Assembly (NCBI GenBank): GCA_009711825.1
Contig: VEMY01000010.1
Span: 124,001 to 188,000 of the forward strand
Reading direction: 5' to 3'
DNA: 64,000 bases
Source of the DNA: Bacillota bacterium
GTDB lineage: Bacteria; Bacillota; Proteinivoracia; UBA4975; VEMY01
Below the pieces are notes generated by a model. That model was not told the origin of the DNA. It was given only the letters and a program-made list of their open reading frames with translations, and made no database searches. Below are positions 1-64,000 of this stretch, piece by piece (position 1 is the stretch's first letter; each line of letters starts with the position of its first letter). The position numbers and the translations under genes are program-made.

Positions 1-1037
1 ATTGCCCCAGATTCCTCGCCTACCTTGAGCATATGCAACAATAAGGGGGTGAACCGAGGAGATGCGCTCAACCCCGCAGTCAAAGTCAATCCTTCGGAAA
101 CACCTTTGCGTGCATGAAGAACAGCGCTTGCGTATTCAACATTATTTACAACCCTGGCTACGATTTCCAAAGCAGTAATCATTGGAACGCCGCTGGCCAC
201 CAGAATACTTAATGACCGGCAAAATCTCGCCATCGCGGCATTTTGGAACATCGTGCCAAACTTGGGCAATTTTAAGCTCAATCTTTGCGTTGCGTGTTTG
301 CCTTTGGTTGTTCCAAGATAACGTTTAAGCCCGATAAACGCAGCAATCAGCATAACAATCAGAAGCAGAAACTGATTTTGCATAAAGTCACTAACTGCCA
401 ACATCCCCTTGGTAATGCCCGGGAGTTCCATACCGCCCTCAGCAAACATGTCTGCAAAATTCGGGACAACAAAAACCATCAAACCAATTGTGATTCCAAT
501 CGCAAATACAGCAATAAATATGGGATAAGTCGAAGCAGATTTAACTTTTTCCTGAATCTCACTCTGATTTTCAAAGTAATCGGCCATACGCTCCAGCACA
601 TCATCCAGGGCACCGGATGCTTCACCGGCTTCCACCATACTGGTGAAGATGGTGGGAAATAAATCTTTGTGACGTTGGCAGGCTTCACTAAAAGTCTTGC
701 CGGACTCCAAATCCTTGCCAACTTCGCCAAGCGCATCACCCAAAACAGGGTTCTCAGCCTGGGAGGCAATGGCAGAAATGGATGACATAATTGTGACCCC
801 GGCCTTGACCATTGTCGCCATTTGCCGGCAAAACATAGCAAATTCCTTTAAAGGAATCCCTTTTTTCTTTAAAAAGCTCACGCCCTGACTTTTTGCTTTA
901 CCTACATTAAGCTGGAGGACAATCATCCGCTTCTCCCTGAGCATAGCGGCGGCACGGTTCATGTCATCAGCCTGAATCTGTCCACTTACAACCTTACCGG
1001 TAGCATCCCGAGCTTTATATGTATAAATGTTGGACAT
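1..1037 (-). CDS. pilC: Type IV pilus inner-membrane platform protein PilC (3' end cut by window edge)
   Basis: Polytopic membrane protein of the GspF/PilC family, the platform on which the PilB and PilT ATPases act. Reading from the ATG at 1037 (upstream GGGAGGGATGTAA supplies the ribosome binding site) the frame stays open to the window edge, giving about 345 residues. It starts MSNIYTYKARDATGKVVSGQ, typical of the family, and holds a first T2SSF domain with the conserved stretch FPTIFTSMVEAGEASG, a transmembrane segment near residues 175-195, and the beginning of the second T2SSF domain ending in KVGEESGA, the second copy of the same motif. About 55-60 residues are expected to be missing. 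It is the last visible gene of a pilB-pilT-pilC operon, 17 bases after pilT. Identity is seen directly; use in pili is family knowledge. Confidence 0.93.
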   Translation of the reverse strand, partial: MSNIYTYKARDATGKVVSGQIQADDMNRAAAMLREKRMIVLQLNVGKAKSQGVSFLKKKGIPLKEFAMFCRQMATMVKAGVTIMSSISAIASQAENPVLGDALGEVGKDLESGKTFSEACQRHKDLFPTIFTSMVEAGEASGALDDVLERMADYFENQSEIQEKVKSASTYPIFIAVFAIGITIGLMVFVVPNFADMFAEGGMELPGITKGMLAVSDFMQNQFLLLIVMLIAAFIGLKRYLGTTKGKHATQRLSLKLPKFGTMFQNAAMARFCRSLSILVASGVPMITALEIVARVVNNVEYASAVLHARKGVSEGLTLTAGLSASPRFTPLLLHMLKVGEESGA

Positions 1038-1054
1038 TTACATCCCTCCCGGGT

Positions 1055-2056
1055 TTAGAAGCTTGTGGGGTCAATAACTCCCATATCGGCAAGTTTCTTT
1101 AATGACTGGTCAAAGGTGTGCATACCGAATTTGGAGCCGGTTTCCATCTGGGTGGGTATCTGATGCAATTTCCCTTCCCGGATTAGGTTCTTGATAGCAG
1201 AGGTGCCAATCAGGATTTCGGTGGCACATACCCGACCGCTACTGCCCCGCTTGGGGAGCAAGCGCTGGGAAACGACCCCGCGCAGGGTCTCAGCCAGCTG
1301 CACGCGAATCTGCTGCTGTTGGTGAGCGGGGAAAACATCGATAATCCGGTCGACAGTTGCGGGAGCCGTCGAAGTGTGCAAAGTCCCCAGAACCAAGTGG
1401 CCAGTTTCGGCGGCAGTAACGGCGATGGAGATGGTCTCTAAGTCCCTCATCTCGCCAACCAGGATAACATCGGGATCCTGGCGTAGCGCAGCCCGTAGGG
1501 CGTTGGAAAATGAATATGTATCTTGTCCCACTTCCCGCTGATTGACGATAGACTTCTTGTGTTCATGTATATATTCTATCGGGTCCTCAAGTGTGAGTAT
1601 ATGGGCACTTTTCTCATTATTAATTGAGTCTATAAGTGCTGCCATTGTGGTAGATTTACCACTACCGGTAGGACCTGTAAACAGAACCAACCCCTGCTTC
1701 ATCTTGGCAAAACTATGGACAACCTCGGGCAACCCCAGTTCATCGATGCCGGGAATCCGGTCGGGAATAACCCGAAGCGCCGCGGCGGGGATGCCCCGCT
1801 GGCGGTAGACGTTAACCCGGAGACGGCCATCAGGCGCCTGAAAGGTGAAGTCTAGCTCGCCCCTGTCCATAAATTCATCGTAGCGGTCGCCGGTAAGTTC
1901 CTTAACGACTTGCTCCAATTTGGCAGGATCCATGATATCATCATTGACCTTTATCAGGTCGCCGTCAATCCTCATCAGGGGCGGGCGCTTGTTAGTGAAA
2001 TGAATATCGGAGGCACCTCGCTCCCGGGCAAAATGCATAATCTGCAAAAGCTCCAT
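1055..2056 (-). CDS. pilT: Type IV pilus retraction ATPase PilT
   Basis: Hexameric secretion-type ATPase that powers pilus depolymerisation and twitching. The 333-residue protein has family length. Visible motifs: Walker A GPTGSGKST at 128-136, Asp box around HILTLEDPIE (152-161), Walker B DPDVILVGEMRD (194-205), His box GHLVLGTLHT (219-228), and the PilT hallmark AIKNLIREGK near residue 290, which separates it from PilB-type ATPases. ATG start is preceded by AAAGGAGAGG. It lies 20 bases after pilB and 17 before pilC, so co-transcription is very likely. Confidence 0.95.
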   Translation of the reverse strand: MELLQIMHFARERGASDIHFTNKRPPLMRIDGDLIKVNDDIMDPAKLEQVVKELTGDRYDEFMDRGELDFTFQAPDGRLRVNVYRQRGIPAAALRVIPDRIPGIDELGLPEVVHSFAKMKQGLVLFTGPTGSGKSTTMAALIDSINNEKSAHILTLEDPIEYIHEHKKSIVNQREVGQDTYSFSNALRAALRQDPDVILVGEMRDLETISIAVTAAETGHLVLGTLHTSTAPATVDRIIDVFPAHQQQQIRVQLAETLRGVVSQRLLPKRGSSGRVCATEILIGTSAIKNLIREGKLHQIPTQMETGSKFGMHTFDQSLKKLADMGVIDPTSF

Positions 2057-2076
2057 TCTGTCCTCTCCTTTAGCCG

Positions 2077-3675
2077 TTAAATATAATCCAGACCGACCAC
2101 CCGTACAACTTCTTCTTTGGTGGTCAGGCCTTGCTCAACCTTTGTCATCCCATCTTCATACATGGTGGCCATCCCTTCCTCACGTGACAGCTTACGCAGC
2201 TGGGAGGCACTGGCCCCGTCAATTACCGCCTGGCGCAATTTGTCGGTAAAAGTCAGCACTTCATGGACAGCCAGCCGACCCTTAAAACCAGTCTTGTTAC
2301 AGCGGCTACATCCACTGCCTTTACATTCCCGACATAAGCGTCGCACCAAACGCTGGGCCATTACACCGTTAATAGCAGCGACAACCAGGAACGGGGGTAG
2401 GCCCATTTCAATCAACCGGGTGAGGGTTGAGGGAGCATCGTTAGTGTGAATGGTGGATAAAACCAAGTGGCCGGTGAGCGCTGCCCGAACAGCAATCTCG
2501 ACAGTCTCTGCGTCCCGGACCTCACCAACCATGATGATATCCGGATCCTGGCGCAAGAGAGCGCGGAGGCCGGCGCTAAAGGTCATGCCGATGCGGCTGT
2601 GCACGTTAATCTGATTGATTCCACCCAGCCGATATTCGACAGGATCTTCAACGGTCGATATGTTGAATTGAGGTGAATTTATATAATTAAGTCCTGTATA
2701 CAGAGTTGTGGTCTTACCGCTACCGGTAGGCCCGGTAACAAGCACCAAACCGTAGGAGCGGGTTATAATATCCTTAAACTTCTCCAGGTTGGCAGGGGTA
2801 AAACCCAGATCGTCCATTTTAAGTAAGATTGACTCGGGATTGAGAATCCGGAGCACGACCTTCTCACCGTAAATGGTTGGCAAGGTGCTCATCCGCAAGT
2901 CGATCTGAGATCCATTGGCAATCGTAAACTTAATTCTGCCATCCTGGGGGACGCGCCGCTCGGCAATATCCAGTTCGGCCATAATTTTTAACCGGGATAC
3001 AACCAAAGGGTGGGTACTTTTGGGCGGAGTCATCCGCTCATGGAGAATGCCGTCAATCCGGAAACGAATAAATAAATCGTGTTCTCGAGGCTCGATATGG
3101 ATATCGCTGGCCCCTTCGTTTACTGCCTGGTCAATCATATTGTCAACCAAACGAACAATGGGGGCGTCATCAACCATCAGCTTGAGCTGTTCGGTGTCCA
3201 GTTCCTCTTCAACCTTGGATTCCTGTACTACCCTTTCCATGGACTCCCGAAGCGTGAAGTGCTTCCGGATGACCTTGTCCAAATCGGACTTGGCGGCAAT
3301 CACAGGGACAATCTGGCATCCAGTTGCCATGGCGATGTCGTCGATGGCGACAACATCCTTGGGGTCAGCCATGGCCACGGTAACCCGCTCGCCAACTTTT
3401 TCAATCGGCACCGCCTTGTAACGCTTGACCAGTTCCTGGTCGAGAATGTTTATTACTTCTCCATCTAACTGGTAATTATCTAGATTAACATGGGGGACGC
3501 CCAGATGAAACTCCATAATCTCTATGTATTGTTGCTGGGTGAGAACATTCAGTTCCACCAACGCCTCGGCAATATTGCTGCCCTTGCCGCTGGCCTTCGC
3601 TTCATCAATCTGTTCACGGGTGGCCATCCCCGTTTCCAGCAAAAGCTCTTCCAACGTCTGGTACAAACTGCTCAC
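2077..3675 (-). CDS. pilB: Type IV pilus assembly ATPase PilB
   Basis: Extension ATPase of type IV pili, 532 residues. The N-terminal ~140 residues form an MshEN-type (T2SSE_N) domain (LEELLLETGMATREQIDEA), a fold that in some relatives binds cyclic di-GMP. The ATPase core has Walker A GPTGSGKTT at 315-323, the Asp box TVEDPVEY (341-348), Walker B DPDIIMVGEVRD (378-389) and His box GHLVLSTIHT. A zinc-binding tetracysteine sits at C448, C451, C456 and C459 (CxxC-x4-CxxC), normal for PilB/GspE. The start is GTG at 3675; a stop lies eight codons upstream, so the start cannot be much earlier, though no clear Shine-Dalgarno precedes it. First gene of pilB-pilT-pilC. Confidence 0.94.
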   Translation of the reverse strand: MSSLYQTLEELLLETGMATREQIDEAKASGKGSNIAEALVELNVLTQQQYIEIMEFHLGVPHVNLDNYQLDGEVINILDQELVKRYKAVPIEKVGERVTVAMADPKDVVAIDDIAMATGCQIVPVIAAKSDLDKVIRKHFTLRESMERVVQESKVEEELDTEQLKLMVDDAPIVRLVDNMIDQAVNEGASDIHIEPREHDLFIRFRIDGILHERMTPPKSTHPLVVSRLKIMAELDIAERRVPQDGRIKFTIANGSQIDLRMSTLPTIYGEKVVLRILNPESILLKMDDLGFTPANLEKFKDIITRSYGLVLVTGPTGSGKTTTLYTGLNYINSPQFNISTVEDPVEYRLGGINQINVHSRIGMTFSAGLRALLRQDPDIIMVGEVRDAETVEIAVRAALTGHLVLSTIHTNDAPSTLTRLIEMGLPPFLVVAAINGVMAQRLVRRLCRECKGSGCSRCNKTGFKGRLAVHEVLTFTDKLRQAVIDGASASQLRKLSREEGMATMYEDGMTKVEQGLTTKEEVVRVVGLDYI

Positions 3676-3863
3676 CCCGGTTTCTGCAAATAATTAGTCG
3701 AGAAATAATTCAATGTCAACATACACACAATTAACCAAATATTTCATGCGTAGGTACTAATTCTACATTAAGAAGGAAATTCCTTTTTACAACCGTAATA
3801 TTTGCGCAACTTTTCCTTGCTAAATGACAAAAATCGTGAAGCGTCGACAGCTTGTCCGCTCTT

Positions 3864-3892
3864 ATTATAGTATTTTCGACATTCCACAGCAT
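3864..3892 (-). promoter_or_regulatory. Candidate promoter for pilBTC with an overlapping Spo0A-type box
   Basis: On the minus strand the gap before pilB contains a perfect TATAAT (3864-3869). The best -35 at 17 bases spacing (3887-3892) is only ATGCTG. Between them sits TGTCGAA (3875-3881 on the plus strand as TTCGACA), identical to the core of the Spo0A box of Bacillus and Clostridium. Transcription from here would give a ~180-base leader before pilB. The TATAAT and heptamer are seen; promoter activity and Spo0A control are inference. Confidence 0.35.
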
Positions 3893-3924
3893 TTTTTGGG
3901 GGTATCTTCCAATTGTCGCAACCT

Positions 3925-6900
3925 TCAAACGTGTCTACGCCCGGCAAAAAGCGAGTAAGTTACCGGTACAACCACTAGAATCATTACAGTTGAGCTAAGC
4001 AATCCGCCAATAACTGCTGTGGCCAGTGGCGCCTGTAATTCTGCCCCCGAGCCGATTCCCAGAGCCAGGGGCAACATTGCCAAAACTGTTGTAAAAGCCG
4101 TCATCAGAATCGGCCGCAGCCTCATGGCGGCACCAGTTGCAATCGCCTCCCGAACAGGCATTCCTTCCCCACGTAACTGATTAATCGCTGTCACCATGAC
4201 AATCGCATTGTTAACCACAATCCCCGCCAGCATAATCAGGCCGATCATCGCTGTAATCCCCAGGGCGTGACCTCCAACCAGCAATAGCCAGAGCGCCCCC
4301 ACCGCCGCTAGAGGCAGTGAAATGATAATTACCAGGGGATGGAGCAACGACTCAAAGAGTCCAGCCATCAGGGCATAAACCAGCACCACTGCCAGAGCGA
4401 GAGCCCCATAAAGACTCTGAAACCCCTCCTGCATCAGTTGCCCAGACCCGGTCACAGAAGCGCTATACCCTCCCGGCAATTGAACACGCTCAATCAATGC
4501 TTCCACCTCAGCAATCGCCGAACCCAAGTCGCCACTGAGAATCGGGGCGGTAATTTGGGCGGCAGGCTGTTGGCGGGAGCGATGTATACTAATTGGCCCC
4601 TGCCCGTCCTCGATATCTGCCAGCATAATCAAGGGAAGATTATGCCCGCCAGGTAGGGATATAGACAAATGCCGCAACTTATCGGGGTTATCAATATCCT
4701 CCGGTCTGTATTGGACCTGAACATCAAGATTATTCCCATCCCGGTTAAGGCGCGTGGCAAACACCCCGCCCATGGCGGCGTTGACCTGAGTTGCAACCTG
4801 GGCCGGCATCAAGCCCAGCGCAGCCACCCGCTGCCGGTCCAAGACCACTTTCTTTTCCGGCAGTTGTTGTTCCAAATTGGAAGTAGCTTCCCCCAGCTCC
4901 GGGACTGTTTGCAAATCCTCCAGAAACTCAAGACTGAGCCGCTGCACTTCCTCCAGAGAGGGACCCCTGACCTCCAGCTGCAAATTGTCGCTACCGGCCA
5001 TGGAGCTAAACTGGTCTTGACTCGCAACTGCAAACTCCACATCGGGCGAGAGTAATTTTTCCGCCTCACCCCGGACCCAGGCAACCACAGCGTCGGTTTC
5101 GCTGGCACGTTGTTCGGGCGGCAACAGCCGCACATCGATTGAGGCAGTATTCTTGCCGCCTTCAGACATACTCACCCCGCCTCCGGGACCGACCCGGGTG
5201 GAGTAAATATCGACATCGGGATGAGTGGCCAACAATGCTTCCAAATCTGCGGCAACAGTGTCAGTTGCAGACAAAGACGCACCCGGGGGCAAAGTAACAG
5301 AGATGTTAAAGCTACCTTCATCGATGGCAGGCAAAAACTCCCGTCCCAGATATAAGAACGGGATAGCTGAAACTGCAACCAGCCCCAGGGCCACCAACAA
5401 AACCAGGCCTCTACGTCTCAGCGCCCCCCTGACCATACGTGCGTATGTACTCCGGGATGAACGGGGTCGCAATGCCTGGTTCCACCGACCATAAGGCAGA
5501 ATCCGGGAAGCCAACATTGGAATCACGGTAATGGCAACTAGCAGGGAAGCTAAAAGAGAAAAAGAAACAGTCCAAGCCAGCTCGCGAAATAGCTCACCGG
5601 TGACACCCCCTACAAAAACAACGGGCAGAAAAACCGCCAATGTGGTTAGTGTTGAGGCAGTGATTGCTCCGGCTACTTCGTTGGTGCCCCGGGCAGCGGC
5701 TTCTGCCGTCGACGCGCCACCCTGAATATGCCGGTATATGTTCTCAATTACGACAATTGAGTTATCCACCAGCATGCCCACACCCAAAGCCAACCCGCCC
5801 ATACTCATCAGGTTGAGGGTAAGGCCGCCAAAATGCATCATTACAAAGGTGGCAACCACCGAGAAGGGAATCGCCACAGCAATGATTAACGTGCTGAGAA
5901 TGCTTTGCATCAGAGTGAGTAAAACCAAGACCGCCAGCCCTGCCCCCACCAGCAAATTGGTGCCAATGCCCTGAATTGCTTCTTCAATAAACTCCGCCTG
6001 GTTCATTGTGACGACAACCTCCACTTCGTCCAACTGGCCCGACAACTCCTCCAGGCGGCTCATCACATCCCGGTTTACCCGCACTAAATTGGCATCGCCC
6101 TCTTTACGGACCGCCAGACCAAGGCTCTGCTGCCCATTTGTGCGCACTATACTTGCCCCGGGGGCGCGCCCATCAGCTATGTCTGCGACTTGATCTAGCA
6201 GGACAAACCCATCACTGTTCCGGCCCACGACAACCCGGCCCAGTTCCTCCAGGCAATCGAACTCACCCACAACCCGCACACTATACTCCGACTCGTCATT
6301 CGCTACTGTGCCGGCAGGCATTAAGACATTGCCGGCCCGAATCATATTGGCCAAAGTCCCTAGATCCATACCTAGCTCGGCCAAGTCTGGTTGTGAGACT
6401 GTTACCTGCACCTGCTGCTCATTGAGCCCGCTGATATCCACCGAGGCCACTCCAGGTACAGATTCAAGCCCTGGCAGCAATACATCTCTGACCACGGTTT
6501 CTAAACGGTCCTCGTCCACATCTCCCCATACGCTCAGGCGCAACCCGGGCATTGTGGTCGGGTCGTAGCGTAATACCATGGGCTGGCCCGCATCATCGGG
6601 TAGGGGAATAAGGCCAATGCGCTCCTTTATTTCATCCCGGGCCGCGTCTAGATTGGCGCCCCAAGCAAGTTCACAGATGATTACCGAGCTGCCCTCAGCG
6701 GAAATCGAGCTGACTTCCTTCAGGCCGCCAATGGTGGCCACCACCTGCTCCAGCGGCTCGGTAATCATCGTTGCCGTTTCCTGAGGTGAAGCCTGGCCCC
6801 AATTTGTGTAGACTGCCAGTACCGGCGGTTCGAACCGGGGCAAAAGTTCCAGGCTCAGATGGTTCAGGGAAATTGCCCCCAAAAGAATTACCACCAGCAT

Positions 6901-6951
6901 TAGCATTAACATCGTTACCGGGCGGCGCACCGCCAGATTGCCAGGCCCCAA
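3925..6951 (-). CDS. RND-family efflux transporter (HAE1/AcrB type), no adjacent adaptor
   Basis: Proton-driven efflux permease of the RND superfamily, close in type to SwrC/YerP of Gram-positives. It is about 1008 residues with the expected order: TM1, a large external domain, TM2-6, a second external domain, TM8-12. The TM4 relay stretch reads LGVGMLVDNSIVVIEN, keeping the first Asp with Asn in the second position. The reading frame also opens with GTG at 6966, but a strong GGAGGTGG lies six bases before a TTG at 6951, giving M-GPGNLAVRRPVTML, which matches the usual RND N-terminus, so TTG is preferred. There is no membrane-fusion adaptor gene beside it and the neighbours are pilus genes. 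Substrate unknown. Confidence 0.88.
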   Translation of the reverse strand: MGPGNLAVRRPVTMLMLMLVVILLGAISLNHLSLELLPRFEPPVLAVYTNWGQASPQETATMITEPLEQVVATIGGLKEVSSISAEGSSVIICELAWGANLDAARDEIKERIGLIPLPDDAGQPMVLRYDPTTMPGLRLSVWGDVDEDRLETVVRDVLLPGLESVPGVASVDISGLNEQQVQVTVSQPDLAELGMDLGTLANMIRAGNVLMPAGTVANDESEYSVRVVGEFDCLEELGRVVVGRNSDGFVLLDQVADIADGRAPGASIVRTNGQQSLGLAVRKEGDANLVRVNRDVMSRLEELSGQLDEVEVVVTMNQAEFIEEAIQGIGTNLLVGAGLAVLVLLTLMQSILSTLIIAVAIPFSVVATFVMMHFGGLTLNLMSMGGLALGVGMLVDNSIVVIENIYRHIQGGASTAEAAARGTNEVAGAITASTLTTLAVFLPVVFVGGVTGELFRELAWTVSFSLLASLLVAITVIPMLASRILPYGRWNQALRPRSSRSTYARMVRGALRRRGLVLLVALGLVAVSAIPFLYLGREFLPAIDEGSFNISVTLPPGASLSATDTVAADLEALLATHPDVDIYSTRVGPGGGVSMSEGGKNTASIDVRLLPPEQRASETDAVVAWVRGEAEKLLSPDVEFAVASQDQFSSMAGSDNLQLEVRGPSLEEVQRLSLEFLEDLQTVPELGEATSNLEQQLPEKKVVLDRQRVAALGLMPAQVATQVNAAMGGVFATRLNRDGNNLDVQVQYRPEDIDNPDKLRHLSISLPGGHNLPLIMLADIEDGQGPISIHRSRQQPAAQITAPILSGDLGSAIAEVEALIERVQLPGGYSASVTGSGQLMQEGFQSLYGALALAVVLVYALMAGLFESLLHPLVIIISLPLAAVGALWLLLVGGHALGITAMIGLIMLAGIVVNNAIVMVTAINQLRGEGMPVREAIATGAAMRLRPILMTAFTTVLAMLPLALGIGSGAELQAPLATAVIGGLLSSTVMILVVVPVTYSLFAGRRHV

Positions 6952-7010
6952 TGGCTCCACCTCCACAGATTTCTCTCTGTAGGGTTTCCCTTTTAATTGG
7001 ATTTAATAAT

Positions 7011-7049
7011 GCAAAATCCCGGCAGGCAAAGTAATAACCGGGATTTTGC
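7011..7049 (-). terminator. Perfect 12-bp inverted repeat after pseudopilin operon
   Basis: gcaaaatcccgg (7011-7022) and ccgggattttgc (7038-7049) are perfectly complementary around a 15-base loop. The hairpin falls between the stop of the pseudopilin gene at 7062 and the RND gene. The 3' flank on the minus strand is only moderately T-rich (ATTATTAAAT), so it may be a weak terminator or an mRNA-stabilising hairpin. Confidence 0.5.
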
Positions 7050-7061
7050 CAAGGTCAAGGG

Positions 7062-7577
7062 TCAAGGCCTAACATAACGCAAGGCAGGGACAGATGAATG
7101 CATAGTACCTGAGTTTTCAATGTTCAACAACATCACAGATGATTCCATACTATAAGCCACATCACCACTAATAATACCAAGTTTGAACGAAAACATATCT
7201 GCCTCCAGCCAGAAACTTGCCTCGGAGATTATTGCGTTTGTTAAGGGCCTACTTGCTTGACTGTCAGCAATAATAATCTGACCACTATGCTCATCAAAAT
7301 ACAAAAACCTTTCACCGGGAGAAATCTCAGCTTGCTCCGGTAAATCATCCCAGTCATCCAACATCGTCAAAACAACAGCATAGCGCATTTCCTGAGTAAG
7401 CAGCTCAGAGACCAGACGTAGGTCATGGTGCATTTGCGCCTGCCGCCTCCCCAGATTATAGGTCTTATGGCCCATCAGGAAAAATGAAAAGACCCCCGCC
7501 ATTACCAAAGACAAAATTATCAAGACAACAAGCAACTCAACCAAAGTTATACCGGATTGCGAACGCAAGTTAATCAT
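7062..7577 (-). CDS. Type IV pilin-like minor pseudopilin (PilW/GspJ-like)
   Basis: Secreted pseudopilin, 171 residues. The N-terminus MINLRSQSG-ITLVELLVVLII is a class III prepilin signal: short basic leader, Gly at -1, Glu at +5, then a hydrophobic helix of about 20 residues. The remaining region is a soluble domain rich in acidic and aromatic residues with no recognised enzymatic motif. It is the third gene of a three-gene operon with the PilX-like and PilV-like genes upstream, 12 bases after its neighbour. Role is probably priming or tip of a pilus; assignment to PilW/GspJ is by position and length only. Confidence 0.8.
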   Translation of the reverse strand: MINLRSQSGITLVELLVVLIILSLVMAGVFSFFLMGHKTYNLGRRQAQMHHDLRLVSELLTQEMRYAVVLTMLDDWDDLPEQAEISPGERFLYFDEHSGQIIIADSQASRPLTNAIISEASFWLEADMFSFKLGIISGDVAYSMESSVMLLNIENSGTMHSSVPALRYVRP

Positions 7578-7589
7578 CTGCGTTCCCCT

Positions 7590-7955
7590 TTACTCGGCCA
7601 CAAAAGTAAGATAATGCACTCGCCTGTTTTCACTATACTGCTTTTCAATACTAACCAACGTGCCAGTAAACACTCTGCCAAATAGAACAATTTCATATTC
7701 ATCTTCCCTAACCAACTCATCTGTCTGATATGTATCATCAGCAATAGCCCTTTCCATTTCCTGTTGCGCTTCTGCGACGAATGTCCCTCTATTTCCAGCC
7801 AGCCCTATCGTCCTGTAACTATTAATGAAAAGCGCACTCAATGACAGTGCTATTAACAAGAAAATCGCTGTAGCTATAAGAACTTCGACCAGGGTAAAAC
7901 CGGCCTGTTTCGAACAGTCAAACAATAAGCTCCCCCCCTCCCCGTGAACTATCAA
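7590..7955 (-). CDS. Type IV prepilin-like protein (PilV/GspI-like)
   Basis: Small pseudopilin with the motif KQAG-FTLVEVLIATAIFLLIA: Gly at -1, Phe +1, Glu +5 and a hydrophobic helix. The frame is open as far as 8018, but that would overlap the upstream gene by 67 bases. Two better starts exist: TTG at 7955, where TTG and the upstream TGA overlap (TTGA), suggesting translational coupling, with a 121-residue product; or TTG at 7925 behind a G-rich GGAGGGGGGG stretch, giving a 9-residue leader. I report 7955; the leader length is unsure. Second gene of the 7062-9232 operon. Confidence 0.72.
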   Translation of the reverse strand: MIVHGEGGSLLFDCSKQAGFTLVEVLIATAIFLLIALSLSALFINSYRTIGLAGNRGTFVAEAQQEMERAIADDTYQTDELVREDEYEIVLFGRVFTGTLVSIEKQYSENRRVHYLTFVAE

Positions 7956-9232
7956 TTTCTTTTCCAATGGCCGCGTTTTAATCCTGAATTTCCAGAAGGC
8001 AACGGTATATCCTCCCATTTTTGGTCCGGCTCAAAATACACCCGAGAATTTCCGACAGCGACAAAACTGTTACCTATGACGGAACCATAAACGGTAGAAC
8101 TGCCGCTTAGTACAACATCGGCGTTGGGTGCATATATTGTCCGAACTAACGCAGAGGTGCTGCCCTCAAGAGAAACGTTGCTACCACCAGTGATAATACT
8201 ACCGAGAATGCCCCCAGAGCCCTGCAGAACGATGTCAGCAGATTCGGAGTACAAACAACCGTACAATCTTGTATTACCCGGGGGACCAATTGGCTGGGAT
8301 CCTTTATAATAAAGCATTATCTGGTTAGGATCTCCCCCCTGATTAATTGTACCACCCCCGCTAAGAATAAACTCTTCCTCAATGTAAAGTTCAAGCTGAC
8401 CGGAGCCAACCAGTTCAATTGCACCCGACCCTTCAACAACAAGTTTGCGTGCCCTTATCCGGCGGACATCATGTCCAACATCGATAATCAAATGACTCTG
8501 AACCCTTAGCTCATCAAAGGTCCAATCATCGAAGATATGATGTGGAGGCGAAGGCCACCACCCAGCCAAAAAATCTCCGTAATAGTTCAACTCTGAAGGA
8601 AACTGGGGAAAAGGAGGCAATGGATAAGTGCGCACCTCATCAAGATTTCCAACCAAGCCCACGATATTTTGTAATCCTCCCTGTTGGCTGTCAATAACCT
8701 CGTTGGGATTACCGCCAACACCCACATAAAAGTCTCCGTCAACCTTTGGCGACCAGGTGAACTTAACACTTCCGGGCTCAACTGAATTTGTACCTGACAC
8801 ACCAATAACGGCTGAGCCTTCAAGTTCCAGAGTAGTCTCTGCGAACACTGCCATATCAAGATTAGGCATGCTGGAATCAGAAAACAATGAAACCTTGACT
8901 GTATCACTATAACTGGAAACATGCCCCGTCGACTCCACCACAATATCCTCACCTTGTTCGACAACACGAACCACGCATCTGCCGTTCGCCAACTCAAATT
9001 CATCTTCGCCCATGGCAAGAAAATCATCGATATCACCAGGATTTTGCAACAAGTGCGCAGCTACAGCATCTGCACCACTCCTGGCCAAATAATATGCTTC
9101 GATCTTTTTCTCATGCCGGACCGCTTGGGTTACATCATTCATTCCAACACTGATTAATGTGGTACCAAAAATCAATAAAATCAAAGTAACCACCAACACA
9201 GTAACCAACGTAGAACCACGCTCATTAAGCAT
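7952..9232 (-). CDS. PilX-like pilus protein with a C-terminal repeat/adhesin-type domain
   Basis: 426-residue exported protein. The N-terminus MLNERGSTLVTVLVVTLILLIFG resembles PilX/GspK-type pseudopilins without the Glu+5. After a linker, residues ~120-410 contain degenerate repeats of the form 'valine-rich strand - SGS - small residues' (LVVEGSGAIELVGSG, VVLSGSSTVYGSVIG), the pattern of the beta-helical domain called DUF7305 in recent Pfam releases; this family name is from memory. The ATG follows GGGGGGTAGGGA. It is the first gene of the operon, behind a good promoter at 9282-9311. A surface-exposed pilus subunit or adhesin is likely (inference). Confidence 0.75.
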   Translation of the reverse strand: MLNERGSTLVTVLVVTLILLIFGTTLISVGMNDVTQAVRHEKKIEAYYLARSGADAVAAHLLQNPGDIDDFLAMGEDEFELANGRCVVRVVEQGEDIVVESTGHVSSYSDTVKVSLFSDSSMPNLDMAVFAETTLELEGSAVIGVSGTNSVEPGSVKFTWSPKVDGDFYVGVGGNPNEVIDSQQGGLQNIVGLVGNLDEVRTYPLPPFPQFPSELNYYGDFLAGWWPSPPHHIFDDWTFDELRVQSHLIIDVGHDVRRIRARKLVVEGSGAIELVGSGQLELYIEEEFILSGGGTINQGGDPNQIMLYYKGSQPIGPPGNTRLYGCLYSESADIVLQGSGGILGSIITGGSNVSLEGSTSALVRTIYAPNADVVLSGSSTVYGSVIGNSFVAVGNSRVYFEPDQKWEDIPLPSGNSGLKRGHWKRN

Positions 9233-9281
9233 TCCCTACCCCCCATCTAGCTCTGTACACCCTTTTTCAACAATTTAGATT

Positions 9282-9311
9282 ATTATCTCGTTTTTTTCAG
9301 TAACCTGTCAA
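9282..9311 (-). promoter_or_regulatory. Sigma-A type promoter of the pseudopilin operon
   Basis: TTGACA (9306-9311), 18-base spacer, GATAAT (9282-9287) on the minus strand, ending 49 bases before the ATG at 9232. In the rest of this 345-base gap (9312-9540) I see no gene; the only structure is a short palindrome TATCGA-aac-TCGATA at 9390-9404. Confidence 0.65.
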
Positions 9312-9540
9312 ACCATAAATGACTAACAAATCCACGAATTACAGAATTGAACCTTAACATTGTTTAGGTAATGCGATACTTTTTCTATTTATCGAAACTC
9401 GATATCGGCTTTCGCAATCAACTGTTAGGTTTTTCCACGATATTCGTTCATACGACACCCTTCTAGACGATCCCTGATATTTCTGGATATCTTCATTGTT
9501 TGCTCATCGGTTTATCAATCATTAAACATTGAGCTTTACA

Positions 9541-9575
9541 GAAATTAAAATGTCGCTCCGCATACGCAAAGCGAC
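9541..9575 (-). terminator. Intrinsic terminator after aroK
   Basis: Two bases after the aroK stop codon the minus strand reads GTCGCTTTGCGTATGCGGAGCGAC, a hairpin with a GTCGCT/AGCGAC stem, followed by ATTTTAATTT. Confidence 0.65.
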
Positions 9576-9577
9576 TT

Positions 9578-10069
9578 TCACACTATAAACTTTTCTATCG
9601 TCTCTGCCAGATTTTCTATCGGCGCATCGACCTGCAACTGCCAGAGACAGCACTGCCGGTAGAGTTCCTGCCTGCGGTTATATAGGGCATAGAAACTCTC
9701 TTTGTCAACAGCCAAGGGACGATACTGCGAACTGGTCTGCACCCGATGCCAGCAGATATCCGGACCGGGGTCCAGAAGCAAAACCGGCAAACTCTGCAGG
9801 AGATTGCGGTTATTTTCAGATTCGACAACTCCGCCACCGAGAACGATGATGCCGCGTTTCAGACGGGCAAGTTCGCCCAGCAAGATCTGCTCCCGGGCAC
9901 GAAAGGCGACGGGGTCGGCATGGAGCTGGTTTCCGGGAGAGTCTCCCTGCCAGACTTCCAGCAAATGATCGCTGTCCCATAAAGGCAAATCCCACTCACG
10001 GGCTAGGTAGTGGCCAAGAGTGCTTTTACCAGATCCCATAAAGCCGATAAGGAATAGCAGCAACTTCAA
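9578..10069 (-). CDS. aroK: Shikimate kinase
   Basis: Phosphorylates shikimate at the 3-hydroxyl with ATP (aromatic amino acid pathway, cytoplasm). With a TTG start at 10069 the product is 163 residues, MKLLLFLIGFMGSGKST, the normal length and N-terminus. The open frame extends to 10144, but an AGGAGG 11 bases before the TTG and homology to usual starts favour 10069. Motifs: Walker A GFMGSGKST, DSDHLLE in the shikimate-binding region, the GGG turn in VLGGGVV, and the lid arginine around SSQYRPLA. aroE lies about 6 kb upstream in the same direction, with the TasA-like and comG-like genes between them. Confidence 0.9.
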   Translation of the reverse strand: MKLLLFLIGFMGSGKSTLGHYLAREWDLPLWDSDHLLEVWQGDSPGNQLHADPVAFRAREQILLGELARLKRGIIVLGGGVVESENNRNLLQSLPVLLLDPGPDICWHRVQTSSQYRPLAVDKESFYALYNRRQELYRQCCLWQLQVDAPIENLAETIEKFIV

Positions 10070-10125
10070 TTCTCTTAGCACCTCCTGGCAAACATAATAT
10101 ACCAAACCGGGGAAGAGCAAATTGG

Positions 10126-11061
10126 CTAAGGCAGAACCTCCCAAACATGGGAAGCGTCGGGTGGGTCATTTTGAGTATACCAACCTGCCCTGTATTGCTG
10201 CCCGTTATACCAAACAATATCGCCGTTGTTATAAACATTGAAAGAACGCCACTCATCGGTCAACTCATTCCAAGGACTGCGCATTAATCCAGGTTGATCA
10301 TTTTGACTATAACCTCTAGCCCGAAATTCTTTACCTTCAAAAACAACAATGTCACCTTCGCCATAAACATTATACCAACGCCACTCATCGGTTACCTCTT
10401 GCCATACGGGGTCTGTCCCCGGTTCAATCCCTTGAATGTACCACCGGGCCCAAAAGATTCTTCCGTCGTGTATAACGTAATCATCTTCCTCATAAATCGT
10501 TACCGAATCCCATTGAGGATATGATTCAACAACATTTATTTGAACAGGGAATTCGTAAGTGCCAATGGTATTGCCTTCAAGAGCGACCGACAATGTAACA
10601 TTTGTCGAAAATAATCCTATTTCTTTGTTTTTAAATTGAAACTCAGCCTCAATATTGCCGCTATCCCCGGGCTGAATACGATTATTGCCAGTCAAATCGG
10701 TAAGCATGTTATTTTTCATAAGAGAATTAGGGTTATCTATATTGAAAGTTACGGTAATTGCTGAGTTAGACTTATTTACTATTTCACCCAAGAGAAAACT
10801 CTCTTTACCTTTAGAATTTTCATGGTTACCAAAATCAACAACAAAATCTCCATTGTGGTTGTGAAACCCCACGGGCCCACTTCCATCTTGTCGCTGATAG
10901 GTGTCTTCATTGTTACCCAATGTAATATAGAAAAGGACATGGCCAGGATGGGTGCTAATTGTGTCTTCGGCTATAATGTAACTAGTACCAAAAAAAGCCA
11001 TCGCCTGTGGGCTAATAGCAATAACTGCAATTATAACAAGGGCGATGATTAACTTTTTCAC
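10126..11061 (-). CDS. Secreted protein: TasA-like N-terminal region plus three CBM5/12-type chitin-binding modules
   Basis: 311 residues from the GTG at 11061, whose GTGA overlaps the sipW stop and which follows GGGGGG; the frame extends to 11109 without a better start. Residues 1-22 (MKKLIIALVIIAVIAISPQA) form a signal peptide. Residues ~25-180 are a beta-rich domain with features of SipW-processed fibre proteins (IIAEDT after the signal, and conserved Asn/Gly-rich strands). Then come three tandem ~40-residue repeats (about 184-224, 228-268, 273-311), each of the form W-x-Y-x-x-GD-x-V-x-(Y/F)-x-G-x-x-(Y/F)-x-A-x-(W/G)-x-x-(Q)-N/G-x-x-PG...W, the signature of carbohydrate-binding family 5/12 (ChiC-type). 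No catalytic domain. Likely anchors matrix fibres to chitin-like or peptidoglycan sugars (inference). Confidence 0.8.
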   Translation of the reverse strand: MKKLIIALVIIAVIAISPQAMAFFGTSYIIAEDTISTHPGHVLFYITLGNNEDTYQRQDGSGPVGFHNHNGDFVVDFGNHENSKGKESFLLGEIVNKSNSAITVTFNIDNPNSLMKNNMLTDLTGNNRIQPGDSGNIEAEFQFKNKEIGLFSTNVTLSVALEGNTIGTYEFPVQINVVESYPQWDSVTIYEEDDYVIHDGRIFWARWYIQGIEPGTDPVWQEVTDEWRWYNVYGEGDIVVFEGKEFRARGYSQNDQPGLMRSPWNELTDEWRSFNVYNNGDIVWYNGQQYRAGWYTQNDPPDASHVWEVLP

Positions 11062-11441
11062 CAGAATCCCCCCAATGGAACCTGAAATACGACACGTCCA
11101 ATAATCCATTGATACTCAATAGCCGCCGGAGTAGCATCAGGAACTGCGTCTCCCTGAGTATAAAACATCCCGTCTGCGATTTCCACAATCCGATGTGTTT
11201 CGGTGTTAAACCCGGGTTGTTGGTAAGTAATTATATCGCCGGTCCGTAATTCTGAGCTTTCCACTGGCTGGACAACGATAATATTATTCGGTCTAATATA
11301 GGGCGCCATACTGCTTGAGGTAACACGAAAAGACTGCCACCCCCATAATTGGGGAACCCACATCAGTGCTAGAATGGCAATCAGGAAGACTGTAAATGAA
11401 ATTATAGCACCTTTGATAGCTGTTGTTAGTATATTAAACAT
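11058..11441 (-). CDS. sipW: Signal peptidase I of the ER/archaeal type (SipW-like)
   Basis: Membrane-bound signal peptidase, 127 residues. A first hydrophobic helix (8-30) precedes the catalytic Ser in TSSSMAPYI (S44). The general base is a His (TETHRIVEI, H83) instead of the Lys of usual bacterial enzymes, and the acidic residue is in TQGDAVPD (D98), the arrangement known for SipW and eukaryotic Sec11. SipW enzymes mature TasA/CalY fibre proteins. It sits between a TasA-like gene and a secreted CBM protein, which are its probable substrates. No Shine-Dalgarno is directly upstream of the ATG; a hairpin at 11450-11473 separates it from a GGAGG (see findings). Confidence 0.9.
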   Translation of the reverse strand: MFNILTTAIKGAIISFTVFLIAILALMWVPQLWGWQSFRVTSSSMAPYIRPNNIIVVQPVESSELRTGDIITYQQPGFNTETHRIVEIADGMFYTQGDAVPDATPAAIEYQWIIGRVVFQVPLGGFW

Positions 11442-11449
11442 ATCTGGTT

Positions 11450-11473
11450 AAGGGGCTGCAACAGCAGCCCCTT
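11450..11473 (-). promoter_or_regulatory. Intercistronic hairpin between the TasA-like gene and sipW
   Basis: AAGGGGCTGC-TGTT-GCAGCCCCTT on the minus strand, a perfect 10-bp stem with a 4-base loop, eight bases before the sipW ATG. No T-run follows, so it is unlikely to be a full terminator. GGAGGAA lies directly 5' of the stem. Confidence 0.6.
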
Positions 11474-11491
11474 TTCCTCCGTCTCTAAGGT

Positions 11492-12073
11492 TTAATCTTC
11501 GCTAGGTTCAAGAATATTCCCTTCATCATCTATTGCGTCAACTTGGTATGCATGAAAGGTTATTTCTACCTGAGTAGATTGGGCACTATACTGATTATCG
11601 GCAGCTTGAGACAAATGGACGTAGAAACTAAGAGTAACATCATCATTGGGATCTAATTGATCTTGTCCCACTACAATTTCTCCATCGATGAGGTTATCTT
11701 TATATATGTCAGCGCCATCATCATCTTGGATAACCAAATAAAGCTCACTTTCGTCTCCCCACAATATGTTCGAATCTTGTGTATCAGGCCGTGCAATTTC
11801 TACCCAATAGATGAACTCAACTTCTCCTGAATTCTTAATCGTGACCTCTTTGGATTCGCTTTGACGACCTGGAATTAAATCAGTTACTGTAATAAGTTCT
11901 TCATAGTTTTCAATTTCAGCCTTCCATTCTAGAACAGTTACGTCGCTGGTATCTGTTTCTACAGTACTAAACCAAGCACCAGTTCCCTGAATCGTAACTA
12001 CACTATAAACCAATAGAATCATTACAAAAGCCAAGCCTATGATGACTGAGGTCCGTCTTCTTCCTCTGCTCAT
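11492..12073 (-). CDS. TasA/CalY-like SipW-dependent fibre protein
   Basis: 193-residue secreted protein. Signal region: basic MSRGRRR, hydrophobic 9-27, then GTGAWFSTVETDTSDVTV, which matches the SipW-type cleavage context (G-T-x-A-x-F-S/T-D/T) seen in TasA and camelysin precursors. The mature part is beta-rich with LIPGRQSESKEVTIKNSGEVEF, the 'N-x-G-x-x-x' strand typical of TasA-family proteins, and an acidic tail (EGNILEPSED). ATG follows GTGGGGGT. First gene of an operon with sipW and the CBM protein, behind a consensus promoter with two operator-like repeats. Probably forms extracellular fibres in biofilm or spore-associated matrix; camelysin-type metalloprotease activity cannot be claimed, as no HExxH is present. 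Confidence 0.82.
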   Translation of the reverse strand: MSRGRRRTSVIIGLAFVMILLVYSVVTIQGTGAWFSTVETDTSDVTVLEWKAEIENYEELITVTDLIPGRQSESKEVTIKNSGEVEFIYWVEIARPDTQDSNILWGDESELYLVIQDDDGADIYKDNLIDGEIVVGQDQLDPNDDVTLSFYVHLSQAADNQYSAQSTQVEITFHAYQVDAIDDEGNILEPSED

Positions 12074-12136
12074 TTAATTACCCCCACTTTAATTTGTCCC
12101 ACGCATACCCAGGCACCCTACCTGCTTGTCCAAACT

Positions 12137-12174
12137 AAAGTGCTCATTTATTACTGGGGAAAGTGCTCATTTAT
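12137..12174 (-). promoter_or_regulatory. Twin 15-bp direct repeats downstream of the TasA-like promoter (candidate operator)
   Basis: The 15-mer ATAAATGAGCACTTT (minus strand) occurs twice with no mismatch, at 12160-12174 and 12137-12151, a 23-base period (about two helical turns). They start about six bases after the expected transcription start of the promoter at 12187-12215, where a repressor would block elongation or open-complex formation. Confidence 0.6.
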
Positions 12175-12186
12175 GTACCCATTGCG

Positions 12187-12215
12187 ATAATATCAATTCC
12201 CGATAGGACTGTCAA
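12187..12215 (-). promoter_or_regulatory. Sigma-A promoter of the tasA-like/sipW/CBM operon
   Basis: TTGACA (12210-12215), exactly 17 bases, TATTAT (12187-12192) on the minus strand. The predicted start near 12180 gives a ~105-base leader to the ATG at 12073. Confidence 0.8.
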
Positions 12216-12240
12216 CAAGAATTTGTATTTTTTGTCTGAT

Positions 12241-12540
12241 TTAGTCGTAATCCACACTCACAATTACTCTGTCGAGGCGAACCGTGATTGTTGAGGCATC
12301 AATCTCAATTGTCACTTCGCTATCAGGCCAATTGTCTGCCACCTGCAAGGCGAGGTCTGGGTTTTGTTTTGCCAGCTCCGCCAGCGAGTGAGCTACATAC
12401 TTGGCCCGGGTATAGTGATAGTCATCCAGGGCCGAGGCAAGGTCAGAGCGAGCGTTATGTAAGAGTGTGATGGCTGCGGGAACTGCCGCCAACATCAACA
12501 CCAGCACAACTATCAAGACATATCCTTTCTGGTTATTCAT
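12241..12540 (-). CDS. Small pseudopilin-like membrane protein, last gene of comG-like operon
   Basis: 99 residues. MNNQKG-YVLIVVLVLMLAAVPAAITLL has the basic leader, Gly at -1 and long hydrophobic helix of a pseudopilin but no Glu at +5, as in GspK/PilX-type tip subunits. The soluble part is short and acidic. Its start overlaps the end of the preceding pseudopilin gene by eight bases. Function inferred only from position and N-terminus. Confidence 0.65.
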   Translation of the reverse strand: MNNQKGYVLIVVLVLMLAAVPAAITLLHNARSDLASALDDYHYTRAKYVAHSLAELAKQNPDLALQVADNWPDSEVTIEIDASTITVRLDRVIVSVDYD

Positions 12541-12952
12541 TGCTCATCTGAAAGCAACTCCGGTATGTCTGCCCATCTTTATATATCAGCGTCATCCAGA
12601 GAACATCATCGTCGAGCTGCCAATCAACGGCCTGCACCTTGTCGGCGAAGGCGGCATCGCGATTTTGCCAGTTGCGGTAAAAGGAACCAGCGGGCGTCAA
12701 ACGGTAGGTGGCCAAGCCGCTGTCCAGATAAAAAATTGCCCTGTCGGACAAAATCGATACAGACTTGGCATTCATGGCGTCTGTAGCCAAGGAATCGTAG
12801 GCCTGGGCTGCCCAATGGCGTTGCCGGGCCTGGTCATTGGTTGTGTGCCACATCTGCCAGAATACATAAAGCTGCGTCGCAGCCACAGTCAAGATAAGTA
12901 ACGAGAGTGCGGTGGCGACCAATGTTTCCAGTAAGATATAGCCCTTGCTCAT
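12533..12952 (-). CDS. Pseudopilin (ComGF/GspJ-like)
   Basis: 139 residues. MSKG-YILLETLVATALSLLILTVA is a class III prepilin signal with Gly at -1 and Glu at +5. The soluble domain has the 'DR.IFYLDSGLATYRLT' type strand pattern seen in ComGF/GspJ proteins. Its ATG overlaps the stop of the previous gene (12949-12952, ATGA). Exact orthology to a com gene is uncertain. Confidence 0.72.
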   Translation of the reverse strand: MSKGYILLETLVATALSLLILTVAATQLYVFWQMWHTTNDQARQRHWAAQAYDSLATDAMNAKSVSILSDRAIFYLDSGLATYRLTPAGSFYRNWQNRDAAFADKVQAVDWQLDDDVLWMTLIYKDGQTYRSCFQMSNE

Positions 12953-13266
12953 TGCACTCGAACCATAGCCAGTGGTTTGGGTAGCGCTTCGCCTGTGACC
13001 TCCACCTGCCAGTAGCTGATGCCGTTTGAGTGTAGAGCGGTGAGTGTACTGGTGAGACTGGCTTCACTAAGCACATCCGGCGCCTGACCGGCTGAGGCCA
13101 ACTCCAGATGGGCCTGGGCCAACAGCCGTCCCCTGGTCACCGCCTGGGCAGTGTCAGCTATTTGCAATGTACTGACAAACAAAGCACCCAAGGTCAGGGC
13201 AACAAGCACCATGATTGCCGCAGCAGCGGCCACATCCAGGAGGATTGCGCCCTTACTCTTGCTCAT
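12949..13266 (-). CDS. Pseudopilin-like minor subunit
   Basis: 105 residues from the ATG at 13266, which overlaps the end of the comGC-like gene by 14 bases; the frame extends to 13287 but that start lacks support. MSKSKG-AILLDVAAAAAIMVLVALTLGALF has Gly at -1 and Asp (not Glu) at +5. A short soluble domain ends in a repeated Val-rich strand. Belongs to the comG-like operon by overlap on both sides. Confidence 0.65.
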   Translation of the reverse strand: MSKSKGAILLDVAAAAAIMVLVALTLGALFVSTLQIADTAQAVTRGRLLAQAHLELASAGQAPDVLSEASLTSTLTALHSNGISYWQVEVTGEALPKPLAMVRVQ

Positions 13267-13576
13267 GGTTACAGACCACCCGGCCATCTTCTAGCTCGTA
13301 TTCCCCACCCAACGGGCACTCCACCGGTTTGGAAAGTAATTTTTCCTCTGTCAGAAGCTCGGTCAGGGTTTGGTTTTCCGGCTTTGGCAGCTCGCCATTT
13401 TTAAGCCGGTAGCGCTCAACCTGGGCATCGAGAATTTCAATATTGGCAATGCAAGCGTCTTGGCGGGAACTTTCCAAGGCATGCAGATAATTGGGCACAG
13501 CAATTGCCGCCAAAATGCTGATAATCGCCACCACAACCAGCACCTCCATCAGTGTAAAACCATCCTTGTTTAACAT
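13253..13576 (-). CDS. comGC: ComGC-like major pseudopilin
   Basis: 107 residues, MLNKDG-FTLMEVLVVVAIISILAAIAVPNY: canonical prepilin cleavage site, Glu+5, and the 'AIAVPNY' helix end of GspG/PilA/ComGC major pilins. Two cysteines in the C-terminal part (VECPLGGEYELEDGRVVCNH) could form the disulfide known for GspG-type pilins. In competence systems this forms the transformation pilus. It follows comGB by 14 bases with a normal ribosome binding site (AGGTGA). Confidence 0.85.
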   Translation of the reverse strand: MLNKDGFTLMEVLVVVAIISILAAIAVPNYLHALESSRQDACIANIEILDAQVERYRLKNGELPKPENQTLTELLTEEKLLSKPVECPLGGEYELEDGRVVCNHEQE

Positions 13577-13590
13577 GTTTTCACCTACCT

Positions 13591-14568
13591 TTAAATAGCA
13601 GTCATTATGCCCAACAAAGGAAGCATAAGCGTGAGAAGCAGCAAGGCCACCAAGCCGCCAACCGCCAGAACCGACAAGGGTTCAAGATAGCGCTGCAACA
13701 TTGCGAACCCGGTCTCCGTCTCCTCCAGATAATAATCTGCAGCCCGTTTCAGGGTGGACTCCATATCACCGGTAATTTCGCCCTGGGCAACAAAGGCCGG
13801 CAGCAGGCCGGGACTTTCCGCCAGCGACGTGGTCAGATCGATTCCCATGCGCAGGTCTTTGAGCACAGACGGCGCCGGCCCAGACGGGTTCAGGGTCGCG
13901 GCCATTTCCAATCCATGCTCTAAGTTCTTACCTACTGCCACCGTCATGGCGGTAATCCGGCAGAAGTAATAACAATTGATGCTGCGCATTATCGGGATTT
14001 TTGCTCGTGCCTGCCAGGGCAGTCTTCTTATCCACATCGTTGTCCCTGTCAGTGCGGCAACAATCAGGAGGGCAATCAGGGCGAACCGGAATGGCGTCAG
14101 CGCCTGGGAAAGGGCAAACACCGCTTGTGTCGCCGGCGGAGGAATTACATCGAGACCGGCGTAGAGGTCGGCGAATACCGGCGTCACATGCCAGAGGGCC
14201 ACCAGGCCACTTATCCCGGCGACAGTGAGCACCAGCATCGGATAAAACAACATCCGCGCCAGCTGGTTCTGGATTTGCCAGCGCTGCTGATAATGCTGGC
14301 CCAAAAGTTCCAGGGCCGGGAGCAGGCTGTCGTTGTCCTCGCCAATCTTCAGCAAGCGACAGTAGAAGTCTGGAAATAATTTGGGCATGCCGGCCATTGT
14401 CTGGTGGACCGGGTGTCCGTTTCGCAGGGTGGTGGCCAGCGTTCCTGTGGCCTTGGCATAGCCCCGGTGGGGGAAATATGCGGACAAATGCTCCAGGGCG
14501 GTGACCAGGGGCAGGCCGCTTCTTAGCATCGAAGCCAATTGCCTGGTACAGAGCAGCAGATACTTCAT
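13591..14568 (-). CDS. comGB: ComGB-like / GspF-family platform protein
   Basis: 325-residue membrane protein with two T2SSF domains. The first contains FPDFYCRLLKIGEDNDSL and the second PAFVAQGEITGDMESTL, the duplicated 'G-E-x-x-x-x-L' motif. Transmembrane helices are near 110-130, 155-178 and 295-322. Its ATG overlaps the comGA stop (ATGA at 14565-14568). Second copy of this family in the window, clearly diverged from pilC at the left edge, consistent with a separate DNA-uptake pseudopilus. Confidence 0.87.
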   Translation of the reverse strand: MKYLLLCTRQLASMLRSGLPLVTALEHLSAYFPHRGYAKATGTLATTLRNGHPVHQTMAGMPKLFPDFYCRLLKIGEDNDSLLPALELLGQHYQQRWQIQNQLARMLFYPMLVLTVAGISGLVALWHVTPVFADLYAGLDVIPPPATQAVFALSQALTPFRFALIALLIVAALTGTTMWIRRLPWQARAKIPIMRSINCYYFCRITAMTVAVGKNLEHGLEMAATLNPSGPAPSVLKDLRMGIDLTTSLAESPGLLPAFVAQGEITGDMESTLKRAADYYLEETETGFAMLQRYLEPLSVLAVGGLVALLLLTLMLPLLGIMTAI

Positions 14569-15611
14569 ACATGCCCCTCCATTTCCAGAGCAATGCGAGT
14601 CAACTCATCACTGGTTGTGCGCCCCTGCTCCACTTTGTGGAGACAGTCATCCAGAAGGGTTGGCTTAGGGGGATTTGGTTCGTTACCGGTGAGAATTGCC
14701 TGACGGCAGGGTCCGGTTACATTAAGCAGTTCAAATATACCCACCCGGCCAAACCAGCCACTGCCCATGCAACGCTGACACCCCTTTTTGCAAGTACAGG
14801 GGCGCCGCACCAGCCGTTGCGCCAGGACACCGTTCAGCGCCCCTGCCACCTGATAGCGGGCACAGTTCATCTCCAGCAAGCGGTTTACAGCCCCCCGGGC
14901 CGTGAGGCTGTGCATCGTCGCCATGACCAGGTGCCCGGTCATCGCCGCCCGTACGCTGATTGCCGCCGTCTCGGCATCGCGAATCTCCCCCACCAGGACC
15001 ACATCCGGATCCTGACGCAACAGGCCCCGGAGCCCGGTGGCAAAATCCAGTCCGCTGCGGTAATTGACTTGGGTTTGCACCACATCGGCCAGCCGGTACT
15101 CCACCGGGTCTTCCAAGGTCATGATATTTACCCGGCTCCTGTCCAGGAGGTGCAGGGCGGCGTAGAGTGTGGTGGTCTTACCCGAGCCGGTGGGACCGGT
15201 GACCAGTAGCAGGCCCTGACGCCTCAAAACCATGCGGGAAAACTCCTCGGCCATTGCCTGGGGCATGCCCAGTTCGCCCAGATCCAGGCTCAAAGGCTCA
15301 CAGGGCAGCAGACGCAGGGCAAGCTTTTCCCCCAGGATGCTGGGTTGGGAGGCGGCCCGCAGGTCAAAATGTCTGCCCGCCACGACTTTGTGGAAGCTGC
15401 CATCCTGGGGCAGCATGCGCTGGGCCACATCCATGCCCGATTCCACCTTGATGATGCTGATCAGCTGGCGGCCCTCCCCGGTGGGCAATGTACGCCCGGG
15501 CAGCAGTTGGCCGTCGATACGCATGCGGATGCGAAATTGTTCTTCCGTCGGTTCGATATGCACGTCGGTGGCGCGAAGGTCCACCGCTGAATTTAACAAC
15601 TCGGCAAGCAT
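14565..15611 (-). CDS. comGA: ComGA-like / GspE-family traffic ATPase
   Basis: 348 residues, lacking the N-terminal MshEN domain of PilB, which is the length of ComGA. Walker A GPTGSGKTT at 139-147, Asp box MTLEDPVEYR (164-173), Walker B DPDVVLVGEIRD (201-212), His box GHLVMATMHS. The zinc loop is CTC-x3-CQRC (C272, C274, C278, C281), tighter than the CxxC-x4-CxxC of PilB. ATG follows AGGAGGTAAATC. Drives assembly of the pseudopilus for DNA uptake if this is a true competence system; ComEA/EC are not in the window. Confidence 0.87.
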   Translation of the reverse strand: MLAELLNSAVDLRATDVHIEPTEEQFRIRMRIDGQLLPGRTLPTGEGRQLISIIKVESGMDVAQRMLPQDGSFHKVVAGRHFDLRAASQPSILGEKLALRLLPCEPLSLDLGELGMPQAMAEEFSRMVLRRQGLLLVTGPTGSGKTTTLYAALHLLDRSRVNIMTLEDPVEYRLADVVQTQVNYRSGLDFATGLRGLLRQDPDVVLVGEIRDAETAAISVRAAMTGHLVMATMHSLTARGAVNRLLEMNCARYQVAGALNGVLAQRLVRRPCTCKKGCQRCMGSGWFGRVGIFELLNVTGPCRQAILTGNEPNPPKPTLLDDCLHKVEQGRTTSDELTRIALEMEGHV

Positions 15612-15621
15612 GATTTACCTC

Positions 15622-16053
15622 CTAACGCTGGACCCGTACCCGACCGGAATGGTTGGCAATAATGATTTGCACATTTCCCTGCCAGTTTTCATGGGTAAGG
15701 GAGATCCTGCCGTTTTGACTGGCCCGGCCGCTGGGATGGTAGCGGACTTGGTGCTGATAGCTTAGGTAGTCAAACTCCACGCCTGCTGGCAGCCAAATTG
15801 TCTGAGCAACCGGGTATTGACCGGAAAGGTCTTTAATTACGTAGCAATTATCGAAGGGGAAAAAAGCGAACTCAAAGGTTGTGTTTTGGGCCACAGCCAG
15901 CTGTTGATAGTGTTGCAGTTCCCTTGCAAGGCGCTCCGCTGCCTGTTCGGCTGAGAGAACCGCAGCCAGGTCTACTCCCACCGGCGCCACCACCGCCATG
16001 CCAAGGCCGAGAATTGCCAAAGCGACCGCGACAGAAATTAGTTTAAAATCCAA
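15622..16053 (-). CDS. GspH/ComGD-like pseudopilin with atypical leader
   Basis: 143 residues from a TTG start (GAGGGGAG upstream). The N-terminus MDFKLISVAVALAILGLGMAVVAP is hydrophobic but lacks the Gly|Phe-x-x-x-Glu prepilin site. The rest (AAERLARELQHYQQLAVAQNTTFEF ... FDYLSYQHQVRYHPSGRASQ-NG) follows the GspH/FimT pattern, including the 'F-x-x-x-G' C-terminal strand region. Eleven bases before comGA. Either a degenerate pseudopilin or one processed differently. Confidence 0.65.
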   Translation of the reverse strand: MDFKLISVAVALAILGLGMAVVAPVGVDLAAVLSAEQAAERLARELQHYQQLAVAQNTTFEFAFFPFDNCYVIKDLSGQYPVAQTIWLPAGVEFDYLSYQHQVRYHPSGRASQNGRISLTHENWQGNVQIIIANHSGRVRVQR

Positions 16054-16136
16054 CGCTAATCGCTCCCCTCAACTTTTTCTATTTTTTTCGCCACCAGTTG
16101 ACTGTTTTCCTGCAAGAATCCGAAAATTCTGTACAC

Positions 16137-16156
16137 GAAAAAACACCTTACGGTGT
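16137..16156 (-). terminator. Intrinsic terminator overlapping the aroE stop codon
   Basis: Minus strand ACACC-GTAA-GGTGT followed by TTTTTTCG; the TAA in the loop is the aroE stop. It would reduce transcription from aroE into the comG-like operon. Confidence 0.7.
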
Positions 16157-16903
16157 CAGCGGTAAATTGACTGCAGCTGCCATCGCAGCCACAGGCGCCG
16201 GGCGGTTGCTCCAGAGCGTGAAACTTTCGGCTGCCTGAAAGACCAGCATTCCTAAACCTGAATAATAGTTTGCATGGAGTATATCGTTCTCAAGATAATT
16301 TAGATTATAGATTAGCGCTTTTTGCGGCCAGGACCAGCGCTGCCAGACCCCGGGGGGTGTACAGACAAAAATCAGGTCGGCCTCCGACAACTCCGGTGTG
16401 TGCCAAGGGATATGTTCCACTGCCTGCTTGAACCGCTTGGCCAGGTCGTTTGCCTGTTCCTGGCGCCGGCAGACAATGGTTACTGTTGCCGAAGAGTTCA
16501 AGTTAGCTAACACGGCAGCAGCGGCGCCACCTGCGCCCAAGATAAGGATTTTGCGGCCGGTGGTTGTTATGCCAAGCCGGACGAGATCCCGGTTGAGACC
16601 CACGACGTCGGTGTTATAACCTATTAGGCGCTTGTCCCTGCGCACGATGGTATTAACAGCGCCCAATTGTTCCGCCACTGGGTCCAGTTCATCCAGGTAG
16701 CGGATACACTCCTCCTTATAGGGGATTGTGACATTGGCGCCGATGCAGCCCGGCGACCTCAAGGTATCTATTGCCTCCGCGAACTCCGGCACCGCCAGCA
16801 GTTTGTATTCCCAGGGTAAATTAAAGGCCGAGCAGGCGGCGCTGTGCAGTTGTGGCGACAGCGAGTAGCCCGGTGCCCGGCCAATCAGGTATAGTTGATT
16901 CAC
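16148..16903 (-). CDS. aroE: Shikimate dehydrogenase
   Basis: Reduces 3-dehydroshikimate to shikimate with NADPH. 251 residues, about 20-30 shorter than usual because of a compact C-terminal lobe. Visible: shikimate site SLSPQLHSAA (14-23), GANVTIPYKE with catalytic Lys63, GAVNTIV (81-87), YNTD with catalytic Asp99, the NADPH glycine motif GAGGAAAA (123-130), and the C-terminal FQA-x-SF. It follows the small gene at 16900 with a 4-base ATGA overlap and downstream lies yqeG's partner order known from B. subtilis (yqeG...aroD). Confidence 0.93.
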   Translation of the reverse strand: MNQLYLIGRAPGYSLSPQLHSAACSAFNLPWEYKLLAVPEFAEAIDTLRSPGCIGANVTIPYKEECIRYLDELDPVAEQLGAVNTIVRRDKRLIGYNTDVVGLNRDLVRLGITTTGRKILILGAGGAAAAVLANLNSSATVTIVCRRQEQANDLAKRFKQAVEHIPWHTPELSEADLIFVCTPPGVWQRWSWPQKALIYNLNYLENDILHANYYSGLGMLVFQAAESFTLWSNRPAPVAAMAAAVNLPLTP

Positions 16904-17094
16904 TCTTCTTCCTCCCCGGCCTGCCCAAAATAGAGCTTGAGCAGCACCCGTTCTCCATCCCGAATCAGGCCGATATCGTTCAGCCGCTGCCCCGGGGCAG
17001 GGGGCTGACGTTCAACCACCTGCTTTAAAAGCGCCAGCGGCGCCTGTCCTGAGGACAGATCCAACTCCTGAAAGTATACTTGTTCCTGTTCCAC
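16900..17094 (-). CDS. Small acidic protein of unknown function upstream of aroE
   Basis: 64 residues from GTG at 17094, eight bases after AGGGGG; the frame is open to 17223 but that part overlaps yqeG and has no ribosome binding site. Sequence is soluble and charged (ends QAGEEEE), with a predicted helix-strand pattern but no motif I recognise. Translationally coupled to aroE (ATGA overlap). It could be a regulator or structural partner, but nothing in the sequence shows it. Confidence 0.6.
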   Translation of the reverse strand: MEQEQVYFQELDLSSGQAPLALLKQVVERQPPAPGQRLNDIGLIRDGERVLLKLYFGQAGEEEE

Positions 17095-17155
17095 ATCAGC
17101 ACCCCCTAAAATGTTATATCTATATACTATGCTCCAGGGGAGTGCCGATATGCAT

Positions 17156-17674
17156 TTAATCGTCCGGACTGTCTGTAAGCCCACGCCGTTTGAGGCGACG
17201 CAAGACCATCTGCTCCAATGCACGATTGATTTTGGTGCCGAAAAACTCCTTGTCGCTCACCGGCAAGACCAGAATCGTAAACAAGCCATGCCGATTGCCT
17301 CCGAGGACATCGGTAAAAATCTGATCGCCCACCACCGCCGTTTCCGTGGCTGACACACCTAAAGTCTCCAGGGCGGTGCGAAACGCGCCCCGCCGGGGCT
17401 TAATCGCCTTGGATATGGCCGGAATCCCCACGGCCTTGGCAAACTTATCCACCCGATCCCGGGAGTTGTTGGATACTATGAATACAGCAAAACCTTTGGC
17501 CTGAACCATACCCAACCACTCCATCAGTCGTTGGTCTGGCAACGGACTGTCCCAGGCAACTAGTGTATTGTCCAAATCAGTAATTATTGCTCGGATGCCG
17601 CGATTCCATAATTTATCCAGATCAATGTGGTAAATGCTTTTTACATATAAATTGGGGCTAAATTTTTCTAACAT
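17156..17674 (-). CDS. yqeG: YqeG-family HAD phosphatase
   Basis: 172-residue HAD IIIA-type phosphatase. Motif I is ITDLDNTLVAWD (nucleophile Asp33, Asp35), motif II Ser68 in IVSNNSRD, motif III Lys92 in AIKPRRG, motif IV GDQIFTDVLGGN with Asp117 and Asp122. The basic C-terminal tail (LRRLKRRG) is typical. ATG preceded by AGGAGGTGGACA. In B. subtilis yqeG lies beside the aroE orthologue (aroD), as here. The physiological substrate is not settled (phosphatidylglycerophosphate is one proposal for relatives). Confidence 0.9.
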   Translation of the reverse strand: MLEKFSPNLYVKSIYHIDLDKLWNRGIRAIITDLDNTLVAWDSPLPDQRLMEWLGMVQAKGFAVFIVSNNSRDRVDKFAKAVGIPAISKAIKPRRGAFRTALETLGVSATETAVVGDQIFTDVLGGNRHGLFTILVLPVSDKEFFGTKINRALEQMVLRRLKRRGLTDSPDD

Positions 17675-17727
17675 TGTCCACCTCCTTGGCGCTCTAGATT
17701 TATTCGTTATTGATGTTCAATTTCCTG

Positions 17728-18429
17728 CTAAATTTTCCTGTGTAATTGATGATTAAGCATCCGCAATGCCCGTTTCTCGATTCGAGACACATAGGAGCGG
17801 GAGATACCCAGTTTGGCAGCAATCTCCCGTTGCGGCCAGCTGCGTCCGTCCTTGAGGGCAAACCGGCGCTCCAGAACAAAGCGCTCCCGCCGGGGCAGTT
17901 TTTGAATCGTCTCCTTTAGCCGGGCAATCTGGAGCTTTTGCTCCACCCGTTCGAATAAGTCCGATTCCGAGCCCAGGATGTCCATTAAGGATAATTCATT
18001 GCCCTCCTGGTCGATTCCCAGTGGTTCTTCTAGGGAGAGGTCATCGCGGCTTTTTTTCATGCTCCGCAATTGCATGAGAATCTCATTCTCTATGCAGCGG
18101 GCCGCATATGTTGCCAGGCGCACGCCTTTCGAGGGTTGAAAGGTGTTAATTGCTTTAATCAGACCAACTGTGCCGATGGAAATCAGGTCGTCGTTATCAA
18201 TGCGGGTGTTATCGTATTTCTTGACAATATGAGCTACCAGGCGGAGATTATGTTCAATCAGTTTTTGCCGGGCATGTTCATCCCCCTCCTGGAGCAAATT
18301 GATAAACCGTTCCTCGTCTTTCGGGTCTAGGGGTTGGGGAAAAGAACTGTTCTTAATATGGGAAACTAAAAGCGCCAAGTCTCGAACCGCGTTGGCCAAC
18401 AATAGCAAAACTGCAGGAATCACAGGCAT
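17728..18429 (-). CDS. sigK: RNA polymerase sporulation sigma factor K (pro-sigma-K)
   Basis: Mother-cell sigma factor of late sporulation. 233 residues, one uninterrupted gene (no skin-type element). A hydrophobic N-terminal pro-sequence (VLLLLANAVRDLALLVSHIK) should be removed by SpoIVFB-type proteolysis. Region 2 contains LIEHNLRLVAHIVKKY and the DLISIGTVGLIKA core; region 4 has the helix-turn-helix REIAAKLGISRSYVSRIE. ATG preceded by AGGGGG. A weak sigma-E-like -10 (CATATATA) lies at 18455-18462. Its presence shows the organism sporulates or descends from spore formers. Confidence 0.94.
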   Translation of the reverse strand: MPVIPAVLLLLANAVRDLALLVSHIKNSSFPQPLDPKDEERFINLLQEGDEHARQKLIEHNLRLVAHIVKKYDNTRIDNDDLISIGTVGLIKAINTFQPSKGVRLATYAARCIENEILMQLRSMKKSRDDLSLEEPLGIDQEGNELSLMDILGSESDLFERVEQKLQIARLKETIQKLPRRERFVLERRFALKDGRSWPQREIAAKLGISRSYVSRIEKRALRMLNHQLHRKI

Positions 18430-18468
18430 CCCCCTATCAATATTAAGCTCACTATATATATGCCTGTG
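18421..18468 (-). promoter_or_regulatory. 9-bp inverted repeat spanning the sigK start codon and promoter region
   Basis: CACAGGCAT (18421-18429) and ATGCCTGTG (18460-18468) are perfect reverse complements 30 bases apart. One arm contains the sigK ATG, the other abuts a CATATATA sequence resembling a sigma-E -10. Could be an operator or, in a longer transcript, a hairpin hiding the start codon. Confidence 0.45.
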
Positions 18469-18490
18469 AAGTCAATTGCGTGACAACCAA

Positions 18491-20161
18491 TTATTCCCGG
18501 GCAAGAATGGTGTGGGCCAGCTCAGCCAGCAACCGTTCCCTCTGCACCGATAACCAGCCTGGGGGCACCTCCGCCATGTAAACTACAACATACCGGGGCG
18601 AATCGACTGGGAAGAAACCTGCATTCCAGCGGATCTCATAATTGCCGGGTTGCAGGCGATCAGAAGTGCCAGTCTTGGCTGCAAGTTCTCTGGCCCGGGG
18701 CCAGGCGGTTAAATTGTACAAGTTCTCTCTATTCAATACCGCCTGGTTGAGCATTTGCGCCACTGTGCGGGCAGTGCTTGAAGTAAACACCCTGGTCCAA
18801 CGGGGAGTTACCGGCGTCGGCTTCTCATCGTCTAGGGCCAGAACCAGACTTGGTTCCACCCGGTAACCGCCATTGGCAACAGCGGCCATCATCACGGCCA
18901 CTTGCAAAGGCGTAGTCTCAAACTTATTGCCGCCAAGAGCAAAATGATTTACAACCCCCGACTCGGTAGACAAGTCCGCAAGCGTCGGCAGTTGGCCGGC
19001 ATCAACCTCAAAAGACGGCAGTTCTATTGGCGGGGGCTCCCCCAAACCCATGCCCTCGGCCATCTTGAGCAAGTCCTCAGCACCCAGCTCAACCGCCAGT
19101 TTGGCAAAATAGACATTACAGGAGTGGGAAAGAGCGCCGGCCAAGTCCAGCTCGCCATGAACCTGGTGACATTCAAAACTGTTGGCGCCGTAAGTAATGC
19201 TTCCGGTGCATGTATAGCGGGCCTGGAGATAGTTAATGTCTTGCTCCAGGGCGACCGCAGCGGTCAATGTCTTGATAACCGACGCCGGGGGCAAAACCGG
19301 CACATTGGGAGATTTGCGCACCGCCCGGTTATAGTGATGCTCGGCGCCTATAATTTCAGGCCTGCTGGCCATGGCAAGGATTTCACCGGTATTGGGGTCG
19401 AGGACAAGCAACGCACCGGTGGGCGGCACGCGGCCGGTATCGATATATTGGTTCCAGACTGATTCAACAATGCGCTGAATTTCCAGGTCTAATGTAGTGA
19501 CCAGAACCGGTGGCTCAGCGCCGATTTCCCGGTAACCCAGACCGGGAATCAACTGATTGCCGGCGGTGACAAATGCAGCCACAGCCGGGCGCTGACAACT
19601 GAGGAAGCTATCAAAGCTCTTTTCCAGACCTAAAAGTCCAGCATTGTCGTTGACAATCCCCAACACGTGGCAAGCCAGCGAAGTATATGTATACCGGCGG
19701 AAATTGAGCTCGTCGTCCCAGTCCCAAGTTACAGGTTTAATCCAATGGGGAAGCTCTATTTGCGGGGCCAGCGGGGCCACAAGCGGTAAAGGCTGCCGGT
19801 TCCGGGAACGCTCAATTATTGTCTCGGTGTCCAGGCCGGTTCTGGATTCCAACCAATTGAGCCAACTGTTGAAGTCAGCTTCTGTTTCTTCGACCCGGCC
19901 CACTTGGGTAAACACCGCGAGACCGGACCGGGGCTGGGCTCCGGTCAGGGGCGCGAGGTTGCGGTCTGTAATCTGTCCCCGCCCGCTATTGCCATGGCCC
20001 CAGTCCAAAAACACAGTCCGCGTATGATGATAGGTGGCGATTTGCGCCAACTCTTTGGCCTGGACAAGCTGCAACCAAGCCAGGCGAAAGATTAAAATTA
20101 GAGAAGTAACCAGAAAGCATAACATCAGTGCTGTAATTCGTTTTCGACGCTCGGCGGACAC
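18491..20161 (-). CDS. Class B penicillin-binding protein (PbpI/YrrR-like transpeptidase)
   Basis: Membrane-anchored DD-transpeptidase of the PBP2/FtsI group. 556 residues from GTG at 20161, seven bases after GGGGG; a TTG at 20221 is in frame but would overlap udk and lacks a ribosome binding site. One transmembrane helix (about 10-32), dimerisation/pedestal domain, then the transpeptidase domain with ASVIK (S294-x-x-K297), SCN (347-349) and KTG (496-498). No PASTA domains, unlike SpoVD. In B. subtilis yrrR (pbpI) follows udk-greA, so this is probably its counterpart; sigK follows immediately, fitting a sporulation role (inference). Confidence 0.87.
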   Translation of the reverse strand: MSAERRKRITALMLCFLVTSLILIFRLAWLQLVQAKELAQIATYHHTRTVFLDWGHGNSGRGQITDRNLAPLTGAQPRSGLAVFTQVGRVEETEADFNSWLNWLESRTGLDTETIIERSRNRQPLPLVAPLAPQIELPHWIKPVTWDWDDELNFRRYTYTSLACHVLGIVNDNAGLLGLEKSFDSFLSCQRPAVAAFVTAGNQLIPGLGYREIGAEPPVLVTTLDLEIQRIVESVWNQYIDTGRVPPTGALLVLDPNTGEILAMASRPEIIGAEHHYNRAVRKSPNVPVLPPASVIKTLTAAVALEQDINYLQARYTCTGSITYGANSFECHQVHGELDLAGALSHSCNVYFAKLAVELGAEDLLKMAEGMGLGEPPPIELPSFEVDAGQLPTLADLSTESGVVNHFALGGNKFETTPLQVAVMMAAVANGGYRVEPSLVLALDDEKPTPVTPRWTRVFTSSTARTVAQMLNQAVLNRENLYNLTAWPRARELAAKTGTSDRLQPGNYEIRWNAGFFPVDSPRYVVVYMAEVPPGWLSVQRERLLAELAHTILARE

Positions 20162-20194
20162 AAAAACACCCCCGGAGCTAGTATCACCCGGGGG
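20162..20194 (-). terminator. Terminator-like hairpin between udk and the PBP gene
   Basis: CCCCCGG (20188-20194) pairs with CCGGGGG (20169-20175) on the minus strand and is followed by TGTTTTTG. It begins a few bases after the udk stop at 20202; its 3' arm holds the G-run that serves as the PBP ribosome binding site. Confidence 0.6.
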
Positions 20195-20201
20195 CAGGGC
20201 T

Positions 20202-20834
20202 TTATCCTTTTGAGTTATCAAGCAAATGGCGGATTTTACTGACCAAAATATCTACCGCTACCAAATTTTGACCGCCTTCCGGAACGATTAAATCGGCATA
20301 TCGTTTGGTGGGCTCAACAAATTGCATATGCATTGGCCGCACCACCGACAGATACTGCTCCACAACAGATTCCAGCGTTCGTCCCCGCTCCTGAATATCC
20401 CGACAAATGCGGCGGATGATTCGAACATCGGCATCGGTATCCACATAGACCTTTATATCGAGAAGATTGCGGATGCGTTTGTCCTCCAGAATCAAAATGC
20501 CTTCCAGGATTATCACTGGCCGGCTTTCCACCCGCTCTGTCCTGGCCAAACGCGTGTGTTCAACGAAACTGTAGACCGGCTTTTCAATCGTCTGGTTTTG
20601 CAGTAATTTCTCCAAATGACTGATCAAGAGCGGCGTGTCAAAGGCAAAGGGGTGATCATAATTGGTGTGCAGCCGCTCTTCAAAGCTGATATCGGATTGA
20701 TCCTTGTAATAACTATCGTGCTCCAGCACAGCCACACTCTCCGGCGGCAAACTCTCAACGATGGCGTTTGTAACAGTGGTCTTGCCTGAGCCTGTCCCAC
20801 CGGCAATCCCAATCAACAAAGGCCCGTCATTCAT
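20202..20834 (-). CDS. udk: Uridine kinase
   Basis: Phosphorylates uridine and cytidine (pyrimidine salvage). 210 residues, standard length. Walker [13 protein letters not shown] at 9-20, the DHP region NYDHPFAFD, and the C-terminal arginine-rich lid ([13 protein letters not shown]) with conserved [14 protein letters not shown]. Its ATG overlaps the U32 gene stop (ATGA), matching the yrrO-udk order of B. subtilis. Confidence 0.95.
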
Positions 20835-22042
20835 TGCTCCCGCCTCCGCAACACCGTAAACTCTGGCACCGGTTGTGGCCAGGGAATTTTCACCAATTGT
20901 TGGGCATGGGGCGCCCGCTCCAGAGGCCTCCCTTCAGCATTCGTCATGGCTTCAACTTTTATACTCACCGGCTTGCTGCCCGGCAGCACCAAGTCCAGGG
21001 TCTGCCCTCGGGCAAAATTGCCCCGCTGCTCAACCAGCAACTCACCATCCTGCCAACCGCGGACAACACCTACAAAAGCGGCGTGGCGCAGGTAGCGGGA
21101 GTGTTCGGTGAACTGGCCTTCAGCGCCGGGGGCGCCAAAGTAAAATCCGGTGCTCCACGGACGGTGACTGGCCAAATCCAATTCTTCCAACCAGGCCGGA
21201 TCCAGCTGATAATTATCGCCCTGCTGCCACCAGGCGTCAATCGCCTGTCGATAAGCGTTGACTACAGTTGCCAGATAATGCACACTCTTCATCCGGCCCT
21301 CGATTTTAAAGCTGGCAATTCCAGCGGCCGCCAACTGGGGAACATAGGGCAGCATGCATAAATCCCGGGCGTTGAAAATATAAGTGCCCCGCTCATCTTC
21401 TTCCACATGCATATATTCGCCAGGGCGCTGGGCCTCCACCAGATGGTATTTCCAGCGGCAGGGCTGGGCGCAATCGCCCCGGTTGGCACTGCGGCCGGTT
21501 AGGAAGCTGCTGATTAGACAACGGCCCGACCAGGCCATGCACATGGCGCCGTGGATAAAGGTTTCCAGCTCGACCTCGGTATTGTCGGCAATATCCTTGA
21601 TTTCCTCGAGATTAAGTTCCCGGGCCAAAACCACTCTCCGGGCGCCAAGCTCTCCCCAGAAATTCACGCCTGCGGTATTGCTGGTGCTGGCCTGGGTGCT
21701 GATATGCACTTCCAGACCCGGTGCCACCCGACGCACAGTTTGAAACACCCCGACATCGGAGACAATCACAGCGTCCACGCCAGCGGCCTCAAGCCAACGC
21801 ACATACTCCTCCAAAGGTTGCAAGTCGTTGTTTTTGGCGTAGATATTAATCGCTACATAAACCCGGACGCCATTAGCGTGGGCGTGGTACAGCGCTTCAA
21901 TCAGCTCTGCCTCGTTAAAATTACCGGCGCCGGCCCGGAGACTGAAGGCCTGTCCGCCCAGGTATACGGCATCTGCGCCGTAGACAATGGCGGTTCGCAG
22001 TTTCTCCAAATCACCGGCCGGCGCTAAAAGTTCAGGTTTCAT
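20831..22042 (-). CDS. Peptidase U32 family protein (TrhP/YrrO-type tRNA hydroxylation)
   Basis: 403 residues. Starts [18 protein letters not shown] and contains the U32 signature [19 protein letters not shown] (160-178) plus a second Cys pair in GDCAQPCRW, giving four cysteines (C168, C175, C191, C195) that in relatives ligate an iron-sulfur cluster. Members such as TrhP/YrrO are needed for 5-hydroxyuridine formation at tRNA position 34 rather than being proteases. Neighbours mltG and udk are the same as in B. subtilis, where two paralogues (yrrN, yrrO) sit; only one is present here. Confidence 0.9.
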
Positions 22043-22056
22043 AGCCTCTGCCTCCG

Positions 22057-23166
22057 TTAGTTTTGTCTGTTCTCCCTTGCCCTCCGGGCGTTTTGCACAT
22101 GCTCGGCATAAGTGGCAGCGAAATAGTGCTCACTGCTGCCATCATCTTTGGCGACAAAAAATTTATAATCAACATCGGCTGGAAATACAGTGGCCCGCAA
22201 CGAACCGGCGCCCGGTCCGGCAATCGGCCCCGGAGGCAAGCCGGGATACATGTACGTGTTATAAGGAGAGTCGATGTCCCTGTACGGAGAAATATCGCGA
22301 ATGGAGAAATCCTGCAGGATATAATTGATCGTTGCACATGATTCCAGCATAAAGTAAGTTTCAGCCCGATCTATCAACCGATTGTGGAAGGCCGCCGCAA
22401 CCAGCGGACGCTCATCGGCTACAACTGCTTCCTTCTCGACGATTGACGCCAAAGTGACGATTTCATGCACCGTCATGCCCATGGCTTCGGTGGCTTCACG
22501 CATTTCTTCAGTGAACACGCGATCAAAGCCCCTGAGCATGGTGTTGATAACCGCCCGTTCCCGGTCCTCTACATCAGCGCGCATTTCATAGGTATCCGGG
22601 AACAAATATCCTTCCAAGGGAAATTCCAGCCCCTCGGGAATCTGCTCCACAAACCAATAATCCCAATTAGACAGATCATTTGCCAGCTCCAGAAAACGTT
22701 CCTCATCGACAATCCCCCTGTTGGCCAGGCGGGCAGCAATGTCGGAGATAAACAGACCTTCCGGAACCGTAAATCGAAATGTGTCGATAAAAGCGTCGCC
22801 AGAAACAAGTTTGTCCACAATTTCTTCAAGACCGGATGATGGACTGAGCATATAGTCGCCGGCCTGGATTCTACCATCCAGTTCATGGTACCTGAGATAA
22901 AGACGGAAGACCAAAGCGCTCTTAATCACTCCTGCCTCTTCGAGAACATCGCCAATCCTTGCACTGGATGCACCCTGAGGGACAGTTACGAGAAATTCTG
23001 TGCTATCGTCGCTAACCGGACCGAGATTGTCCTGCAAAATACCATAGCCAATGTAGGCGCCGGTGGAAAGAGCCGTAACCAGTAATAACAGGACAATTAG
23101 GATTGGCACCAAGAGCCGGGGTCTGCTGGTCTTGGTTTCATGCTGGCTTTTTGCCATGAATTTCAC
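22057..23166 (-). CDS. mltG: Endolytic murein transglycosylase
   Basis: Cleaves nascent glycan strands at the membrane. 369 residues: cytoplasmic N-terminus, one transmembrane helix (about 17-42), LysM-like region (TEFLVTVPQGASSARIGDVL), then the YceG catalytic domain with ASIVEKEA, the Glu of 'VEKE' (E244) being the proposed catalytic residue, and the C-terminal LPPGPIAGPGAGSLRA. The usual Asp in the 'LQxDPT' stretch is replaced (LESCATINY). Start could be ATG three codons later. Part of the ruvX-yrzB-mltG-U32-udk operon. Confidence 0.93.
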   Translation of the reverse strand: MKFMAKSQHETKTSRPRLLVPILIVLLLLVTALSTGAYIGYGILQDNLGPVSDDSTEFLVTVPQGASSARIGDVLEEAGVIKSALVFRLYLRYHELDGRIQAGDYMLSPSSGLEEIVDKLVSGDAFIDTFRFTVPEGLFISDIAARLANRGIVDEERFLELANDLSNWDYWFVEQIPEGLEFPLEGYLFPDTYEMRADVEDRERAVINTMLRGFDRVFTEEMREATEAMGMTVHEIVTLASIVEKEAVVADERPLVAAAFHNRLIDRAETYFMLESCATINYILQDFSIRDISPYRDIDSPYNTYMYPGLPPGPIAGPGAGSLRATVFPADVDYKFFVAKDDGSSEHYFAATYAEHVQNARRARENRQN

Positions 23167-23175
23167 CCGCTTTAT

Positions 23176-23448
23176 TTAAGAATGCAGTTTTTGCCAGGCA
23201 GCCTCTACCGCTGCCAGTTCATCATCATCAATAACATATACATACATTTCTTCTTCGGCATTGCCTTCATCGCTGACTACCTGCTCAACCCGAAACGGTA
23301 TCAGGGTTTGCTGATCTTCTTCCGGTTGCAGCAGGGCGTAATTGCGGCCCCGCACTTGCAACCGCCGGTATTCGATGAAGTTCAAGAGTTGATTTTCTTC
23401 TTCATTATACAATTGAATAACATTGCTGTCATCAGACATTTTTTTCAC
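23176..23448 (-). CDS. yrzB: DUF1292 protein (YrzB)
   Basis: 90-residue acidic cytoplasmic protein: short strand-rich N-half with LYNEEENQLLNFIEYRRL and DDELAAVEAAW at the end, the DUF1292 pattern. Function unknown in the family. Start overlaps the ruvX end by 17 bases. Position between ruvX and mltG is strongly conserved in Firmicutes. Confidence 0.88.
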   Translation of the reverse strand: MKKMSDDSNVIQLYNEEENQLLNFIEYRRLQVRGRNYALLQPEEDQQTLIPFRVEQVVSDEGNAEEEMYVYVIDDDELAAVEAAWQKLHS

Positions 23449-23854
23449 CTCGTTGTAAATAGCTTTGCAAAATTATCACTGCTGCCATTTTATCCACTAC
23501 TTTGCGGCGCTTCCGCCGACTAACATCGGCATCGATCAACACCCGCTCCGCGGCCATTGTTGTCAAGCGCTCATCTTCAAAATCCACCGGTAGTCCAGTT
23601 GTAATTGCAAGCTCCTCGGCAAACTGCTCAGCGCTTTCAGCGCCCGGGCCGTAGGTTCCATTCATATTCCGGGGCATCCCTATCACCAGACGGGACACTT
23701 CATATTCTTGGCATAACTTTTTAATTTCAGCAAAAGTTTTTTTATCATTAGCCAGTACCTTGATTCCCTGGGCAGTCATTCCCAGGGGGTCAGAGACCGC
23801 TACCCCAATTCTTTTTTCCCCGACATCTAAGGCCATTATCCGCATCAATGGCAC
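23432..23854 (-). CDS. ruvX: Putative pre-16S rRNA nuclease / Holliday junction resolvase-like protein
   Basis: YqgF/RuvX family, RNase H fold, 140 residues. MALDVGEKRIGVAVSDPLG (catalytic Asp), VIGMPRNMNGTYGPGA, DERLTTMAAERVL and the final D in VDKMAAVIILQSYL are all present. In E. coli YqgF finishes 16S rRNA 5'-end processing. ATG or GTG choice near 23854 is not critical: MPLMRIMALD contains three Met, the third (residue 7) being closest to the family start. Confidence 0.92.
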   Translation of the reverse strand: MPLMRIMALDVGEKRIGVAVSDPLGMTAQGIKVLANDKKTFAEIKKLCQEYEVSRLVIGMPRNMNGTYGPGAESAEQFAEELAITTGLPVDFEDERLTTMAAERVLIDADVSRRKRRKVVDKMAAVIILQSYLQRGEKNV

Positions 23855-23860
23855 CTCTAT

Positions 23861-24808
23861 TCAAATTATTTTAAGACACATTTCCCCGCAGACACGGCTG
23901 CAATAGCCACAACATAGACAGAGGTCATGATTAACAATTGCCTTCCCCTGTTCTATCTGCAATGCCGCCTGGGGACAGACGCTGACACAGGCAGCGCACC
24001 CCCTGCACCAGTCGGCAATGTGCAGGCGTCGTTTTCTGCCCAAAGTCGCGCTGGCAAGCTCTGGCGCCGGATTGCGACCATTGCACAAAGCGAGATTGAA
24101 GTCTATCTCTTCCTGGCTGACCATGCCAATGACCATACTCTCAAACCATGGCATACCCAGCACATGGGCGATGGCAGTACCAGCGTCACGATACAAACTG
24201 CCTCCACCCAAAACCTTCATTGCATAAATCCCGCGCCCGCTTGCCTGGGCATCCAACAGGGCCTTAGACATTGTCTCGGCATTGCCATCCCGGATACCTA
24301 CTCCTGCCTGATTGTAAAGGGGATGCAGGATTTGAATTTCCGGCCACGTCAATGCGGCCTGCACCCCTGACACACTGTGGGTGGAAATCCCCACTGCTCG
24401 GATAGCCCCTTTACTTCGGGCTTCAGCCAACCATTCCAGGGCCTCCCGGTGTCCGGGCAGAGTCAGGGCGCTCTGCTCATGCAACAACACTATATCGAGG
24501 ACATCCCTGCCCAAAGCGCGTCGGGCCTCCTCCACCGCCTCCCGGGCCTGACATGCAGTATAGGCATAGGTTTTGGTGGCAATCACCGGTTCTCCCTTAA
24601 TTTTACTCAAAGCAGCTTTCAACACAGGATAATTGTTGTAAATTTGCGCAGTATCCCAAAAAGTCACGCCCTTGTGCCAGGCGTAACACAAAAGTTCAGC
24701 CCCCTCTTCCACAGATAGGGAAGTTTGCAGGGGGCTGAGAGCCAACGTTCCAAAACCCAGGCGACTGACGGCGATTCCCGAGTCGCCCAGGTTGATAACC
24801 GGCAACAA
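23861..24808 (-). CDS. Aldo/keto reductase with C-terminal two-cluster ferredoxin domain
   Basis: 315 residues from TTG (GAGGT nine bases upstream). Residues 1-245 are an AKR barrel: RLGFGTLALSPLQ, the catalytic region FWDTAQIYNNYP (Asp and Tyr), Lys in VIATKTYAY, His in VLLHEQ. Residues ~260-315 hold two [4Fe-4S] motifs, CRGCAACVSVCPQ and CLCCGYCSRVCGEMC. Such fusions are common in anaerobes and are thought to link substrate reduction to ferredoxin. It is inserted between ireB and ruvX, which are adjacent in most Firmicutes. Substrate not predictable. Confidence 0.85.
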   Translation of the reverse strand: MLPVINLGDSGIAVSRLGFGTLALSPLQTSLSVEEGAELLCYAWHKGVTFWDTAQIYNNYPVLKAALSKIKGEPVIATKTYAYTACQAREAVEEARRALGRDVLDIVLLHEQSALTLPGHREALEWLAEARSKGAIRAVGISTHSVSGVQAALTWPEIQILHPLYNQAGVGIRDGNAETMSKALLDAQASGRGIYAMKVLGGGSLYRDAGTAIAHVLGMPWFESMVIGMVSQEEIDFNLALCNGRNPAPELASATLGRKRRLHIADWCRGCAACVSVCPQAALQIEQGKAIVNHDLCLCCGYCSRVCGEMCLKII

Positions 24809-24810
24809 TT

Positions 24811-25071
24811 TTATTCTACCTCTTGTAGATATGCGGTCACAAGTTCTTCCAGAATATCGTCCCGTTCCAGCTTGCGAATCAGGCTGCGGGCATTGCGATG
24901 GCTGGTGATATAAGCCGGGTCTCCGGAAATAAGGTAACCGACAATTTGGTTGATTGGATTGTATCCTTTTTCTTTCAAGGCCGTGAACACTTCAACCAAG
25001 ATGGTGCGGGTTTCATTGGACTCCTCGGCATCGAGCCGAAAACTTACAGTTTCCTGAGTATGGTTATCCAC
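24811..25071 (-). CDS. ireB: IreB family regulatory phosphoprotein (DUF965, YrzL)
   Basis: 86 residues. Conserved core [41 protein letters not shown] split here across residues ~42-80 (SGDPAYI and [10 protein letters not shown] are the hallmarks), and N-terminal TVSF/Thr region phosphorylated by the IreK kinase in Enterococcus. Located just downstream of alaS, the usual place. Confidence 0.93.
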
Positions 25072-25167
25072 ATGCGTCCACCCCCTATTTATTAAATGCT
25101 TATAGATGGATTCTACTCTCTGGGCAAAAATTCCTGCTAGATAATTATATTCCCCAACAGACGGCCG

Positions 25168-27786
25168 CTATTCACCGGCCTGCATTTGCTCAGCAACAAT
25201 TGTCGGAACTTGTTCCAGGGCCTGGGGCAATTGCTGAGGATTGCGTCCGCCAGCCTGGGCCATATCGGGTCGACCGCCGCCGCCACCGCCCACTGCCTTG
25301 GCAACTTTACCAACCAATTTTCCGGCATGGAGTCCGGATTTCAACAAGTCCTTGCTGACCACAGCAACTAAATTCACCTTGTCATCGGCAGTTGTCGCCA
25401 AGACCACTACTCCTGACTTGAGTTTTGCGGCCAATTGTTCCGCCTGATTACGCAACGCTGCCATGTCGGCACTCTCTACCTGTCGGGCCAGCACCGGCAC
25501 CCCGTTGACATCTTCTGTCTGATCGAGGATGCTGGATGTTTGCAGTGAAAAAATCTGGCTCTGTAATTTTTCGTTCTCCTGACGATAACGGCGCAGTTCC
25601 GCCTGCAGTTCGCCAATGCGCTCGACAAGGTTTTCCGGTTTTGTTTTGGCAGCCTGAGCAGCAGCGGTCAAAGTGGTTTCCACTGTATGCAAATGCCGAA
25701 GCACTGCATCACCGGTGATTGCCTCAATCCTGCGTACGCCGGAACCAATGCCGGTTTCGCCAACTATTTTAAAACCGCGGATTCTGGCAGTAGTCTTCAC
25801 ATGAGTGCCGCCGCATAGCTCCTGACTGAAATCTCCCACAGAAACTACCCGCACCTGATCACCATACTTCTCGCCGAACAGCGCCACTGCCCCCTGTTTC
25901 CGGGCCTCATCCAGGCTCATCTCGGCTGCGGTCACCGGCAAATCGCTGGCAATCAGCGCGTTAACCCGGCCCTCTACTTGCTCCAACTCCTCAGGTGTCA
26001 GCGGTGATGTGTGGGTATAGTCAAACCGCAGCCGCCCGGGCTCCACCAGGGAACCGGCCTGACGCACATGCTCGCCGACCACATCCCGCAGGACCTTATG
26101 CAGCAGGTGGGTGGCTGTATGATTGGCCTGAATCTCCCGGCGTCGACCGGAAACCTCGGCCACCACCGAATCTCCGACGGCAATTTCTCCTGTAACCACC
26201 TGTCCGTGGTGCAGAACTATGCCGCCTGTGGCAGTCGTATTTTCCACCTGGACACTGGCGCTGCCGGCCTGAAGGATGCCAGTATCGCCAATCTGACCGC
26301 CACCTTCCGCGTAGAAAGGAGTTTTATCCAAGACGAGGATAACTTGTTCACCGACAGCGGCCTGTTCCCGTTTATCCGGGGCAAGTATTGCCAGCACCCG
26401 TCCGGAAGCCGACAGGGCACCGTAACCGGTAAACTCAGTGGCAGGCACATCCTTTAATTCACCGGACAGATCTCTGGTCATCATCGCGTCCACTTCGCTC
26501 CGGGCAGCCCGGGCTTGGGCACGCTGCTGCTCTAGTGCATTAGCAAAACCTTTTTCATCGACAACGAATCCCCGCTCGGCTGCAATTTCCTGGGTCAGGT
26601 CTAGGGGGAAGCCGTAGGTATCATAGAGCTTGAACGCCGTCTCACCATCCAGAGTTCCTCCGGCTGAAAGTGCCGCCAGTTCCCGCTCCATTAAATCCAT
26701 TCCCTGACTGATGGTAGCCAGGAACCGCTCCTCTTCATTAACTACAGTTTTTAAAATATGCTCTTGATTGGCAGAGAGTTCAGAATAAACATCGCCAAAC
26801 ATATCTACAACCTTTTGGACTCCGGTGTGCAGAAAACTCCCCTTCAATCCGCAGAGCATACCATGACGGACGGCTCTGCGCAAAAGGCGGCGCAGCACAT
26901 AGCCCCGGCCCTCATTGGCTGGCAAAATGCCGTCAGCCAGCATAAAGACCACTGCCCGGAGATGATCTCCGATCACCCGCAGGGAAGCGGTATAACGCGG
27001 GTTGCTGTACTCGACCTGTGCCAACTGTGCATAGTGTTCGATCAGCGGTAAAATCAGGTCACAATCATAATTGGTCTTTACCCCCTGGAGAACGGCAGCA
27101 ATCCGCTCCAGGCCCATGCCAGTGTCGATATTCGGTGAGGGCAGCGGGTTATAATTCCCTTCCTCATCTTTGTCATACTGGGTAAACACCAGGTTCCAGA
27201 CTTCCAGATACCGGTCACAATCACACCCGGGTTGGCACTTAGGATTGTCACAGCCCAGTTCCGGGCCCATATCATAGTAGATCTCTGAGCAGGGGCCACA
27301 GGGGCCGACGCCAATCTCCCAGAAATTGTCCTCTTTGCCCAGGCGGACAATCCGGTCCTTCGGCACGCCTATAGTCTTGTTCCAGATTTCCCAGGCTTCC
27401 TGATCATCGAGATAGACCGATACCCAAAGTTTTTCCGGCTCGAGATGCAAATGCTCCAGCAAAAACTCCCAGGCCCAGGTAATTGCCTCTTCCTTGAAAT
27501 AATCGCCAAAGGAGAAATTGCCCAGCATTTCAAAGAACGTGTGGTGACGGGCTGTCTTGCCCACCTCCTCAATATCGCCGGTACGGACACATTTCTGCGA
27601 ATTGACCATACGCCGTGTGGGTGGCGTTTTGACGCCGGTAAAATATTTCTTTAGCGGCGCCATGCCGGCGCCAATCAACAGCAAGCTGGGATCATTATCG
27701 GGGACCAAACTTGCGCTGGGAATGATGGTATGGCCCTTGCCTTCAAAAAATTTCAGGTAGCGTCTACGTATTTCATTACCTTGCAT
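25168..27786 (-). CDS. alaS: Alanyl-tRNA synthetase
   Basis: 872 residues. The frame opens with GTG at 27795, but GGAAAGG sits eight bases before the ATG at 27786, so MQGNEIRRRYLKFFEGKGH is the likely start. Class II core with motif 1 (ASLVPDNDPSLLLIGAGMAPLK region), motif 2 RHHTFFEMLGNFSFGDYF, motif 3 GMGLERIAAVLQG; editing domain HTATHLLH and CGGTHV zinc/editing motifs; C-terminal C-Ala domain with the Gly-rich GGGGGGRPDMAQAGG. Controlled by the T-box leader upstream. Confidence 0.97.
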   Translation of the reverse strand: MQGNEIRRRYLKFFEGKGHTIIPSASLVPDNDPSLLLIGAGMAPLKKYFTGVKTPPTRRMVNSQKCVRTGDIEEVGKTARHHTFFEMLGNFSFGDYFKEEAITWAWEFLLEHLHLEPEKLWVSVYLDDQEAWEIWNKTIGVPKDRIVRLGKEDNFWEIGVGPCGPCSEIYYDMGPELGCDNPKCQPGCDCDRYLEVWNLVFTQYDKDEEGNYNPLPSPNIDTGMGLERIAAVLQGVKTNYDCDLILPLIEHYAQLAQVEYSNPRYTASLRVIGDHLRAVVFMLADGILPANEGRGYVLRRLLRRAVRHGMLCGLKGSFLHTGVQKVVDMFGDVYSELSANQEHILKTVVNEEERFLATISQGMDLMERELAALSAGGTLDGETAFKLYDTYGFPLDLTQEIAAERGFVVDEKGFANALEQQRAQARAARSEVDAMMTRDLSGELKDVPATEFTGYGALSASGRVLAILAPDKREQAAVGEQVILVLDKTPFYAEGGGQIGDTGILQAGSASVQVENTTATGGIVLHHGQVVTGEIAVGDSVVAEVSGRRREIQANHTATHLLHKVLRDVVGEHVRQAGSLVEPGRLRFDYTHTSPLTPEELEQVEGRVNALIASDLPVTAAEMSLDEARKQGAVALFGEKYGDQVRVVSVGDFSQELCGGTHVKTTARIRGFKIVGETGIGSGVRRIEAITGDAVLRHLHTVETTLTAAAQAAKTKPENLVERIGELQAELRRYRQENEKLQSQIFSLQTSSILDQTEDVNGVPVLARQVESADMAALRNQAEQLAAKLKSGVVVLATTADDKVNLVAVVSKDLLKSGLHAGKLVGKVAKAVGGGGGGRPDMAQAGGRNPQQLPQALEQVPTIVAEQMQAGE

Positions 27787-27804
27787 TTTCATCACCTTTC
27801 CGGG

Positions 27805-28028
27805 AAATAAAATAACCCCTCCCTGTCAGGGACGGGTTGACCGCGGTACCACCCTGGTTACCGGCACAAAAGCGCCGGTCAGCTCCAATGATTTTTAACG
27901 GAATCACCCGGGGAGCTCATCACTCCCGCCTCCAGGGCGGCTGTCAGCGGGCTGTCAGGACCTTGCACCAACCGGTCCCTCTCTGGCTACAGCAGGGGCT
28001 GACTGACCCCTTCGCAGGCAACATATAT
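27805..28028 (-). ncRNA. T-box leader of alaS
   Basis: On the minus strand the leader ends with the T-box sequence AACCAGGGTGGTACCGCGG (27841-27859) followed by a terminator whose stem is AACCCGTCCCTG / GGGAGGGGTT and a TTATTTTATTT tail. Upstream, AGAGAGGGACCGGTTGGTG has the Stem I distal-loop features. A GCT triplet followed by G occurs in the region where the specifier should lie, fitting alanine, but I did not fold the RNA. Uncharged tRNA-Ala would stabilise the antiterminator. Confidence 0.93.
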
Positions 28029-28032
28029 ACTG

Positions 28033-28061
28033 ATTATATAGCCATGGCCGATTGGTGTCAA
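28033..28061 (-). promoter_or_regulatory. Consensus sigma-A promoter for the alaS T-box
   Basis: TTGACA (28056-28061), 17 bases, TATAAT (28033-28038): a perfect match to consensus on the minus strand. The -35 overlaps the stop codon of the upstream permease gene (28058-28060). Confidence 0.85.
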
Positions 28062-29116
28062 CTTTTGCCACGGAAAACCGGAATCACCAAATTGCGCAGC
28101 AGGATGCGCAGCACCGCCAAAACCGGAACAGCGATAATCATTCCGGTAATCCCCATAAACTGTCCCCCAGCCAAAAGCGCAAGAATGACAATCAATGGGT
28201 GCATGCCCATGCTTTTTCCCAGGACCTGGGGCGCAACCAAATGGCTTTCCACCTGCTGAATCAATGTTATCACTATCGCAACCTTCAGCGCAAGGATAGG
28301 CGACTTAAGCAAAGCCACCAGTACAGCAGGAATCGCGCCGAAAAACGGCCCAAAATAAGGGATGATGTTAGTAATGCCGGCAATCAGACCCAGGATTAGG
28401 GCAAAATCCACGCCCAGGAATAACAGCCCCAAATATGTGGAGATGGCAATTATCGTTGTTATAATCAATTGACCGCGGATATAATTGCCTAAGCTGTGAT
28501 CAATTTCGTAGATGATTTTCCTGGTTTTTGCCTGATGTTCCCTGGGCAACAGGCGATAGAAGGAATCCCTGACCAACGAAAAATCCTTCAAGAAATAGAA
28601 TGTCAGAATCAGAATCAAGACGATATTAAAAATCGCCCGGGCGATATTGGTTGTAAACTCTGGCATTCTCCCCAACAGACCGAGCAGATACGCCTCAAGA
28701 TTGTGGATGTTCTCCTCGAGCGCCAGCTCCACCGATTGCGGGAGCTGCAAGCGGTCTGTCGCTTCGTTAAACTCAACTATATATGTTTGGATCTGGGCGG
28801 TATACTCAGGAATCCGGCTGGCCAGACGGTTTACCTCCGCGGTAACCACCGGCACCAGGCGGGCGATACCTATAAACAATAACCCAAAAAACACGAAATA
28901 AATTACAAAGACCGCCAAAGTGCGATTGAATTTTTTGTCCTGCAACCAGATTACCACAGGATTCAATACATAGGAGATAATCAGTGCCACCAAAAATGGC
29001 GTAAAAATCGCCATCAATCGTTGCCGAAAGATTATCGCAAGCATAACCAAGATAAGGCCAGTAAACCCGAGAATAATTCTACGGACAGTCAAACTCTGAA
29101 GCATACGCCCCAACAC
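28058..29116 (-). CDS. AI-2E family transporter / permease (YrrI-like)
   Basis: 352-residue polytopic membrane protein of the AI-2E exporter (UPF0118) family. Hydrophobic segments near 13-50, 63-88, 155-175, 205-275 and 300-335; the family's conserved region is GQLIITTIIAISTYLGLLFLGV and PYFGPFFGAIPA. B. subtilis yrrI is located upstream of alaS as here. Individual members transport different things (autoinducer, sodium/proton exchange), so substrate is open. Confidence 0.85.
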   Translation of the reverse strand: MLGRMLQSLTVRRIILGFTGLILVMLAIIFRQRLMAIFTPFLVALIISYVLNPVVIWLQDKKFNRTLAVFVIYFVFFGLLFIGIARLVPVVTAEVNRLASRIPEYTAQIQTYIVEFNEATDRLQLPQSVELALEENIHNLEAYLLGLLGRMPEFTTNIARAIFNIVLILILTFYFLKDFSLVRDSFYRLLPREHQAKTRKIIYEIDHSLGNYIRGQLIITTIIAISTYLGLLFLGVDFALILGLIAGITNIIPYFGPFFGAIPAVLVALLKSPILALKVAIVITLIQQVESHLVAPQVLGKSMGMHPLIVILALLAGGQFMGITGMIIAVPVLAVLRILLRNLVIPVFRGKS

Positions 29117-29146
29117 ATAATCACCCCCCTTTATAGTATTGTTTTT

Positions 29147-29183
29147 CCCCGAAAAATAATAACAGGGGCGAAAAATCGCCCCT
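29147..29183 (-). terminator. Intrinsic terminator
   Basis: Minus strand AGGGGCG-ATTTTT-CGCCCCT followed by GTTATTATTTTTC, starting in the stop codon of the 68-residue gene. Confidence 0.75.
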
Positions 29184-29388
29184 AAAATTTACGTCTGTAT
29201 CTGCGTCTGTATCTAACCGGCCGGAAATCTTCACCGCCGGCATCCATGTCTCGATAACTTTCATTGTCGTCCGTTTCGTCCAGCAGCCCGGGAAACATTT
29301 TATCCAGTATCCGGCCACCATATGCCCGAGCTGCCAACATTCCCACCAAGCCGCCCATAATAAATCCGGTCCAATATCCTCTGCGCAC
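29182..29388 (-). CDS. Small YtxH-like membrane protein
   Basis: 68 residues from GTG at 29388, four bases after GGAGGTGG. MRRGYWTGFIMGGLVGMLAARAYGG is one Gly-rich membrane helix of the YtxH type; the tail is acidic then very basic (RYRRRYRRKF). No known function; probably an inner-membrane anchor. The overlapping frame 29121-29396 is a shadow. Confidence 0.65.
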   Translation of the reverse strand: MRRGYWTGFIMGGLVGMLAARAYGGRILDKMFPGLLDETDDNESYRDMDAGGEDFRPVRYRRRYRRKF

Positions 29389-29406
29389 AAATCCACCTCC
29401 GGTCGT

Positions 29407-29562
29407 TTATTCCAGCGCTATTAATGTGCCCTCGGTATCAACTTCATAAATAGTCGGCTGAAGCTTACTGTCGAAACTGAATAAGACGTAACAACTCCAG
29501 CAATAAAATTGGTTATTTGCCACTTTGCCTACGTCCCGGCAATCACAATTGGGACATCTCAT
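29407..29562 (-). CDS. Short zinc-ribbon protein
   Basis: A 51-codon gene. GGAGGGTT lies four bases before the ATG at 29562. The product begins MRCPNCDCRDVGKV and contains CWSC about 18 residues later, so two CxxC pairs form a rubredoxin-like knuckle; it ends TEGTLIALE. Between the PRC-barrel gene and the YtxH-like gene, all in the same direction with short gaps, so probably one operon. Function unknown. Confidence 0.7.
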   Translation of the reverse strand: MRCPNCDCRDVGKVANNQFYCWSCYVLFSFDSKLQPTIYEVDTEGTLIALE

Positions 29563-29581
29563 CTCTAACCCTCCACTAACA

Positions 29582-30106
29582 CTATCTTTCCCCCGGGGGC
29601 GTCTCTAATTCCTCTTTACCTTCAGATCCTGGTTGTAGGTAATCGCCAACCATTATACCTTCGCCAAACACCACTGGCCCCGAAAGCGGAACCTGAATCG
29701 GGTCATGAAACAACTCGTACAGCAATCCCTCCGACAGTTCCAAGGCCTCAATGTCCAGCCCTGAAAGCACAATATCCTGAACTGTGCCCAAGCGATTTCC
29801 CGACTTGGTGTAAACTGTCTTTTGCTTTAGTTTCTCCATCGAGTGCAGACCTTCCCGAATACTGCCGGCTTCGCGGCCGCTTATTACTTGGTGCGGGCCG
29901 TCTATCACGAGAACGTCACGGCCGATTTCTTTTAACTTGTCCGCCACCAAAAGGCGGGTGCGATCCAAAATTCCCCCGGAACCCAGCTGTAATGCGTGCA
30001 GGCGCCGTCTATCCAGGTCAAAAAGCAATTCCATTATATAACCGATTTGTTTGCCATCCTCCAAGCTAAGTACCGGCATTCCCAGGATGTCGCTGGCTTT
30101 CCGCAT
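29582..30106 (-). CDS. PRC-barrel domain protein (YrrD-like)
   Basis: 174 residues with two PRC-barrel-like halves: RKASDILGMPVLSLEDGKQIGYI at the N-terminus and KQKTVYTKSGNRLGTVQDIVL from residue ~92. PRC barrels bind RNA or protein partners (RimM, photosynthetic reaction centre). The same length and arrangement is seen in YrrD of B. subtilis, also near alaS. No catalytic residues. C-terminal tail is acidic. Confidence 0.8.
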   Translation of the reverse strand: MRKASDILGMPVLSLEDGKQIGYIMELLFDLDRRRLHALQLGSGGILDRTRLLVADKLKEIGRDVLVIDGPHQVISGREAGSIREGLHSMEKLKQKTVYTKSGNRLGTVQDIVLSGLDIEALELSEGLLYELFHDPIQVPLSGPVVFGEGIMVGDYLQPGSEGKEELETPPGER

Positions 30107-30227
30107 CGGTCACCCCTTTTTTGTTTATCCTTAGCATGCCCCGGAGATTGCAAAAAATACCCGGGGGAGGAATTTTCCCGGCCGACACCGTATTAATAAG
30201 CTAGTAACGAATTTAAGGGGGCAAAAA

Positions 30228-31241
30228 ATGATCCGAGTTGCTTGTGTTCAGCAAAAAGTAAAAATTCATCCTACCGAAGCCAGCTTTGCTGCCGATGTCG
30301 ACAAATTTATAGCCCAGGCCAAAAAAGAAAATTGCCGCCTGATTGCCTTTCCGGAAGGTTGCGGCGCGATGCTGGTAACCCAGTTTATGGCGAAACCCTT
30401 AGTGAAAACCTTGGCGGCGGCCTATAGCGAAACCGAACCGGAGGCCAAAGTGGGCAAGTTCGGCAAAAAAATTCTCGCTGCCAGTCTGGATAAGCTCACT
30501 GCTCTCCAGGACATGCCGAAAATCTTTAAAAACGAGGTTCGCAAAAACGGACCCCAATTGTTGGAGTCCTATAAGCGTGTGTTTGCCTCCGCTGCCGCAA
30601 AATATGAACTTTATGTGGTCGCAGGCAGTTGCTACGCCCCTGACCCGGAGACAGGAGAAATAGTGAACGCGGCCTATGTATTTGGCCCCGACGGCAGTTG
30701 TTTGGGGCATCAAAACAAAATTCATCTGTATATCGAAGATACTCATATTTGCGAACCGGGCCATGAAATCAGGACATTTGACACTGAATTCGGCCCCATC
30801 GGCGTGGTTATCTGCTATGAAGGCATGTTCCCGGAGATATCCCGGGTGCTGGCGTTAAAAGGTGCCAAAGTGTTAATCAATGTCTCTGCCTGCCCCGGAC
30901 GGTTATGTTGGAGCAAAATCCGGGCCGGTGCCTGGTCGCGCTGCCAGGACAACCAGACCTTCGGCATCCACAGTTGTCTGGTTGGAAAGAACGATATTAG
31001 CAAGCAATTTACCAAGGATTATAGCGGTCCCTCTTCAATCCTCGCCCCCCTGGATTTAACCGCTGACTACTCTGGCGTGTTGGCCCAGACCCCGCCCGAC
31101 GAAGAGAGCATAATTTTTGCTGATTGGGACTTTGCCGCCCTGGACAAAGTTCGCAGCGAAAGCGACACAAAGGTATTTCAGGAGATGCGGCCCGATGTTT
31201 ACCGCAAGTACATCCCCGGTTGCTATGATAATCTGGACTAA
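30228..31241 (+). CDS. Carbon-nitrogen hydrolase (nitrilase superfamily amidase)
   Basis: 337-residue cytoplasmic amidohydrolase. Catalytic triad is visible: Glu43 in AFPEG, Lys164 in HQNKIHLY, Cys196 in VVICYEGMFPE. A ~50-residue insertion (about 55-110, AAAYSETEPEAKVGKFGKK...) is not part of the core and distinguishes it from small omega-amidases. ATG follows AAGGGGGC. It is monocistronic, divergent from the PRC-barrel gene and convergent with gcvPB. The substrate is unknown; formamidase-, aliphatic amidase- and carbamoylputrescine-type activities are all possible. Confidence 0.85.
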   Translation: MIRVACVQQKVKIHPTEASFAADVDKFIAQAKKENCRLIAFPEGCGAMLVTQFMAKPLVKTLAAAYSETEPEAKVGKFGKKILAASLDKLTALQDMPKIFKNEVRKNGPQLLESYKRVFASAAAKYELYVVAGSCYAPDPETGEIVNAAYVFGPDGSCLGHQNKIHLYIEDTHICEPGHEIRTFDTEFGPIGVVICYEGMFPEISRVLALKGAKVLINVSACPGRLCWSKIRAGAWSRCQDNQTFGIHSCLVGKNDISKQFTKDYSGPSSILAPLDLTADYSGVLAQTPPDEESIIFADWDFAALDKVRSESDTKVFQEMRPDVYRKYIPGCYDNLD

Positions 31242-31248
31242 TCAAAAC

Positions 31249-31285
31249 ACGCTCTGGAGAACTTCCAGAGCGTCTTGATGTTTTT
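31249..31285 (+). terminator. Bidirectional terminator between the amidase and gcvPB
   Basis: ACGCTCTGGA-gaact-TCCAGAGCGT then cttgatgttttt on the plus strand; on the minus strand it is followed by GTTTTGATT. It ends both convergent transcripts. Confidence 0.8.
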
Positions 31286-32820
31286 CAACGCTTCTTTTTA
31301 AATGCCCGCCAGGTGCAAGCGAATTTGTCCATCTCCACCAGGGGCTCGGTGTCAATCTTGGTGATTGTGCTCCGGTGAGGCGCGGTGCGTACTAATTCCG
31401 GATCTTCGTATGCCTCCCGGGCCACCTGGCGGAGTATCTCCACATACTTATCGATATCGGCCTTTGAATAGGTCTCGGGTGGCTCCGGGGTGAAGGGCTC
31501 GGGGATTATCCTGGGATGGTGGCTTGTGAAATAGCTCTGCAAACCGTAATCAACAATCCGCCGGTTGATGTCATCAGTGCCGACCCCGGTCTCGGCCTGG
31601 AGCTTCTGCCAGCTAAATCGCGCCTGGTCCAGGCGATTTTTCCCCGGTGCCAGCGGCAGTGTCAGCCCTTCAATCTCCAGAAGTTTCTTGACCAGATAGT
31701 TGTTGTTGAGGATTGAGAGCTCAGCCACAGCCTGCAAACCCTCGGCGCCCAGACTGAGAATATAGGCATATGCCCTGAGCATAACCGCGGGCACACCATA
31801 AAATTTCCGCACCTTGCCGATACTCTCCGGACTGTCATAATTTAACCAGTGTTTCTCGCCATCAAATTCCACAGTTGGCACCGGCAAAAACCGCGCCAGT
31901 TTTTCTGTTGCCCCCAGGGCGCCGGCGCCGGGCCCCTGACACCCATGGGGCGAGGAAAAGGTCTTGTGTAAATTGTAATGACAAAGGTCAAATCCGGCTT
32001 CTCGGGCCCGGGAGATACCCAGCAACCCGTTCAGATTCGCCTGGTCGTAAACGCACAGGCCGCCTACTTCGTGGACTATGTCCACAAACTCCTTGATTCG
32101 GGGATTAAAGATGCCTGTGTCCTCGGGATTGGTGATGAGCAAAGCCGCTGTCCGCTGGGACACAATCGCTTTCAGGGTCTCGATATCCGGCAGTCCATCA
32201 TCCCCGGGCATCAGGGTCAGAACCTTGAAGCCGGCGGTGCTGGCTGCACCGGCGTTGCCGGGATGGGAGAGAATGGTAGTGATTACCTCATCCCTCTGCT
32301 CCCCTTCCCCTCGGGAATGATGATAGGCGCGGACAATCGCCGCATTGGTGTAAATCGCCTGGGTCCCACCGGCCGGCTGCAGGGAAAACCGGTCCATCCC
32401 CGATATTTCCTTTAAGAATTGCTCAAGCTCGTACATTACCTTGAGCATGCCCTGAACCGTGTTTTCATCCTGATAGGGATGCAGAGCAGCCATCTGGGGC
32501 GAACGCACAAACTGCTCGTGAATCTTAGGACTGTACTTCATCGTGCACGTTCCCAGGCCAATATCTATACATAGATCAGCGCCCAGGGTTTCCTGGGACA
32601 GACGTAAAAAATGGCGGAGCACTTGCATTTGCGAGAGCTCAGGCAATCTTGGCGGCGTTGTCCGCTGCATCTCTGCGGGGAGAAGGTTTTCGAGGGCACC
32701 GACTTGCTCTTTAACTGCTGGCTCCGGCGCCGGGGGGATAATGCCCCTCTCGCCGGGACTACCCTGCTCAAGAATTATCGGCTCATTCCACCTGGCCTGG
32801 TGAAAAGATTTGTTAGTCAT
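31285..32820 (-). CDS. gcvPB: Glycine dehydrogenase (decarboxylating) subunit 2
   Basis: C-terminal half of P-protein of the glycine cleavage system, PLP-dependent. 511 residues from the ATG at 32820 (AGGGGG seven bases before it; overlaps the gcvPA stop by eight bases). PLP lysine lies in CHYNLHKTFSSPHG, followed by GPGAGALG. Sequence near QPAGGTQAIYTNA and NGLLGISRAREAGFD fits. Works with gcvPA as a heterotetramer. gcvT and gcvH are not in the window. Confidence 0.95.
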   Translation of the reverse strand: MTNKSFHQARWNEPIILEQGSPGERGIIPPAPEPAVKEQVGALENLLPAEMQRTTPPRLPELSQMQVLRHFLRLSQETLGADLCIDIGLGTCTMKYSPKIHEQFVRSPQMAALHPYQDENTVQGMLKVMYELEQFLKEISGMDRFSLQPAGGTQAIYTNAAIVRAYHHSRGEGEQRDEVITTILSHPGNAGAASTAGFKVLTLMPGDDGLPDIETLKAIVSQRTAALLITNPEDTGIFNPRIKEFVDIVHEVGGLCVYDQANLNGLLGISRAREAGFDLCHYNLHKTFSSPHGCQGPGAGALGATEKLARFLPVPTVEFDGEKHWLNYDSPESIGKVRKFYGVPAVMLRAYAYILSLGAEGLQAVAELSILNNNYLVKKLLEIEGLTLPLAPGKNRLDQARFSWQKLQAETGVGTDDINRRIVDYGLQSYFTSHHPRIIPEPFTPEPPETYSKADIDKYVEILRQVAREAYEDPELVRTAPHRSTITKIDTEPLVEMDKFACTWRAFKKKR

Positions 32821-34222
32821 TGCCGTTCCCCCTCTCACCAGCAAGAATTTCCTGCAGGGCACAGGCTAGACGCTGAATGTCAGCCTGGGTGATAACTTCC
32901 GTCACGCAAAACAGGGCACTTTGCCCCAGGTGGGGAAAGTCCTGGGATAAGTCTTTGCCGCCGAAAATCCCGTATTCCAAGAGCGCCTTGTTAATTGACG
33001 CCACCGAACGACCACAGGCGTCAAAATTGAGGACAAACTCTTTGAAGATTGGACCTGTAAACCGGGCCTCCACCCCCGGAAGCGCGGAGAACACCTGCCG
33101 GGCATAATTGCTGCGATAGACGATTGTCTCTCCCAGCTCCCGCAGGCCCTGGGGTCCCATCAGAGACAGATAAACTGCCGCCGTAATTGCCCAGAGCCCC
33201 GATTCGGTGCCAAAGTATTCATTGGCCTTCTCGCGGCCCTCATGGGATGTCCGGTAATTGAGGGCCCGGGCCCAACCATACTCGCCCTCTCGCTGGGTAG
33301 TGGTGATTCCATAGAGGTAGGTGGGATACTGGTTGATAAACTCCGGTTCGTCCCGGGTGGCGATAAACCCGCCGCAACCGCCGCCGTACTGCATATGCAT
33401 GCCCAGGGGCTGAATATCTCCCACAACAATATCTGCCCCATAATTGGCGGGGGACTCAAGCAAACCCAGGGATGATGGGTCGGCGCTCACAACAAACAAA
33501 GCCTGCTGGCTATGGACCAGGGTGGCGATTTCCCGCACATCGGTTTCAATGGCGCCCAGATATGTGGGGTTCTCAACAAACACCGCCGCTGTTCCTGGTG
33601 TAAGTTTTGCCTGTAAGTCCTCCAGGTTCAGCCGTCCACTGTCCGCATCGGTTTGTACAGGCACCACCTGGGCTACAGGGCGGCAATAGTCCTGTAGCTG
33701 GCTGAGCACCTCCGGGTGCATTGTTGCCGGCACCAACACGCGGGTGCCGCCGGTGATGCGAGTGGCCATGCGCAGAGCGGACGCTGCTGCCTGCCCGCCA
33801 TCGTACAAAGTGTAGCTCACCACATCTAAGTCCAGCAACTCTGCCATCAGACTGCAGTATTCAAAAATCGCCTGCATCTTGCCGTGATCAGAATAGGTCT
33901 CGCCGCAGTATGCTGTGAGAAACTCGGCCCGGCTGTTGACCTCATCACAGACTGCCGGAACATAATGCTGATAACAGCCGGCCCCCAGGAAGCTTATATA
34001 TTCCTGGCAATTGGCGTTCCCAGCCAGCACAGCTTGCACGTGTCGCTTAAGTTCATATTCTTCCAACAAAGGTGGCGGCAGCTTCATTTTGCCGGGAAAT
34101 CTCAAGTCATCCGGTATGTCCTTAAGCAGCACTTCCACCGAATCAATTCCCAACTCCCGGAGCAGCGCTTGCTTCGCAGCCGGCACGCTGCCGGGCATAT
34201 ACGGATATGTTCTTTTGGTCAT
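32813..34222 (-). CDS. gcvPA: Glycine dehydrogenase (decarboxylating) subunit 1
   Basis: N-terminal half of P-protein, 469 residues from the ATG at 34222 (AGAGGTGACAAA before it); the frame is open to 34261 but overlaps the previous gene. MTKRTYPYMPGSVPAAKQALLRELG is the usual start; DDLRFPGKMKLPPPLLEEYEL, the FLGAGCYQHYVPAV substrate loop and YDGGQAAASAL are conserved. Translationally coupled with gcvPB. The upstream gene is an AcoX-type kinase 13 bases away. Confidence 0.95.
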   Translation of the reverse strand: MTKRTYPYMPGSVPAAKQALLRELGIDSVEVLLKDIPDDLRFPGKMKLPPPLLEEYELKRHVQAVLAGNANCQEYISFLGAGCYQHYVPAVCDEVNSRAEFLTAYCGETYSDHGKMQAIFEYCSLMAELLDLDVVSYTLYDGGQAAASALRMATRITGGTRVLVPATMHPEVLSQLQDYCRPVAQVVPVQTDADSGRLNLEDLQAKLTPGTAAVFVENPTYLGAIETDVREIATLVHSQQALFVVSADPSSLGLLESPANYGADIVVGDIQPLGMHMQYGGGCGGFIATRDEPEFINQYPTYLYGITTTQREGEYGWARALNYRTSHEGREKANEYFGTESGLWAITAAVYLSLMGPQGLRELGETIVYRSNYARQVFSALPGVEARFTGPIFKEFVLNFDACGRSVASINKALLEYGIFGGKDLSQDFPHLGQSALFCVTEVITQADIQRLACALQEILAGERGNGND

Positions 34223-34235
34223 TTTGTCACCTCTC

Positions 34236-35402
34236 TCAGTGGATTCTGCAAACATGTTCATGGCGGTAACCCGTCAACACCCGGATCGGGCCCCGCAGCA
34301 TCTGATCAACCTCATCACTCCCGGTATCCACCAGCAGTGCGCCACCGGGGATTGTAGCCAGCTTCCCAAGCAATGAGACAATAACCAGATTCTCTTTGCC
34401 AGCTTGCAGGATTAGACTGGGGCCGATTTGTTGATTGCCCCGTCCTAGGATGTGGCCCTGGCCGCCAATTGGCGTCAGCACAATTCGCACCTGCTGCCCA
34501 GCCACAGCGGCGTTGAGCGCCGGCTCGTTGAGGTCCCGAGCCACAATCTCGCCATCTTGCACCAGGTCCACGCCCAGGAGCGTACCTTCCAAGCCCAGCG
34601 CATGCATGATCCCCTGGGTAGTGCCCCCAGGTCCAAAGACCCAGTAGCTGTCGCCATCCATGCGTTCAGCAATCGTTGCGGCTATCCCCCGGATACCAGT
34701 GTCGTCACTGCTCTGCCCAGCGGCTTTTGCACCCTGGACAAGGACAGCGCTTTCCGGAACAAGGAGATGACCGTACAATTTGACATCCACCACTCCCCGG
34801 CGAAACCTATCTTCATCGATATCCATTACCTCCCGAGACGCCACGGGCAACTTGTGCTGAAGGAATTCAGCTGTCAAACGTGCAGCGCTTCCCGGGTTAA
34901 CCGCAAACACTGCCGAGTGCATCTTTACCCCGGCAGGAATCCCCAAAACAGCGCAGGCATGCCCCACCGAAGCACAGATATTCCGGGCGGTGCCGTCACC
35001 TCCGACAAAAAGCAGTAAATCCAAATCTTTCGCAAGCATTTCCCGGGCAATGCGTTCACTATCGCTGCCGGTGGTGGCGCCTTGTTTCGCCTTGCCGATA
35101 ACCTGGGGATTAAATCTAGCCTCCAGGGCAGCGGTTTCTCCCATTTCATGGGGTCCGGTCCATAGCGCCAGGTTGCCAGGCGCAAGTGTCCGCAAAACTT
35201 TAAGTGCCGTAACGGCCCGGTGATTGGCTTCCGGCTTGAGTCCCATCTGTATAGCCCGCTGCCAACAATCTCGCTGGTCGCTCCCTTTCAGCCCTGCCTT
35301 GCCCCCAATACCAGCGATGGGGTTAATGATGAGACCTAATTTGTGATTTTCGATAACCTGCCACCTCCAATCGCTGCATGTGATTATGTTCGCTTTAATC
35401 AA
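34236..35402 (-). CDS. ATP-NAD kinase family protein (AcoX-like)
   Basis: 388 codons from the first canonical start (TTG, 35402). Diacylglycerol kinase/NAD kinase fold: KLGLIINPIAGIGG near residue 21, the GGDGTARNI motif near 144-152 and GIPAGVKMHS. Relatives phosphorylate NAD or have unclear roles in acetoin operons. The TTG has no ribosome binding site, while GGAGGTGG lies nine bases before an in-frame ATC (35354) that sits a few residues ahead of the conserved domain; the true start may be that ATC (see findings). Probably co-transcribed with gcvPA-gcvPB. Confidence 0.8.
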   Translation of the reverse strand: MIKANIITCSDWRWQVIENHKLGLIINPIAGIGGKAGLKGSDQRDCWQRAIQMGLKPEANHRAVTALKVLRTLAPGNLALWTGPHEMGETAALEARFNPQVIGKAKQGATTGSDSERIAREMLAKDLDLLLFVGGDGTARNICASVGHACAVLGIPAGVKMHSAVFAVNPGSAARLTAEFLQHKLPVASREVMDIDEDRFRRGVVDVKLYGHLLVPESAVLVQGAKAAGQSSDDTGIRGIAATIAERMDGDSYWVFGPGGTTQGIMHALGLEGTLLGVDLVQDGEIVARDLNEPALNAAVAGQQVRIVLTPIGGQGHILGRGNQQIGPSLILQAGKENLVIVSLLGKLATIPGGALLVDTGSDEVDQMLRGPIRVLTGYRHEHVCRIH

Positions 35403-35527
35403 CGCTTTTACCTGCTAAAAAACGCCGAGTTGCTTCCCGATTACAGTAAGCTGACAAGTAGTGTTCAAGGCAGGTAATTTTCCCAACAGGTCAAATAAAC
35501 TAGATATTAGCAACATGGAGGTATGGC

Positions 35528-37501
35528 ATGACAAAAAAAATTGTTGCCCTCATTGTGCTGCTGACCATAATGTTACAATCCGGAATAGTCGCTGCCCAAG
35601 GTTGGGTTGACCTGCAGCACGGACAACCACGGCACACCCTCCGACATTGGCAGGAGATTTTAGCCATGGAGCTGGAAACTCCGGCCTGGTTTCCGATTCA
35701 TTACGATCTCGTCGCGCCGTCTCCGCTCCTGGTGCTTGCACGCCCCCGCAAGCATTACCTAGACCAAGAAATTGACGCAATCGAACGTTATGCAGCCAAT
35801 GGTGGCACCGTGCTAATTGTAAACGACTGGCGTCACCACTTACAGGGGGGATCTAATTTCAATGCCCTGACAGCTCAGTTTGGCGCCCGCTTTAATCACG
35901 ATGTCCTCTTGACAAAAGACGTCTATACTGTCGCCGGCATCATTCCCAAAATATATGTAACAGACGATGTGTATTTTACTGTCCAGGGCATGGAAGCCGA
36001 CCTAAGTGCCGTCGCCCCCTTCCATCAGGGAACCATCCATCTGGAAACGGAGTGGGATATAACAGGCCATCTTAAAGGAGAGATCAAGCGTTTTGCTGGC
36101 CTAGATCACGACCGTGAACTGCCGCCCGCAGAAAATGTAGTCTTCGCCGCCCGCCGCTATGGCAAAGGGAGCGTGATTTTGTTTACAAGCAGCATGGACA
36201 TCCGCCATGAGACAGTATCCGGACTTTTACGTGAGTTGACAAACTGGGGGCTGGAAGCTGCAAATTCCGAGCATTTGGCCGATGCAGACCGGGACATGGC
36301 CTTTTGGGAGCTGCTTCGCCACCAAGAACAAATTGAATCCGTGTATTGGACTAGACCGACTGCTACTCCGGCGCTGTTGCTTGAGAAAGGTTGGACGGAA
36401 TATATTGACGGCAACTACTCTCAAGCTCGGCAGCTGGTTTCCCAGGGAGAACATGCCCTGAAATCTGACAACAATCGTCCGCCCCGCCCCCCGGCATGGG
36501 TTTTGTGGCTGTTAGTGCTGGCGCTGATTGCACTGGGCTATTTCTGGCGAGAGGGAAGATTGGGCGATGGGCTGCTTAAGCTTCTGCCCTGGCTGGCACT
36601 TGGAGCCGGGCTATTGGTCAGCACCCTTGTCGTGAGTAATGTTGCTGGCATTTATCAATTTTGGGAGTTTGCCCTGCATGTATTGGGCCTGGCGATTCTG
36701 TTTGCGGTTTTCACGCTGGGGATCGCCTGGCGAAGTTGGGCATATAAGCTGGCAGTACTTTTGGTCATCTTGAACCTGGCTTATCTGCTACAGCTTCCCA
36801 ACCATGATGTTTCCGACCGTTTGTATTTGGACGAAATACTGGTCCTGCCCGAGAGCGCCCCAGTCCAACTGCTGGCCCAGGAATTCCAAACTGACTTTGA
36901 AAACGGTAAGATTGCCGACCTGCCAAGACACATAGAAAACTTCGTCATCAATTATATAAGCTACCGCAGCGAGACTGTGGATTTGCATATGTCGCCAGTG
37001 GAAACCTTGCGCTATGCGGAGGAAGATTGTGACGGCCGGGCAATTCTCCATGCGTCAATTCTGTCAAACCTGGGTTATGACGTTCAGGTCGCGATCAATA
37101 ACTGGCATGCTTGGACACTAATTGGCGAACAGGGCTATCTTTATCCTGAGTCCAGCCCGATGTACACCTATTCGGAAGCAGGCCTACGCTCCTTTAGTAT
37201 TCGCGAGTTCTTGTTTTACAGCAAGTCCTACTTTCTTCTTCTCTATCTGGGCCTCTGGCTGGTCCAGTGGCCGGAGCGCTTTGTCCGTGGATGGCCCATC
37301 GATGCATTTGTGTTTTCCAGCGGGTTCTTTGCCTGTTTAACAGCGACATCGATACTGGCCATGGTTCATGAGTCATTCTATCTGTTACTGATTCCCCTGT
37401 ATGCCATTGGCCTGCGGCTGCTGCTTGCCTGGAATAAACTTTCCAGTTATCAAAAGTTCAATATAACTATGACCGTGATTGAGCAGCTGCCAATTGTCTG
37501 A
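35528..37501 (+). CDS. Membrane protein with DUF4350-like N-terminus and a transglutaminase-like domain
   Basis: 657 residues, start set by GGAGGT six bases before the ATG. Residues 1-23 form a signal peptide or anchor. Residues ~30-245 resemble the GATase-like fold of DUF4350/GldG proteins (LLVLARPRKHYLDQEIDAIERYAANGGTVLI shows the pattern from ~67 on). Hydrophobic helices at 322-340, 352-372, 380-423, then an external stretch with a transglutaminase-like core: DCDGRAILHASILSNLGYD (Cys501) and NNWHAWTLI (His527), acidic partner probably in LYPESSP. C-terminal helices at 565-582, 592-635. Topology and a cysteine-protease-like role in envelope processing are inferred; no assigned function. Single gene flanked by terminators. 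Confidence 0.7.
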   Translation: MTKKIVALIVLLTIMLQSGIVAAQGWVDLQHGQPRHTLRHWQEILAMELETPAWFPIHYDLVAPSPLLVLARPRKHYLDQEIDAIERYAANGGTVLIVNDWRHHLQGGSNFNALTAQFGARFNHDVLLTKDVYTVAGIIPKIYVTDDVYFTVQGMEADLSAVAPFHQGTIHLETEWDITGHLKGEIKRFAGLDHDRELPPAENVVFAARRYGKGSVILFTSSMDIRHETVSGLLRELTNWGLEAANSEHLADADRDMAFWELLRHQEQIESVYWTRPTATPALLLEKGWTEYIDGNYSQARQLVSQGEHALKSDNNRPPRPPAWVLWLLVLALIALGYFWREGRLGDGLLKLLPWLALGAGLLVSTLVVSNVAGIYQFWEFALHVLGLAILFAVFTLGIAWRSWAYKLAVLLVILNLAYLLQLPNHDVSDRLYLDEILVLPESAPVQLLAQEFQTDFENGKIADLPRHIENFVINYISYRSETVDLHMSPVETLRYAEEDCDGRAILHASILSNLGYDVQVAINNWHAWTLIGEQGYLYPESSPMYTYSEAGLRSFSIREFLFYSKSYFLLLYLGLWLVQWPERFVRGWPIDAFVFSSGFFACLTATSILAMVHESFYLLLIPLYAIGLRLLLAWNKLSSYQKFNITMTVIEQLPIV

Positions 37502-37504
37502 TTA

Positions 37505-37546
37505 AAAAAGATTGCCGGAAGCGGGACTGCTTCCGGCAATCTTTTT
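37505..37546 (+). terminator. Bidirectional terminator (18-bp stem)
   Basis: aaaaagattgccggaagc (37505-37522) and gcttccggcaatcttttt (37529-37546) form a perfect 18-bp stem with loop gggact; A/T-rich on both ends so it serves both convergent genes. Confidence 0.9.
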
Positions 37547-37548
37547 AA

Positions 37549-39093
37549 TTAATACTTTTCAACTACAACCTTCATTTGAGTAAACAACAACAGGTAGTCA
37601 GGACCGCCGGCTTTGGCGCAGGTTCCAGACATGTTGTAGCCGCCAAAAGGTTGCACTCCCACCAAGGCGCCGGTGATCTTACGGTTGAAGTAGAGATTTC
37701 CGACGAAGAATTCCCGCCTAGCATATTCTAAATGCTCCCGGTTGTTTGAGAACACGCCGCCAGTGAGGCCGAATTCGGTGTTATTGGCTATCGCTATTGC
37801 ATCAGCAAAGCTGTCGGCCTTGAGCACTGCAAGCACAGGTCCGAAAATCTCTTCCTGGGAGATTACAGCGTTGGGGGCGACATCTGCAATGATTGTTGGC
37901 TCGATGAACCATCCAGTGGCAGGTCCAGGATTGCCACCCAGCAGGAGACGTCCCTCATTTTTACCTGTTTCAATATATTCGAGGATTGTCTTATGGGCTT
38001 TGCCGTCACAGACCGGCCCCAGATAATCGCCGTCCTTTACAGACCCGGGCTTGATTTCCTTGGCCGCAGCCACTAGCTTGTCACAGAACTGGTCATAAAT
38101 TTCTTTGAGAACAACCACCCGGGAACAAGCGGAGCACTTTTGCCCCTGAAACCCAAAAGCCGAAGCAACCGTTGCCTGGACAGCAGCGTCCAAATCGCAG
38201 TCTTTATCCACCACCAACGTGTCCTTACCGCCCATCTCGGCATGAACCCGCTTGATCCACTTCTGGCCGGGACTTACTTTCGCCGCCCGCTCAGAAATCC
38301 GCAAGCCAACTTCCTTGGAACCAGTGAAATTAATAAATCGGATATCGGGATGATCAACCAAGAAATCACCGATTTCCCCACCTCCGCCAGGGACGAAATT
38401 AACAACCCCTGCCGGCAGGCTGACGTCTCGCAACAATTCCATGAACTTTGCCGCGATGGTAATCGTGTTGCTGGCCGGCTTAAGCACCACGGTATTGCCG
38501 GCAACAATTGCGCCTGTTGTCATTCCCACTAGTATCGCCAGCGGGAAGTTCCAAGGCGGTATCACCGCACCAACGCCAAGCGGGATATAGGTAGCCCAGT
38601 TTTCTTCCCCGGGCCAGGGAGTAAGCTTCATCGGTTCGCTCAGGCGCAGCATTTCCCGAGCATAGTATTCCATAAAATCAATCGCTTCGGCCACATCTGC
38701 ATCGGCCTCCGCCCAGTTTTTCCCGATCTCCAGCACCATCCAGGCCGCAAACTCATATTTGCGCCGTCGCATTTCCGCAGCCGCCTTCACCAGATAGCGG
38801 GCACGGGCATCGACAGCAACATGCTGCCAGCTTTCAAACGCCAACTTCGCAGCTTCCACAGCCTGCCCTGCCAAGTCACGATCTGCCTTGGCTGTCACTC
38901 CAATCACCTGTTGATGTTCCGAAGGGTTGGTGGAAACAATCTTTTCTTTGGTGAATATCTGCTCCGCACCAATTTCCAATGGATACTCCTTGCCCAACTC
39001 AGCTTCAACTGCGGCAATTGCCTGCCGCATCAAATCCCGGTTTGCCTCAACAGTAAAATCTGTAAACGGTTCATTGACAAAAGGGGGCAACAT
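37549..39093 (-). CDS. L-glutamate gamma-semialdehyde (1-pyrroline-5-carboxylate) dehydrogenase
   Basis: Oxidises glutamate semialdehyde to glutamate with NAD (proline/arginine catabolism; PruA/RocA type). 514 residues, the length of RocA. PWNFPLAILVG, the glycine motif FTGSKEVGLRI, catalytic Glu in HAEMGGKD, catalytic Cys in FQGQKCSACSR, EEIFGPVLAV and the C-terminal PFGGYNMSG are present. ATG follows AAGGAGGAATGTACG. No proline dehydrogenase or arginine catabolic gene is adjacent, so the exact aldehyde is inferred by family. Confidence 0.9.
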   Translation of the reverse strand: MLPPFVNEPFTDFTVEANRDLMRQAIAAVEAELGKEYPLEIGAEQIFTKEKIVSTNPSEHQQVIGVTAKADRDLAGQAVEAAKLAFESWQHVAVDARARYLVKAAAEMRRRKYEFAAWMVLEIGKNWAEADADVAEAIDFMEYYAREMLRLSEPMKLTPWPGEENWATYIPLGVGAVIPPWNFPLAILVGMTTGAIVAGNTVVLKPASNTITIAAKFMELLRDVSLPAGVVNFVPGGGGEIGDFLVDHPDIRFINFTGSKEVGLRISERAAKVSPGQKWIKRVHAEMGGKDTLVVDKDCDLDAAVQATVASAFGFQGQKCSACSRVVVLKEIYDQFCDKLVAAAKEIKPGSVKDGDYLGPVCDGKAHKTILEYIETGKNEGRLLLGGNPGPATGWFIEPTIIADVAPNAVISQEEIFGPVLAVLKADSFADAIAIANNTEFGLTGGVFSNNREHLEYARREFFVGNLYFNRKITGALVGVQPFGGYNMSGTCAKAGGPDYLLLFTQMKVVVEKY

Positions 39094-39172
39094 CGTACAT
39101 TCCTCCTTTAGAATTTATTGAGCAATACAAATTGGCACTATATTACTTCTATACCATATGAATAAAATCCTG

Positions 39173-39202
39173 CAAAAATGCCCGTCACTTGACGGGCATT
39201 TT
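39173..39202 (-). terminator. Terminator overlapping the 3' end of rarA
   Basis: AAAATGCCCGTCA ... TGACGGGCATTTT with a 2-base centre; the stop TGA of rarA lies inside the stem and TTTTTG follows on the minus strand. Confidence 0.8.
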
Positions 39203-40522
39203 ACCAATTTGCTCTAACCATTGGCTCAGTCGTTTTTCATATCCATTTTTTCCGGGATGATAATAACGTTTGCCTTTTAACACATCCGGAAGATATTGTT
39301 GTTCAACATAATTGCCGGGGAAATCATGGGGATATTTATATCCCTTTCCATGGCCAAGTTTTTTTGCGCCGGGGTAATGGCTGTCCTGTAGGTGACTGGG
39401 GACAGTGGCGCCCTGAACCTTGCGAGCGTCTGCCATAGCCCGTTCCAGGGCGACATAGGATGCATTGCTTTTGGGAGCGCACGCCAGGTGGGTTACGGCC
39501 TGAGCCAATGCAATCCGGGCCTCGGGCAGTCCCAAGACCTCTACAGACCGGAAAGCTGCCTCAGCCACCAAGAGCGCCAGCGGATCTCCGTTACCAATAT
39601 CTTCGCTGGCGGAGATTAAAATCCGCCGGGCGATGAACAATGGATCTTCGCCGGCATCTAACATCCGCGCCAGATAAAACAACGCGGCATCGGGATCAGA
39701 GCCGCGGATTGACTTGATGAACGCAGAAATCACATCATAATGATTGTCGCCATCCTTGTCATAGCGAACAGCCTTCCGCTGCACTGACTGCTCGGCCACC
39801 TTTTGATCGATGACAATCATTCCCGACTTATCGGCAGGGGTGGTCAGCGCCGCCAACTCCAACGCATTGAGGGCAGTGCGGGCATCCCCGTCGGCCATGT
39901 CCAAAATATGCTCCCGGGCGTCTGCAGTCAGGTTTATCTTCAACCCGCCCACGCCCTTATCCGGGTCCGCCAGGGCCCGGTCCAATAACTGGCTGATATC
40001 CGATTTGGCCAGCGGATGCAATTCAAAAATGCGGCAGCGCGACAAAAGCGCGGCGTTGACACCAAAGAACGGGTTTTGGGTTGTAGCGCCAATTAACAAC
40101 ACCGTCCCTGCTTCCACCGCCGGCAATAAAGCGTCCTGCTGACTGCGGTTGAAGCGGTGTATCTCATCTATGAATAAGATTGTGTTGCGATGGTACATAT
40201 CCAGGCGCGCCTTGGCCTGTTCCAAAACCTCACGCAGTTGGGCGACCCCGGCGGTAACGGCATTCAACTGGTCAAAGTGACTTAAGGTCTGGTTGGCGAT
40301 AACCGCAGCCAAAGTGGTTTTGCCGGTGCCGGGAGGCCCGAAAAAAATCATAGAGCCCAGCCGGTCGGCATGAATTGCCCGCCGCAACAGGGAACCGGGG
40401 CCGACGATATGTGCTTGTCCCACAAACTCATCCAAGTCCAGGGGGCGCATGCGCGCCGCCAGCGGCGCCTGTTTTCCTGCTGTACCTTGGTTTTCCCTGC
40501 CAAAGCTAAACAGATCAGACAT
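39185..40522 (-). CDS. rarA: Replication-associated recombination protein RarA (MgsA)
   Basis: AAA+ clamp-loader-like ATPase acting at stalled forks. 445 residues: RPLDLDEFVGQAHIVG, Walker A FFGPPGTGKTT, Walker B ILFIDEIHRFN, sensor 1 IGATTQNPFF, arginine finger LLSRCRIFEL, and the C-terminal domain with YKYPHDFPGNYVEQQYLP. In B. subtilis rarA (yrvN) is next to tcdA (yrvM); here rseC-like and CstR-like genes lie between. Confidence 0.95.
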   Translation of the reverse strand: MSDLFSFGRENQGTAGKQAPLAARMRPLDLDEFVGQAHIVGPGSLLRRAIHADRLGSMIFFGPPGTGKTTLAAVIANQTLSHFDQLNAVTAGVAQLREVLEQAKARLDMYHRNTILFIDEIHRFNRSQQDALLPAVEAGTVLLIGATTQNPFFGVNAALLSRCRIFELHPLAKSDISQLLDRALADPDKGVGGLKINLTADAREHILDMADGDARTALNALELAALTTPADKSGMIVIDQKVAEQSVQRKAVRYDKDGDNHYDVISAFIKSIRGSDPDAALFYLARMLDAGEDPLFIARRILISASEDIGNGDPLALLVAEAAFRSVEVLGLPEARIALAQAVTHLACAPKSNASYVALERAMADARKVQGATVPSHLQDSHYPGAKKLGHGKGYKYPHDFPGNYVEQQYLPDVLKGKRYYHPGKNGYEKRLSQWLEQIGKMPVK

Positions 40523-40524
40523 GG

Positions 40525-40986
40525 CTAGTCACCGCAAGTGGAATCTTCATCGGTGCGCTCATAATCCTCCAGAACACGAACAATTACGGGATTATATTCG
40601 GCCTTTGCCCGCAACCGGGGTTCGAGGGTGCGAATCACGGCAAAGGTCAGGAGGAACAAAGCAAATCCCAGTCCCGCGCCCCAGAGATCGGGGCTACCGC
40701 CGAGGTTCAGGGGCTCATGGAACAAGTATATAAGCACAAAACCGGCAACTAGAGCCAAAACCGGCAATATGTACACAATTAAGCTCGCTTTGACCACGTT
40801 TACCCCTTCCATACCGATCAACACCCGCTGACCGGGCTCCGCATCGACTGTGTTGGGTAGGCGGAGCAGAAGGTCCTGGGTACGCCCTAAGTGGCAAACA
40901 CCACACTTTTCGCATGCACTGTTCCGTTGTAACATTACTTCGGCAGTATCATCTTTTACTGCCAGCACTTTACCGACCTGATCCAT
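40525..40986 (-). CDS. SoxR-reducing system / RseC family membrane protein
   Basis: 153 residues from the ATG at 40986 (GGAGGTGG upstream). N-terminal beta domain with clustered cysteines, ACEKCGVCHLG, then two membrane helices (about 70-92 and 102-120): the RseC/MucC (RsxC-associated) layout. In anaerobes these proteins accompany Rnf complexes or redox sensors; no rnf genes here. Overlaps the CstR/CsoR-like gene by 17 bases, so the two are co-translated. Confidence 0.82.
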   Translation of the reverse strand: MDQVGKVLAVKDDTAEVMLQRNSACEKCGVCHLGRTQDLLLRLPNTVDAEPGQRVLIGMEGVNVVKASLIVYILPVLALVAGFVLIYLFHEPLNLGGSPDLWGAGLGFALFLLTFAVIRTLEPRLRAKAEYNPVIVRVLEDYERTDEDSTCGD

Positions 40987-41269
40987 CCTGGCCACCTCCC
41001 TTGATAAAGCTGTTCATCGTCTTTAGTAACTCGGCCACTGCCTCTTGCTGCTGCTCGGGTGAACTGGCAGACTGCAGGCAGTTACTGGAGTAATTCTCAA
41101 ATATCAACATTCCTACCCGGTTTATTGCAGAACGGACCGCAGCAACCTGAACCAGGATATCACCGCAGCACTGATCTTCTTCTAGCATGCGCTGTATACC
41201 CTTAACCTGCCCCTCAATCCGACGCAAGCGATTAATTAAACTGGTCTTTTCGAAATTTGTTGGCTCCAT
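40970..41269 (-). CDS. CsoR/CstR-family (DUF156) repressor lacking the copper His ligand
   Basis: 99-residue all-helical regulator. INRLRRIEGQVKGIQRMLEEDQCCGDILVQVAAVRSAIN is the DUF156 helix 1-2 (split at residues 12-50). Copper sensors use Cys36-His61-Cys65; here the positions are Cys34/35, Tyr60 and Cys64, so the His is gone and two Cys remain, as in the persulfide sensor CstR. An operator-like TACC-N7-GGTA overlaps its ribosome binding site, pointing to autoregulation. Sulfide/persulfide sensing is inference; formaldehyde (FrmR) type is less likely. Confidence 0.85.
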   Translation of the reverse strand: MEPTNFEKTSLINRLRRIEGQVKGIQRMLEEDQCCGDILVQVAAVRSAINRVGMLIFENYSSNCLQSASSPEQQQEAVAELLKTMNSFIKGGGQDGSGR

Positions 41270-41277
41270 TGCATGGA

Positions 41278-41292
41278 TACCTCCCCCCGGTA
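41278..41292 (-). promoter_or_regulatory. Candidate DUF156-repressor operator
   Basis: TACC-TCCCCCC-GGTA (plus strand), an inverted repeat flanking a C/G tract, the known form of CsoR/CstR operators. It lies between the promoter and the start codon of the repressor gene and covers the GGGGGGAGG ribosome binding site. Confidence 0.65.
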
Positions 41293-41302
41293 ATTTTGGA
41301 CA

Positions 41303-41332
41303 ATTCTAGCATATTGCGACTGCTGCTGTCAA
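41303..41332 (-). promoter_or_regulatory. Sigma-A promoter of the CstR-like/rseC/rarA operon
   Basis: TTGACA (41327-41332), 18 bases, TAGAAT (41303-41308) on the minus strand, 34 bases before the ATG. Confidence 0.75.
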
Positions 41333-41352
41333 ATCTCTATATATTCTTCCAC

Positions 41353-41380
41353 AAAAACGAAAACTGACTCGCACAGTCAG
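41353..41380 (-). terminator. Terminator of tcdA
   Basis: CTGACT-GTGCG-AGTCAG on the minus strand followed by TTTTCGTTTTT; the tcdA TGA is in the 5' arm. Confidence 0.75.
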
Positions 41381-42090
41381 CTTTGCTTGAGAATGGCATT
41401 TACAATATGGGAAGCAATCAGTAAACCAGCGACAGCAGGCACATAGGAAATGCTGCCGGGAAGCTGACGCCGGGAAGCATGGGTTAGTACTTCATTGGGC
41501 CGAAGTGGCGTCTCCGGCGACCAAACCACCGGCAAACCTCGGCGGATACCGCGTTTGCCAAGCTCTTTGCGCATAATCCTGGCCAACGGGCAATTGGATG
41601 TCTTAGACAAATCAGAAACTCTGAGTTGAGAGGCATCCAGTTTGTTGCCTGCGCCCATGGCAGAAATAATCTGCAACTTTAGGGTCATGGCCCTGGTAAT
41701 TATGTCTAGTTTTGCCGTAACAGTGTCCATCACGTCCACAAGCCAGCAAAACTCGCCTGCAATTAGAGCGGCACCTGTTTCCGGGGTGTAAAATTCCTGA
41801 ATCGGCTCCACCTCTATATGGGGATTAATCTCCTTCAAGCGCCGGGCCATCGCTTTCACTTTGGACTGACCGATTGTGCCCTCGAGGGCATGAATTTGGC
41901 GATTGATATTAGTGCGGTCGATGCTGTCATGGTCCACCAGGCGTATACGGCCAATTCCCGTCCGGGCAAGAGCCTCGACGGTATAGGAACCAACGCCGCC
42001 AATGCCAAAAACAGCGACACTGGCTGAGCGCAACTGTTCAAGGCCCTGACTGCCAACTAGCAATTCAGTCCGGTAAAAGCTGCTAACCAT
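41377..42090 (-). CDS. tcdA: tRNA threonylcarbamoyladenosine dehydratase
   Basis: E1-like enzyme that cyclises t6A to ct6A in ANN-decoding tRNAs. 237 residues from the ATG at 42090, five bases after GGGGGTG; the frame extends to 42141 without support. ThiF/MoeB Rossmann motif VAVFGIGGVGSYTVEALARTG, adenylation motif DHDSIDRTNINRQ, and SAMGAGNKLD are present. It lacks the zinc CxxC pairs of MoeB, as TcdA does. Downstream of the 6S RNA as in B. subtilis (yrvM). Confidence 0.9.
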   Translation of the reverse strand: MVSSFYRTELLVGSQGLEQLRSASVAVFGIGGVGSYTVEALARTGIGRIRLVDHDSIDRTNINRQIHALEGTIGQSKVKAMARRLKEINPHIEVEPIQEFYTPETGAALIAGEFCWLVDVMDTVTAKLDIITRAMTLKLQIISAMGAGNKLDASQLRVSDLSKTSNCPLARIMRKELGKRGIRRGLPVVWSPETPLRPNEVLTHASRRQLPGSISYVPAVAGLLIASHIVNAILKQS

Positions 42091-42107
42091 TAAAACACCC
42101 CCAAAAT

Positions 42108-42330
42108 AAAAAAAAGACGCTATGTTAAACAGCTGCCCCACCGTGCCGTATGACCATATTTTTTGAACCTGCCCTCGGCAGGTGGGTGCCCGCCCGACTA
42201 CTTTGAATGTCCCCCGAACCTAAGTTGGGGCCTATTCGCCACAACCGGAGCCTGGCTCCCTCTTCATCGGTGTTGGCTCAAAAAATACAGTAGCTCTCGC
42301 ACACAGCAGGGCTGTGTTATTTGCTGTCTT
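42108..42330 (-). ncRNA. ssrS: 6S RNA
   Basis: This gap upstream of tcdA has the position of B. subtilis 6S-1 (bsrA, between aspS and yrvM/tcdA). On the minus strand the 5' part reads CAGCCCTGCTGTGTGCGAG, close to the 5' end of bsrA as I remember it, and pairs imperfectly with the 3' part CGGCACGGTGGGGCAGCTG. The outermost bases AGAC...GTCT also pair and a run of eight Ts follows. Length ~200-220 and an internal hairpin CACCTGCC-GAGG-GCAGGTTC fit the rod-with-bubble 6S shape. It would sequester RNA polymerase holoenzyme in stationary phase. Confidence 0.8.
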
Positions 42331-42331
42331 T

Positions 42332-42361
42332 AGTTTAGCACACTTGTTATGAACTTTTCAA
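42332..42361 (-). promoter_or_regulatory. Promoter of 6S RNA
   Basis: TTGAAA (42356-42361), 18 bases, TAAACT (42332-42337) on the minus strand, directly before the predicted 6S 5' end. Confidence 0.55.
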
Positions 42362-42439
42362 CTGGCAAATTGTCGGTGCTAAAACCATAACTTTTGTCGT
42401 ATTTTTTACTAAAATAAATTTTTTTTAGGAGGTGCAGAA

Positions 42440-42718
42440 GTGACCAACGCTTTTACAGTTTTAATTGTAATGGCACTTTTAGTAGAAGTCAGCGTGGATA
42501 TCCTGAAATCCGCGGTTCCCTTTATCCACGGTCAACGCAGTCAGCTGTCCTCCATGGTCCTCGGAGTCTGCCTGACGGTGGCAACCGCCACCGGACTCTT
42601 GTCAATGATGGGGGTTCAGATGAGCTTGCCGTGGATAGATTGGTTCCTGACTGGTTTAATTATTTCCCGAGGCTCAAACTTTATCCATGATTTGCTTGCA
42701 AAAATCCGCACCACTTGA
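42440..42718 (+). CDS. Small holin-like membrane protein
   Basis: 92 residues from GTG, seven bases after AGGAGG. Two or three hydrophobic helices (4-14, 38-58, 64-78) with a short Asp/Lys loop, ending GLIISRGSNFIHDLLAKIRTT. The size and layout are those of phage-type holins or small inner-membrane proteins, but no lysin or phage gene is nearby. Between 6S RNA and the unknown gene at 42801. Function not assigned. Confidence 0.6.
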   Translation: MTNAFTVLIVMALLVEVSVDILKSAVPFIHGQRSQLSSMVLGVCLTVATATGLLSMMGVQMSLPWIDWFLTGLIISRGSNFIHDLLAKIRTT

Positions 42719-42742
42719 TTCAGCCGACTGAATGCGCCACCA

Positions 42743-42767
42743 TTCGACAATAGACTTCCAGTATAAT
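42743..42767 (+). promoter_or_regulatory. Candidate promoter with Spo0A-type heptamer
   Basis: TATAAT at 42762-42767, preceded by TTCGACA at 42743-42749 (reverse complement of TGTCGAA, the Spo0A box core). The -35 is otherwise poor. It lies inside the longest possible reading frame of the next gene, so that frame's first ATG (42732) is upstream of the transcription start. Confidence 0.4.
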
Positions 42768-42800
42768 CTATTTATTCAAGCGGGAAAGGAGGAATGCTAT

Positions 42801-43727
42801 CTGTGTGTAATCAAGTTGGTATTGCCCAGTAAGCAAGCAATTGACCTTTTCCCCAGCATTGGTTCTCTTTCCGGCATTGAGCAATCCAAGCTCAATTGTT
42901 GGCTGGATCAGGATAAATTGGCGGTCCAGGGCGATAATTACTGGTTTTTATTTACCTGCGAGCCCCGGAGCATGGTTTTGCAACGGGTCAGCGATTATAA
43001 TCCCCTGCTGGGCGGAAAGGCACTGCCGCTGACCAAAGCCCTCAATCAGCTGGCCCGGGACCGTGTGCAAAGTCTGGTTATCGAAAAACGTCCTTATGAG
43101 GTTAATGTGTCTACTGGCAATAAACTATTAAAATTACTGCGCCTTCGCCAGGGCAGCCGTTTCCGGTGCAGCAACCGAGCGGTAAGAAATTTTTTCGGCC
43201 ACTTTCGTCCCCGGGAATTGCCCAAGCGTCGTCTCTGTCTGACAGCTCTATCCGAGCAGGCGCTAATAAAACCCGATAAGATAACGGCAATGTCCGATTC
43301 ACCCACCCTGCAATCCGTTCTGGTGGTGGGGAGAGACGGCGCCGGCTTTAAGTGCTGCTTATCCCGGACCGGTTTGCGGATCACAGCCGCAGCCCCTGCC
43401 GGAAGCTTTTCAGTGCATCAATTTCGCAATGAACGAATACGTGTCACCGCCCATTGCCTTGAGCGCTTTCAGACACGGATTCTCACCGATGGGTCAAGTC
43501 CGCTGTATGCCGAAACCAAGCTCTTTAAACATATAAAAAATTCACCCGTAGACTATTCCTTTCGGATGGGCCATATAGTATTATTCAGCATAAACGAGAC
43601 AAACTTTGTCGGCGCGATTAACCGTGATAAGCTGCATTTGGTGACAGTCTATCCGCAGACACAAATCGCACCTGCTAGTTTTCAGGAGCAGTTAATCGCC
43701 CTGCTGCAATCGGAAGTACTTCACTAA
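42801..43727 (+). CDS. Protein of unknown function, probable non-canonical start
   Basis: The open frame begins with ATG at 42732 but lacks a ribosome binding site there and a TATAAT sits downstream of it. A strong AAAGGAGG lies eight bases before an in-frame CTG at 42801 (next canonical codon TTG at 42816), so the protein is about 304-308 residues. It is basic and mixed alpha/beta with no signal peptide. The middle contains a Lys/Arg-rich stretch (RPRELPKRRL) and the C-terminal part IRVTAHCLERFQTRIL then MGHIVLFSINETNFVGAINRDKLHLVTVYP, reminiscent of toxin-like or nuclease domains only in pattern. I do not recognise the family. Ends before a terminator shared with aspS. Confidence 0.65.
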   Translation: MCVIKLVLPSKQAIDLFPSIGSLSGIEQSKLNCWLDQDKLAVQGDNYWFLFTCEPRSMVLQRVSDYNPLLGGKALPLTKALNQLARDRVQSLVIEKRPYEVNVSTGNKLLKLLRLRQGSRFRCSNRAVRNFFGHFRPRELPKRRLCLTALSEQALIKPDKITAMSDSPTLQSVLVVGRDGAGFKCCLSRTGLRITAAAPAGSFSVHQFRNERIRVTAHCLERFQTRILTDGSSPLYAETKLFKHIKNSPVDYSFRMGHIVLFSINETNFVGAINRDKLHLVTVYPQTQIAPASFQEQLIALLQSEVLH

Positions 43728-43744
43728 TATTATAGTAAATCAAC

Positions 43745-43783
43745 AACAATGCCCGGCCGCTGATACAGTGGCCGGGCATTGTT
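43745..43783 (+). terminator. Bidirectional terminator between the unknown gene and aspS
   Basis: aacaatgcccggcc (43745-43758) pairs perfectly with ggccgggcattgtt (43770-43783); A/T flanks on both sides. Confidence 0.88.
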
Positions 43784-43784
43784 A

Positions 43785-45533
43785 TTAATTTGTTTTTAAA
43801 CCCAATTCAGCAAGTTGGCGCTCATCGATAGCCGCCGGCGCGCCGGTCATGAGCTCTGCCGCGCTGTTGGTCTTGGGAAACGCAATTACGTTGCGAATTG
43901 AATTTTCTCCCGCCAACAGGGCTGCCAGCCGGTCAAAGCCAAAGGCGACACCACCGTGGGGCGGGGCGCCAAATGAGAGCGCCTCCAGCAGGAAACCGAA
44001 ACGTTCCTTTGCCTCCTGTTCAGAAAATCCGATGGCAGCTAAAACCTTGAGTTGGGTTTGGACGTTATGGTTACGAATGCTGCCGCCGGCAATTTCGACC
44101 CCGTTTAAAACCAAGTCGTAGGCCTGGGCCCGAACAGCTGCCGGGTCGGTGGCCAACTTATCCTCGTCCCCTGGTTCGGGAGCAGTGAAGGGATGATGGG
44201 CAGCAGTATAACGCCCCTCCTCGCTGTCATATTCAAAGAGCGGGAAGTTAACCACCCAGCAGGAGCGGATAGCGGCTTCATCTATCAGCTGCATTTCCTT
44301 GCCCAGATGGATCCGCAAAGCTCCCAGAGCCGGCAGGACGACGCCGAAGGTGTCTGTGTCCGCGACAAAGAATATTGTCGTGCCCGGCTTCGCCTGTAGC
44401 CTGTTGGTCAACGCCGTCAGTTGTTCGGCGCTGAAAAACTTGGCGATTGGCGAGCGTATACCTTCGGTCTCCACTGCCATCCAGGCCAGCCCTTTGGCGC
44501 CATGGGCTGCAGTGATGGTTGAAAGTTGGTCAACCTCTTTGCGGCTAAATTGCCCCGGCGCCAGCAGCGCCCGCACCGAACCACCCTTGGCAACAGCCCC
44601 GGAGAATACTTTAAACTCACTGTCGGCAACTAAATCTGAAACATCTGTGATTTCCATTGCAAACCGCAGATCGGGCTTATCGGAGCCATACTTCTCCATT
44701 GCTTGCTGCCACGGTATGCGCGCCAGCGGCAGGGGCAAATCATGCTCCTGAAACTCCTTGAGAATCTTGGCAAGCAATTGCTCAACCAGTGTCATAAACG
44801 CATCCTGGTCGATGAAAGACGCTTCTATATCAACTTGGGTGAATTCCGGCTGCCGTTCCGCCCGGAGATCTTCATCCCGGAAACAGCGGGCCAGCTGATA
44901 GTAGCGCTCCATGCCCGAGACCATTAACAACTGCTTAAATAGCTGGGGTGATTGGGGTAAGGCATAAAAATGACCGTTGTGAATGCGGCTGGGCACCAGA
45001 TAGTCCCGGGCCCCCTCCGGTGTACTCCGAGTAAGGATCGGGGTCTCCACCTCGACAAATTCGTTGGCATCAAGGAAATCCCGGAAAGTTTTGGCCAGAC
45101 GGGCGCGGACAAGCAAGTTCCTTTGCATCGCCGGCCGGCGCAAATCCAGATACCGATAGCGCAGCCGCAGGTTCTCGTCTACCTGGACGTCATCTGTAAT
45201 ATAAAATGGGGTCAACTCACTGGTATTGAGAATTTCCAACCCACTGGCGACAACTTCCAGTTCGCCGGTGGCCATCTCCCGGTTTATATTTTGTTCCTCC
45301 CGGGCCTGAACTTTGCCCCGCACACTTACCACATATTCCTTGCGAACTTCATCGGCGCTGGCAAATGCAACGCTTTCCGGATAATAGGTAACCTGCACCA
45401 GCCCCCAGCGGTCGCGGATATCCAGGAAAATTACGCCACCTAGGTCCCGGCGCCCGGCCACCCAGCCGCAGAGCGTCACCTCCTGGCCAATATGTTCCTT
45501 GGTAAGCTCACCACATTTATGTGTCCGTTCCAT
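43785..45533 (-). CDS. aspS: Aspartyl-tRNA synthetase
   Basis: 582 residues, bacterial type. N-terminal OB-fold anticodon domain (VTLCGWVAGRRDLGGVIFLDIRDR), class II motif 1 around FVEVETPILT, motif 2 FRDEDLRAERQPEFTQ, the bacterial GAD insertion (~300-410) and motif 3 AFGFDRLAALLAGE. Two bases after hisS; shares the T-box leader. Whether it is discriminating (Asp only) or also charges tRNA-Asn cannot be told without comparison. Confidence 0.97.
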   Translation of the reverse strand: MERTHKCGELTKEHIGQEVTLCGWVAGRRDLGGVIFLDIRDRWGLVQVTYYPESVAFASADEVRKEYVVSVRGKVQAREEQNINREMATGELEVVASGLEILNTSELTPFYITDDVQVDENLRLRYRYLDLRRPAMQRNLLVRARLAKTFRDFLDANEFVEVETPILTRSTPEGARDYLVPSRIHNGHFYALPQSPQLFKQLLMVSGMERYYQLARCFRDEDLRAERQPEFTQVDIEASFIDQDAFMTLVEQLLAKILKEFQEHDLPLPLARIPWQQAMEKYGSDKPDLRFAMEITDVSDLVADSEFKVFSGAVAKGGSVRALLAPGQFSRKEVDQLSTITAAHGAKGLAWMAVETEGIRSPIAKFFSAEQLTALTNRLQAKPGTTIFFVADTDTFGVVLPALGALRIHLGKEMQLIDEAAIRSCWVVNFPLFEYDSEEGRYTAAHHPFTAPEPGDEDKLATDPAAVRAQAYDLVLNGVEIAGGSIRNHNVQTQLKVLAAIGFSEQEAKERFGFLLEALSFGAPPHGGVAFGFDRLAALLAGENSIRNVIAFPKTNSAAELMTGAPAAIDERQLAELGLKTN

Positions 45534-45535
45534 AA

Positions 45536-46786
45536 TTATTTAACCCCTTCCAATGCCAGGATATGTTCTGTCAGTTTCTCCAGGGCCACCGCCGTCTGCT
45601 TGCCCGTCTCCAAATCGCGGACTTCCGCCTCGCCCCGGGCCAACTCATCGGGCCCAAAGATAAGCGCATAGCGGCAATTGTTTCTGTCGGCCTGCTTAAA
45701 CTGAGCTTTGAAACTGCGCTCCAACAAATCCGCCTGGACTGCCACTCCCTGCTCCCGGAGACTGTATAGCCACTGATCGGCTTTTTTGGTGGTCTCCCCT
45801 GTTGCCACCAGGAACAGGCCGCTTCGGGGTGTCTCAGCGCCCGCGCTGGCAGAACACAAAAGCTCGATTCTATCCACGCCCAGGGCAAAGCCTACAGCCG
45901 GCACAGTCGGTCCACCCAGCAGCTCCACCAGACCATCGTAGCGACCGCCGCCGCCCAGCGCATCCTGTGCCCCCAGCTCTTTGGTCTTATATTCAAAAGT
46001 CGTGCGATTATAATAATCCAGGCCCCGCACCAAGCGGCCGTCCAAGCGATAAGAAATTTCCAGCTGATCCAGTCCTGTTTGCACCGCCTGAAAGTGGTCA
46101 GCGCAGGGTTGGCAGAGATGCTCGCTAATCAAGGGCGCCTGTTCCAAACGACGCTGGCACTCCTTATGCTTGCAATCAAGCACCCGCAGCGGGTTGCGGT
46201 CGATTCTGCCAACACAATTGGCGCACAACTCCTGTTTCCGCAGGTATTCAATCAAAACCTGTCTGTACTGGGCGCGGCACTCAGGACAGCCAATGCTGTT
46301 CATGACCAACTCCGTCTCAATCCCCAACTGCTGAAACCAGCGCCAACCCAGGGCAATCACTTCGACATCGGCCCGGGGGCCCTCAGCCCCAAACATCTCA
46401 ATGCCGAACTGCCAAAATTGACGATAGCGGCCGGCCTGGGGACGTTCATAGCGAAACATCGGCCCCCAATAAAAGAGCTTTAGAGGCATCGGTCCATTAT
46501 AAAGTTTGTGCTCCACCACTGCCCGCACCACCGGCGCCGTCCCTTCTGGTCGCAGAGTGAGACTGCGTTCACCACGGTCAGAAAAGGTGTACATTTCCTT
46601 TTCCACAATATCGGTGGACTCCCCTACCCCGCGCTCAAACAACTCACTATGTTCAAACATCGGCGTCCGCAATTCATGATAGCCATAAATTCTGGCCAAC
46701 TCCGCAGCTGTAACCTCCATATGCCTGAAAACCTCTGCCTGCTCCGGCAGTAAATCCCGGGTTCCCCGGGGCACTGTGTACTTCAT
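45536..46786 (-). CDS. hisS: Histidyl-tRNA synthetase
   Basis: 416 residues from the ATG at 46786 (AGGAGGTGTTGATT before it); the frame reads back through the T-box leader to 46942 but that is not coding. Class II core YTVPRGTRDLLPEQ, motif 2 FYWGPMFRYERPQAGRYRQFWQ, histidine motifs GRLVRGLDYYNRTTFEY and ALGGGGRYDGLV. A Cys-rich insertion (GCPECRAQY, LCANCVGR, CQPCADH) is usual in Gram-positive HisRS. First gene of hisS-aspS. Confidence 0.97.
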   Translation of the reverse strand: MKYTVPRGTRDLLPEQAEVFRHMEVTAAELARIYGYHELRTPMFEHSELFERGVGESTDIVEKEMYTFSDRGERSLTLRPEGTAPVVRAVVEHKLYNGPMPLKLFYWGPMFRYERPQAGRYRQFWQFGIEMFGAEGPRADVEVIALGWRWFQQLGIETELVMNSIGCPECRAQYRQVLIEYLRKQELCANCVGRIDRNPLRVLDCKHKECQRRLEQAPLISEHLCQPCADHFQAVQTGLDQLEISYRLDGRLVRGLDYYNRTTFEYKTKELGAQDALGGGGRYDGLVELLGGPTVPAVGFALGVDRIELLCSASAGAETPRSGLFLVATGETTKKADQWLYSLREQGVAVQADLLERSFKAQFKQADRNNCRYALIFGPDELARGEAEVRDLETGKQTAVALEKLTEHILALEGVK

Positions 46787-46814
46787 AATCAACACCTCCT
46801 GTAATCTCCCTGCA

Positions 46815-47056
46815 AAAAACAAAAAACCTGTCCCTAAATCAGGGACGGGTTCATTCCCGCGGTGCCACCCTGGTTGCCAAAACGGCCCCTCGAAGCGGAT
46901 AACGGAGCCACCCGTTTGACGTTGGATGAACCTTTCTGTCAACTGCTCCGGGCTGTCTTTTCTGCCGCCACGTTCGGAGGGCTCTCAGTCTCGGCGCCTC
47001 CTCCCTGGAGAACAGCATCGGCATACTTCTTCCCATCATCGCATTGGACTATGTTG
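46815..47056 (-). ncRNA. T-box leader of hisS-aspS
   Basis: T-box GGCAACCAGGGTGGCACCGCGG (46858-46879 region on minus strand, first 18 bases diagnostic) followed by the terminator ACCCGTCCCT-GATTT-AGGGACAGGT-TTTTT. Upstream AGAAGTATGCCGATG and a purine-rich Stem I. A GAC triplet followed by A (AAAAGACAGCC) lies where the specifier is expected and would read aspartate, as reported for hisS-aspS leaders in other Firmicutes; not folded here. Confidence 0.92.
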
Positions 47057-47061
47057 CCAGT

Positions 47062-47091
47062 ATTTTACCAGTCCCGGCCAGCCCTTGTCAA
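47062..47091 (-). promoter_or_regulatory. Sigma-A promoter of the hisS-aspS T-box
   Basis: TTGACA (47086-47091), 18 bases, TAAAAT (47062-47067) on the minus strand; the -35 overlaps the hemZ stop codon. Confidence 0.8.
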
Positions 47092-48458
47092 CTGGAATGA
47101 CGTAACCAGTCCAATTTGCGCCGCACCAGATCCTGATTTCGCTCCAGATAGAGCTTTGGGTCACGGGGATTGTTTAGAGTCTCAATACTGTTATGACGGA
47201 CAAGCTTGCTGACAGCTCCAGCACCCACTCCCAACACCGGTTCCGACTCGGCGATGCTGGCGATATTATAATAACAGTAGTGTCCTGGCAAGCTGAAACC
47301 TATATTCTCTAAATTGGCGGCAATGTTTTTCTGTCGATAGAGATAATAGGGCCCGTAGCCTGATTCATTCAGTCGCGCATATGCCGCCTCAGCAATCGAG
47401 ACCGCCGTCTCCTGGTCAAGATACTGGGCACTGAGCTTGGCGCCCCGCTTCAAAGCCAGGGCATGCAATGTGATGTTTTGAACTCCGAGCCCAATGAACT
47501 GGTCCAAAACACTAACAAACAGCTCCGGGCTTTGTCCGGGAAGGCCGATGATTAAGTCAGTGTTGACCACCGGGATATTGGCGTTGAGGGCCAGCTCAAG
47601 AACATTGTAAAACTCTTCGACGCTGTGCCGCCTCCCGATTGCATCCAGAGTATGTTGATTGGGGAACTGACTGTTAATGCTCACCCGGGTGACGCCCAGT
47701 TGCTCCATCACAGAAAAAAACTCAGGCGCAAGCGTATCAGGGCGCCCGGCCTCGATTGTAAACTCGCCCCTGTAATCAGATACCGGTGTCAGCATTTGCT
47801 CCAATTGTCCGGCAGACAGGCTTGTGGGCGTACCGCCACCCACATAAATACTATTTACAGGTAATTGATACATTGCGCAGCCAGTGAGTAAATCAGACAA
47901 TTCCCTGGCGACAGCATCAATGTAATCTGCAAGCAGATGGCGCCAATTATGCCTGATGTATCCGGGAAACGAGCAATAATTGCACCGACTGGGGCAGAAG
48001 GGCACAGAGATGTAGATACTGACTCCCCGTGGTTGTAATACCTGCTGGCCGTTTTCGACGGCAGACGTAACCAACTGCGCTTTTCCAGGCGCTAGTAGAT
48101 ACTGGGCCTTTAAAGTGTCGATAGTTTCTTCTCGCCCATGGGAGCTTAATAGTTTAGCTGCCACCTTGCCGGGGCGGACACCGGTGAGAATCCCCCAAGG
48201 GCTGGGAGATTGTCCTAGTAATCTCTCCAGCAAACTAAAGAGCCCCCGCAAATAATCCTGGCGGGTAGCCGGAATAATAGCCGTCTGCTTGCTTTTTCGG
48301 TCTTCAGCGCTGAGCAGCATTGCGTCATTACGGACTTGAACCGAGACCTTCAGGTCCCATTCCCCGTCAGCAGAAACAACCTGAGCTTCCGGGAGAGAGC
48401 GCAGCAAATTAATCCCCCGGTTCCACCAAACTCCCGGCGCATCAAAATATACCAGCAT
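47088..48458 (-). CDS. hemZ: Coproporphyrinogen dehydrogenase-like radical SAM protein HemZ
   Basis: 456 residues. The N-terminal ~140 residues are specific to HemZ; the radical SAM core has CPSRCNYCSF (C155-x3-C159-x2-C162) followed by the HemN-type 'GGGTPTSLS' motif (YVGGGTPTSL). HemZ is annotated as an oxygen-independent coproporphyrinogen III oxidase, but HemN-like proteins also act as haem chaperones or methyltransferases, so activity is uncertain. It follows dtd-MBL and a small gene, as in many Clostridia. Confidence 0.9.
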   Translation of the reverse strand: MLVYFDAPGVWWNRGINLLRSLPEAQVVSADGEWDLKVSVQVRNDAMLLSAEDRKSKQTAIIPATRQDYLRGLFSLLERLLGQSPSPWGILTGVRPGKVAAKLLSSHGREETIDTLKAQYLLAPGKAQLVTSAVENGQQVLQPRGVSIYISVPFCPSRCNYCSFPGYIRHNWRHLLADYIDAVARELSDLLTGCAMYQLPVNSIYVGGGTPTSLSAGQLEQMLTPVSDYRGEFTIEAGRPDTLAPEFFSVMEQLGVTRVSINSQFPNQHTLDAIGRRHSVEEFYNVLELALNANIPVVNTDLIIGLPGQSPELFVSVLDQFIGLGVQNITLHALALKRGAKLSAQYLDQETAVSIAEAAYARLNESGYGPYYLYRQKNIAANLENIGFSLPGHYCYYNIASIAESEPVLGVGAGAVSKLVRHNSIETLNNPRDPKLYLERNQDLVRRKLDWLRHSS

Positions 48459-48488
48459 TCTTGCTCCCTCCCTACCCGACAGGCAAAC

Positions 48489-48668
48489 CTATTCCCGGAG
48501 CACGCGCCGCATCAGCTGCACATCCTCCAGGTCAATATTGTACTGCTCAGCCAACTCAAGATCATCCATCCCCTGATCCATACTGTTCAATAGCTGATGC
48601 AAGTCTACCCGCCGCAATTTCTGCGCCCGCAATTTTTCCAGCGCTGCCCTGATGGTTTGCTCTTCCAC
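48489..48668 (-). CDS. Small helical protein of unknown function
   Basis: 59 residues from GTG at 48668, after GAGGAGGACTAGGG. All-helical and charged (EEQTIRAALEKLRAQKLRRVDLHQLLN...LAEQYNIDLEDVQLM), suggestive of a helix-turn-helix or adaptor, without known motif. Between the MBL protein and hemZ, 30 bases before hemZ, same strand. Confidence 0.6.
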   Translation of the reverse strand: MEEQTIRAALEKLRAQKLRRVDLHQLLNSMDQGMDDLELAEQYNIDLEDVQLMRRVLRE

Positions 48669-48722
48669 CCCTAGTCCTCCTCGGCACAATATTTACCACT
48701 ATTATGCCAATAAAAGGTCACG

Positions 48723-49346
48723 CTATCCCTGCAGCCAGGGGTTGTCTGCCCGTTCTCTGCCGATTGTTGTCTCGGGGCCGTGGCCGGTAAGCACCCTGGT
48801 GTCATCAGGAAGTGTCAGTAGCCGCTCTTTGATGCTGGCCAGTAATTGCTGATGATCGCCTCCCGGCAGGTCACTGCGTCCGATGGAACCCTGAAACAGT
48901 GTATCGCCGGCCACCAAAACCTGATGACCATGGAGACAGATTCCGCCCCGGGTATGCCCGGGGGTGCTGATCACTGTCAGTTCACATGTGCCGAACCGAA
49001 CTTTATCTCCATCAGCCAACAGTCGTTCCGGTTTCGGACTGATTACCGGCGCTCCCCAGTTGGCGGAGAGGTTCTGCTCCGGATCGGGCAACATCTCCGC
49101 ATCATCAACACCAACAGAGAGCGGACATTGCCAGTGCTCGACAAGCTCTGCATTAGCGCCGATATGATCCAAATGGCCGTGGGTGTTTATAATCATTTGC
49201 ACATCCAGGCCCAGCTCTTCCACCGCTGAAATAATAGCGTCCGCTTCGCCTCCGGGATCGATTACAATACCCGCACGGGTATCAGGGCACCAGAGCAAGT
49301 GACAGTTCACGCCCATATTGCCGACCACTAGTGTTTTTACTTTCAT
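48723..49346 (-). CDS. Metallo-beta-lactamase fold hydrolase (YqgX/glyoxalase II-like)
   Basis: 207 residues from the ATG at 49346 (GAGGTG seven bases before). NTHGHLDHIGAN is the HxHxDH metal site, followed by TPGHTRGGICLH, VAGDTLFQGSIGRSD and the final His in LTGHGPETTIGRE. Length and motifs match YqgX-type small MBL proteins; methylglyoxal-related thioesterase activity is reported for some members. Confidence 0.9.
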   Translation of the reverse strand: MKVKTLVVGNMGVNCHLLWCPDTRAGIVIDPGGEADAIISAVEELGLDVQMIINTHGHLDHIGANAELVEHWQCPLSVGVDDAEMLPDPEQNLSANWGAPVISPKPERLLADGDKVRFGTCELTVISTPGHTRGGICLHGHQVLVAGDTLFQGSIGRSDLPGGDHQQLLASIKERLLTLPDDTRVLTGHGPETTIGRERADNPWLQG

Positions 49347-49356
49347 TGCATTCACC

Positions 49357-49806
49357 TCAAAATTCCCGTTTGCTATCGATTAACATCGTCACCGGCCCGT
49401 CATTGACCAGCGACACATCCATCATTGCTCCAAACACGCCGGTAGCTATCGGCACTCCCATGGCCGAGAGCTCACGACAATAAAGCTCATACAGCTCTTT
49501 GCCCAGCCCCGGCGGCGCCGATAAATGCCATGAGGGGCGCCTGCCTTTGCGGCAATCGCCATAGAGGGTGAATTGACTTACAACCAGAGCCTCGCCCCGT
49601 ATGTCTAACAACGAATGATTCATTTTCTGTTCTCCATCGGCAAATACCCGCAAGTTTGCGGTCTTCTCCGCCAGGTAGAGGGCATCATCCGCTGTATCAT
49701 CAACGCCAACGCCCACTAAAACCAGGGCGCCGGGGCCAATTGAAGCTACCTCCTCACCGTCGACGGCAACTGCTGCCCGGCTGACCCTTTGAAACACTAT
49801 GCGCAT
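49357..49806 (-). CDS. dtd: D-aminoacyl-tRNA deacylase
   Basis: 149 residues, removes D-amino acids (and Gly-tRNA-Ala errors) from tRNA. MRIVFQRVSRAAVAVDGE, the active-site SQFTLYGDCRKGRRP and the cross-subunit motif NDGPVTMLID are all present. Ten bases before the MBL gene and 12 after relA; the relA-dtd pair is widely conserved in Firmicutes. Confidence 0.96.
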   Translation of the reverse strand: MRIVFQRVSRAAVAVDGEEVASIGPGALVLVGVGVDDTADDALYLAEKTANLRVFADGEQKMNHSLLDIRGEALVVSQFTLYGDCRKGRRPSWHLSAPPGLGKELYELYCRELSAMGVPIATGVFGAMMDVSLVNDGPVTMLIDSKREF

Positions 49807-49818
49807 CGATATCCTCCC

Positions 49819-51984
49819 CTATTTATGCTGCCGACGCCGCACTTCCATAACTGAACGCAGCGATTTCAAGCGTTCAGAAATTGTCCGTAAATGCTCCAGA
49901 CTGGAAACTTCCACTGTGAGGTTGACCCGGGCAGAGCCGTCGTTCTGGCCGCTGCCGTGAATGGCGAGGATATTCGCTTTGGCCTCGCCGAAAATATGCA
50001 TTATCTCCTGGAGCAAACCCTTGCGGTCCCAGGCGACAATAATCAATTCCACAGGGAAAGCCTGGTTCTCAGCCTCGCCCCAACTCACCTCCAGCAACCG
50101 TTCCTTCTGGGCTCCCCGGATACTGGGACAGTCCACCCTGTGGACAGAGACGCCCCGTCCCCGGGTCACATAGCCGACAATTTTGTCTCCCGGCACCGGC
50201 TTACAGCACCGGGAAAAGCGAATCAGTAGATTATCGGCGCCCTTGATTACAACATTCTGATCCTGCCTGCCCGTATCCCGCTGCTCCCGAACCTCATCCA
50301 AATCAGCCAGACGCACTTCCTCAGCGCGCTCTTTTAACGTGAGCTGGTAGAGCTTCCTGCCCACAGATGCCACGTTAAGTCCGCCATAGCCCAGGGCGGC
50401 AAAGAAATCATCGCCTTGTTTGGGATTGTAATTATAGCGCTTAATCAGTTGGTCAAAACGCTCTGTGATATCCGAGAGATTCAGGTTATAGCGCTTCAGC
50501 TCCCGGGCTAAAAGTTCACGGCCCTTTTCAATATTCTGCTCCCGACCCGCCCGTTTAAACCACTGCCGGATTTTTGTCCGGGCCTGGGAGGACTTGACCA
50601 GCTTCAACCAATCCCGGCTTGGGCTGGCGCCCTTTTGGGTGACAATCTCGACGATATCGCCGGTTTGCAACTTATGATCCAAGGGGACCAGCTTGCCATT
50701 GACTTTGGCGCCCACGGTTTTATTGCCGATATCGGTGTGAATTCGGTAGGCAAAATCCAGCGGCACCGCGCCCATTGGCAGGTCAATCACATCACCCTTG
50801 GGGGTAAATACAAAGACCTCGTCATCAAACAAGTCTATCTTCAGCGTCTCGATATATTCATTGGTGTCCTTGAGCTCCACCTGCCATTCCATAAACTGGC
50901 GGAGCCAGGATAATTTCTGTTCAAACTGGCGATCGCCCTTGCGGTTTCCTTCCTTATAACGCCAATGGGAAGCAAGCCCATACTCGGATGTATGATGCAT
51001 CTGCCAGGTACGAATTTGAATTTCCACCGGCACGCCCTGGGGACCGATAACTGTTGTGTGCAGTGATTGGTACATGTTACTCTTGGGCATGGCAATATAA
51101 TCTTTAAAGCGCCCCGGCACCGGCTTATACAGATTGTGGATATGACCCAACACCGTATAGCAGTCCCGAACGTTATCCACAACCACCCGCAGAGCGGTGA
51201 GATCAAAAATTTCATTCAGGGTTTTGTTTTGAACCTGCATCTTTCGCCAAATGCTGTAGAGATGCTTGGGACGCCCGGTTATCTCCGCCTTAAGGCCAGC
51301 GGTCTGCAAACTGTCGGAAATTTTAAAGCTGATTTCATTAATCAGTTGCTCCCGTTCTTCACGACGTTGCTGAATCTCCCTGGCAAGCTGATAGTATTGC
51401 TGGGGATGCAGGTAACGGAAGGACAGATCTTCCAACTCCCATTTAAATTTGAAAATCCCCAGGCGATGGGCCAGCGGCGCGTAAATCTCCATGGTTTCCC
51501 GGGCGATATCCTTCTGCCGGGTTGGCGGCATATGGCTGAGGGTGCGCATGTTATGCAAGCGATCGGCAAACTTGATGATTATTACGCGAAAGTCCCGGGC
51601 CATGGCCATAAACATCTTGCGCAAATTCTCCACCTGCTGCTGTTCCTTGGACTGAAAGCGCAGGCGTTTCAGCTTGGTAACACCGTCCACCAACTGGGCG
51701 ATTTCGGCGCCAAAGTCGGCCTTGATTTCCTCAACAGACACATCAGCATCCTCCACCACATCATGTAAAAACGCGGCGGCGATTGTCTCCGGGTCCTGTT
51801 CCATCTCGGTGAGGATTTCGGCAACTGCCAGGGGATGGACGACAAAGGGCAGACCCGACTCGCGGAACTGCCCTTCATGAGCCCTTTGCGCCAGATTCCA
51901 GGCACGTTGAACCAGGTCCGCATCGTATCCCGGCGCATATTCAGCCAAACTGGCATGAATCTTATCCAAGTTCAAAATGCCCAC
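49819..51984 (-). CDS. relA: Bifunctional (p)ppGpp synthetase/hydrolase
   Basis: 721-residue long RSH. HD hydrolase domain with HDVVEDAD (His74-Asp75) and ADRLHNMRTL; synthetase domain with KDYIAMPKSNMYQSLHTTV; TGS domain (EVFVFTPKGDVIDLPMGAVPLDFAY begins near 390); zinc-finger-like HRVDCPS; ACT domain at the C-terminus (ELIIVAWDRKGLLQEIM). Both active sites appear intact. Downstream of apt, as in most Firmicutes. Confidence 0.97.
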   Translation of the reverse strand: MGILNLDKIHASLAEYAPGYDADLVQRAWNLAQRAHEGQFRESGLPFVVHPLAVAEILTEMEQDPETIAAAFLHDVVEDADVSVEEIKADFGAEIAQLVDGVTKLKRLRFQSKEQQQVENLRKMFMAMARDFRVIIIKFADRLHNMRTLSHMPPTRQKDIARETMEIYAPLAHRLGIFKFKWELEDLSFRYLHPQQYYQLAREIQQRREEREQLINEISFKISDSLQTAGLKAEITGRPKHLYSIWRKMQVQNKTLNEIFDLTALRVVVDNVRDCYTVLGHIHNLYKPVPGRFKDYIAMPKSNMYQSLHTTVIGPQGVPVEIQIRTWQMHHTSEYGLASHWRYKEGNRKGDRQFEQKLSWLRQFMEWQVELKDTNEYIETLKIDLFDDEVFVFTPKGDVIDLPMGAVPLDFAYRIHTDIGNKTVGAKVNGKLVPLDHKLQTGDIVEIVTQKGASPSRDWLKLVKSSQARTKIRQWFKRAGREQNIEKGRELLARELKRYNLNLSDITERFDQLIKRYNYNPKQGDDFFAALGYGGLNVASVGRKLYQLTLKERAEEVRLADLDEVREQRDTGRQDQNVVIKGADNLLIRFSRCCKPVPGDKIVGYVTRGRGVSVHRVDCPSIRGAQKERLLEVSWGEAENQAFPVELIIVAWDRKGLLQEIMHIFGEAKANILAIHGSGQNDGSARVNLTVEVSSLEHLRTISERLKSLRSVMEVRRRQHK

Positions 51985-52003
51985 CTCCTCCGGCTTCGTT
52001 TCC

Positions 52004-52516
52004 TTAGTATTTTATCAACGAATATATCGGATAATCGGCCAATTTCTCCCGACCATTCAAATAAGTCAGCTCAATCAAGAATAACACGCCGACAATCTCG
52101 CCACCCAGCTGGCGCACGAGATCCACTGCCGACCAGATAGTCCCGCCTGTGGCCAGCAAATCGTCTACAACCAGAACCTTGGTCCCTGGATTAATTGCGT
52201 CCTTGTGGATTTCCAAAGTGTCCTTACCATATTCCAACTCGTAACTGGCAGTGATTACATCAGCCGGCAGCTTGCCCGATTTGCGAACCGGCACAAAACC
52301 GGCATTCAACTTGTAGGCCAGAGGCGCTCCCATCAGAAATCCCCGGGCCTCGGGCCCGACCAAAACGTCAATCTCCAAGTCTGCCACCAAAGCGGCCATG
52401 TCATCAATGGACTGGCGGAAAGCGACGGGATCCTTCATCAATGTGGTAATGTCCTTGAAGCGGATGCCTTTTTGGGGAAAATCAGGAATCACCCGTATGG
52501 TTTGCTTCAAATCCAT
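52004..52516 (-). CDS. apt: Adenine phosphoribosyltransferase
   Basis: 170 residues. Purine salvage: adenine + PRPP to AMP. IRVIPDFPQKGIRFKDITTL at the N-terminus, GPEARGFLMGAPLAY, and the PRPP-binding VLVVDDLLATGGT. ATG follows GGGAGGTATTATA. A GTCCAG-AAGC...GCTT-CTGGAC imperfect hairpin lies just upstream (about 52531-52575), which could be an mRNA leader structure; it does not match the purine riboswitch consensus. Confidence 0.96.
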   Translation of the reverse strand: MDLKQTIRVIPDFPQKGIRFKDITTLMKDPVAFRQSIDDMAALVADLEIDVLVGPEARGFLMGAPLAYKLNAGFVPVRKSGKLPADVITASYELEYGKDTLEIHKDAINPGTKVLVVDDLLATGGTIWSAVDLVRQLGGEIVGVLFLIELTYLNGREKLADYPIYSLIKY

Positions 52517-52723
52517 TATAATACCTCCCTCAATAAATAGATGTCCAGTCGGAAGCGGCCAACCGGCAGCTTCTGGACTCTAAAATGGCTGTTTGTTTCC
52601 CAAAACAGAATTCGCTATTAGTATGCCATTTCCTGCCGAAATCAAGAAAAACGCTTCGCTCTTCTTATATCCCCCCATCGAATAGCATACAATGCACCTA
52701 AAGTAAATAATTTCCCTACCGAC

Positions 52724-52756
52724 AAAAAAGAACCTGCCGCACATTGCGGCAGGTTC
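52724..52756 (-). terminator. Terminator after secF
   Basis: GAACCTGCCGC-AATGT-GCGGCAGGTTC on the minus strand (52730-52756) followed by TTTTTTGTC. The rest of 52517-52723 shows no gene. Confidence 0.88.
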
Positions 52757-52763
52757 TGTGCTT

Positions 52764-53672
52764 CTACGCTCGAACCTTCGTTTCCCGCATCCGCCAACTG
52801 TACCAAATGGGACTGGCAATGAAAATTGACGAAAAGGTGCCACTGATGATGCCAATAAACAATGGCAGCGCAAACGGGCGAATTGTCTCGCCGCCCAAAA
52901 ACAACAGAGAACCGATAACCAGCAATGTGGTCAAAGAAGTGTTCAGGGACCGCACCAGGGTCTGGTTGATACTGCGGTTAACAGTCTGATCCAGCACCTT
53001 GAGACTGGACTCGTATTTCAAGTTCTCACGGATACGGTCAAAAAGTACAATCGTATCGTTAATCGAATATCCGACAATAATCAAGATGGTGGCGACAAAG
53101 GGACTGTTCAGTTCCACCTGCAGAATTGAAAAAGCGGAGATAACAACAAAAGTATCAAAGAACAGAGCTGCCAGAGCAGTGATCGCATATTTGAACTGGA
53201 ACCTGTAACTGATGTAGCCGATTATTGCCAGAGCAGCAATCGATAAAGCCATCAGGGCATTACGAATCAACTCGCCGCCGACTACTGGCCCAACCCCTTC
53301 AATATCAAGGATGTTTTCATTGGTAAATCCGGCCCAGTTCTCACGGATTGCTGTCAACAAGCGTTCCTGCTCATCCTCGGTCAGGGGAACGGTGCGAATC
53401 ACAAACTCATTTTCTCCATCCACTGTCTGGATAAAGCTGCCTTCAAGTGTGATAACCCGGCCGGTGGCATCTTCTGCCTCCACCTGAGACAAAACATCGC
53501 GCATCTCCTGGATGCTGACATTTCCGGGCAGCTCCAAATGCAAGCGGGTACCACCAGTAAAATCAATGCCAAAATTCAGGCCCTGAATCAATAACGATGC
53601 CAGACCAACAAGAATAATTGCCAGGGCGGCAACAAACCAAACACGGCGTCTCGCCATAAAATCAAAATTCAT
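52764..53672 (-). CDS. secF: Protein translocase subunit SecF
   Basis: 302-residue, six-helix membrane protein that with SecD uses the proton gradient to complete secretion. GLNFGIDFTGGTRLHLEL after TM1 is the SecF signature; the C-terminal helices contain YSINDTIVLFDRIREN. Overlaps the secD stop by one base. Confidence 0.96.
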   Translation of the reverse strand: MNFDFMARRRVWFVAALAIILVGLASLLIQGLNFGIDFTGGTRLHLELPGNVSIQEMRDVLSQVEAEDATGRVITLEGSFIQTVDGENEFVIRTVPLTEDEQERLLTAIRENWAGFTNENILDIEGVGPVVGGELIRNALMALSIAALAIIGYISYRFQFKYAITALAALFFDTFVVISAFSILQVELNSPFVATILIIVGYSINDTIVLFDRIRENLKYESSLKVLDQTVNRSINQTLVRSLNTSLTTLLVIGSLLFLGGETIRPFALPLFIGIISGTFSSIFIASPIWYSWRMRETKVRA

Positions 53673-55003
53673 TACTTATTCACCCCCAGCAACCATCTGG
53701 CTTTAACTACGTTGGAAGCAATCAGATTGGACATCAGCAACCGATTAATTCCCAAAGCGGAGATCATGCTGACGATAACACCAATGGACAGCGTCAGGGC
53801 AAAGCCCCGAATCGGGCCGGTGCCAAACTGAAAGAGAATTGCCGCGACAATCAATGTGGTGACATTGGAGTCAAGGATGGTGCTCAATGCCTTCCGGAAA
53901 CCAGATACAACACTGGTGCGGAAAGTCTTACCGTTATAGAGCTCTTCCTTTATCCGTTCAAAGATAATGACATTGGCATCCACGGCCATGCCGATGGTGA
54001 GAATTATACCGAGGATACCGGGAAGGGTAAGAACAGCGCCCATGGCCGTCAGCGTTCCCAGGAGCAGAACCAGATAGGCCAGCAGGGAAAAAGCGGCCAT
54101 CAGACCCGGTAATCGGTAAAAAACAATCATAAATACTAAGATCAAAACCAGACCTATCATACCAGCCTGTAAACTGCGTTGCAGAGAATCAAGCCCCAAA
54201 GTCGGGCCGACAGTCCTCACCTGCAGCTGCACCAATTCCAGCGGCAGGGCGCCGGAGCGGAGCAAATTGGCAAGGTTGGCTGCTTCATCGATGGTGCCGA
54301 TGCCCTCAATTTGGGCCTGACCGCCGGAAATCACACTGTTTACTACTGGATTGGAAATAATCTCGCCATCCAGGACAATTGGCACTTGCTGGCCGATATG
54401 TGTCCTGGTTAATTCTTCAAATAACTGGGCGCCTTCCGAATCAAAGCGCAGGGAAACAATCGCATTGCCGCGGTCGTCAAAACCTGCCTGAGCATTGCGT
54501 AAATTGGCGCCGGTTATCACTGTATTGCCATCGGCGTCCAGAAACTCCAGCTGGGCGGTGGTACCAATCATATCGAGAATCGCCTGCTGGTCCATGTCAA
54601 CATTGGGGTCCACAGCAAGCTCAACCCGAATCCGCCGCTCGCCCTCCCGTTGAATAATCGGCTCGGCGAACCCAAACTGGTCCACACGGTTGCGCAGCAC
54701 GGCAATTGTGCCCACCATGTCTTCTTCTGCTATCCGACCGCCACCGGGCTGATCGCCGCCGCGGCCAAACAAATTGTCAAACCAGCCGGTTATCCGCTGC
54801 AGGAATGACACACTTTCTTCTTCATCTGTCTCTTCATCCGGGCTGTCCTCGGACGGCTGCGCTTCCAGAAGCACATAGACCCCGCCCTGGAGATCCAGAC
54901 CCAGGTTGATTTCGTCAATAATCAGAGGCACTGCCAGAGCTGTTGCTGATACAATCACAGCGATCAGCAAAATCAGCGTCAGCAGCTTGTTCCACTGAAT
55001 CAT
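53672..55003 (-). CDS. secD: Protein translocase subunit SecD
   Basis: 443 residues from the ATG at 55003 (AAGGGGAG before it); the frame is open to 55039, but the first 36 bases overlap the -10 of its promoter. GLDLQGGVYVLLEAQ is the SecD signature; the periplasmic P1 domain contains a long acidic insert (EDSPDEETDEEES, residues ~55-75) not typical of the family. C-terminal helices include AVDANVIIFERIKEEL. SCIFF genes near secDF are common in Clostridia. Confidence 0.95.
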   Translation of the reverse strand: MIQWNKLLTLILLIAVIVSATALAVPLIIDEINLGLDLQGGVYVLLEAQPSEDSPDEETDEEESVSFLQRITGWFDNLFGRGGDQPGGGRIAEEDMVGTIAVLRNRVDQFGFAEPIIQREGERRIRVELAVDPNVDMDQQAILDMIGTTAQLEFLDADGNTVITGANLRNAQAGFDDRGNAIVSLRFDSEGAQLFEELTRTHIGQQVPIVLDGEIISNPVVNSVISGGQAQIEGIGTIDEAANLANLLRSGALPLELVQLQVRTVGPTLGLDSLQRSLQAGMIGLVLILVFMIVFYRLPGLMAAFSLLAYLVLLLGTLTAMGAVLTLPGILGIILTIGMAVDANVIIFERIKEELYNGKTFRTSVVSGFRKALSTILDSNVTTLIVAAILFQFGTGPIRGFALTLSIGVIVSMISALGINRLLMSNLIASNVVKARWLLGVNK

Positions 55004-55037
55004 CGCATTCTCCCCTTCCTCTCGCCATACTCCCAAC

Positions 55038-55067
55038 ATTATAACCTTGTCCCAATGTCAGTGTCAA
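55038..55067 (-). promoter_or_regulatory. Sigma-A promoter of secDF
   Basis: TTGACA (55062-55067), 18 bases, TATAAT (55038-55043) on the minus strand, about 35 bases before the secD ATG. Confidence 0.85.
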
Positions 55068-55073
55068 TTTTGT

Positions 55074-55742
55074 TTAGAGCAGGCGAGACTCATTAATTAC
55101 TAGTGAAAACGAACTGTCCAGGTGATCGGCGGCCCGGCGGCACATAATCATCCGGGTAAGGAAAATCTCAAAATACTCCATAACATCGCTGATTTCAGTA
55201 TCGATTTCCAACTCCAGGGTGATAATTCTTTGTTCTGAATCAACACGCAAAAAGGAATGCTGAGCGGCGTAATTAACCCGGTCGTGGATATCAAAATTCA
55301 CCACATCCGTATTGCGCACCCGGGAGCGATGGACATCAGATTTATCCGCCAAAATTAAGGCCGCGGCGATATGGTTCACCGGATGTCCGTATTGTTCTTC
55401 ATGATTGCCGACAGCAGCTGCCACCAAAGCGATTTCCTCCCAGGCCATGCCTAAATCTTTCAGGGCCTGAATCGCCATATAGGCGCTGGACTGACCATGA
55501 TTATAGCGGCTGATGACATTGCCCATATCATGCATATAGCCAGCAATCTCAGCCAATTCACAATCTCGTTTGGGATACCCAAGGCGTGAAAGGGTGTTGC
55601 CGGCAATTTTTGCGACCAGACCGGCATGGCGGTAACTGTGCTCAGTAAACCCCATGGCGCCCAAATGCTCATTACCAATCTCAATAAAAGTTTGCACCAT
55701 GGGCAGTTTTTTAACATCTTCAACTGTGATTGGTTTGCTCAT
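55074..55742 (-). CDS. HD-domain phosphohydrolase
   Basis: 222 residues from the ATG at 55742 (AGAGGAG before it; overlaps the P-loop gene by 23 bases). HD metal site: HSYRHAGLV, GYMHDMGN (His-Asp), VGNHEEQYG and LADKSDVHRSR. The last ~60 residues are a small alpha/beta domain (EQRIITLELEIDTEI). It belongs to a three-gene cassette with a P-loop protein and a SpoIIE-type phosphatase. Nucleotide substrate unknown. Confidence 0.82.
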   Translation of the reverse strand: MSKPITVEDVKKLPMVQTFIEIGNEHLGAMGFTEHSYRHAGLVAKIAGNTLSRLGYPKRDCELAEIAGYMHDMGNVISRYNHGQSSAYMAIQALKDLGMAWEEIALVAAAVGNHEEQYGHPVNHIAAALILADKSDVHRSRVRNTDVVNFDIHDRVNYAAQHSFLRVDSEQRIITLELEIDTEISDVMEYFEIFLTRMIMCRRAADHLDSSFSLVINESRLL

Positions 55743-56094
55743 TTGCTCTGCTCCTCTTTTCCAAAAAATCGACAACGGTTTGGGTCACCTCATCAATACT
55801 GAGGGGGTCGGTGATTATTAACAAATCGCATTCTTCACGGGCAAACTTCAATCGCTGCTGTTGGATTTGCAATTGTTTTTCCGACCAGGCAAAGCTAGGC
55901 CGCCGCTTGCAGGCGGTTTCGAAAGTACAAGTTAGCATTACCAAAACAGTCGGCCGTTTATACTTCCACAAACGTCGGACCTCCGAATGCTCCTGGGGAA
56001 CATTCCTGGCATTGTAGCCCAAATCGTTTAAATTTTTCACCAAAGTTGTTTTACCCGCAGCACAATTGCCCACAACAGCAATGATCTCATCCAT
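55720..56094 (-). CDS. Small P-loop NTPase
   Basis: 124 residues. Walker A VVGNCAAGKTT at 7-17; no clear Walker B besides DLLIITDPLS near 89-98; ends in a basic helix. Could be a kinase-like fold or a nucleotide-dependent switch. Start of ATG is supported by AGTGACAGACT context only. Between the phosphatase and HD genes with short gaps or overlap, so co-transcribed. Confidence 0.75.
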   Translation of the reverse strand: MDEIIAVVGNCAAGKTTLVKNLNDLGYNARNVPQEHSEVRRLWKYKRPTVLVMLTCTFETACKRRPSFAWSEKQLQIQQQRLKFAREECDLLIITDPLSIDEVTQTVVDFLEKRSRANEQTNHS

Positions 56095-56100
56095 AGTCTG

Positions 56101-56811
56101 TCACTCCAACGGAAATTCAACCCGCATTCGCCGGATGCCATTGCCCGCACGATCACGGATTGATACAACCGCCACCGAGGTATCGTCCTGGGGACGACCA
56201 TCATCTAAAGCGATTGCGTGATTGATAATCTGTCCAGCAACATAATCAGGCGCGATATCCTGTTTATAAAAGTGATGAATCTTTTGCAGCCAGGCCTCCA
56301 CAGACATTTCTTTGCCTGAACGAACGCCGGCACTGAGGACTCCGTCACTGAAGGTGACAGCCATCAGACCAGCCCTAAGGGGCAGCTGTTGAATCTGGGG
56401 ACGGGTAAAACGGTAAAATCCCAGGGGCGGGCAATCGCTGTCAAAGCGCCACGCCCGCTCCGCCGAAAAAACAAAAATCGGGCAGTTGCCGCTGCGTGTC
56501 AGGACCAGGGTTTTGGTGTCTGTGGCCACTGAAATCATGCCGATGGTAGCGCTGACACGCCCGCGCTTTTGCACATAGAGCCAATCGTGGATTGCCCTGA
56601 CCACGGCCCCGTCTCTAGCCCCATCAGTTATCAATGCTGAGGCCTTGCCCGCCAGGGCTGAACTAATTGTCTTAGCGGCCCGGCCGCTGCCCTGACCATC
56701 GACAATCAGCACTGAAACTCCGCCCAAGGGGCGCTCCACCACTTCGGCGCTGTCTCCGGCCTGACTGACTGCATGTTTTGCTGTTTTATCAACGGCGACT
56801 GCAATCTGCAT
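56101..56811 (-). CDS. SpoIIE/PP2C-type phosphatase domain protein
   Basis: 236 residues from the ATG at 56811 (AAGGGGAG upstream). PPM-fold metal motifs: VLIVDGQGSGRAAK, MAVTFSDGVLSAG and GRPQDDTSVAVV. It is a stand-alone SpoIIE-like serine phosphatase without sensor or membrane part; the expected anti-anti-sigma partner is not adjacent. Head of the phosphatase/P-loop/HD cassette, divergent from the gamma-CA gene. Confidence 0.82.
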   Translation of the reverse strand: MQIAVAVDKTAKHAVSQAGDSAEVVERPLGGVSVLIVDGQGSGRAAKTISSALAGKASALITDGARDGAVVRAIHDWLYVQKRGRVSATIGMISVATDTKTLVLTRSGNCPIFVFSAERAWRFDSDCPPLGFYRFTRPQIQQLPLRAGLMAVTFSDGVLSAGVRSGKEMSVEAWLQKIHHFYKQDIAPDYVAGQIINHAIALDDGRPQDDTSVAVVSIRDRAGNGIRRMRVEFPLE

Positions 56812-56892
56812 TAGACTCCCCTTCCCTTTTCTCAAGACCTGAAATAAATTATAATTTAGGTGGCAAAAAAATGCAAAGAAAGGAGCATTGTC

Positions 56893-57402
56893 TTGAAACT
56901 AGAACAGTACATCCACCCCTCAGCGGTGTTAATGGGTGACATCACATTGGGAAAAAAAGTTAGTATCTGGCCGTTGGCGGTGCTGCGGGCAGATATGGCT
57001 GCCATGACCATCGGCGACCAAACCAACATTCAGGACGGGGTTGTGCTGCATGTTGACAGCAATCATCCCCTTGAAGTTGGCAACCGGGTGACCATCGGCC
57101 ACAAAGCCGTCCTCCACGGCTGCACAATTGCTGACAACTGCCTGATTGGGATTGGCTCAATTGTTCTCGATGGCGCCGAAATTGGCGAAAACTGCCTAAT
57201 TGCAGCCGGCAGCTTAATCTCACCGGGGAAAAAGATTCCAGCCAATTCTCTTGTTATGGGCAAGCCTGCTCGAATTATCCGCTCGCTAACCCCGGAAGAA
57301 ATTGAGGCAGTCGGCAAGTCAGCGGAAAATTATTGGCAGATGGCCCAAAAACAGCTGGTGCATGATAATGAATTCGTCCCTGAAAAAAGAGAGCAGATTT
57401 AG
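56893..57402 (+). CDS. Gamma-class carbonic anhydrase-like protein
   Basis: 169 residues from TTG at 56893, after AAAGGAG; the frame is open to 56860. Left-handed beta-helix hexapeptide repeats (MTIGDQTNIQDG, VTIGHKAVLHGC, ENCLIAAGSL). The three zinc His are H53, H70 and H75, with the spacing of the archaeal enzyme. Many family members of this short type (YrdA, CaiE, PaaY) lack CO2 hydration activity or are thioesterases. Ends in a terminator overlapping the stop. Confidence 0.85.
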   Translation: MKLEQYIHPSAVLMGDITLGKKVSIWPLAVLRADMAAMTIGDQTNIQDGVVLHVDSNHPLEVGNRVTIGHKAVLHGCTIADNCLIGIGSIVLDGAEIGENCLIAAGSLISPGKKIPANSLVMGKPARIIRSLTPEEIEAVGKSAENYWQMAQKQLVHDNEFVPEKREQI

Positions 57403-57416
57403 GTCTGCTCTCTTAA
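57387..57416 (+). terminator. Terminator of the gamma-CA gene
   Basis: AGAGAGCAGA-tttagg-TCTGCTCTCT then taatctttct; includes the stop codon. On the minus strand it also follows the 57422 gene. Confidence 0.75.
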
Positions 57417-57421
57417 TCTTT

Positions 57422-58039
57422 CTATTCGTCCTCTTCATCTGAACCATTATCTTCTTCATCTTCGCCTTCCCCGTCTTCATCATCTTCATCATCTTCATCA
57501 TCAACCGGGGTAAAACCGCGACTGCGCCAGAAGTTAGCCAAATCTTCCTGGCTGGGGACTTCCAGTCGGTCAACAACCCAGTCACCGGCTTCTTCAACAA
57601 AGTAATAAGTATAGTACTCCAATTGCTCGCGAACATTATCGCCGTCTGTTTCGATTCGCATGAACTCAGCCCGAACAACTCCCTGACGCCAACCGCGGTC
57701 CAACACCTGAACCTGGATATCGCCGATGATTTCCGAGACAGTTTGCTGCTGGGTAAAGGCGTCTACCCGATCATTTGCAGTCTCCCTGAGGTAATCGGCA
57801 AACCGGCCGCTGACATTATCGATACCTTCCAAACCGGTCATGCTCTGATAATCATAATTAAAGTAGCTGGCGCTGAAGTCTTTGGCACTTGCTTCCATAG
57901 CTGCCGTCGCCCCCGGCAAATACGCCTGGTAATACCAAATTGCACCGCCACCAACCGCCAGCACAGCCACAGTCAGGACAATCAACAAAATATTGGTCCA
58001 TACCTGTTTACGTCTGTTGGATTTCCTATGCTTCACCAC
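57422..58039 (-). CDS. Membrane-anchored protein with acidic C-terminal tail
   Basis: 205 residues from GTG at 58039, seven bases after AGAGGT and four after the SCIFF maturase stop. Basic N-terminus (KHRKSNRRKQ), one transmembrane helix (~14-37), an extracytoplasmic NTF2-like or Cys-free alpha/beta domain (about 50-165), and a tail of almost only Asp/Glu/Gly (VDDEDDEDDEDGEGEDEED). The tail is encoded by a GAT/GAA-rich repeat, prone to slippage. Unknown function; last gene of the SCIFF operon. Confidence 0.65.
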   Translation of the reverse strand: MVKHRKSNRRKQVWTNILLIVLTVAVLAVGGGAIWYYQAYLPGATAAMEASAKDFSASYFNYDYQSMTGLEGIDNVSGRFADYLRETANDRVDAFTQQQTVSEIIGDIQVQVLDRGWRQGVVRAEFMRIETDGDNVREQLEYYTYYFVEEAGDWVVDRLEVPSQEDLANFWRSRGFTPVDDEDDEDDEDGEGEDEEDNGSDEEDE

Positions 58040-58044
58040 ATGCC

Positions 58045-59400
58045 TCACCTCTTACCGATAGTTTGTTCATTCAATGCCTGTTTAACTTTCAAAAACAGGG
58101 CCGCTTCCATGCGCATTTTTAGGAGCTCACACCCCAAGTCCCAGGGCTCATCCAGAGATTGATTGGCCCACCAGGCATTAGCGTGACAACCGCCACCGCA
58201 ATAATACCGTGCCCAGCATTTGCGGCAGGTTTCTTTTTGCCACATGTCTGCAGCTGCAAAACTGTCCCGTACGCGGGGAGTGCTCACTCCCGTGTACACG
58301 TCGCCCAGACGCCATTCTGACTGCCCGACAAATTGGTGGCAAGGGTAGAGTTCCCCCGCCGGTGATACAGCCAGGTACTCGACACCGGCGCCGCAACCCG
58401 ACGCACGCTTGGCGCCACAGGGGCCCTGGCTCCAATCAATAAGAAAATGAAAGAAAACAAATGGTTCCGGTGTGTTCAAAGCCAGCTCCGCCAGCTGCCA
58501 ATATTGCTGTCGCAATTGGGGCAAATGCTCAGTCCTAATCGCCAAATGGGACCGGGCCGGGGCCACCACCGGTTCCAAAGAGAAGCGCCGAAAACCCAAG
58601 TCCAGCCAATGCTCAATATCCCGGACAAAGTCTGTGTTAAGAGCGGTATATGTACCACGCACATAATGGTTGTCCCCGATTTTCGCAAGCAAAGCCTGAA
58701 TATTCTCGGTCACTGCCTGGTAACTGCCACAACCATCGCAGCCAGGTCGCATCTTATCATGTACCTCCGGACGGCCGTCATGGCTTAGCACCAAATCCAA
58801 CCCCAGCTCGGCAAGTTCATGCTGCAAGGCGGGAGTGAGAGCATTTGCATTGGTTGTCAGAGTAAGATTTACCTTTTTGTTCAGTGCCTCAGCACGCTCC
58901 CGAGCATAGGCAGCCGTCCTGCGGACAACCTCCATGTTCAGCAGAGGCTCACCGCCAAAAAAGTCAATCTCACAGGTGTGGCCGCAGCTGGACAACAGCA
59001 AATCGACAGCAGACCGGGCCACATCAGCGTCCATCAATCCCCGTTCACCGCCAAAACTGCCGGTGGAGGCGAAACAATAGCGGCAACGCAAATCGCAGTC
59101 ATGGGCGACATGCAGACACATCGCCTTAAAACGTCCACCACCCGGCCGCTGCCGCGGCTTTACATCCCGGGTGAACAACAACTCCTGCTCAATCAGCCCG
59201 TGAACCTCCTGCCAGGAATCGGCGAGTTCCTCGGGAGAGAACTGCCAATCCCGCGCTAAATCCTCAAAACTTTTGCCCTCTGCCAAAGCCTTAAAAACGG
59301 CCAAAGCCGGCGCATCAAACACATGGACGGCGCCGGTCGGCACATCAAGCACAATATTGAGCTCACCGCGGGTTATTAAATGATAATTTCCCGGATTCAT
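58045..59400 (-). CDS. SCIFF radical SAM maturase (thioether-forming)
   Basis: 451 residues from the ATG at 59400, overlapping the SCIFF stop (ATGA). N-terminal RiPP recognition-like domain, radical SAM core CDLRCRYCF (C102-x3-C106-x2-C109), GGEPLLN motif, then a SPASM domain with many Cys (CGAKRASGCGAG, LYPCHQF, CRKCWARYYCGGGCHANAW). CteB of Clostridium thermocellum is the characterised example and makes a Cys-to-Thr thioether in its SCIFF peptide (ranthipeptides). Confidence 0.96.
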   Translation of the reverse strand: MNPGNYHLITRGELNIVLDVPTGAVHVFDAPALAVFKALAEGKSFEDLARDWQFSPEELADSWQEVHGLIEQELLFTRDVKPRQRPGGGRFKAMCLHVAHDCDLRCRYCFASTGSFGGERGLMDADVARSAVDLLLSSCGHTCEIDFFGGEPLLNMEVVRRTAAYARERAEALNKKVNLTLTTNANALTPALQHELAELGLDLVLSHDGRPEVHDKMRPGCDGCGSYQAVTENIQALLAKIGDNHYVRGTYTALNTDFVRDIEHWLDLGFRRFSLEPVVAPARSHLAIRTEHLPQLRQQYWQLAELALNTPEPFVFFHFLIDWSQGPCGAKRASGCGAGVEYLAVSPAGELYPCHQFVGQSEWRLGDVYTGVSTPRVRDSFAAADMWQKETCRKCWARYYCGGGCHANAWWANQSLDEPWDLGCELLKMRMEAALFLKVKQALNEQTIGKR

Positions 59401-59534
59401 CCCTTGTTGACACAGACCTGGTTGCCAACAGTGCACGACGTTTTACATGCCGACTGACAAGAAGTCACACACTCGCCGCACGCCGCAGCATCGGTATTTT
59501 TTTGGCCGCCATAGACGGTAATAATATGTTTCAT
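59397..59534 (-). CDS. SCIFF (six cysteines in forty-five residues) ranthipeptide precursor
   Basis: Exactly 45 residues, start MKHIITVYGG, with six Cys at 19, 22, 26, 30, 34 and 41 (CGECVTSCQSACKTSC, then VC): the SCIFF definition. AGGAGG lies seven bases before the ATG at 59534. The longer frame to 59714 crosses the divergent promoter and is not coding. The product is modified by the next gene; its role (quorum signalling is proposed in some Clostridia) is not settled. Confidence 0.95.
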   Translation of the reverse strand: MKHIITVYGGQKNTDAAACGECVTSCQSACKTSCTVGNQVCVNKG

Positions 59535-59562
59535 AATTCCAGCCTCCTTGCAAATATAGTTT

Positions 59563-59591
59563 ATCTTATCATTTTTAAAATCTAGTGACAA
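59563..59591 (-). promoter_or_regulatory. Promoter of the SCIFF operon
   Basis: TTGTCA (59586-59591), 17 bases, TAAGAT (59563-59568) on the minus strand. Confidence 0.65.
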
Positions 59592-59623
59592 TATACAAAC
59601 CTGCCCGACGCCGAATCCATTTA

Positions 59624-59632
59624 TGCTATAAT
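59624..59632 (+). promoter_or_regulatory. Extended -10 promoter of the chromate-transporter genes
   Basis: TGC-TATAAT (TATAAT 59627-59632) with a weak -35; 27 bases before the GTG at 59659 and its AAAGGAGG. Confidence 0.55.
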
Positions 59633-59658
59633 GGAGCAGACAGAAAGGAGGACCCCAA

Positions 59659-60210
59659 GTGCATGTACTTTGGCAATTATTCTCTTCATTTTTCAAAGTA
59701 GGCGCATTCACCATTGGTGGCGGTTATGCCATGCTGCCGGTAATGCGCAGGGATATTGTTGAGCGCCTGGGCTGGCTGGAAGATGACGAATTCACCGAAA
59801 CAATTGCCGTCACCCAGTCCGCACCCGGTGCAATCGCCGTAAACACCGCAATTTTCATTGGTAACAAACAAGCCGGCATTCCCGGCGCCTTGGCCGGTTG
59901 CCTGGGCGTTATTTTGCCATCATTTATGATTATCCTCAGCATTGCGGTATTCTTCACCAACATATTGGAGTGGGAGCCGGCGGTAAAATTCTTTGCCGGC
60001 GTGCGCCCGGCGGTTGTCGCCTTAATCGCCCATGTGGCCTGGAAAATGGCGCGTAAACTTGTGCGGGGCAGATTCTTCATCGCGCTGTTTGCAGTCGCGC
60101 TGGCGGCGATTGTTCTTCTCCCAGGTGTTCACCCGGTTATCTTTATTATTGCCAGCGGCCTGGTCACTTTGGCCTGGGCTGCATTGAACAAGAACGGGGG
60201 TGAACAATAA
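59659..60210 (+). CDS. Chromate transporter, half-size subunit 1 (CHR family)
   Basis: 183 residues from GTG (AAAGGAGG upstream). Six-helix half protein with FFKVGAFTIGGGYAMLPVMRRDIVERLGWL, the CHR-family signature, and ITQSAPGAI-type motif (VTQSAPGAIAVNTAIFIG). Pairs with the next gene, which holds the second half; together they equal full-length ChrA. Chromate/sulfate antiport is known for ChrA; the substrate in anaerobes is uncertain. Confidence 0.9.
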   Translation: MHVLWQLFSSFFKVGAFTIGGGYAMLPVMRRDIVERLGWLEDDEFTETIAVTQSAPGAIAVNTAIFIGNKQAGIPGALAGCLGVILPSFMIILSIAVFFTNILEWEPAVKFFAGVRPAVVALIAHVAWKMARKLVRGRFFIALFAVALAAIVLLPGVHPVIFIIASGLVTLAWAALNKNGGEQ

Positions 60211-60716
60211 TGCTTACTTTGTTCACTACTTTCTTCCGCATTGGACTGTTTACCTTTGGCGGCGGTTACGCGATGATCCCTTTGATGGAAAAGGAAATCC
60301 TCATCCATGGCTGGCTGACCCAGGCCCAGTTTCTAGACATCGTCGCCGTGGCGGAAATGACCCCCGGCCCAATCTCGATTAATTCGGCAACCTTTGTCGG
60401 TTATCAGGTGGCCGGTGTTCCTGGCGCCGCCCTTGCGACATTGGGCGTTGTCACTCCGTCACTGATCATCATGATCATCTTTGCTAAGTTCCTGGCAAAA
60501 CTCAAGGCCAGCAAGTACGGGGTGTCGTTACGCGGTGTCAGCGTTGCCGTCACCGCCCTGATTGCCGCGGCCGTGGTCAGCCTCTTTGGCCCTGCGGTTC
60601 AGACTCCGGTAGATGTAATTTTTGCCCTGATTGCCTTCGGGCTTGCGGCCGGAACCAAACTGAGCCCAATCTACATCATTCTCCTGGCTGGAATTGCCGG
60701 CGTCATCTTTATGTAG
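60210..60716 (+). CDS. Chromate transporter, half-size subunit 2
   Basis: 168 residues. FFRIGLFTFGGGYAMIPLMEKEI and VAEMTPGPISINSATFVGYQ repeat the family motifs of subunit 1. Stop and start overlap in TAATG at 60208-60212. The promoter of the argGH T-box begins seven bases after its stop. Confidence 0.9.
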   Translation: MLTLFTTFFRIGLFTFGGGYAMIPLMEKEILIHGWLTQAQFLDIVAVAEMTPGPISINSATFVGYQVAGVPGAALATLGVVTPSLIIMIIFAKFLAKLKASKYGVSLRGVSVAVTALIAAAVVSLFGPAVQTPVDVIFALIAFGLAAGTKLSPIYIILLAGIAGVIFM

Positions 60717-60722
60717 TTTCCC

Positions 60723-60751
60723 TTGACAAGTCCCAAACATCGATTTATAAT
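60723..60751 (+). promoter_or_regulatory. Consensus sigma-A promoter of argGH
   Basis: TTGACA (60723-60728), 17 bases, TATAAT (60746-60751), perfect consensus. Confidence 0.9.
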
Positions 60752-60757
60752 CTGCTT

Positions 60758-61076
60758 TAATACAGTAAATCCCGGGACAGGGAGAGTAGCAAGGGATTTT
60801 TGTTCCAGCGAGTCGGAGTTGGTGGAAGTCCGGCAACAAGACTCTTGTGAAGCGCACCCTGGAGGAGGTCCTCTGAATTCAGTAGGAGGATTCGGCATCC
60901 GCCGTTATCGGAGTAAGTGGATATGGACTTGTTCTGTATCAATTAGAGTGGCACCGCGGAAATAACCGTCTCTTACCGGAGGCGGTTTTTTGTTTTCCGG
61001 TTCCCAGAACAAATCCCTATCAATGAGAGTGGCACCGCGGGTCAACCCGTCTCTTTTTGGAGACGGGTTTTTTATA
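60758..61076 (+). ncRNA. T-box leader of argGH with two T-box/terminator modules in series
   Basis: Stem I region with GAGTCGGAGTTGGTGGAAG; a CGC triplet followed by A (GAAGCGCACC, ~60850) sits where the specifier is expected and reads arginine. First module: AGAGTGGCACCGCGG (60945-60959), then terminator AACCGTCTC-ttacc-GAGGCGGTT-TTTTT (60964-60991). Second module ~80 bases later: AGAGTGGCACCGCGG (61027-61041) and terminator AACCCGTCTC-tttttg-GAGACGGGTT-TTTT (61045-61074). No second Stem I fits in the 30 bases between them. Confidence 0.9.
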
Positions 61077-61147
61077 TAATTTTGTAGGTCCTTCTGCTAA
61101 TCGGGTTTTAGCAATTATAAACCATCAATTCTAAGGAGTGCATGCAA

Positions 61148-62371
61148 ATGACAAAAAAACATAAAGTGATTCTCGCCTATTCCGGCGGTCTGGACACCTC
61201 GGTATGCATCAAGTGGCTGCAGCAAAAGTACGGCTGTGATGTCGTTGCCCTTGGACTGGAAGTTGGCGAAAACAAAGACCTGGAACAAGTCAAGCAAAAG
61301 GCGCTGGCGGTTGGCGCAATCAAAGCAATAGCGATTGACGCCAAACAGACTCTGGCCCGGGAGTACATCGCTCCGGCCCTGATGGCCAATGCCCTCTACG
61401 AGGGCAAGTACCCCCTGTCCTCGGCCCTTTCCCGCCCTCTAATCTCCCGCTATCTGGTGGAGACGGCCCGCAAGGAAGGGGCCACGGCGGTGGCCCACGG
61501 CTGTACCGGTAAGGGCAACGATCAGGTGCGATTTGAGATCTCGGTCCAGGCCCTGGCCCCGGACCTGGAGATCATCGCCCCGGTGCGGGAGTGGAAAATG
61601 AACCGGGATGAGGAAATCTCCTACGCCCGGGAGCAGGGAATCCCGGTGCCGGTTAACCTGGAAAAGCCCTATTCCATCGACGCCAATATCTGGGGGCGGG
61701 CCTGTGAGGCCGGCGTGCTGGAGGACCCCTGGCAGGCAGCGCCTGAGGACGCTTTCGCCTGGACAAACCCAATCGAAAACACCCCGGACGCGCCGGAAAC
61801 TGTCGAGATCAGCTTTGAGCAGGGTCTGCCGGTGGCCCTGAACGGTACCCAACTTGACCTGGTCAGTATCATCGAAACCCTTAACGAACTAGGCGGCAAA
61901 CACGGTGTCGGCTGCATCGACCACATCGAGAACAGACTGGTGGGCATCAAGTCCCGGGAGGTCTACGAATGCCCCGGGGCAATGATTCTTATCAACGCCC
62001 ACCGGGAGCTTGAGTTCCTCACTTTACCCCGAGAAGTGAGCCGCTTCAAGCCCCAGGTGGAACAGGCGCTGGCCCAGGCGCTCTATGACGGGCTCTGGTA
62101 CTCCCCCCTCACAAATGCCCTCAACGCCTTTATCCGGGAAACCCAAAAGACCGTGTCCGGCACTATCCGCGTCCAACTCCATAAAGGTAATTACCAGGTC
62201 ACCGGCAGAATGGCCCGGACCAGCCTCTATAATGAGAAACTGGCGACCTATTCCCAGGGCGACGTGTTTGACCATGACGCCGCCGCCGGCTTTATCAAGC
62301 TCTGGGGGCTGTCCACCAAGACCTACTCAGCAGTAAATCAGCCCAAGGAGGTGCTGCAACGTGTCAAATAG
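61148..62371 (+). CDS. argG: Argininosuccinate synthase
   Basis: Citrulline + Asp + ATP to argininosuccinate. 407 residues from the ATG at 61148, nine bases after AAGGAG; an ATG at 61142 is only three bases from it. ATP-binding AYSGGLDTS, aspartate/citrulline motifs [24 protein letters not shown] (split at ~105-128), and [16 protein letters not shown]-terminal part '[12 protein letters not shown]' conserved. Overlaps argH by 11 bases. Confidence 0.97.
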
Positions 62372-63740
62372 CAAACTCTGGGGTGGCCGCTTCACCAACG
62401 AGACAAACCAGCTGGTGGATAATTTCACCGCCTCCATCAGCTTTGATCAGGAACTTGCCGCTGAGGATATCGCCGGCAGCATCGCCCATGCCAAGATGCT
62501 GACCGAATGTAAAATTATCACGCCGGATGAAGGCTACAGAATAGTCCAGGGCCTGGAGAAAATCGCCGAAAAACTTGAGCAGGGCAAACTAGAACTTTCG
62601 GTCGCCGATGAAGACATTCATATGAATATCGAGAAGCTGCTAATCGCTGAAATCGGCCCTACGGGGGGCAAGCTCCACACCGGCCGCAGCCGCAACGATC
62701 AGGTAGCCACCGACATGCACCTCTACTTAAAAAACCACACCGAAAAAATTATCAGCCACCTGGGCCAGGTCCAGCTGGCCGTGCTCAAACAGGCCGAAGC
62801 CCATGTGGACACCATCCTCCCCGGCTATACCCATCTCCAGCGCGCCCAGCCCGTATCCTTTGCCCACCACCTGCTGGCCTATTTTTGGATGCTTGAGCGG
62901 GACAAAGAGCGCCTACAAGACAGTCTCAAGCGGGTGGACATATCGCCCCTGGGTGCCGGCGCCCTGGCAGGGACCACCTTTCCCATCGACCGCCAAAAAA
63001 CCGCCGACCTGCTGGGTTTTTCCCAAGTCTATGCCAACAGCATCGATGCTGTCAGCGACCGGGACTTTGTGCTGGAATTCCTCGCCGCCGCCTCGATTAT
63101 GATGATGCATATCTCCCGGCTTGCCGAGGAGCTGATTGTCTGGTCCAGCCAGGAGTTCCAATTCGTGGAGCTGGATGATGCCTTTTGCACTGGCTCCAGC
63201 ATCATGCCCCAAAAGAAAAACCCCGATGTGCCGGAGCTGCTCCGGGGCAAAACCGGCCGCGTCTACGGCCATCTAATCGGACTGCTCACCGTGCTCAAGG
63301 GCCTGCCCCTGGCCTACAACAAAGACATGCAGGAAGACAAGGAAGGTATGTTGGACACTGTAAAAACACTGACGGGGGCCCTGAAGCTGCTGGCGCCGCT
63401 GATTGAAACAATGCGGGTAAACAAAGCGGCGATGCACAAGGCGGTCCGGGAGGACTACTCCGGCGCCACCGACATCGCCGATTACCTGGCCGCCAAGGGA
63501 CTCCCTTTCCGGGAAGCCCACGCAATCACCGGCCAGATCGTGCTCTATGCGATTGAGCACAAAAAACATTTGACGGCCCTCAGCCTGGAAGAATACCAGC
63601 AGTTCAACCCCCTCATCGACCAGGATATCTATCACGTGCTGGCACCGGAGCAGATTATCGCCGCGCGCAATAGCGAAGGTGGCACCGGGCAAGCCCAGGT
63701 GCACAAACAACTGAAGCAGGCCCGCAGGCGTGTTGGTTAG
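62361..63740 (+). CDS. argH: Argininosuccinate lyase
   Basis: Cleaves argininosuccinate to arginine and fumarate. 459 residues from GTG (AAGGAGG nine bases upstream). SKLWGGRF at the N-terminus, [29 protein letters not shown] and the fumarase-superfamily signature [12 protein letters not shown]. Last gene of argGH; a terminator at 63915 closes the transcript. Confidence 0.97.
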
Positions 63741-63765
63741 GTCGGCATAATTATCGCAACCAACA

Positions 63766-63842
63766 ATAAAAAAAAGACCTGTCGCCTGACAAGCCTGTTT
63801 TAGATATAAGGATGCCCGGTGAATGTTGCCATTCACTGAACA
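63766..63842 (-). ncRNA. Candidate small RNA opposite the argH 3' region
   Basis: Minus strand, ~75 bases between a promoter (63848-63876) and a terminator. 5' part holds a perfect hairpin GTGAATG-GCAA-CATTCAC (63819-63836, GNRA-type loop); 3' end is GGCTTGTC-AGGC-GACAGGTC followed by eight Ts. In the terminator stem the two G-U pairs exist only in minus-strand RNA (plus strand would have two mismatches), which favours minus-strand transcription. No open reading frame inside. Confidence 0.55.
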
Positions 63843-63847
63843 AAGTT

Positions 63848-63876
63848 ATACTAAAGTAAAAGTTCTAACTTGTCAA
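63848..63876 (-). promoter_or_regulatory. Promoter of the candidate small RNA
   Basis: TTGACA (63871-63876), 17 bases, TAGTAT (63848-63853) on the minus strand. Confidence 0.6.
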
Positions 63877-63914
63877 GGTATTTTGCAAAAAACCATGATA
63901 AGTTAAGCTTTACG

Positions 63915-63946
63915 CCCATCCTTAACCGGTAAAGGATGGGTTTTTT
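63915..63946 (+). terminator. Terminator of argGH
   Basis: cccatcctt-aaccggta-aaggatggg followed by TTTTTT on the plus strand. Nothing else recognisable up to the window end. Confidence 0.8.
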
Positions 63947-64000
63947 GCATTCACAGTTTTACTTCCGGACCGCCCAGGGATATATTATCCTCCTGATACT

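Follow-up and report, generated by a model that had tools for sequence, protein, structure and literature searches.

TasA-type fibers serve as matrix scaffolds, but little has been established about their attachment, whether to surfaces or to the cell. An operon found in an anaerobic Bacillota bacterium raises the question of whether such a fiber could come with its own means of attachment. The operon lies within a 64,000-nucleotide stretch of contig VEMY01000010.1, referred to here in its entirety as the window. A preliminary description, made from the sequence alone, had proposed that a TasA-like fiber protein, its Ser-His-Asp signal peptidase, and a third secreted protein ending in three CBM5/12-like repeats are encoded by an operon inserted in a pilus region. 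The minus strand does carry all three genes, within 10126-12073, and the operon is flanked by pilus genes. Read along that strand from 12240 to 9578, the order is promoter, TasA/camelysin-like gene, SipW-type gene, third gene, aroK, and terminator:

12241..16053, minus strand: type IV pilus genes upstream of the operon (GspH, GspE, GspF, pilin, minor pilins; PF12019, PF00437, PF00482, PF07963)
12241-12540, minus strand: GspK-like minor pilin, the last gene before the operon
12187..12215, minus strand: promoter of the fiber operon, sigma-70-type and strong (TTGACA, 17-base spacer, TATTAT, TG before the -10 box)
12137..12172, minus strand: direct repeat AAATGAGCACTTT in the 5′ leader, two exact copies (12160-12172 and 12137-12149, 23 bases apart)
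11492..12073, minus strand: TasA/camelysin-like fiber protein, 193 amino acids (PF12389 above cutoff, TIGR04090 below cutoff, TasA-profile match)
11058..11441, minus strand: SipW-type (ER-type) signal peptidase, 127 amino acids (TIGR02228 above cutoff, alignment with seven relatives)
10126..11061, minus strand: secreted accessory protein with CBM5/12 array, 311 amino acids, GTG start (sequence, PF02839)
9578..10069 (5′ end approximate), minus strand: aroK, shikimate kinase, downstream of the operon (PF01202, E=1.1e-25)
9552-9575, minus strand: terminator after aroK (terminator prediction)

The promoter agrees with the consensus at 11 of 12 positions and is the best-scoring site within 9400-12700. 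Position 12215, which had been given as the outer limit of the locus, is the first base of its -35 box, while the TasA-like gene itself starts at 12073 and not at 12215. For the third gene, the list of open reading frames begins at an ATG at 11109. The GTG at 11061, yielding a 311-residue protein, is the better reading because a GGGGGGA ribosome-binding site precedes it by five bases and because it overlaps the SipW stop codon by 4 bases (GTGA), with sipW first and the accessory gene second. At the other end of the operon, aroK is probably carried on the same transcript. A search of 7000-17000 for an RNA regulator gave no Rfam match. The two matches of the AAATGAGCACTTT repeat exceed chance expectation, given that none of 100 shuffles reached two. 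The repeat might be an operator or an insertion scar. We considered a scar left by an insertion element and set it aside, as the 172-base leader has no second copy in the genome. Downstream of aroK, apart from the main pilus operon, the interval 7062-9232 holds another three pilus genes, one for PilX/DUF7305 and two for prepilins.

The peptidase and fiber protein assignments both stand. The SipW-type peptidase scores 64.2 bits against TIGR02228 (cutoff 51.85), and alignment with seven relatives reveals that the catalytic residues Ser44, His83, and Asp98 are kept. Its score against the Bacillus SipW equivalog NF046067 (49.9 bits) is below the cutoff of 190. The protein stops at residue 127 and lacks the C-terminal membrane helix present in all seven aligned relatives, although the gene is otherwise intact. 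The third gene begins roughly where the region encoding this helix would start. The TasA-like protein passes PF12389 (Peptidase_M73/camelysin) narrowly, with 23.2 bits against a cutoff of 22.5; a profile assembled from the TasA-like proteins of other SipW clusters, nine in number, detects it at E=3.8e-12. It also resembles the BsaA family (TIGR04090; E=2e-5), with a score of 24.4 bits that is under the 60-bit subfamily cutoff. The model for SipW-dependent signals, TIGR04088, finds no match up to E=1 in either the TasA-like protein or the third protein.

The third protein gives the operon its distinctive character. As had been proposed for the product of 11061-10126, its C-terminal part matches PF02839 (CBM_5_12) over three stretches, with a total of 54.2 bits (cutoff 26.2; E=1.5e-14):

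10402..10512, minus strand: CBM5/12 module 1, residues 184-220 (PF02839; aromatic pair W-Y)
10270..10383, minus strand: CBM5/12 module 2, residues 227-264 (PF02839; aromatic pair reduced to G-Y)
10141..10251, minus strand: CBM5/12 module 3, residues 271-307 (PF02839; aromatic pair W-Y; nearest to the ChiC chitin-binding domain)

Among solved sequences the nearest comes from Streptomyces griseus ChiC, namely its chitin-binding domain (CBM5, 2d49; E=1.4e-7), and chitinases also match. An AlphaFold2 model reaches a pLDDT of about 90 or more across the three modules, for which Foldseek retrieves chitin-oligosaccharide deacetylases (repeats), ChiC, and Chi60, with a TM-score of 0.72 on the target for 2d49. 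The chitin-binding aromatic pair of SgChiC is named as Trp59/Trp60 in PMC5328894, which cites Itoh 2006. Modules 1 and 3 keep the equivalent pair as W-Y, whereas module 2 has G-Y. Thus, the array resembles the ChiC domain in sequence, fold, and aromatic binding residues, but the window protein carries no catalytic domain. Among plasmid-borne relatives of the array, those with annotation are a lytic polysaccharide monooxygenase (LPMO), GH18, and one carbohydrate-binding protein. From these resemblances we infer that the array would bind a β-1,4-GlcNAc-type polysaccharide. A phage origin for the array was also considered and discarded, with no match found in phage records or viral contigs.

Similar arrays are present on proteins of a different filament. 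Prepilins with one to five C-terminal CBM5/12 modules are encoded at L003 5551-6849, L013 976-1758, L023 133-1095, and L019 1057-1629, in hosts that belong to several lineages of anaerobic Firmicutes. The L019 pilin has a single, weaker module, and the L003 gene resides inside a pilus gene cluster. The window's succession of repeat types, from the first through the middle to the last, recurs in the pilins of L003 and L013, more loosely in that of L023, and in a secreted protein of L002. The best L003 segment is 58% identical to the window array, as judged from a contig scan that depends on exact short peptides. In these pilins, however, the array is carried by a prepilin that has an N-methylation motif. 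In our survey, a pilus protein carries the PF02839 match in 4 of the 21 other genomes that have such a match. The L002 protein was examined as a possible second SipW fiber with CBMs, given a signal that appears SipW-like by eye, and was rejected: it matches neither TIGR04088 nor the TasA profile, and no SipW is found in that partial genome. A PilX-like DUF7305 protein at L071 9536-11254 (also recovered as L027) contains two inserted, weaker CBM5/12-like modules and belongs to a pilus cluster starting at aroE. That cluster is a counterpart of the window cluster, whose own DUF7305 protein (7952-9232) is free of CBM5/12 modules.

The N-terminal part of the third protein includes two features:

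10996..11061, minus strand: signal peptide region, residues 1-22, VKKLIIALVIIAVIAISPQAMA (sequence; helix at residues 2-16 in the structure model)
10522..10860, minus strand: putative Ig-like domain, residues 68-180, of a SipW-cluster accessory family (profile match to SipW-adjacent proteins)

When the first 180 residues served alone as a query, nothing matched in plasmids or in 398 further genomes from the phylum. The family link emerged only by way of SipW neighborhoods followed by profile building. Three such neighborhoods (L073, L076, and L077) encode proteins whose pattern resembles that of the third protein, and a profile built from these proteins without the window protein matches the latter at E=2.4e-5, as its only further match among the open reading frames of all loci. 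Because the three seeds had been chosen by eye for their resemblance, we conducted a shuffle control. With a five-member profile, whose two extra members came from an alignment that included the window domain, the real N-terminal domain scores 25.7 bits, compared to at most 8.9 bits in 2000 shuffles. A search with a four-row alignment across the 399 genomes surveyed places the domain in five other genomes, each with an adjoining SipW gene; three of these are the seeds drawn from SipW neighborhoods, such that only G106 and G100 are independent for the SipW link. No copy of the domain away from SipW was found in this survey. In addition, the reading frames of SipW and the accessory protein overlap in the window and in L083 and L084. 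Given the association with SipW in all five genomes and the recurring overlap, the domain is most simply regarded as a SipW-cluster accessory domain. Judged by these relationships, the third protein belongs with the SipW operon and is not an oddity added to it.

Structure prediction for this domain, which the preliminary description had called for, gave models of low confidence. A first AlphaFold2 model was mostly below a pLDDT of 50. A second, computed from six sequences, yielded an Ig-like β-sandwich core with a pLDDT of about 70-79 (mean 58). Foldseek with this weak model returned weak Ig/MSP-like matches and neither TasA nor TapA. The lack of a fold match to TasA or TapA, as obtained with the weak model, leaves some room for a secreted carbohydrate-binding protein that merely shares the operon and forms no stable link to the fiber. 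We regard this as very improbable, because the domain family is found only beside SipW in our sample and because the overlap between the SipW and accessory genes recurs.

The same evidence bears on the proposal that the third protein serves the type IV pilus rather than the TasA-like fiber, acting like a CBM-pilin fusion separated from its pilin to decorate or assist the pilus. Its gene sits in a pilus cluster, type IV pilins carry the arrays most closely related to its own (with L003 in a pilus cluster), and G363 encodes a PilX-like protein with two CBM5/12-like modules in a pilus cluster starting at aroE. However, the third protein has no prepilin signal, the operon has its own promoter, the third gene overlaps SipW, and the N-terminal domain is tied to SipW, not to pili, in five other genomes. 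Assignment to the pilus is therefore improbable in our estimation. The best reading of the third protein is as a carbohydrate-binding partner of the fiber, as originally suggested.

The TapA protein of Bacillus subtilis combines an Ig domain with a flexible C-terminus, and the tapA and sipW genes overlap (PMC10151520). The window operon shares with tapA-sipW-tasA a TasA-like fiber protein, a SipW-type peptidase, and an accessory gene that overlaps sipW; the product of this gene is Ig-like in a low-confidence model. The differences are several. The contrast with TapA that had been drawn at the outset holds, in that the TapA model TIGR04087 finds no match in the third protein up to E=1, and so the window accessory is not TapA by sequence. 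Moreover, the gene order is tasA-sipW-accessory, the accessory protein ends in three CBM5/12 modules, and the SipW protein lacks the C-terminal membrane helix. The sipW-bsaABCRSD locus of Clostridium perfringens likewise combines SipW, a BsaA-type fiber protein (to which the window protein has a weak TIGR04090 match), and putative secreted accessory proteins (PMC7395162), but the window operon has no two-component system. Further counterparts are the accessory proteins of G145, G216, G014, G106, and G100 (L073, L076, L077, L083, and L084), which have a homologous N-terminal domain, putatively Ig-like, and an adjoining or overlapping sipW gene. Their C-termini are low-complexity or charged tails, in contrast to the CBMs of the window protein. 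The unusual feature of the third protein is its C-terminus, where three CBMs take the place of the tail of its relatives and of the membrane or LPXTG-like anchor of other SipW-cluster proteins.

Three genomes of the same class (G008, G010, and G011) carry a backbone composed of aroE, GspE, GspF, minor pilins, a CBS-domain gene, a small ComFB-like gene (these last two named by eye), aroK, an RND transporter, PilB, and PilT. In G008, transposase-like genes lie between the RND transporter and PilB. The window shares this backbone, and the fiber operon occupies the slot before aroK. In G001, a member of the same order whose aroK is 46% identical to that of the window, the corresponding slot (L097 4979-6941) contains a TasA-like gene whose product bears a SipW-type signal (38.8 bits against TIGR04088), a partial gene at the contig end that is TasA-like by eye, and a gene for a membrane-anchored protein that matches an anchor profile. 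SipW was not seen in G001, where the contig ends inside the cluster, a possible cause. No other relative from the same order has a close aroK, and since in G001 this position is taken by TasA-like genes together with a gene for an anchored protein, the use of the slot before aroK for TasA-like genes is not unique to the window genome. G+C content is 50-64% for the upstream pilus genes, mostly 38-44% for the operon, and 42-47% for the pilin genes downstream of aroK. As the latter are also low, composition alone is no proof of recent acquisition.

The window genome contains a second SipW/TasA cluster (G000:C58, L066 6428-9446) that encodes a full-length SipW (198 amino acids) and a TasA-like protein, and no CBM. 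It also encodes two TasA-like proteins with C-terminal membrane or LPXTG-like anchors, one of them at 8104-8679. This cluster and L097 of G001 are among the other SipW clusters that encode anchored TasA-like proteins, whereas the window cluster encodes none. Chitin is not the only GlcNAc polymer, as peptidoglycan contains such polymers too. Conceivably, the array grips the cell's own wall, by way of peptidoglycan or another polysaccharide, and keeps the fiber base on the cell in place of the missing anchor. The enzyme content of the genome is compatible with this idea: the third protein is its sole CBM5/12 protein, and of the two GH18 matches one resembles a cell-wall-type enzyme and the other a phage-like protein. 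There is thus no sign of growth on chitin, and no dedicated chitinase was seen. On the other hand, chitin-acting enzymes are the best-known carriers of modules with this type of sequence, and the same array is found on type IV pilins (L003, L013, and L023), where an outward-facing adhesin is the more natural role. Furthermore, the anchor profile does not match the N-terminal domain of the window protein, and the anchored proteins are not homologous to it in sequence. We consider anchoring to the cell's own wall unlikely on balance, though less so than the two alternatives above.

We therefore favor, with somewhat better than even confidence, a SipW/TasA-type fiber operon whose accessory subunit tethers the fiber to a β-1,4-GlcNAc-type polysaccharide, most likely external chitin. 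According to this model, the TasA-like protein and the third protein would be secreted, with SipW cleaving both signal peptides, and the TasA-like subunits would polymerize into a matrix fiber. The Ig-like N-terminal domain of the third protein would associate with this fiber, and its three C-terminal CBM5/12 modules would bind the polysaccharide. The fiber, or its end, would thereby be tethered, more probably by outward adhesion than through the cell's own wall. The model draws on the gene content, the domain homologies, the gene overlap, the repeated placement of the N-terminal domain beside SipW, the retained aromatic and catalytic residues, and the operon's own promoter. Weighing against it are the marginal TasA assignment, the lack of a TIGR04088 match in either substrate, the absence of TasA and TapA among the fold matches, the shortened SipW, the absence of the exact triad elsewhere in the sample, and the lack of any sign of growth on chitin. 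Polymerization in C. perfringens does not need the accessory genes bsaB and bsaC, which improve pellicles (PMC7395162), and B. cereus makes TasA fibers without TapA (PMC4292775). On this basis, it is reasonable to suppose that the accessory role is one of tethering rather than of essential assembly.

The preliminary description had further put the SipW-TasA-CBM triplet forward as a candidate for a previously undescribed system and had asked whether it recurs in Dethiobacter-like genomes. Among the 399 genomes of the phylum surveyed, which are part of a larger group, only the SipW gene of the window has a CBM5/12 gene close by. The two halves do recur separately, as SipW/TasA/accessory clusters with the same N-terminal domain and no CBM, and as CBM5/12 arrays on type IV pilins. 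Because the exact triad is present in no other genome of this sample, the survey does not support a new system that recurs. No paper joining SipW, TasA, and chitin binding was found in a full-text search that extended largely to journals outside subscription. Judged by titles and abstracts, none of the papers retrieved there for SipW, TasA, and a carbohydrate-binding module concerns such an arrangement. The operon is a variation on a known fiber system, in which the accessory subunit ends in a CBM array.

A fiber operon with a built-in carbohydrate-binding subunit would nonetheless provide a direct and testable mechanism of attachment. We also propose, more tentatively and as a possibility that falls short of probable, that anaerobic Firmicutes use tandem CBM5/12 arrays as an exchangeable end-piece for different extracellular filaments, namely type IV pilins in several lineages and, here, a TasA-type accessory protein, to give enzyme-free filaments that bind chitin or peptidoglycan. 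If true, then the window would be the first case of such an end-piece on a TasA-type fiber, with a pilus and a fiber encoded side by side. The sharing of the array with type IV pilins suggests that it may represent a general way for filaments to stick to polysaccharides.
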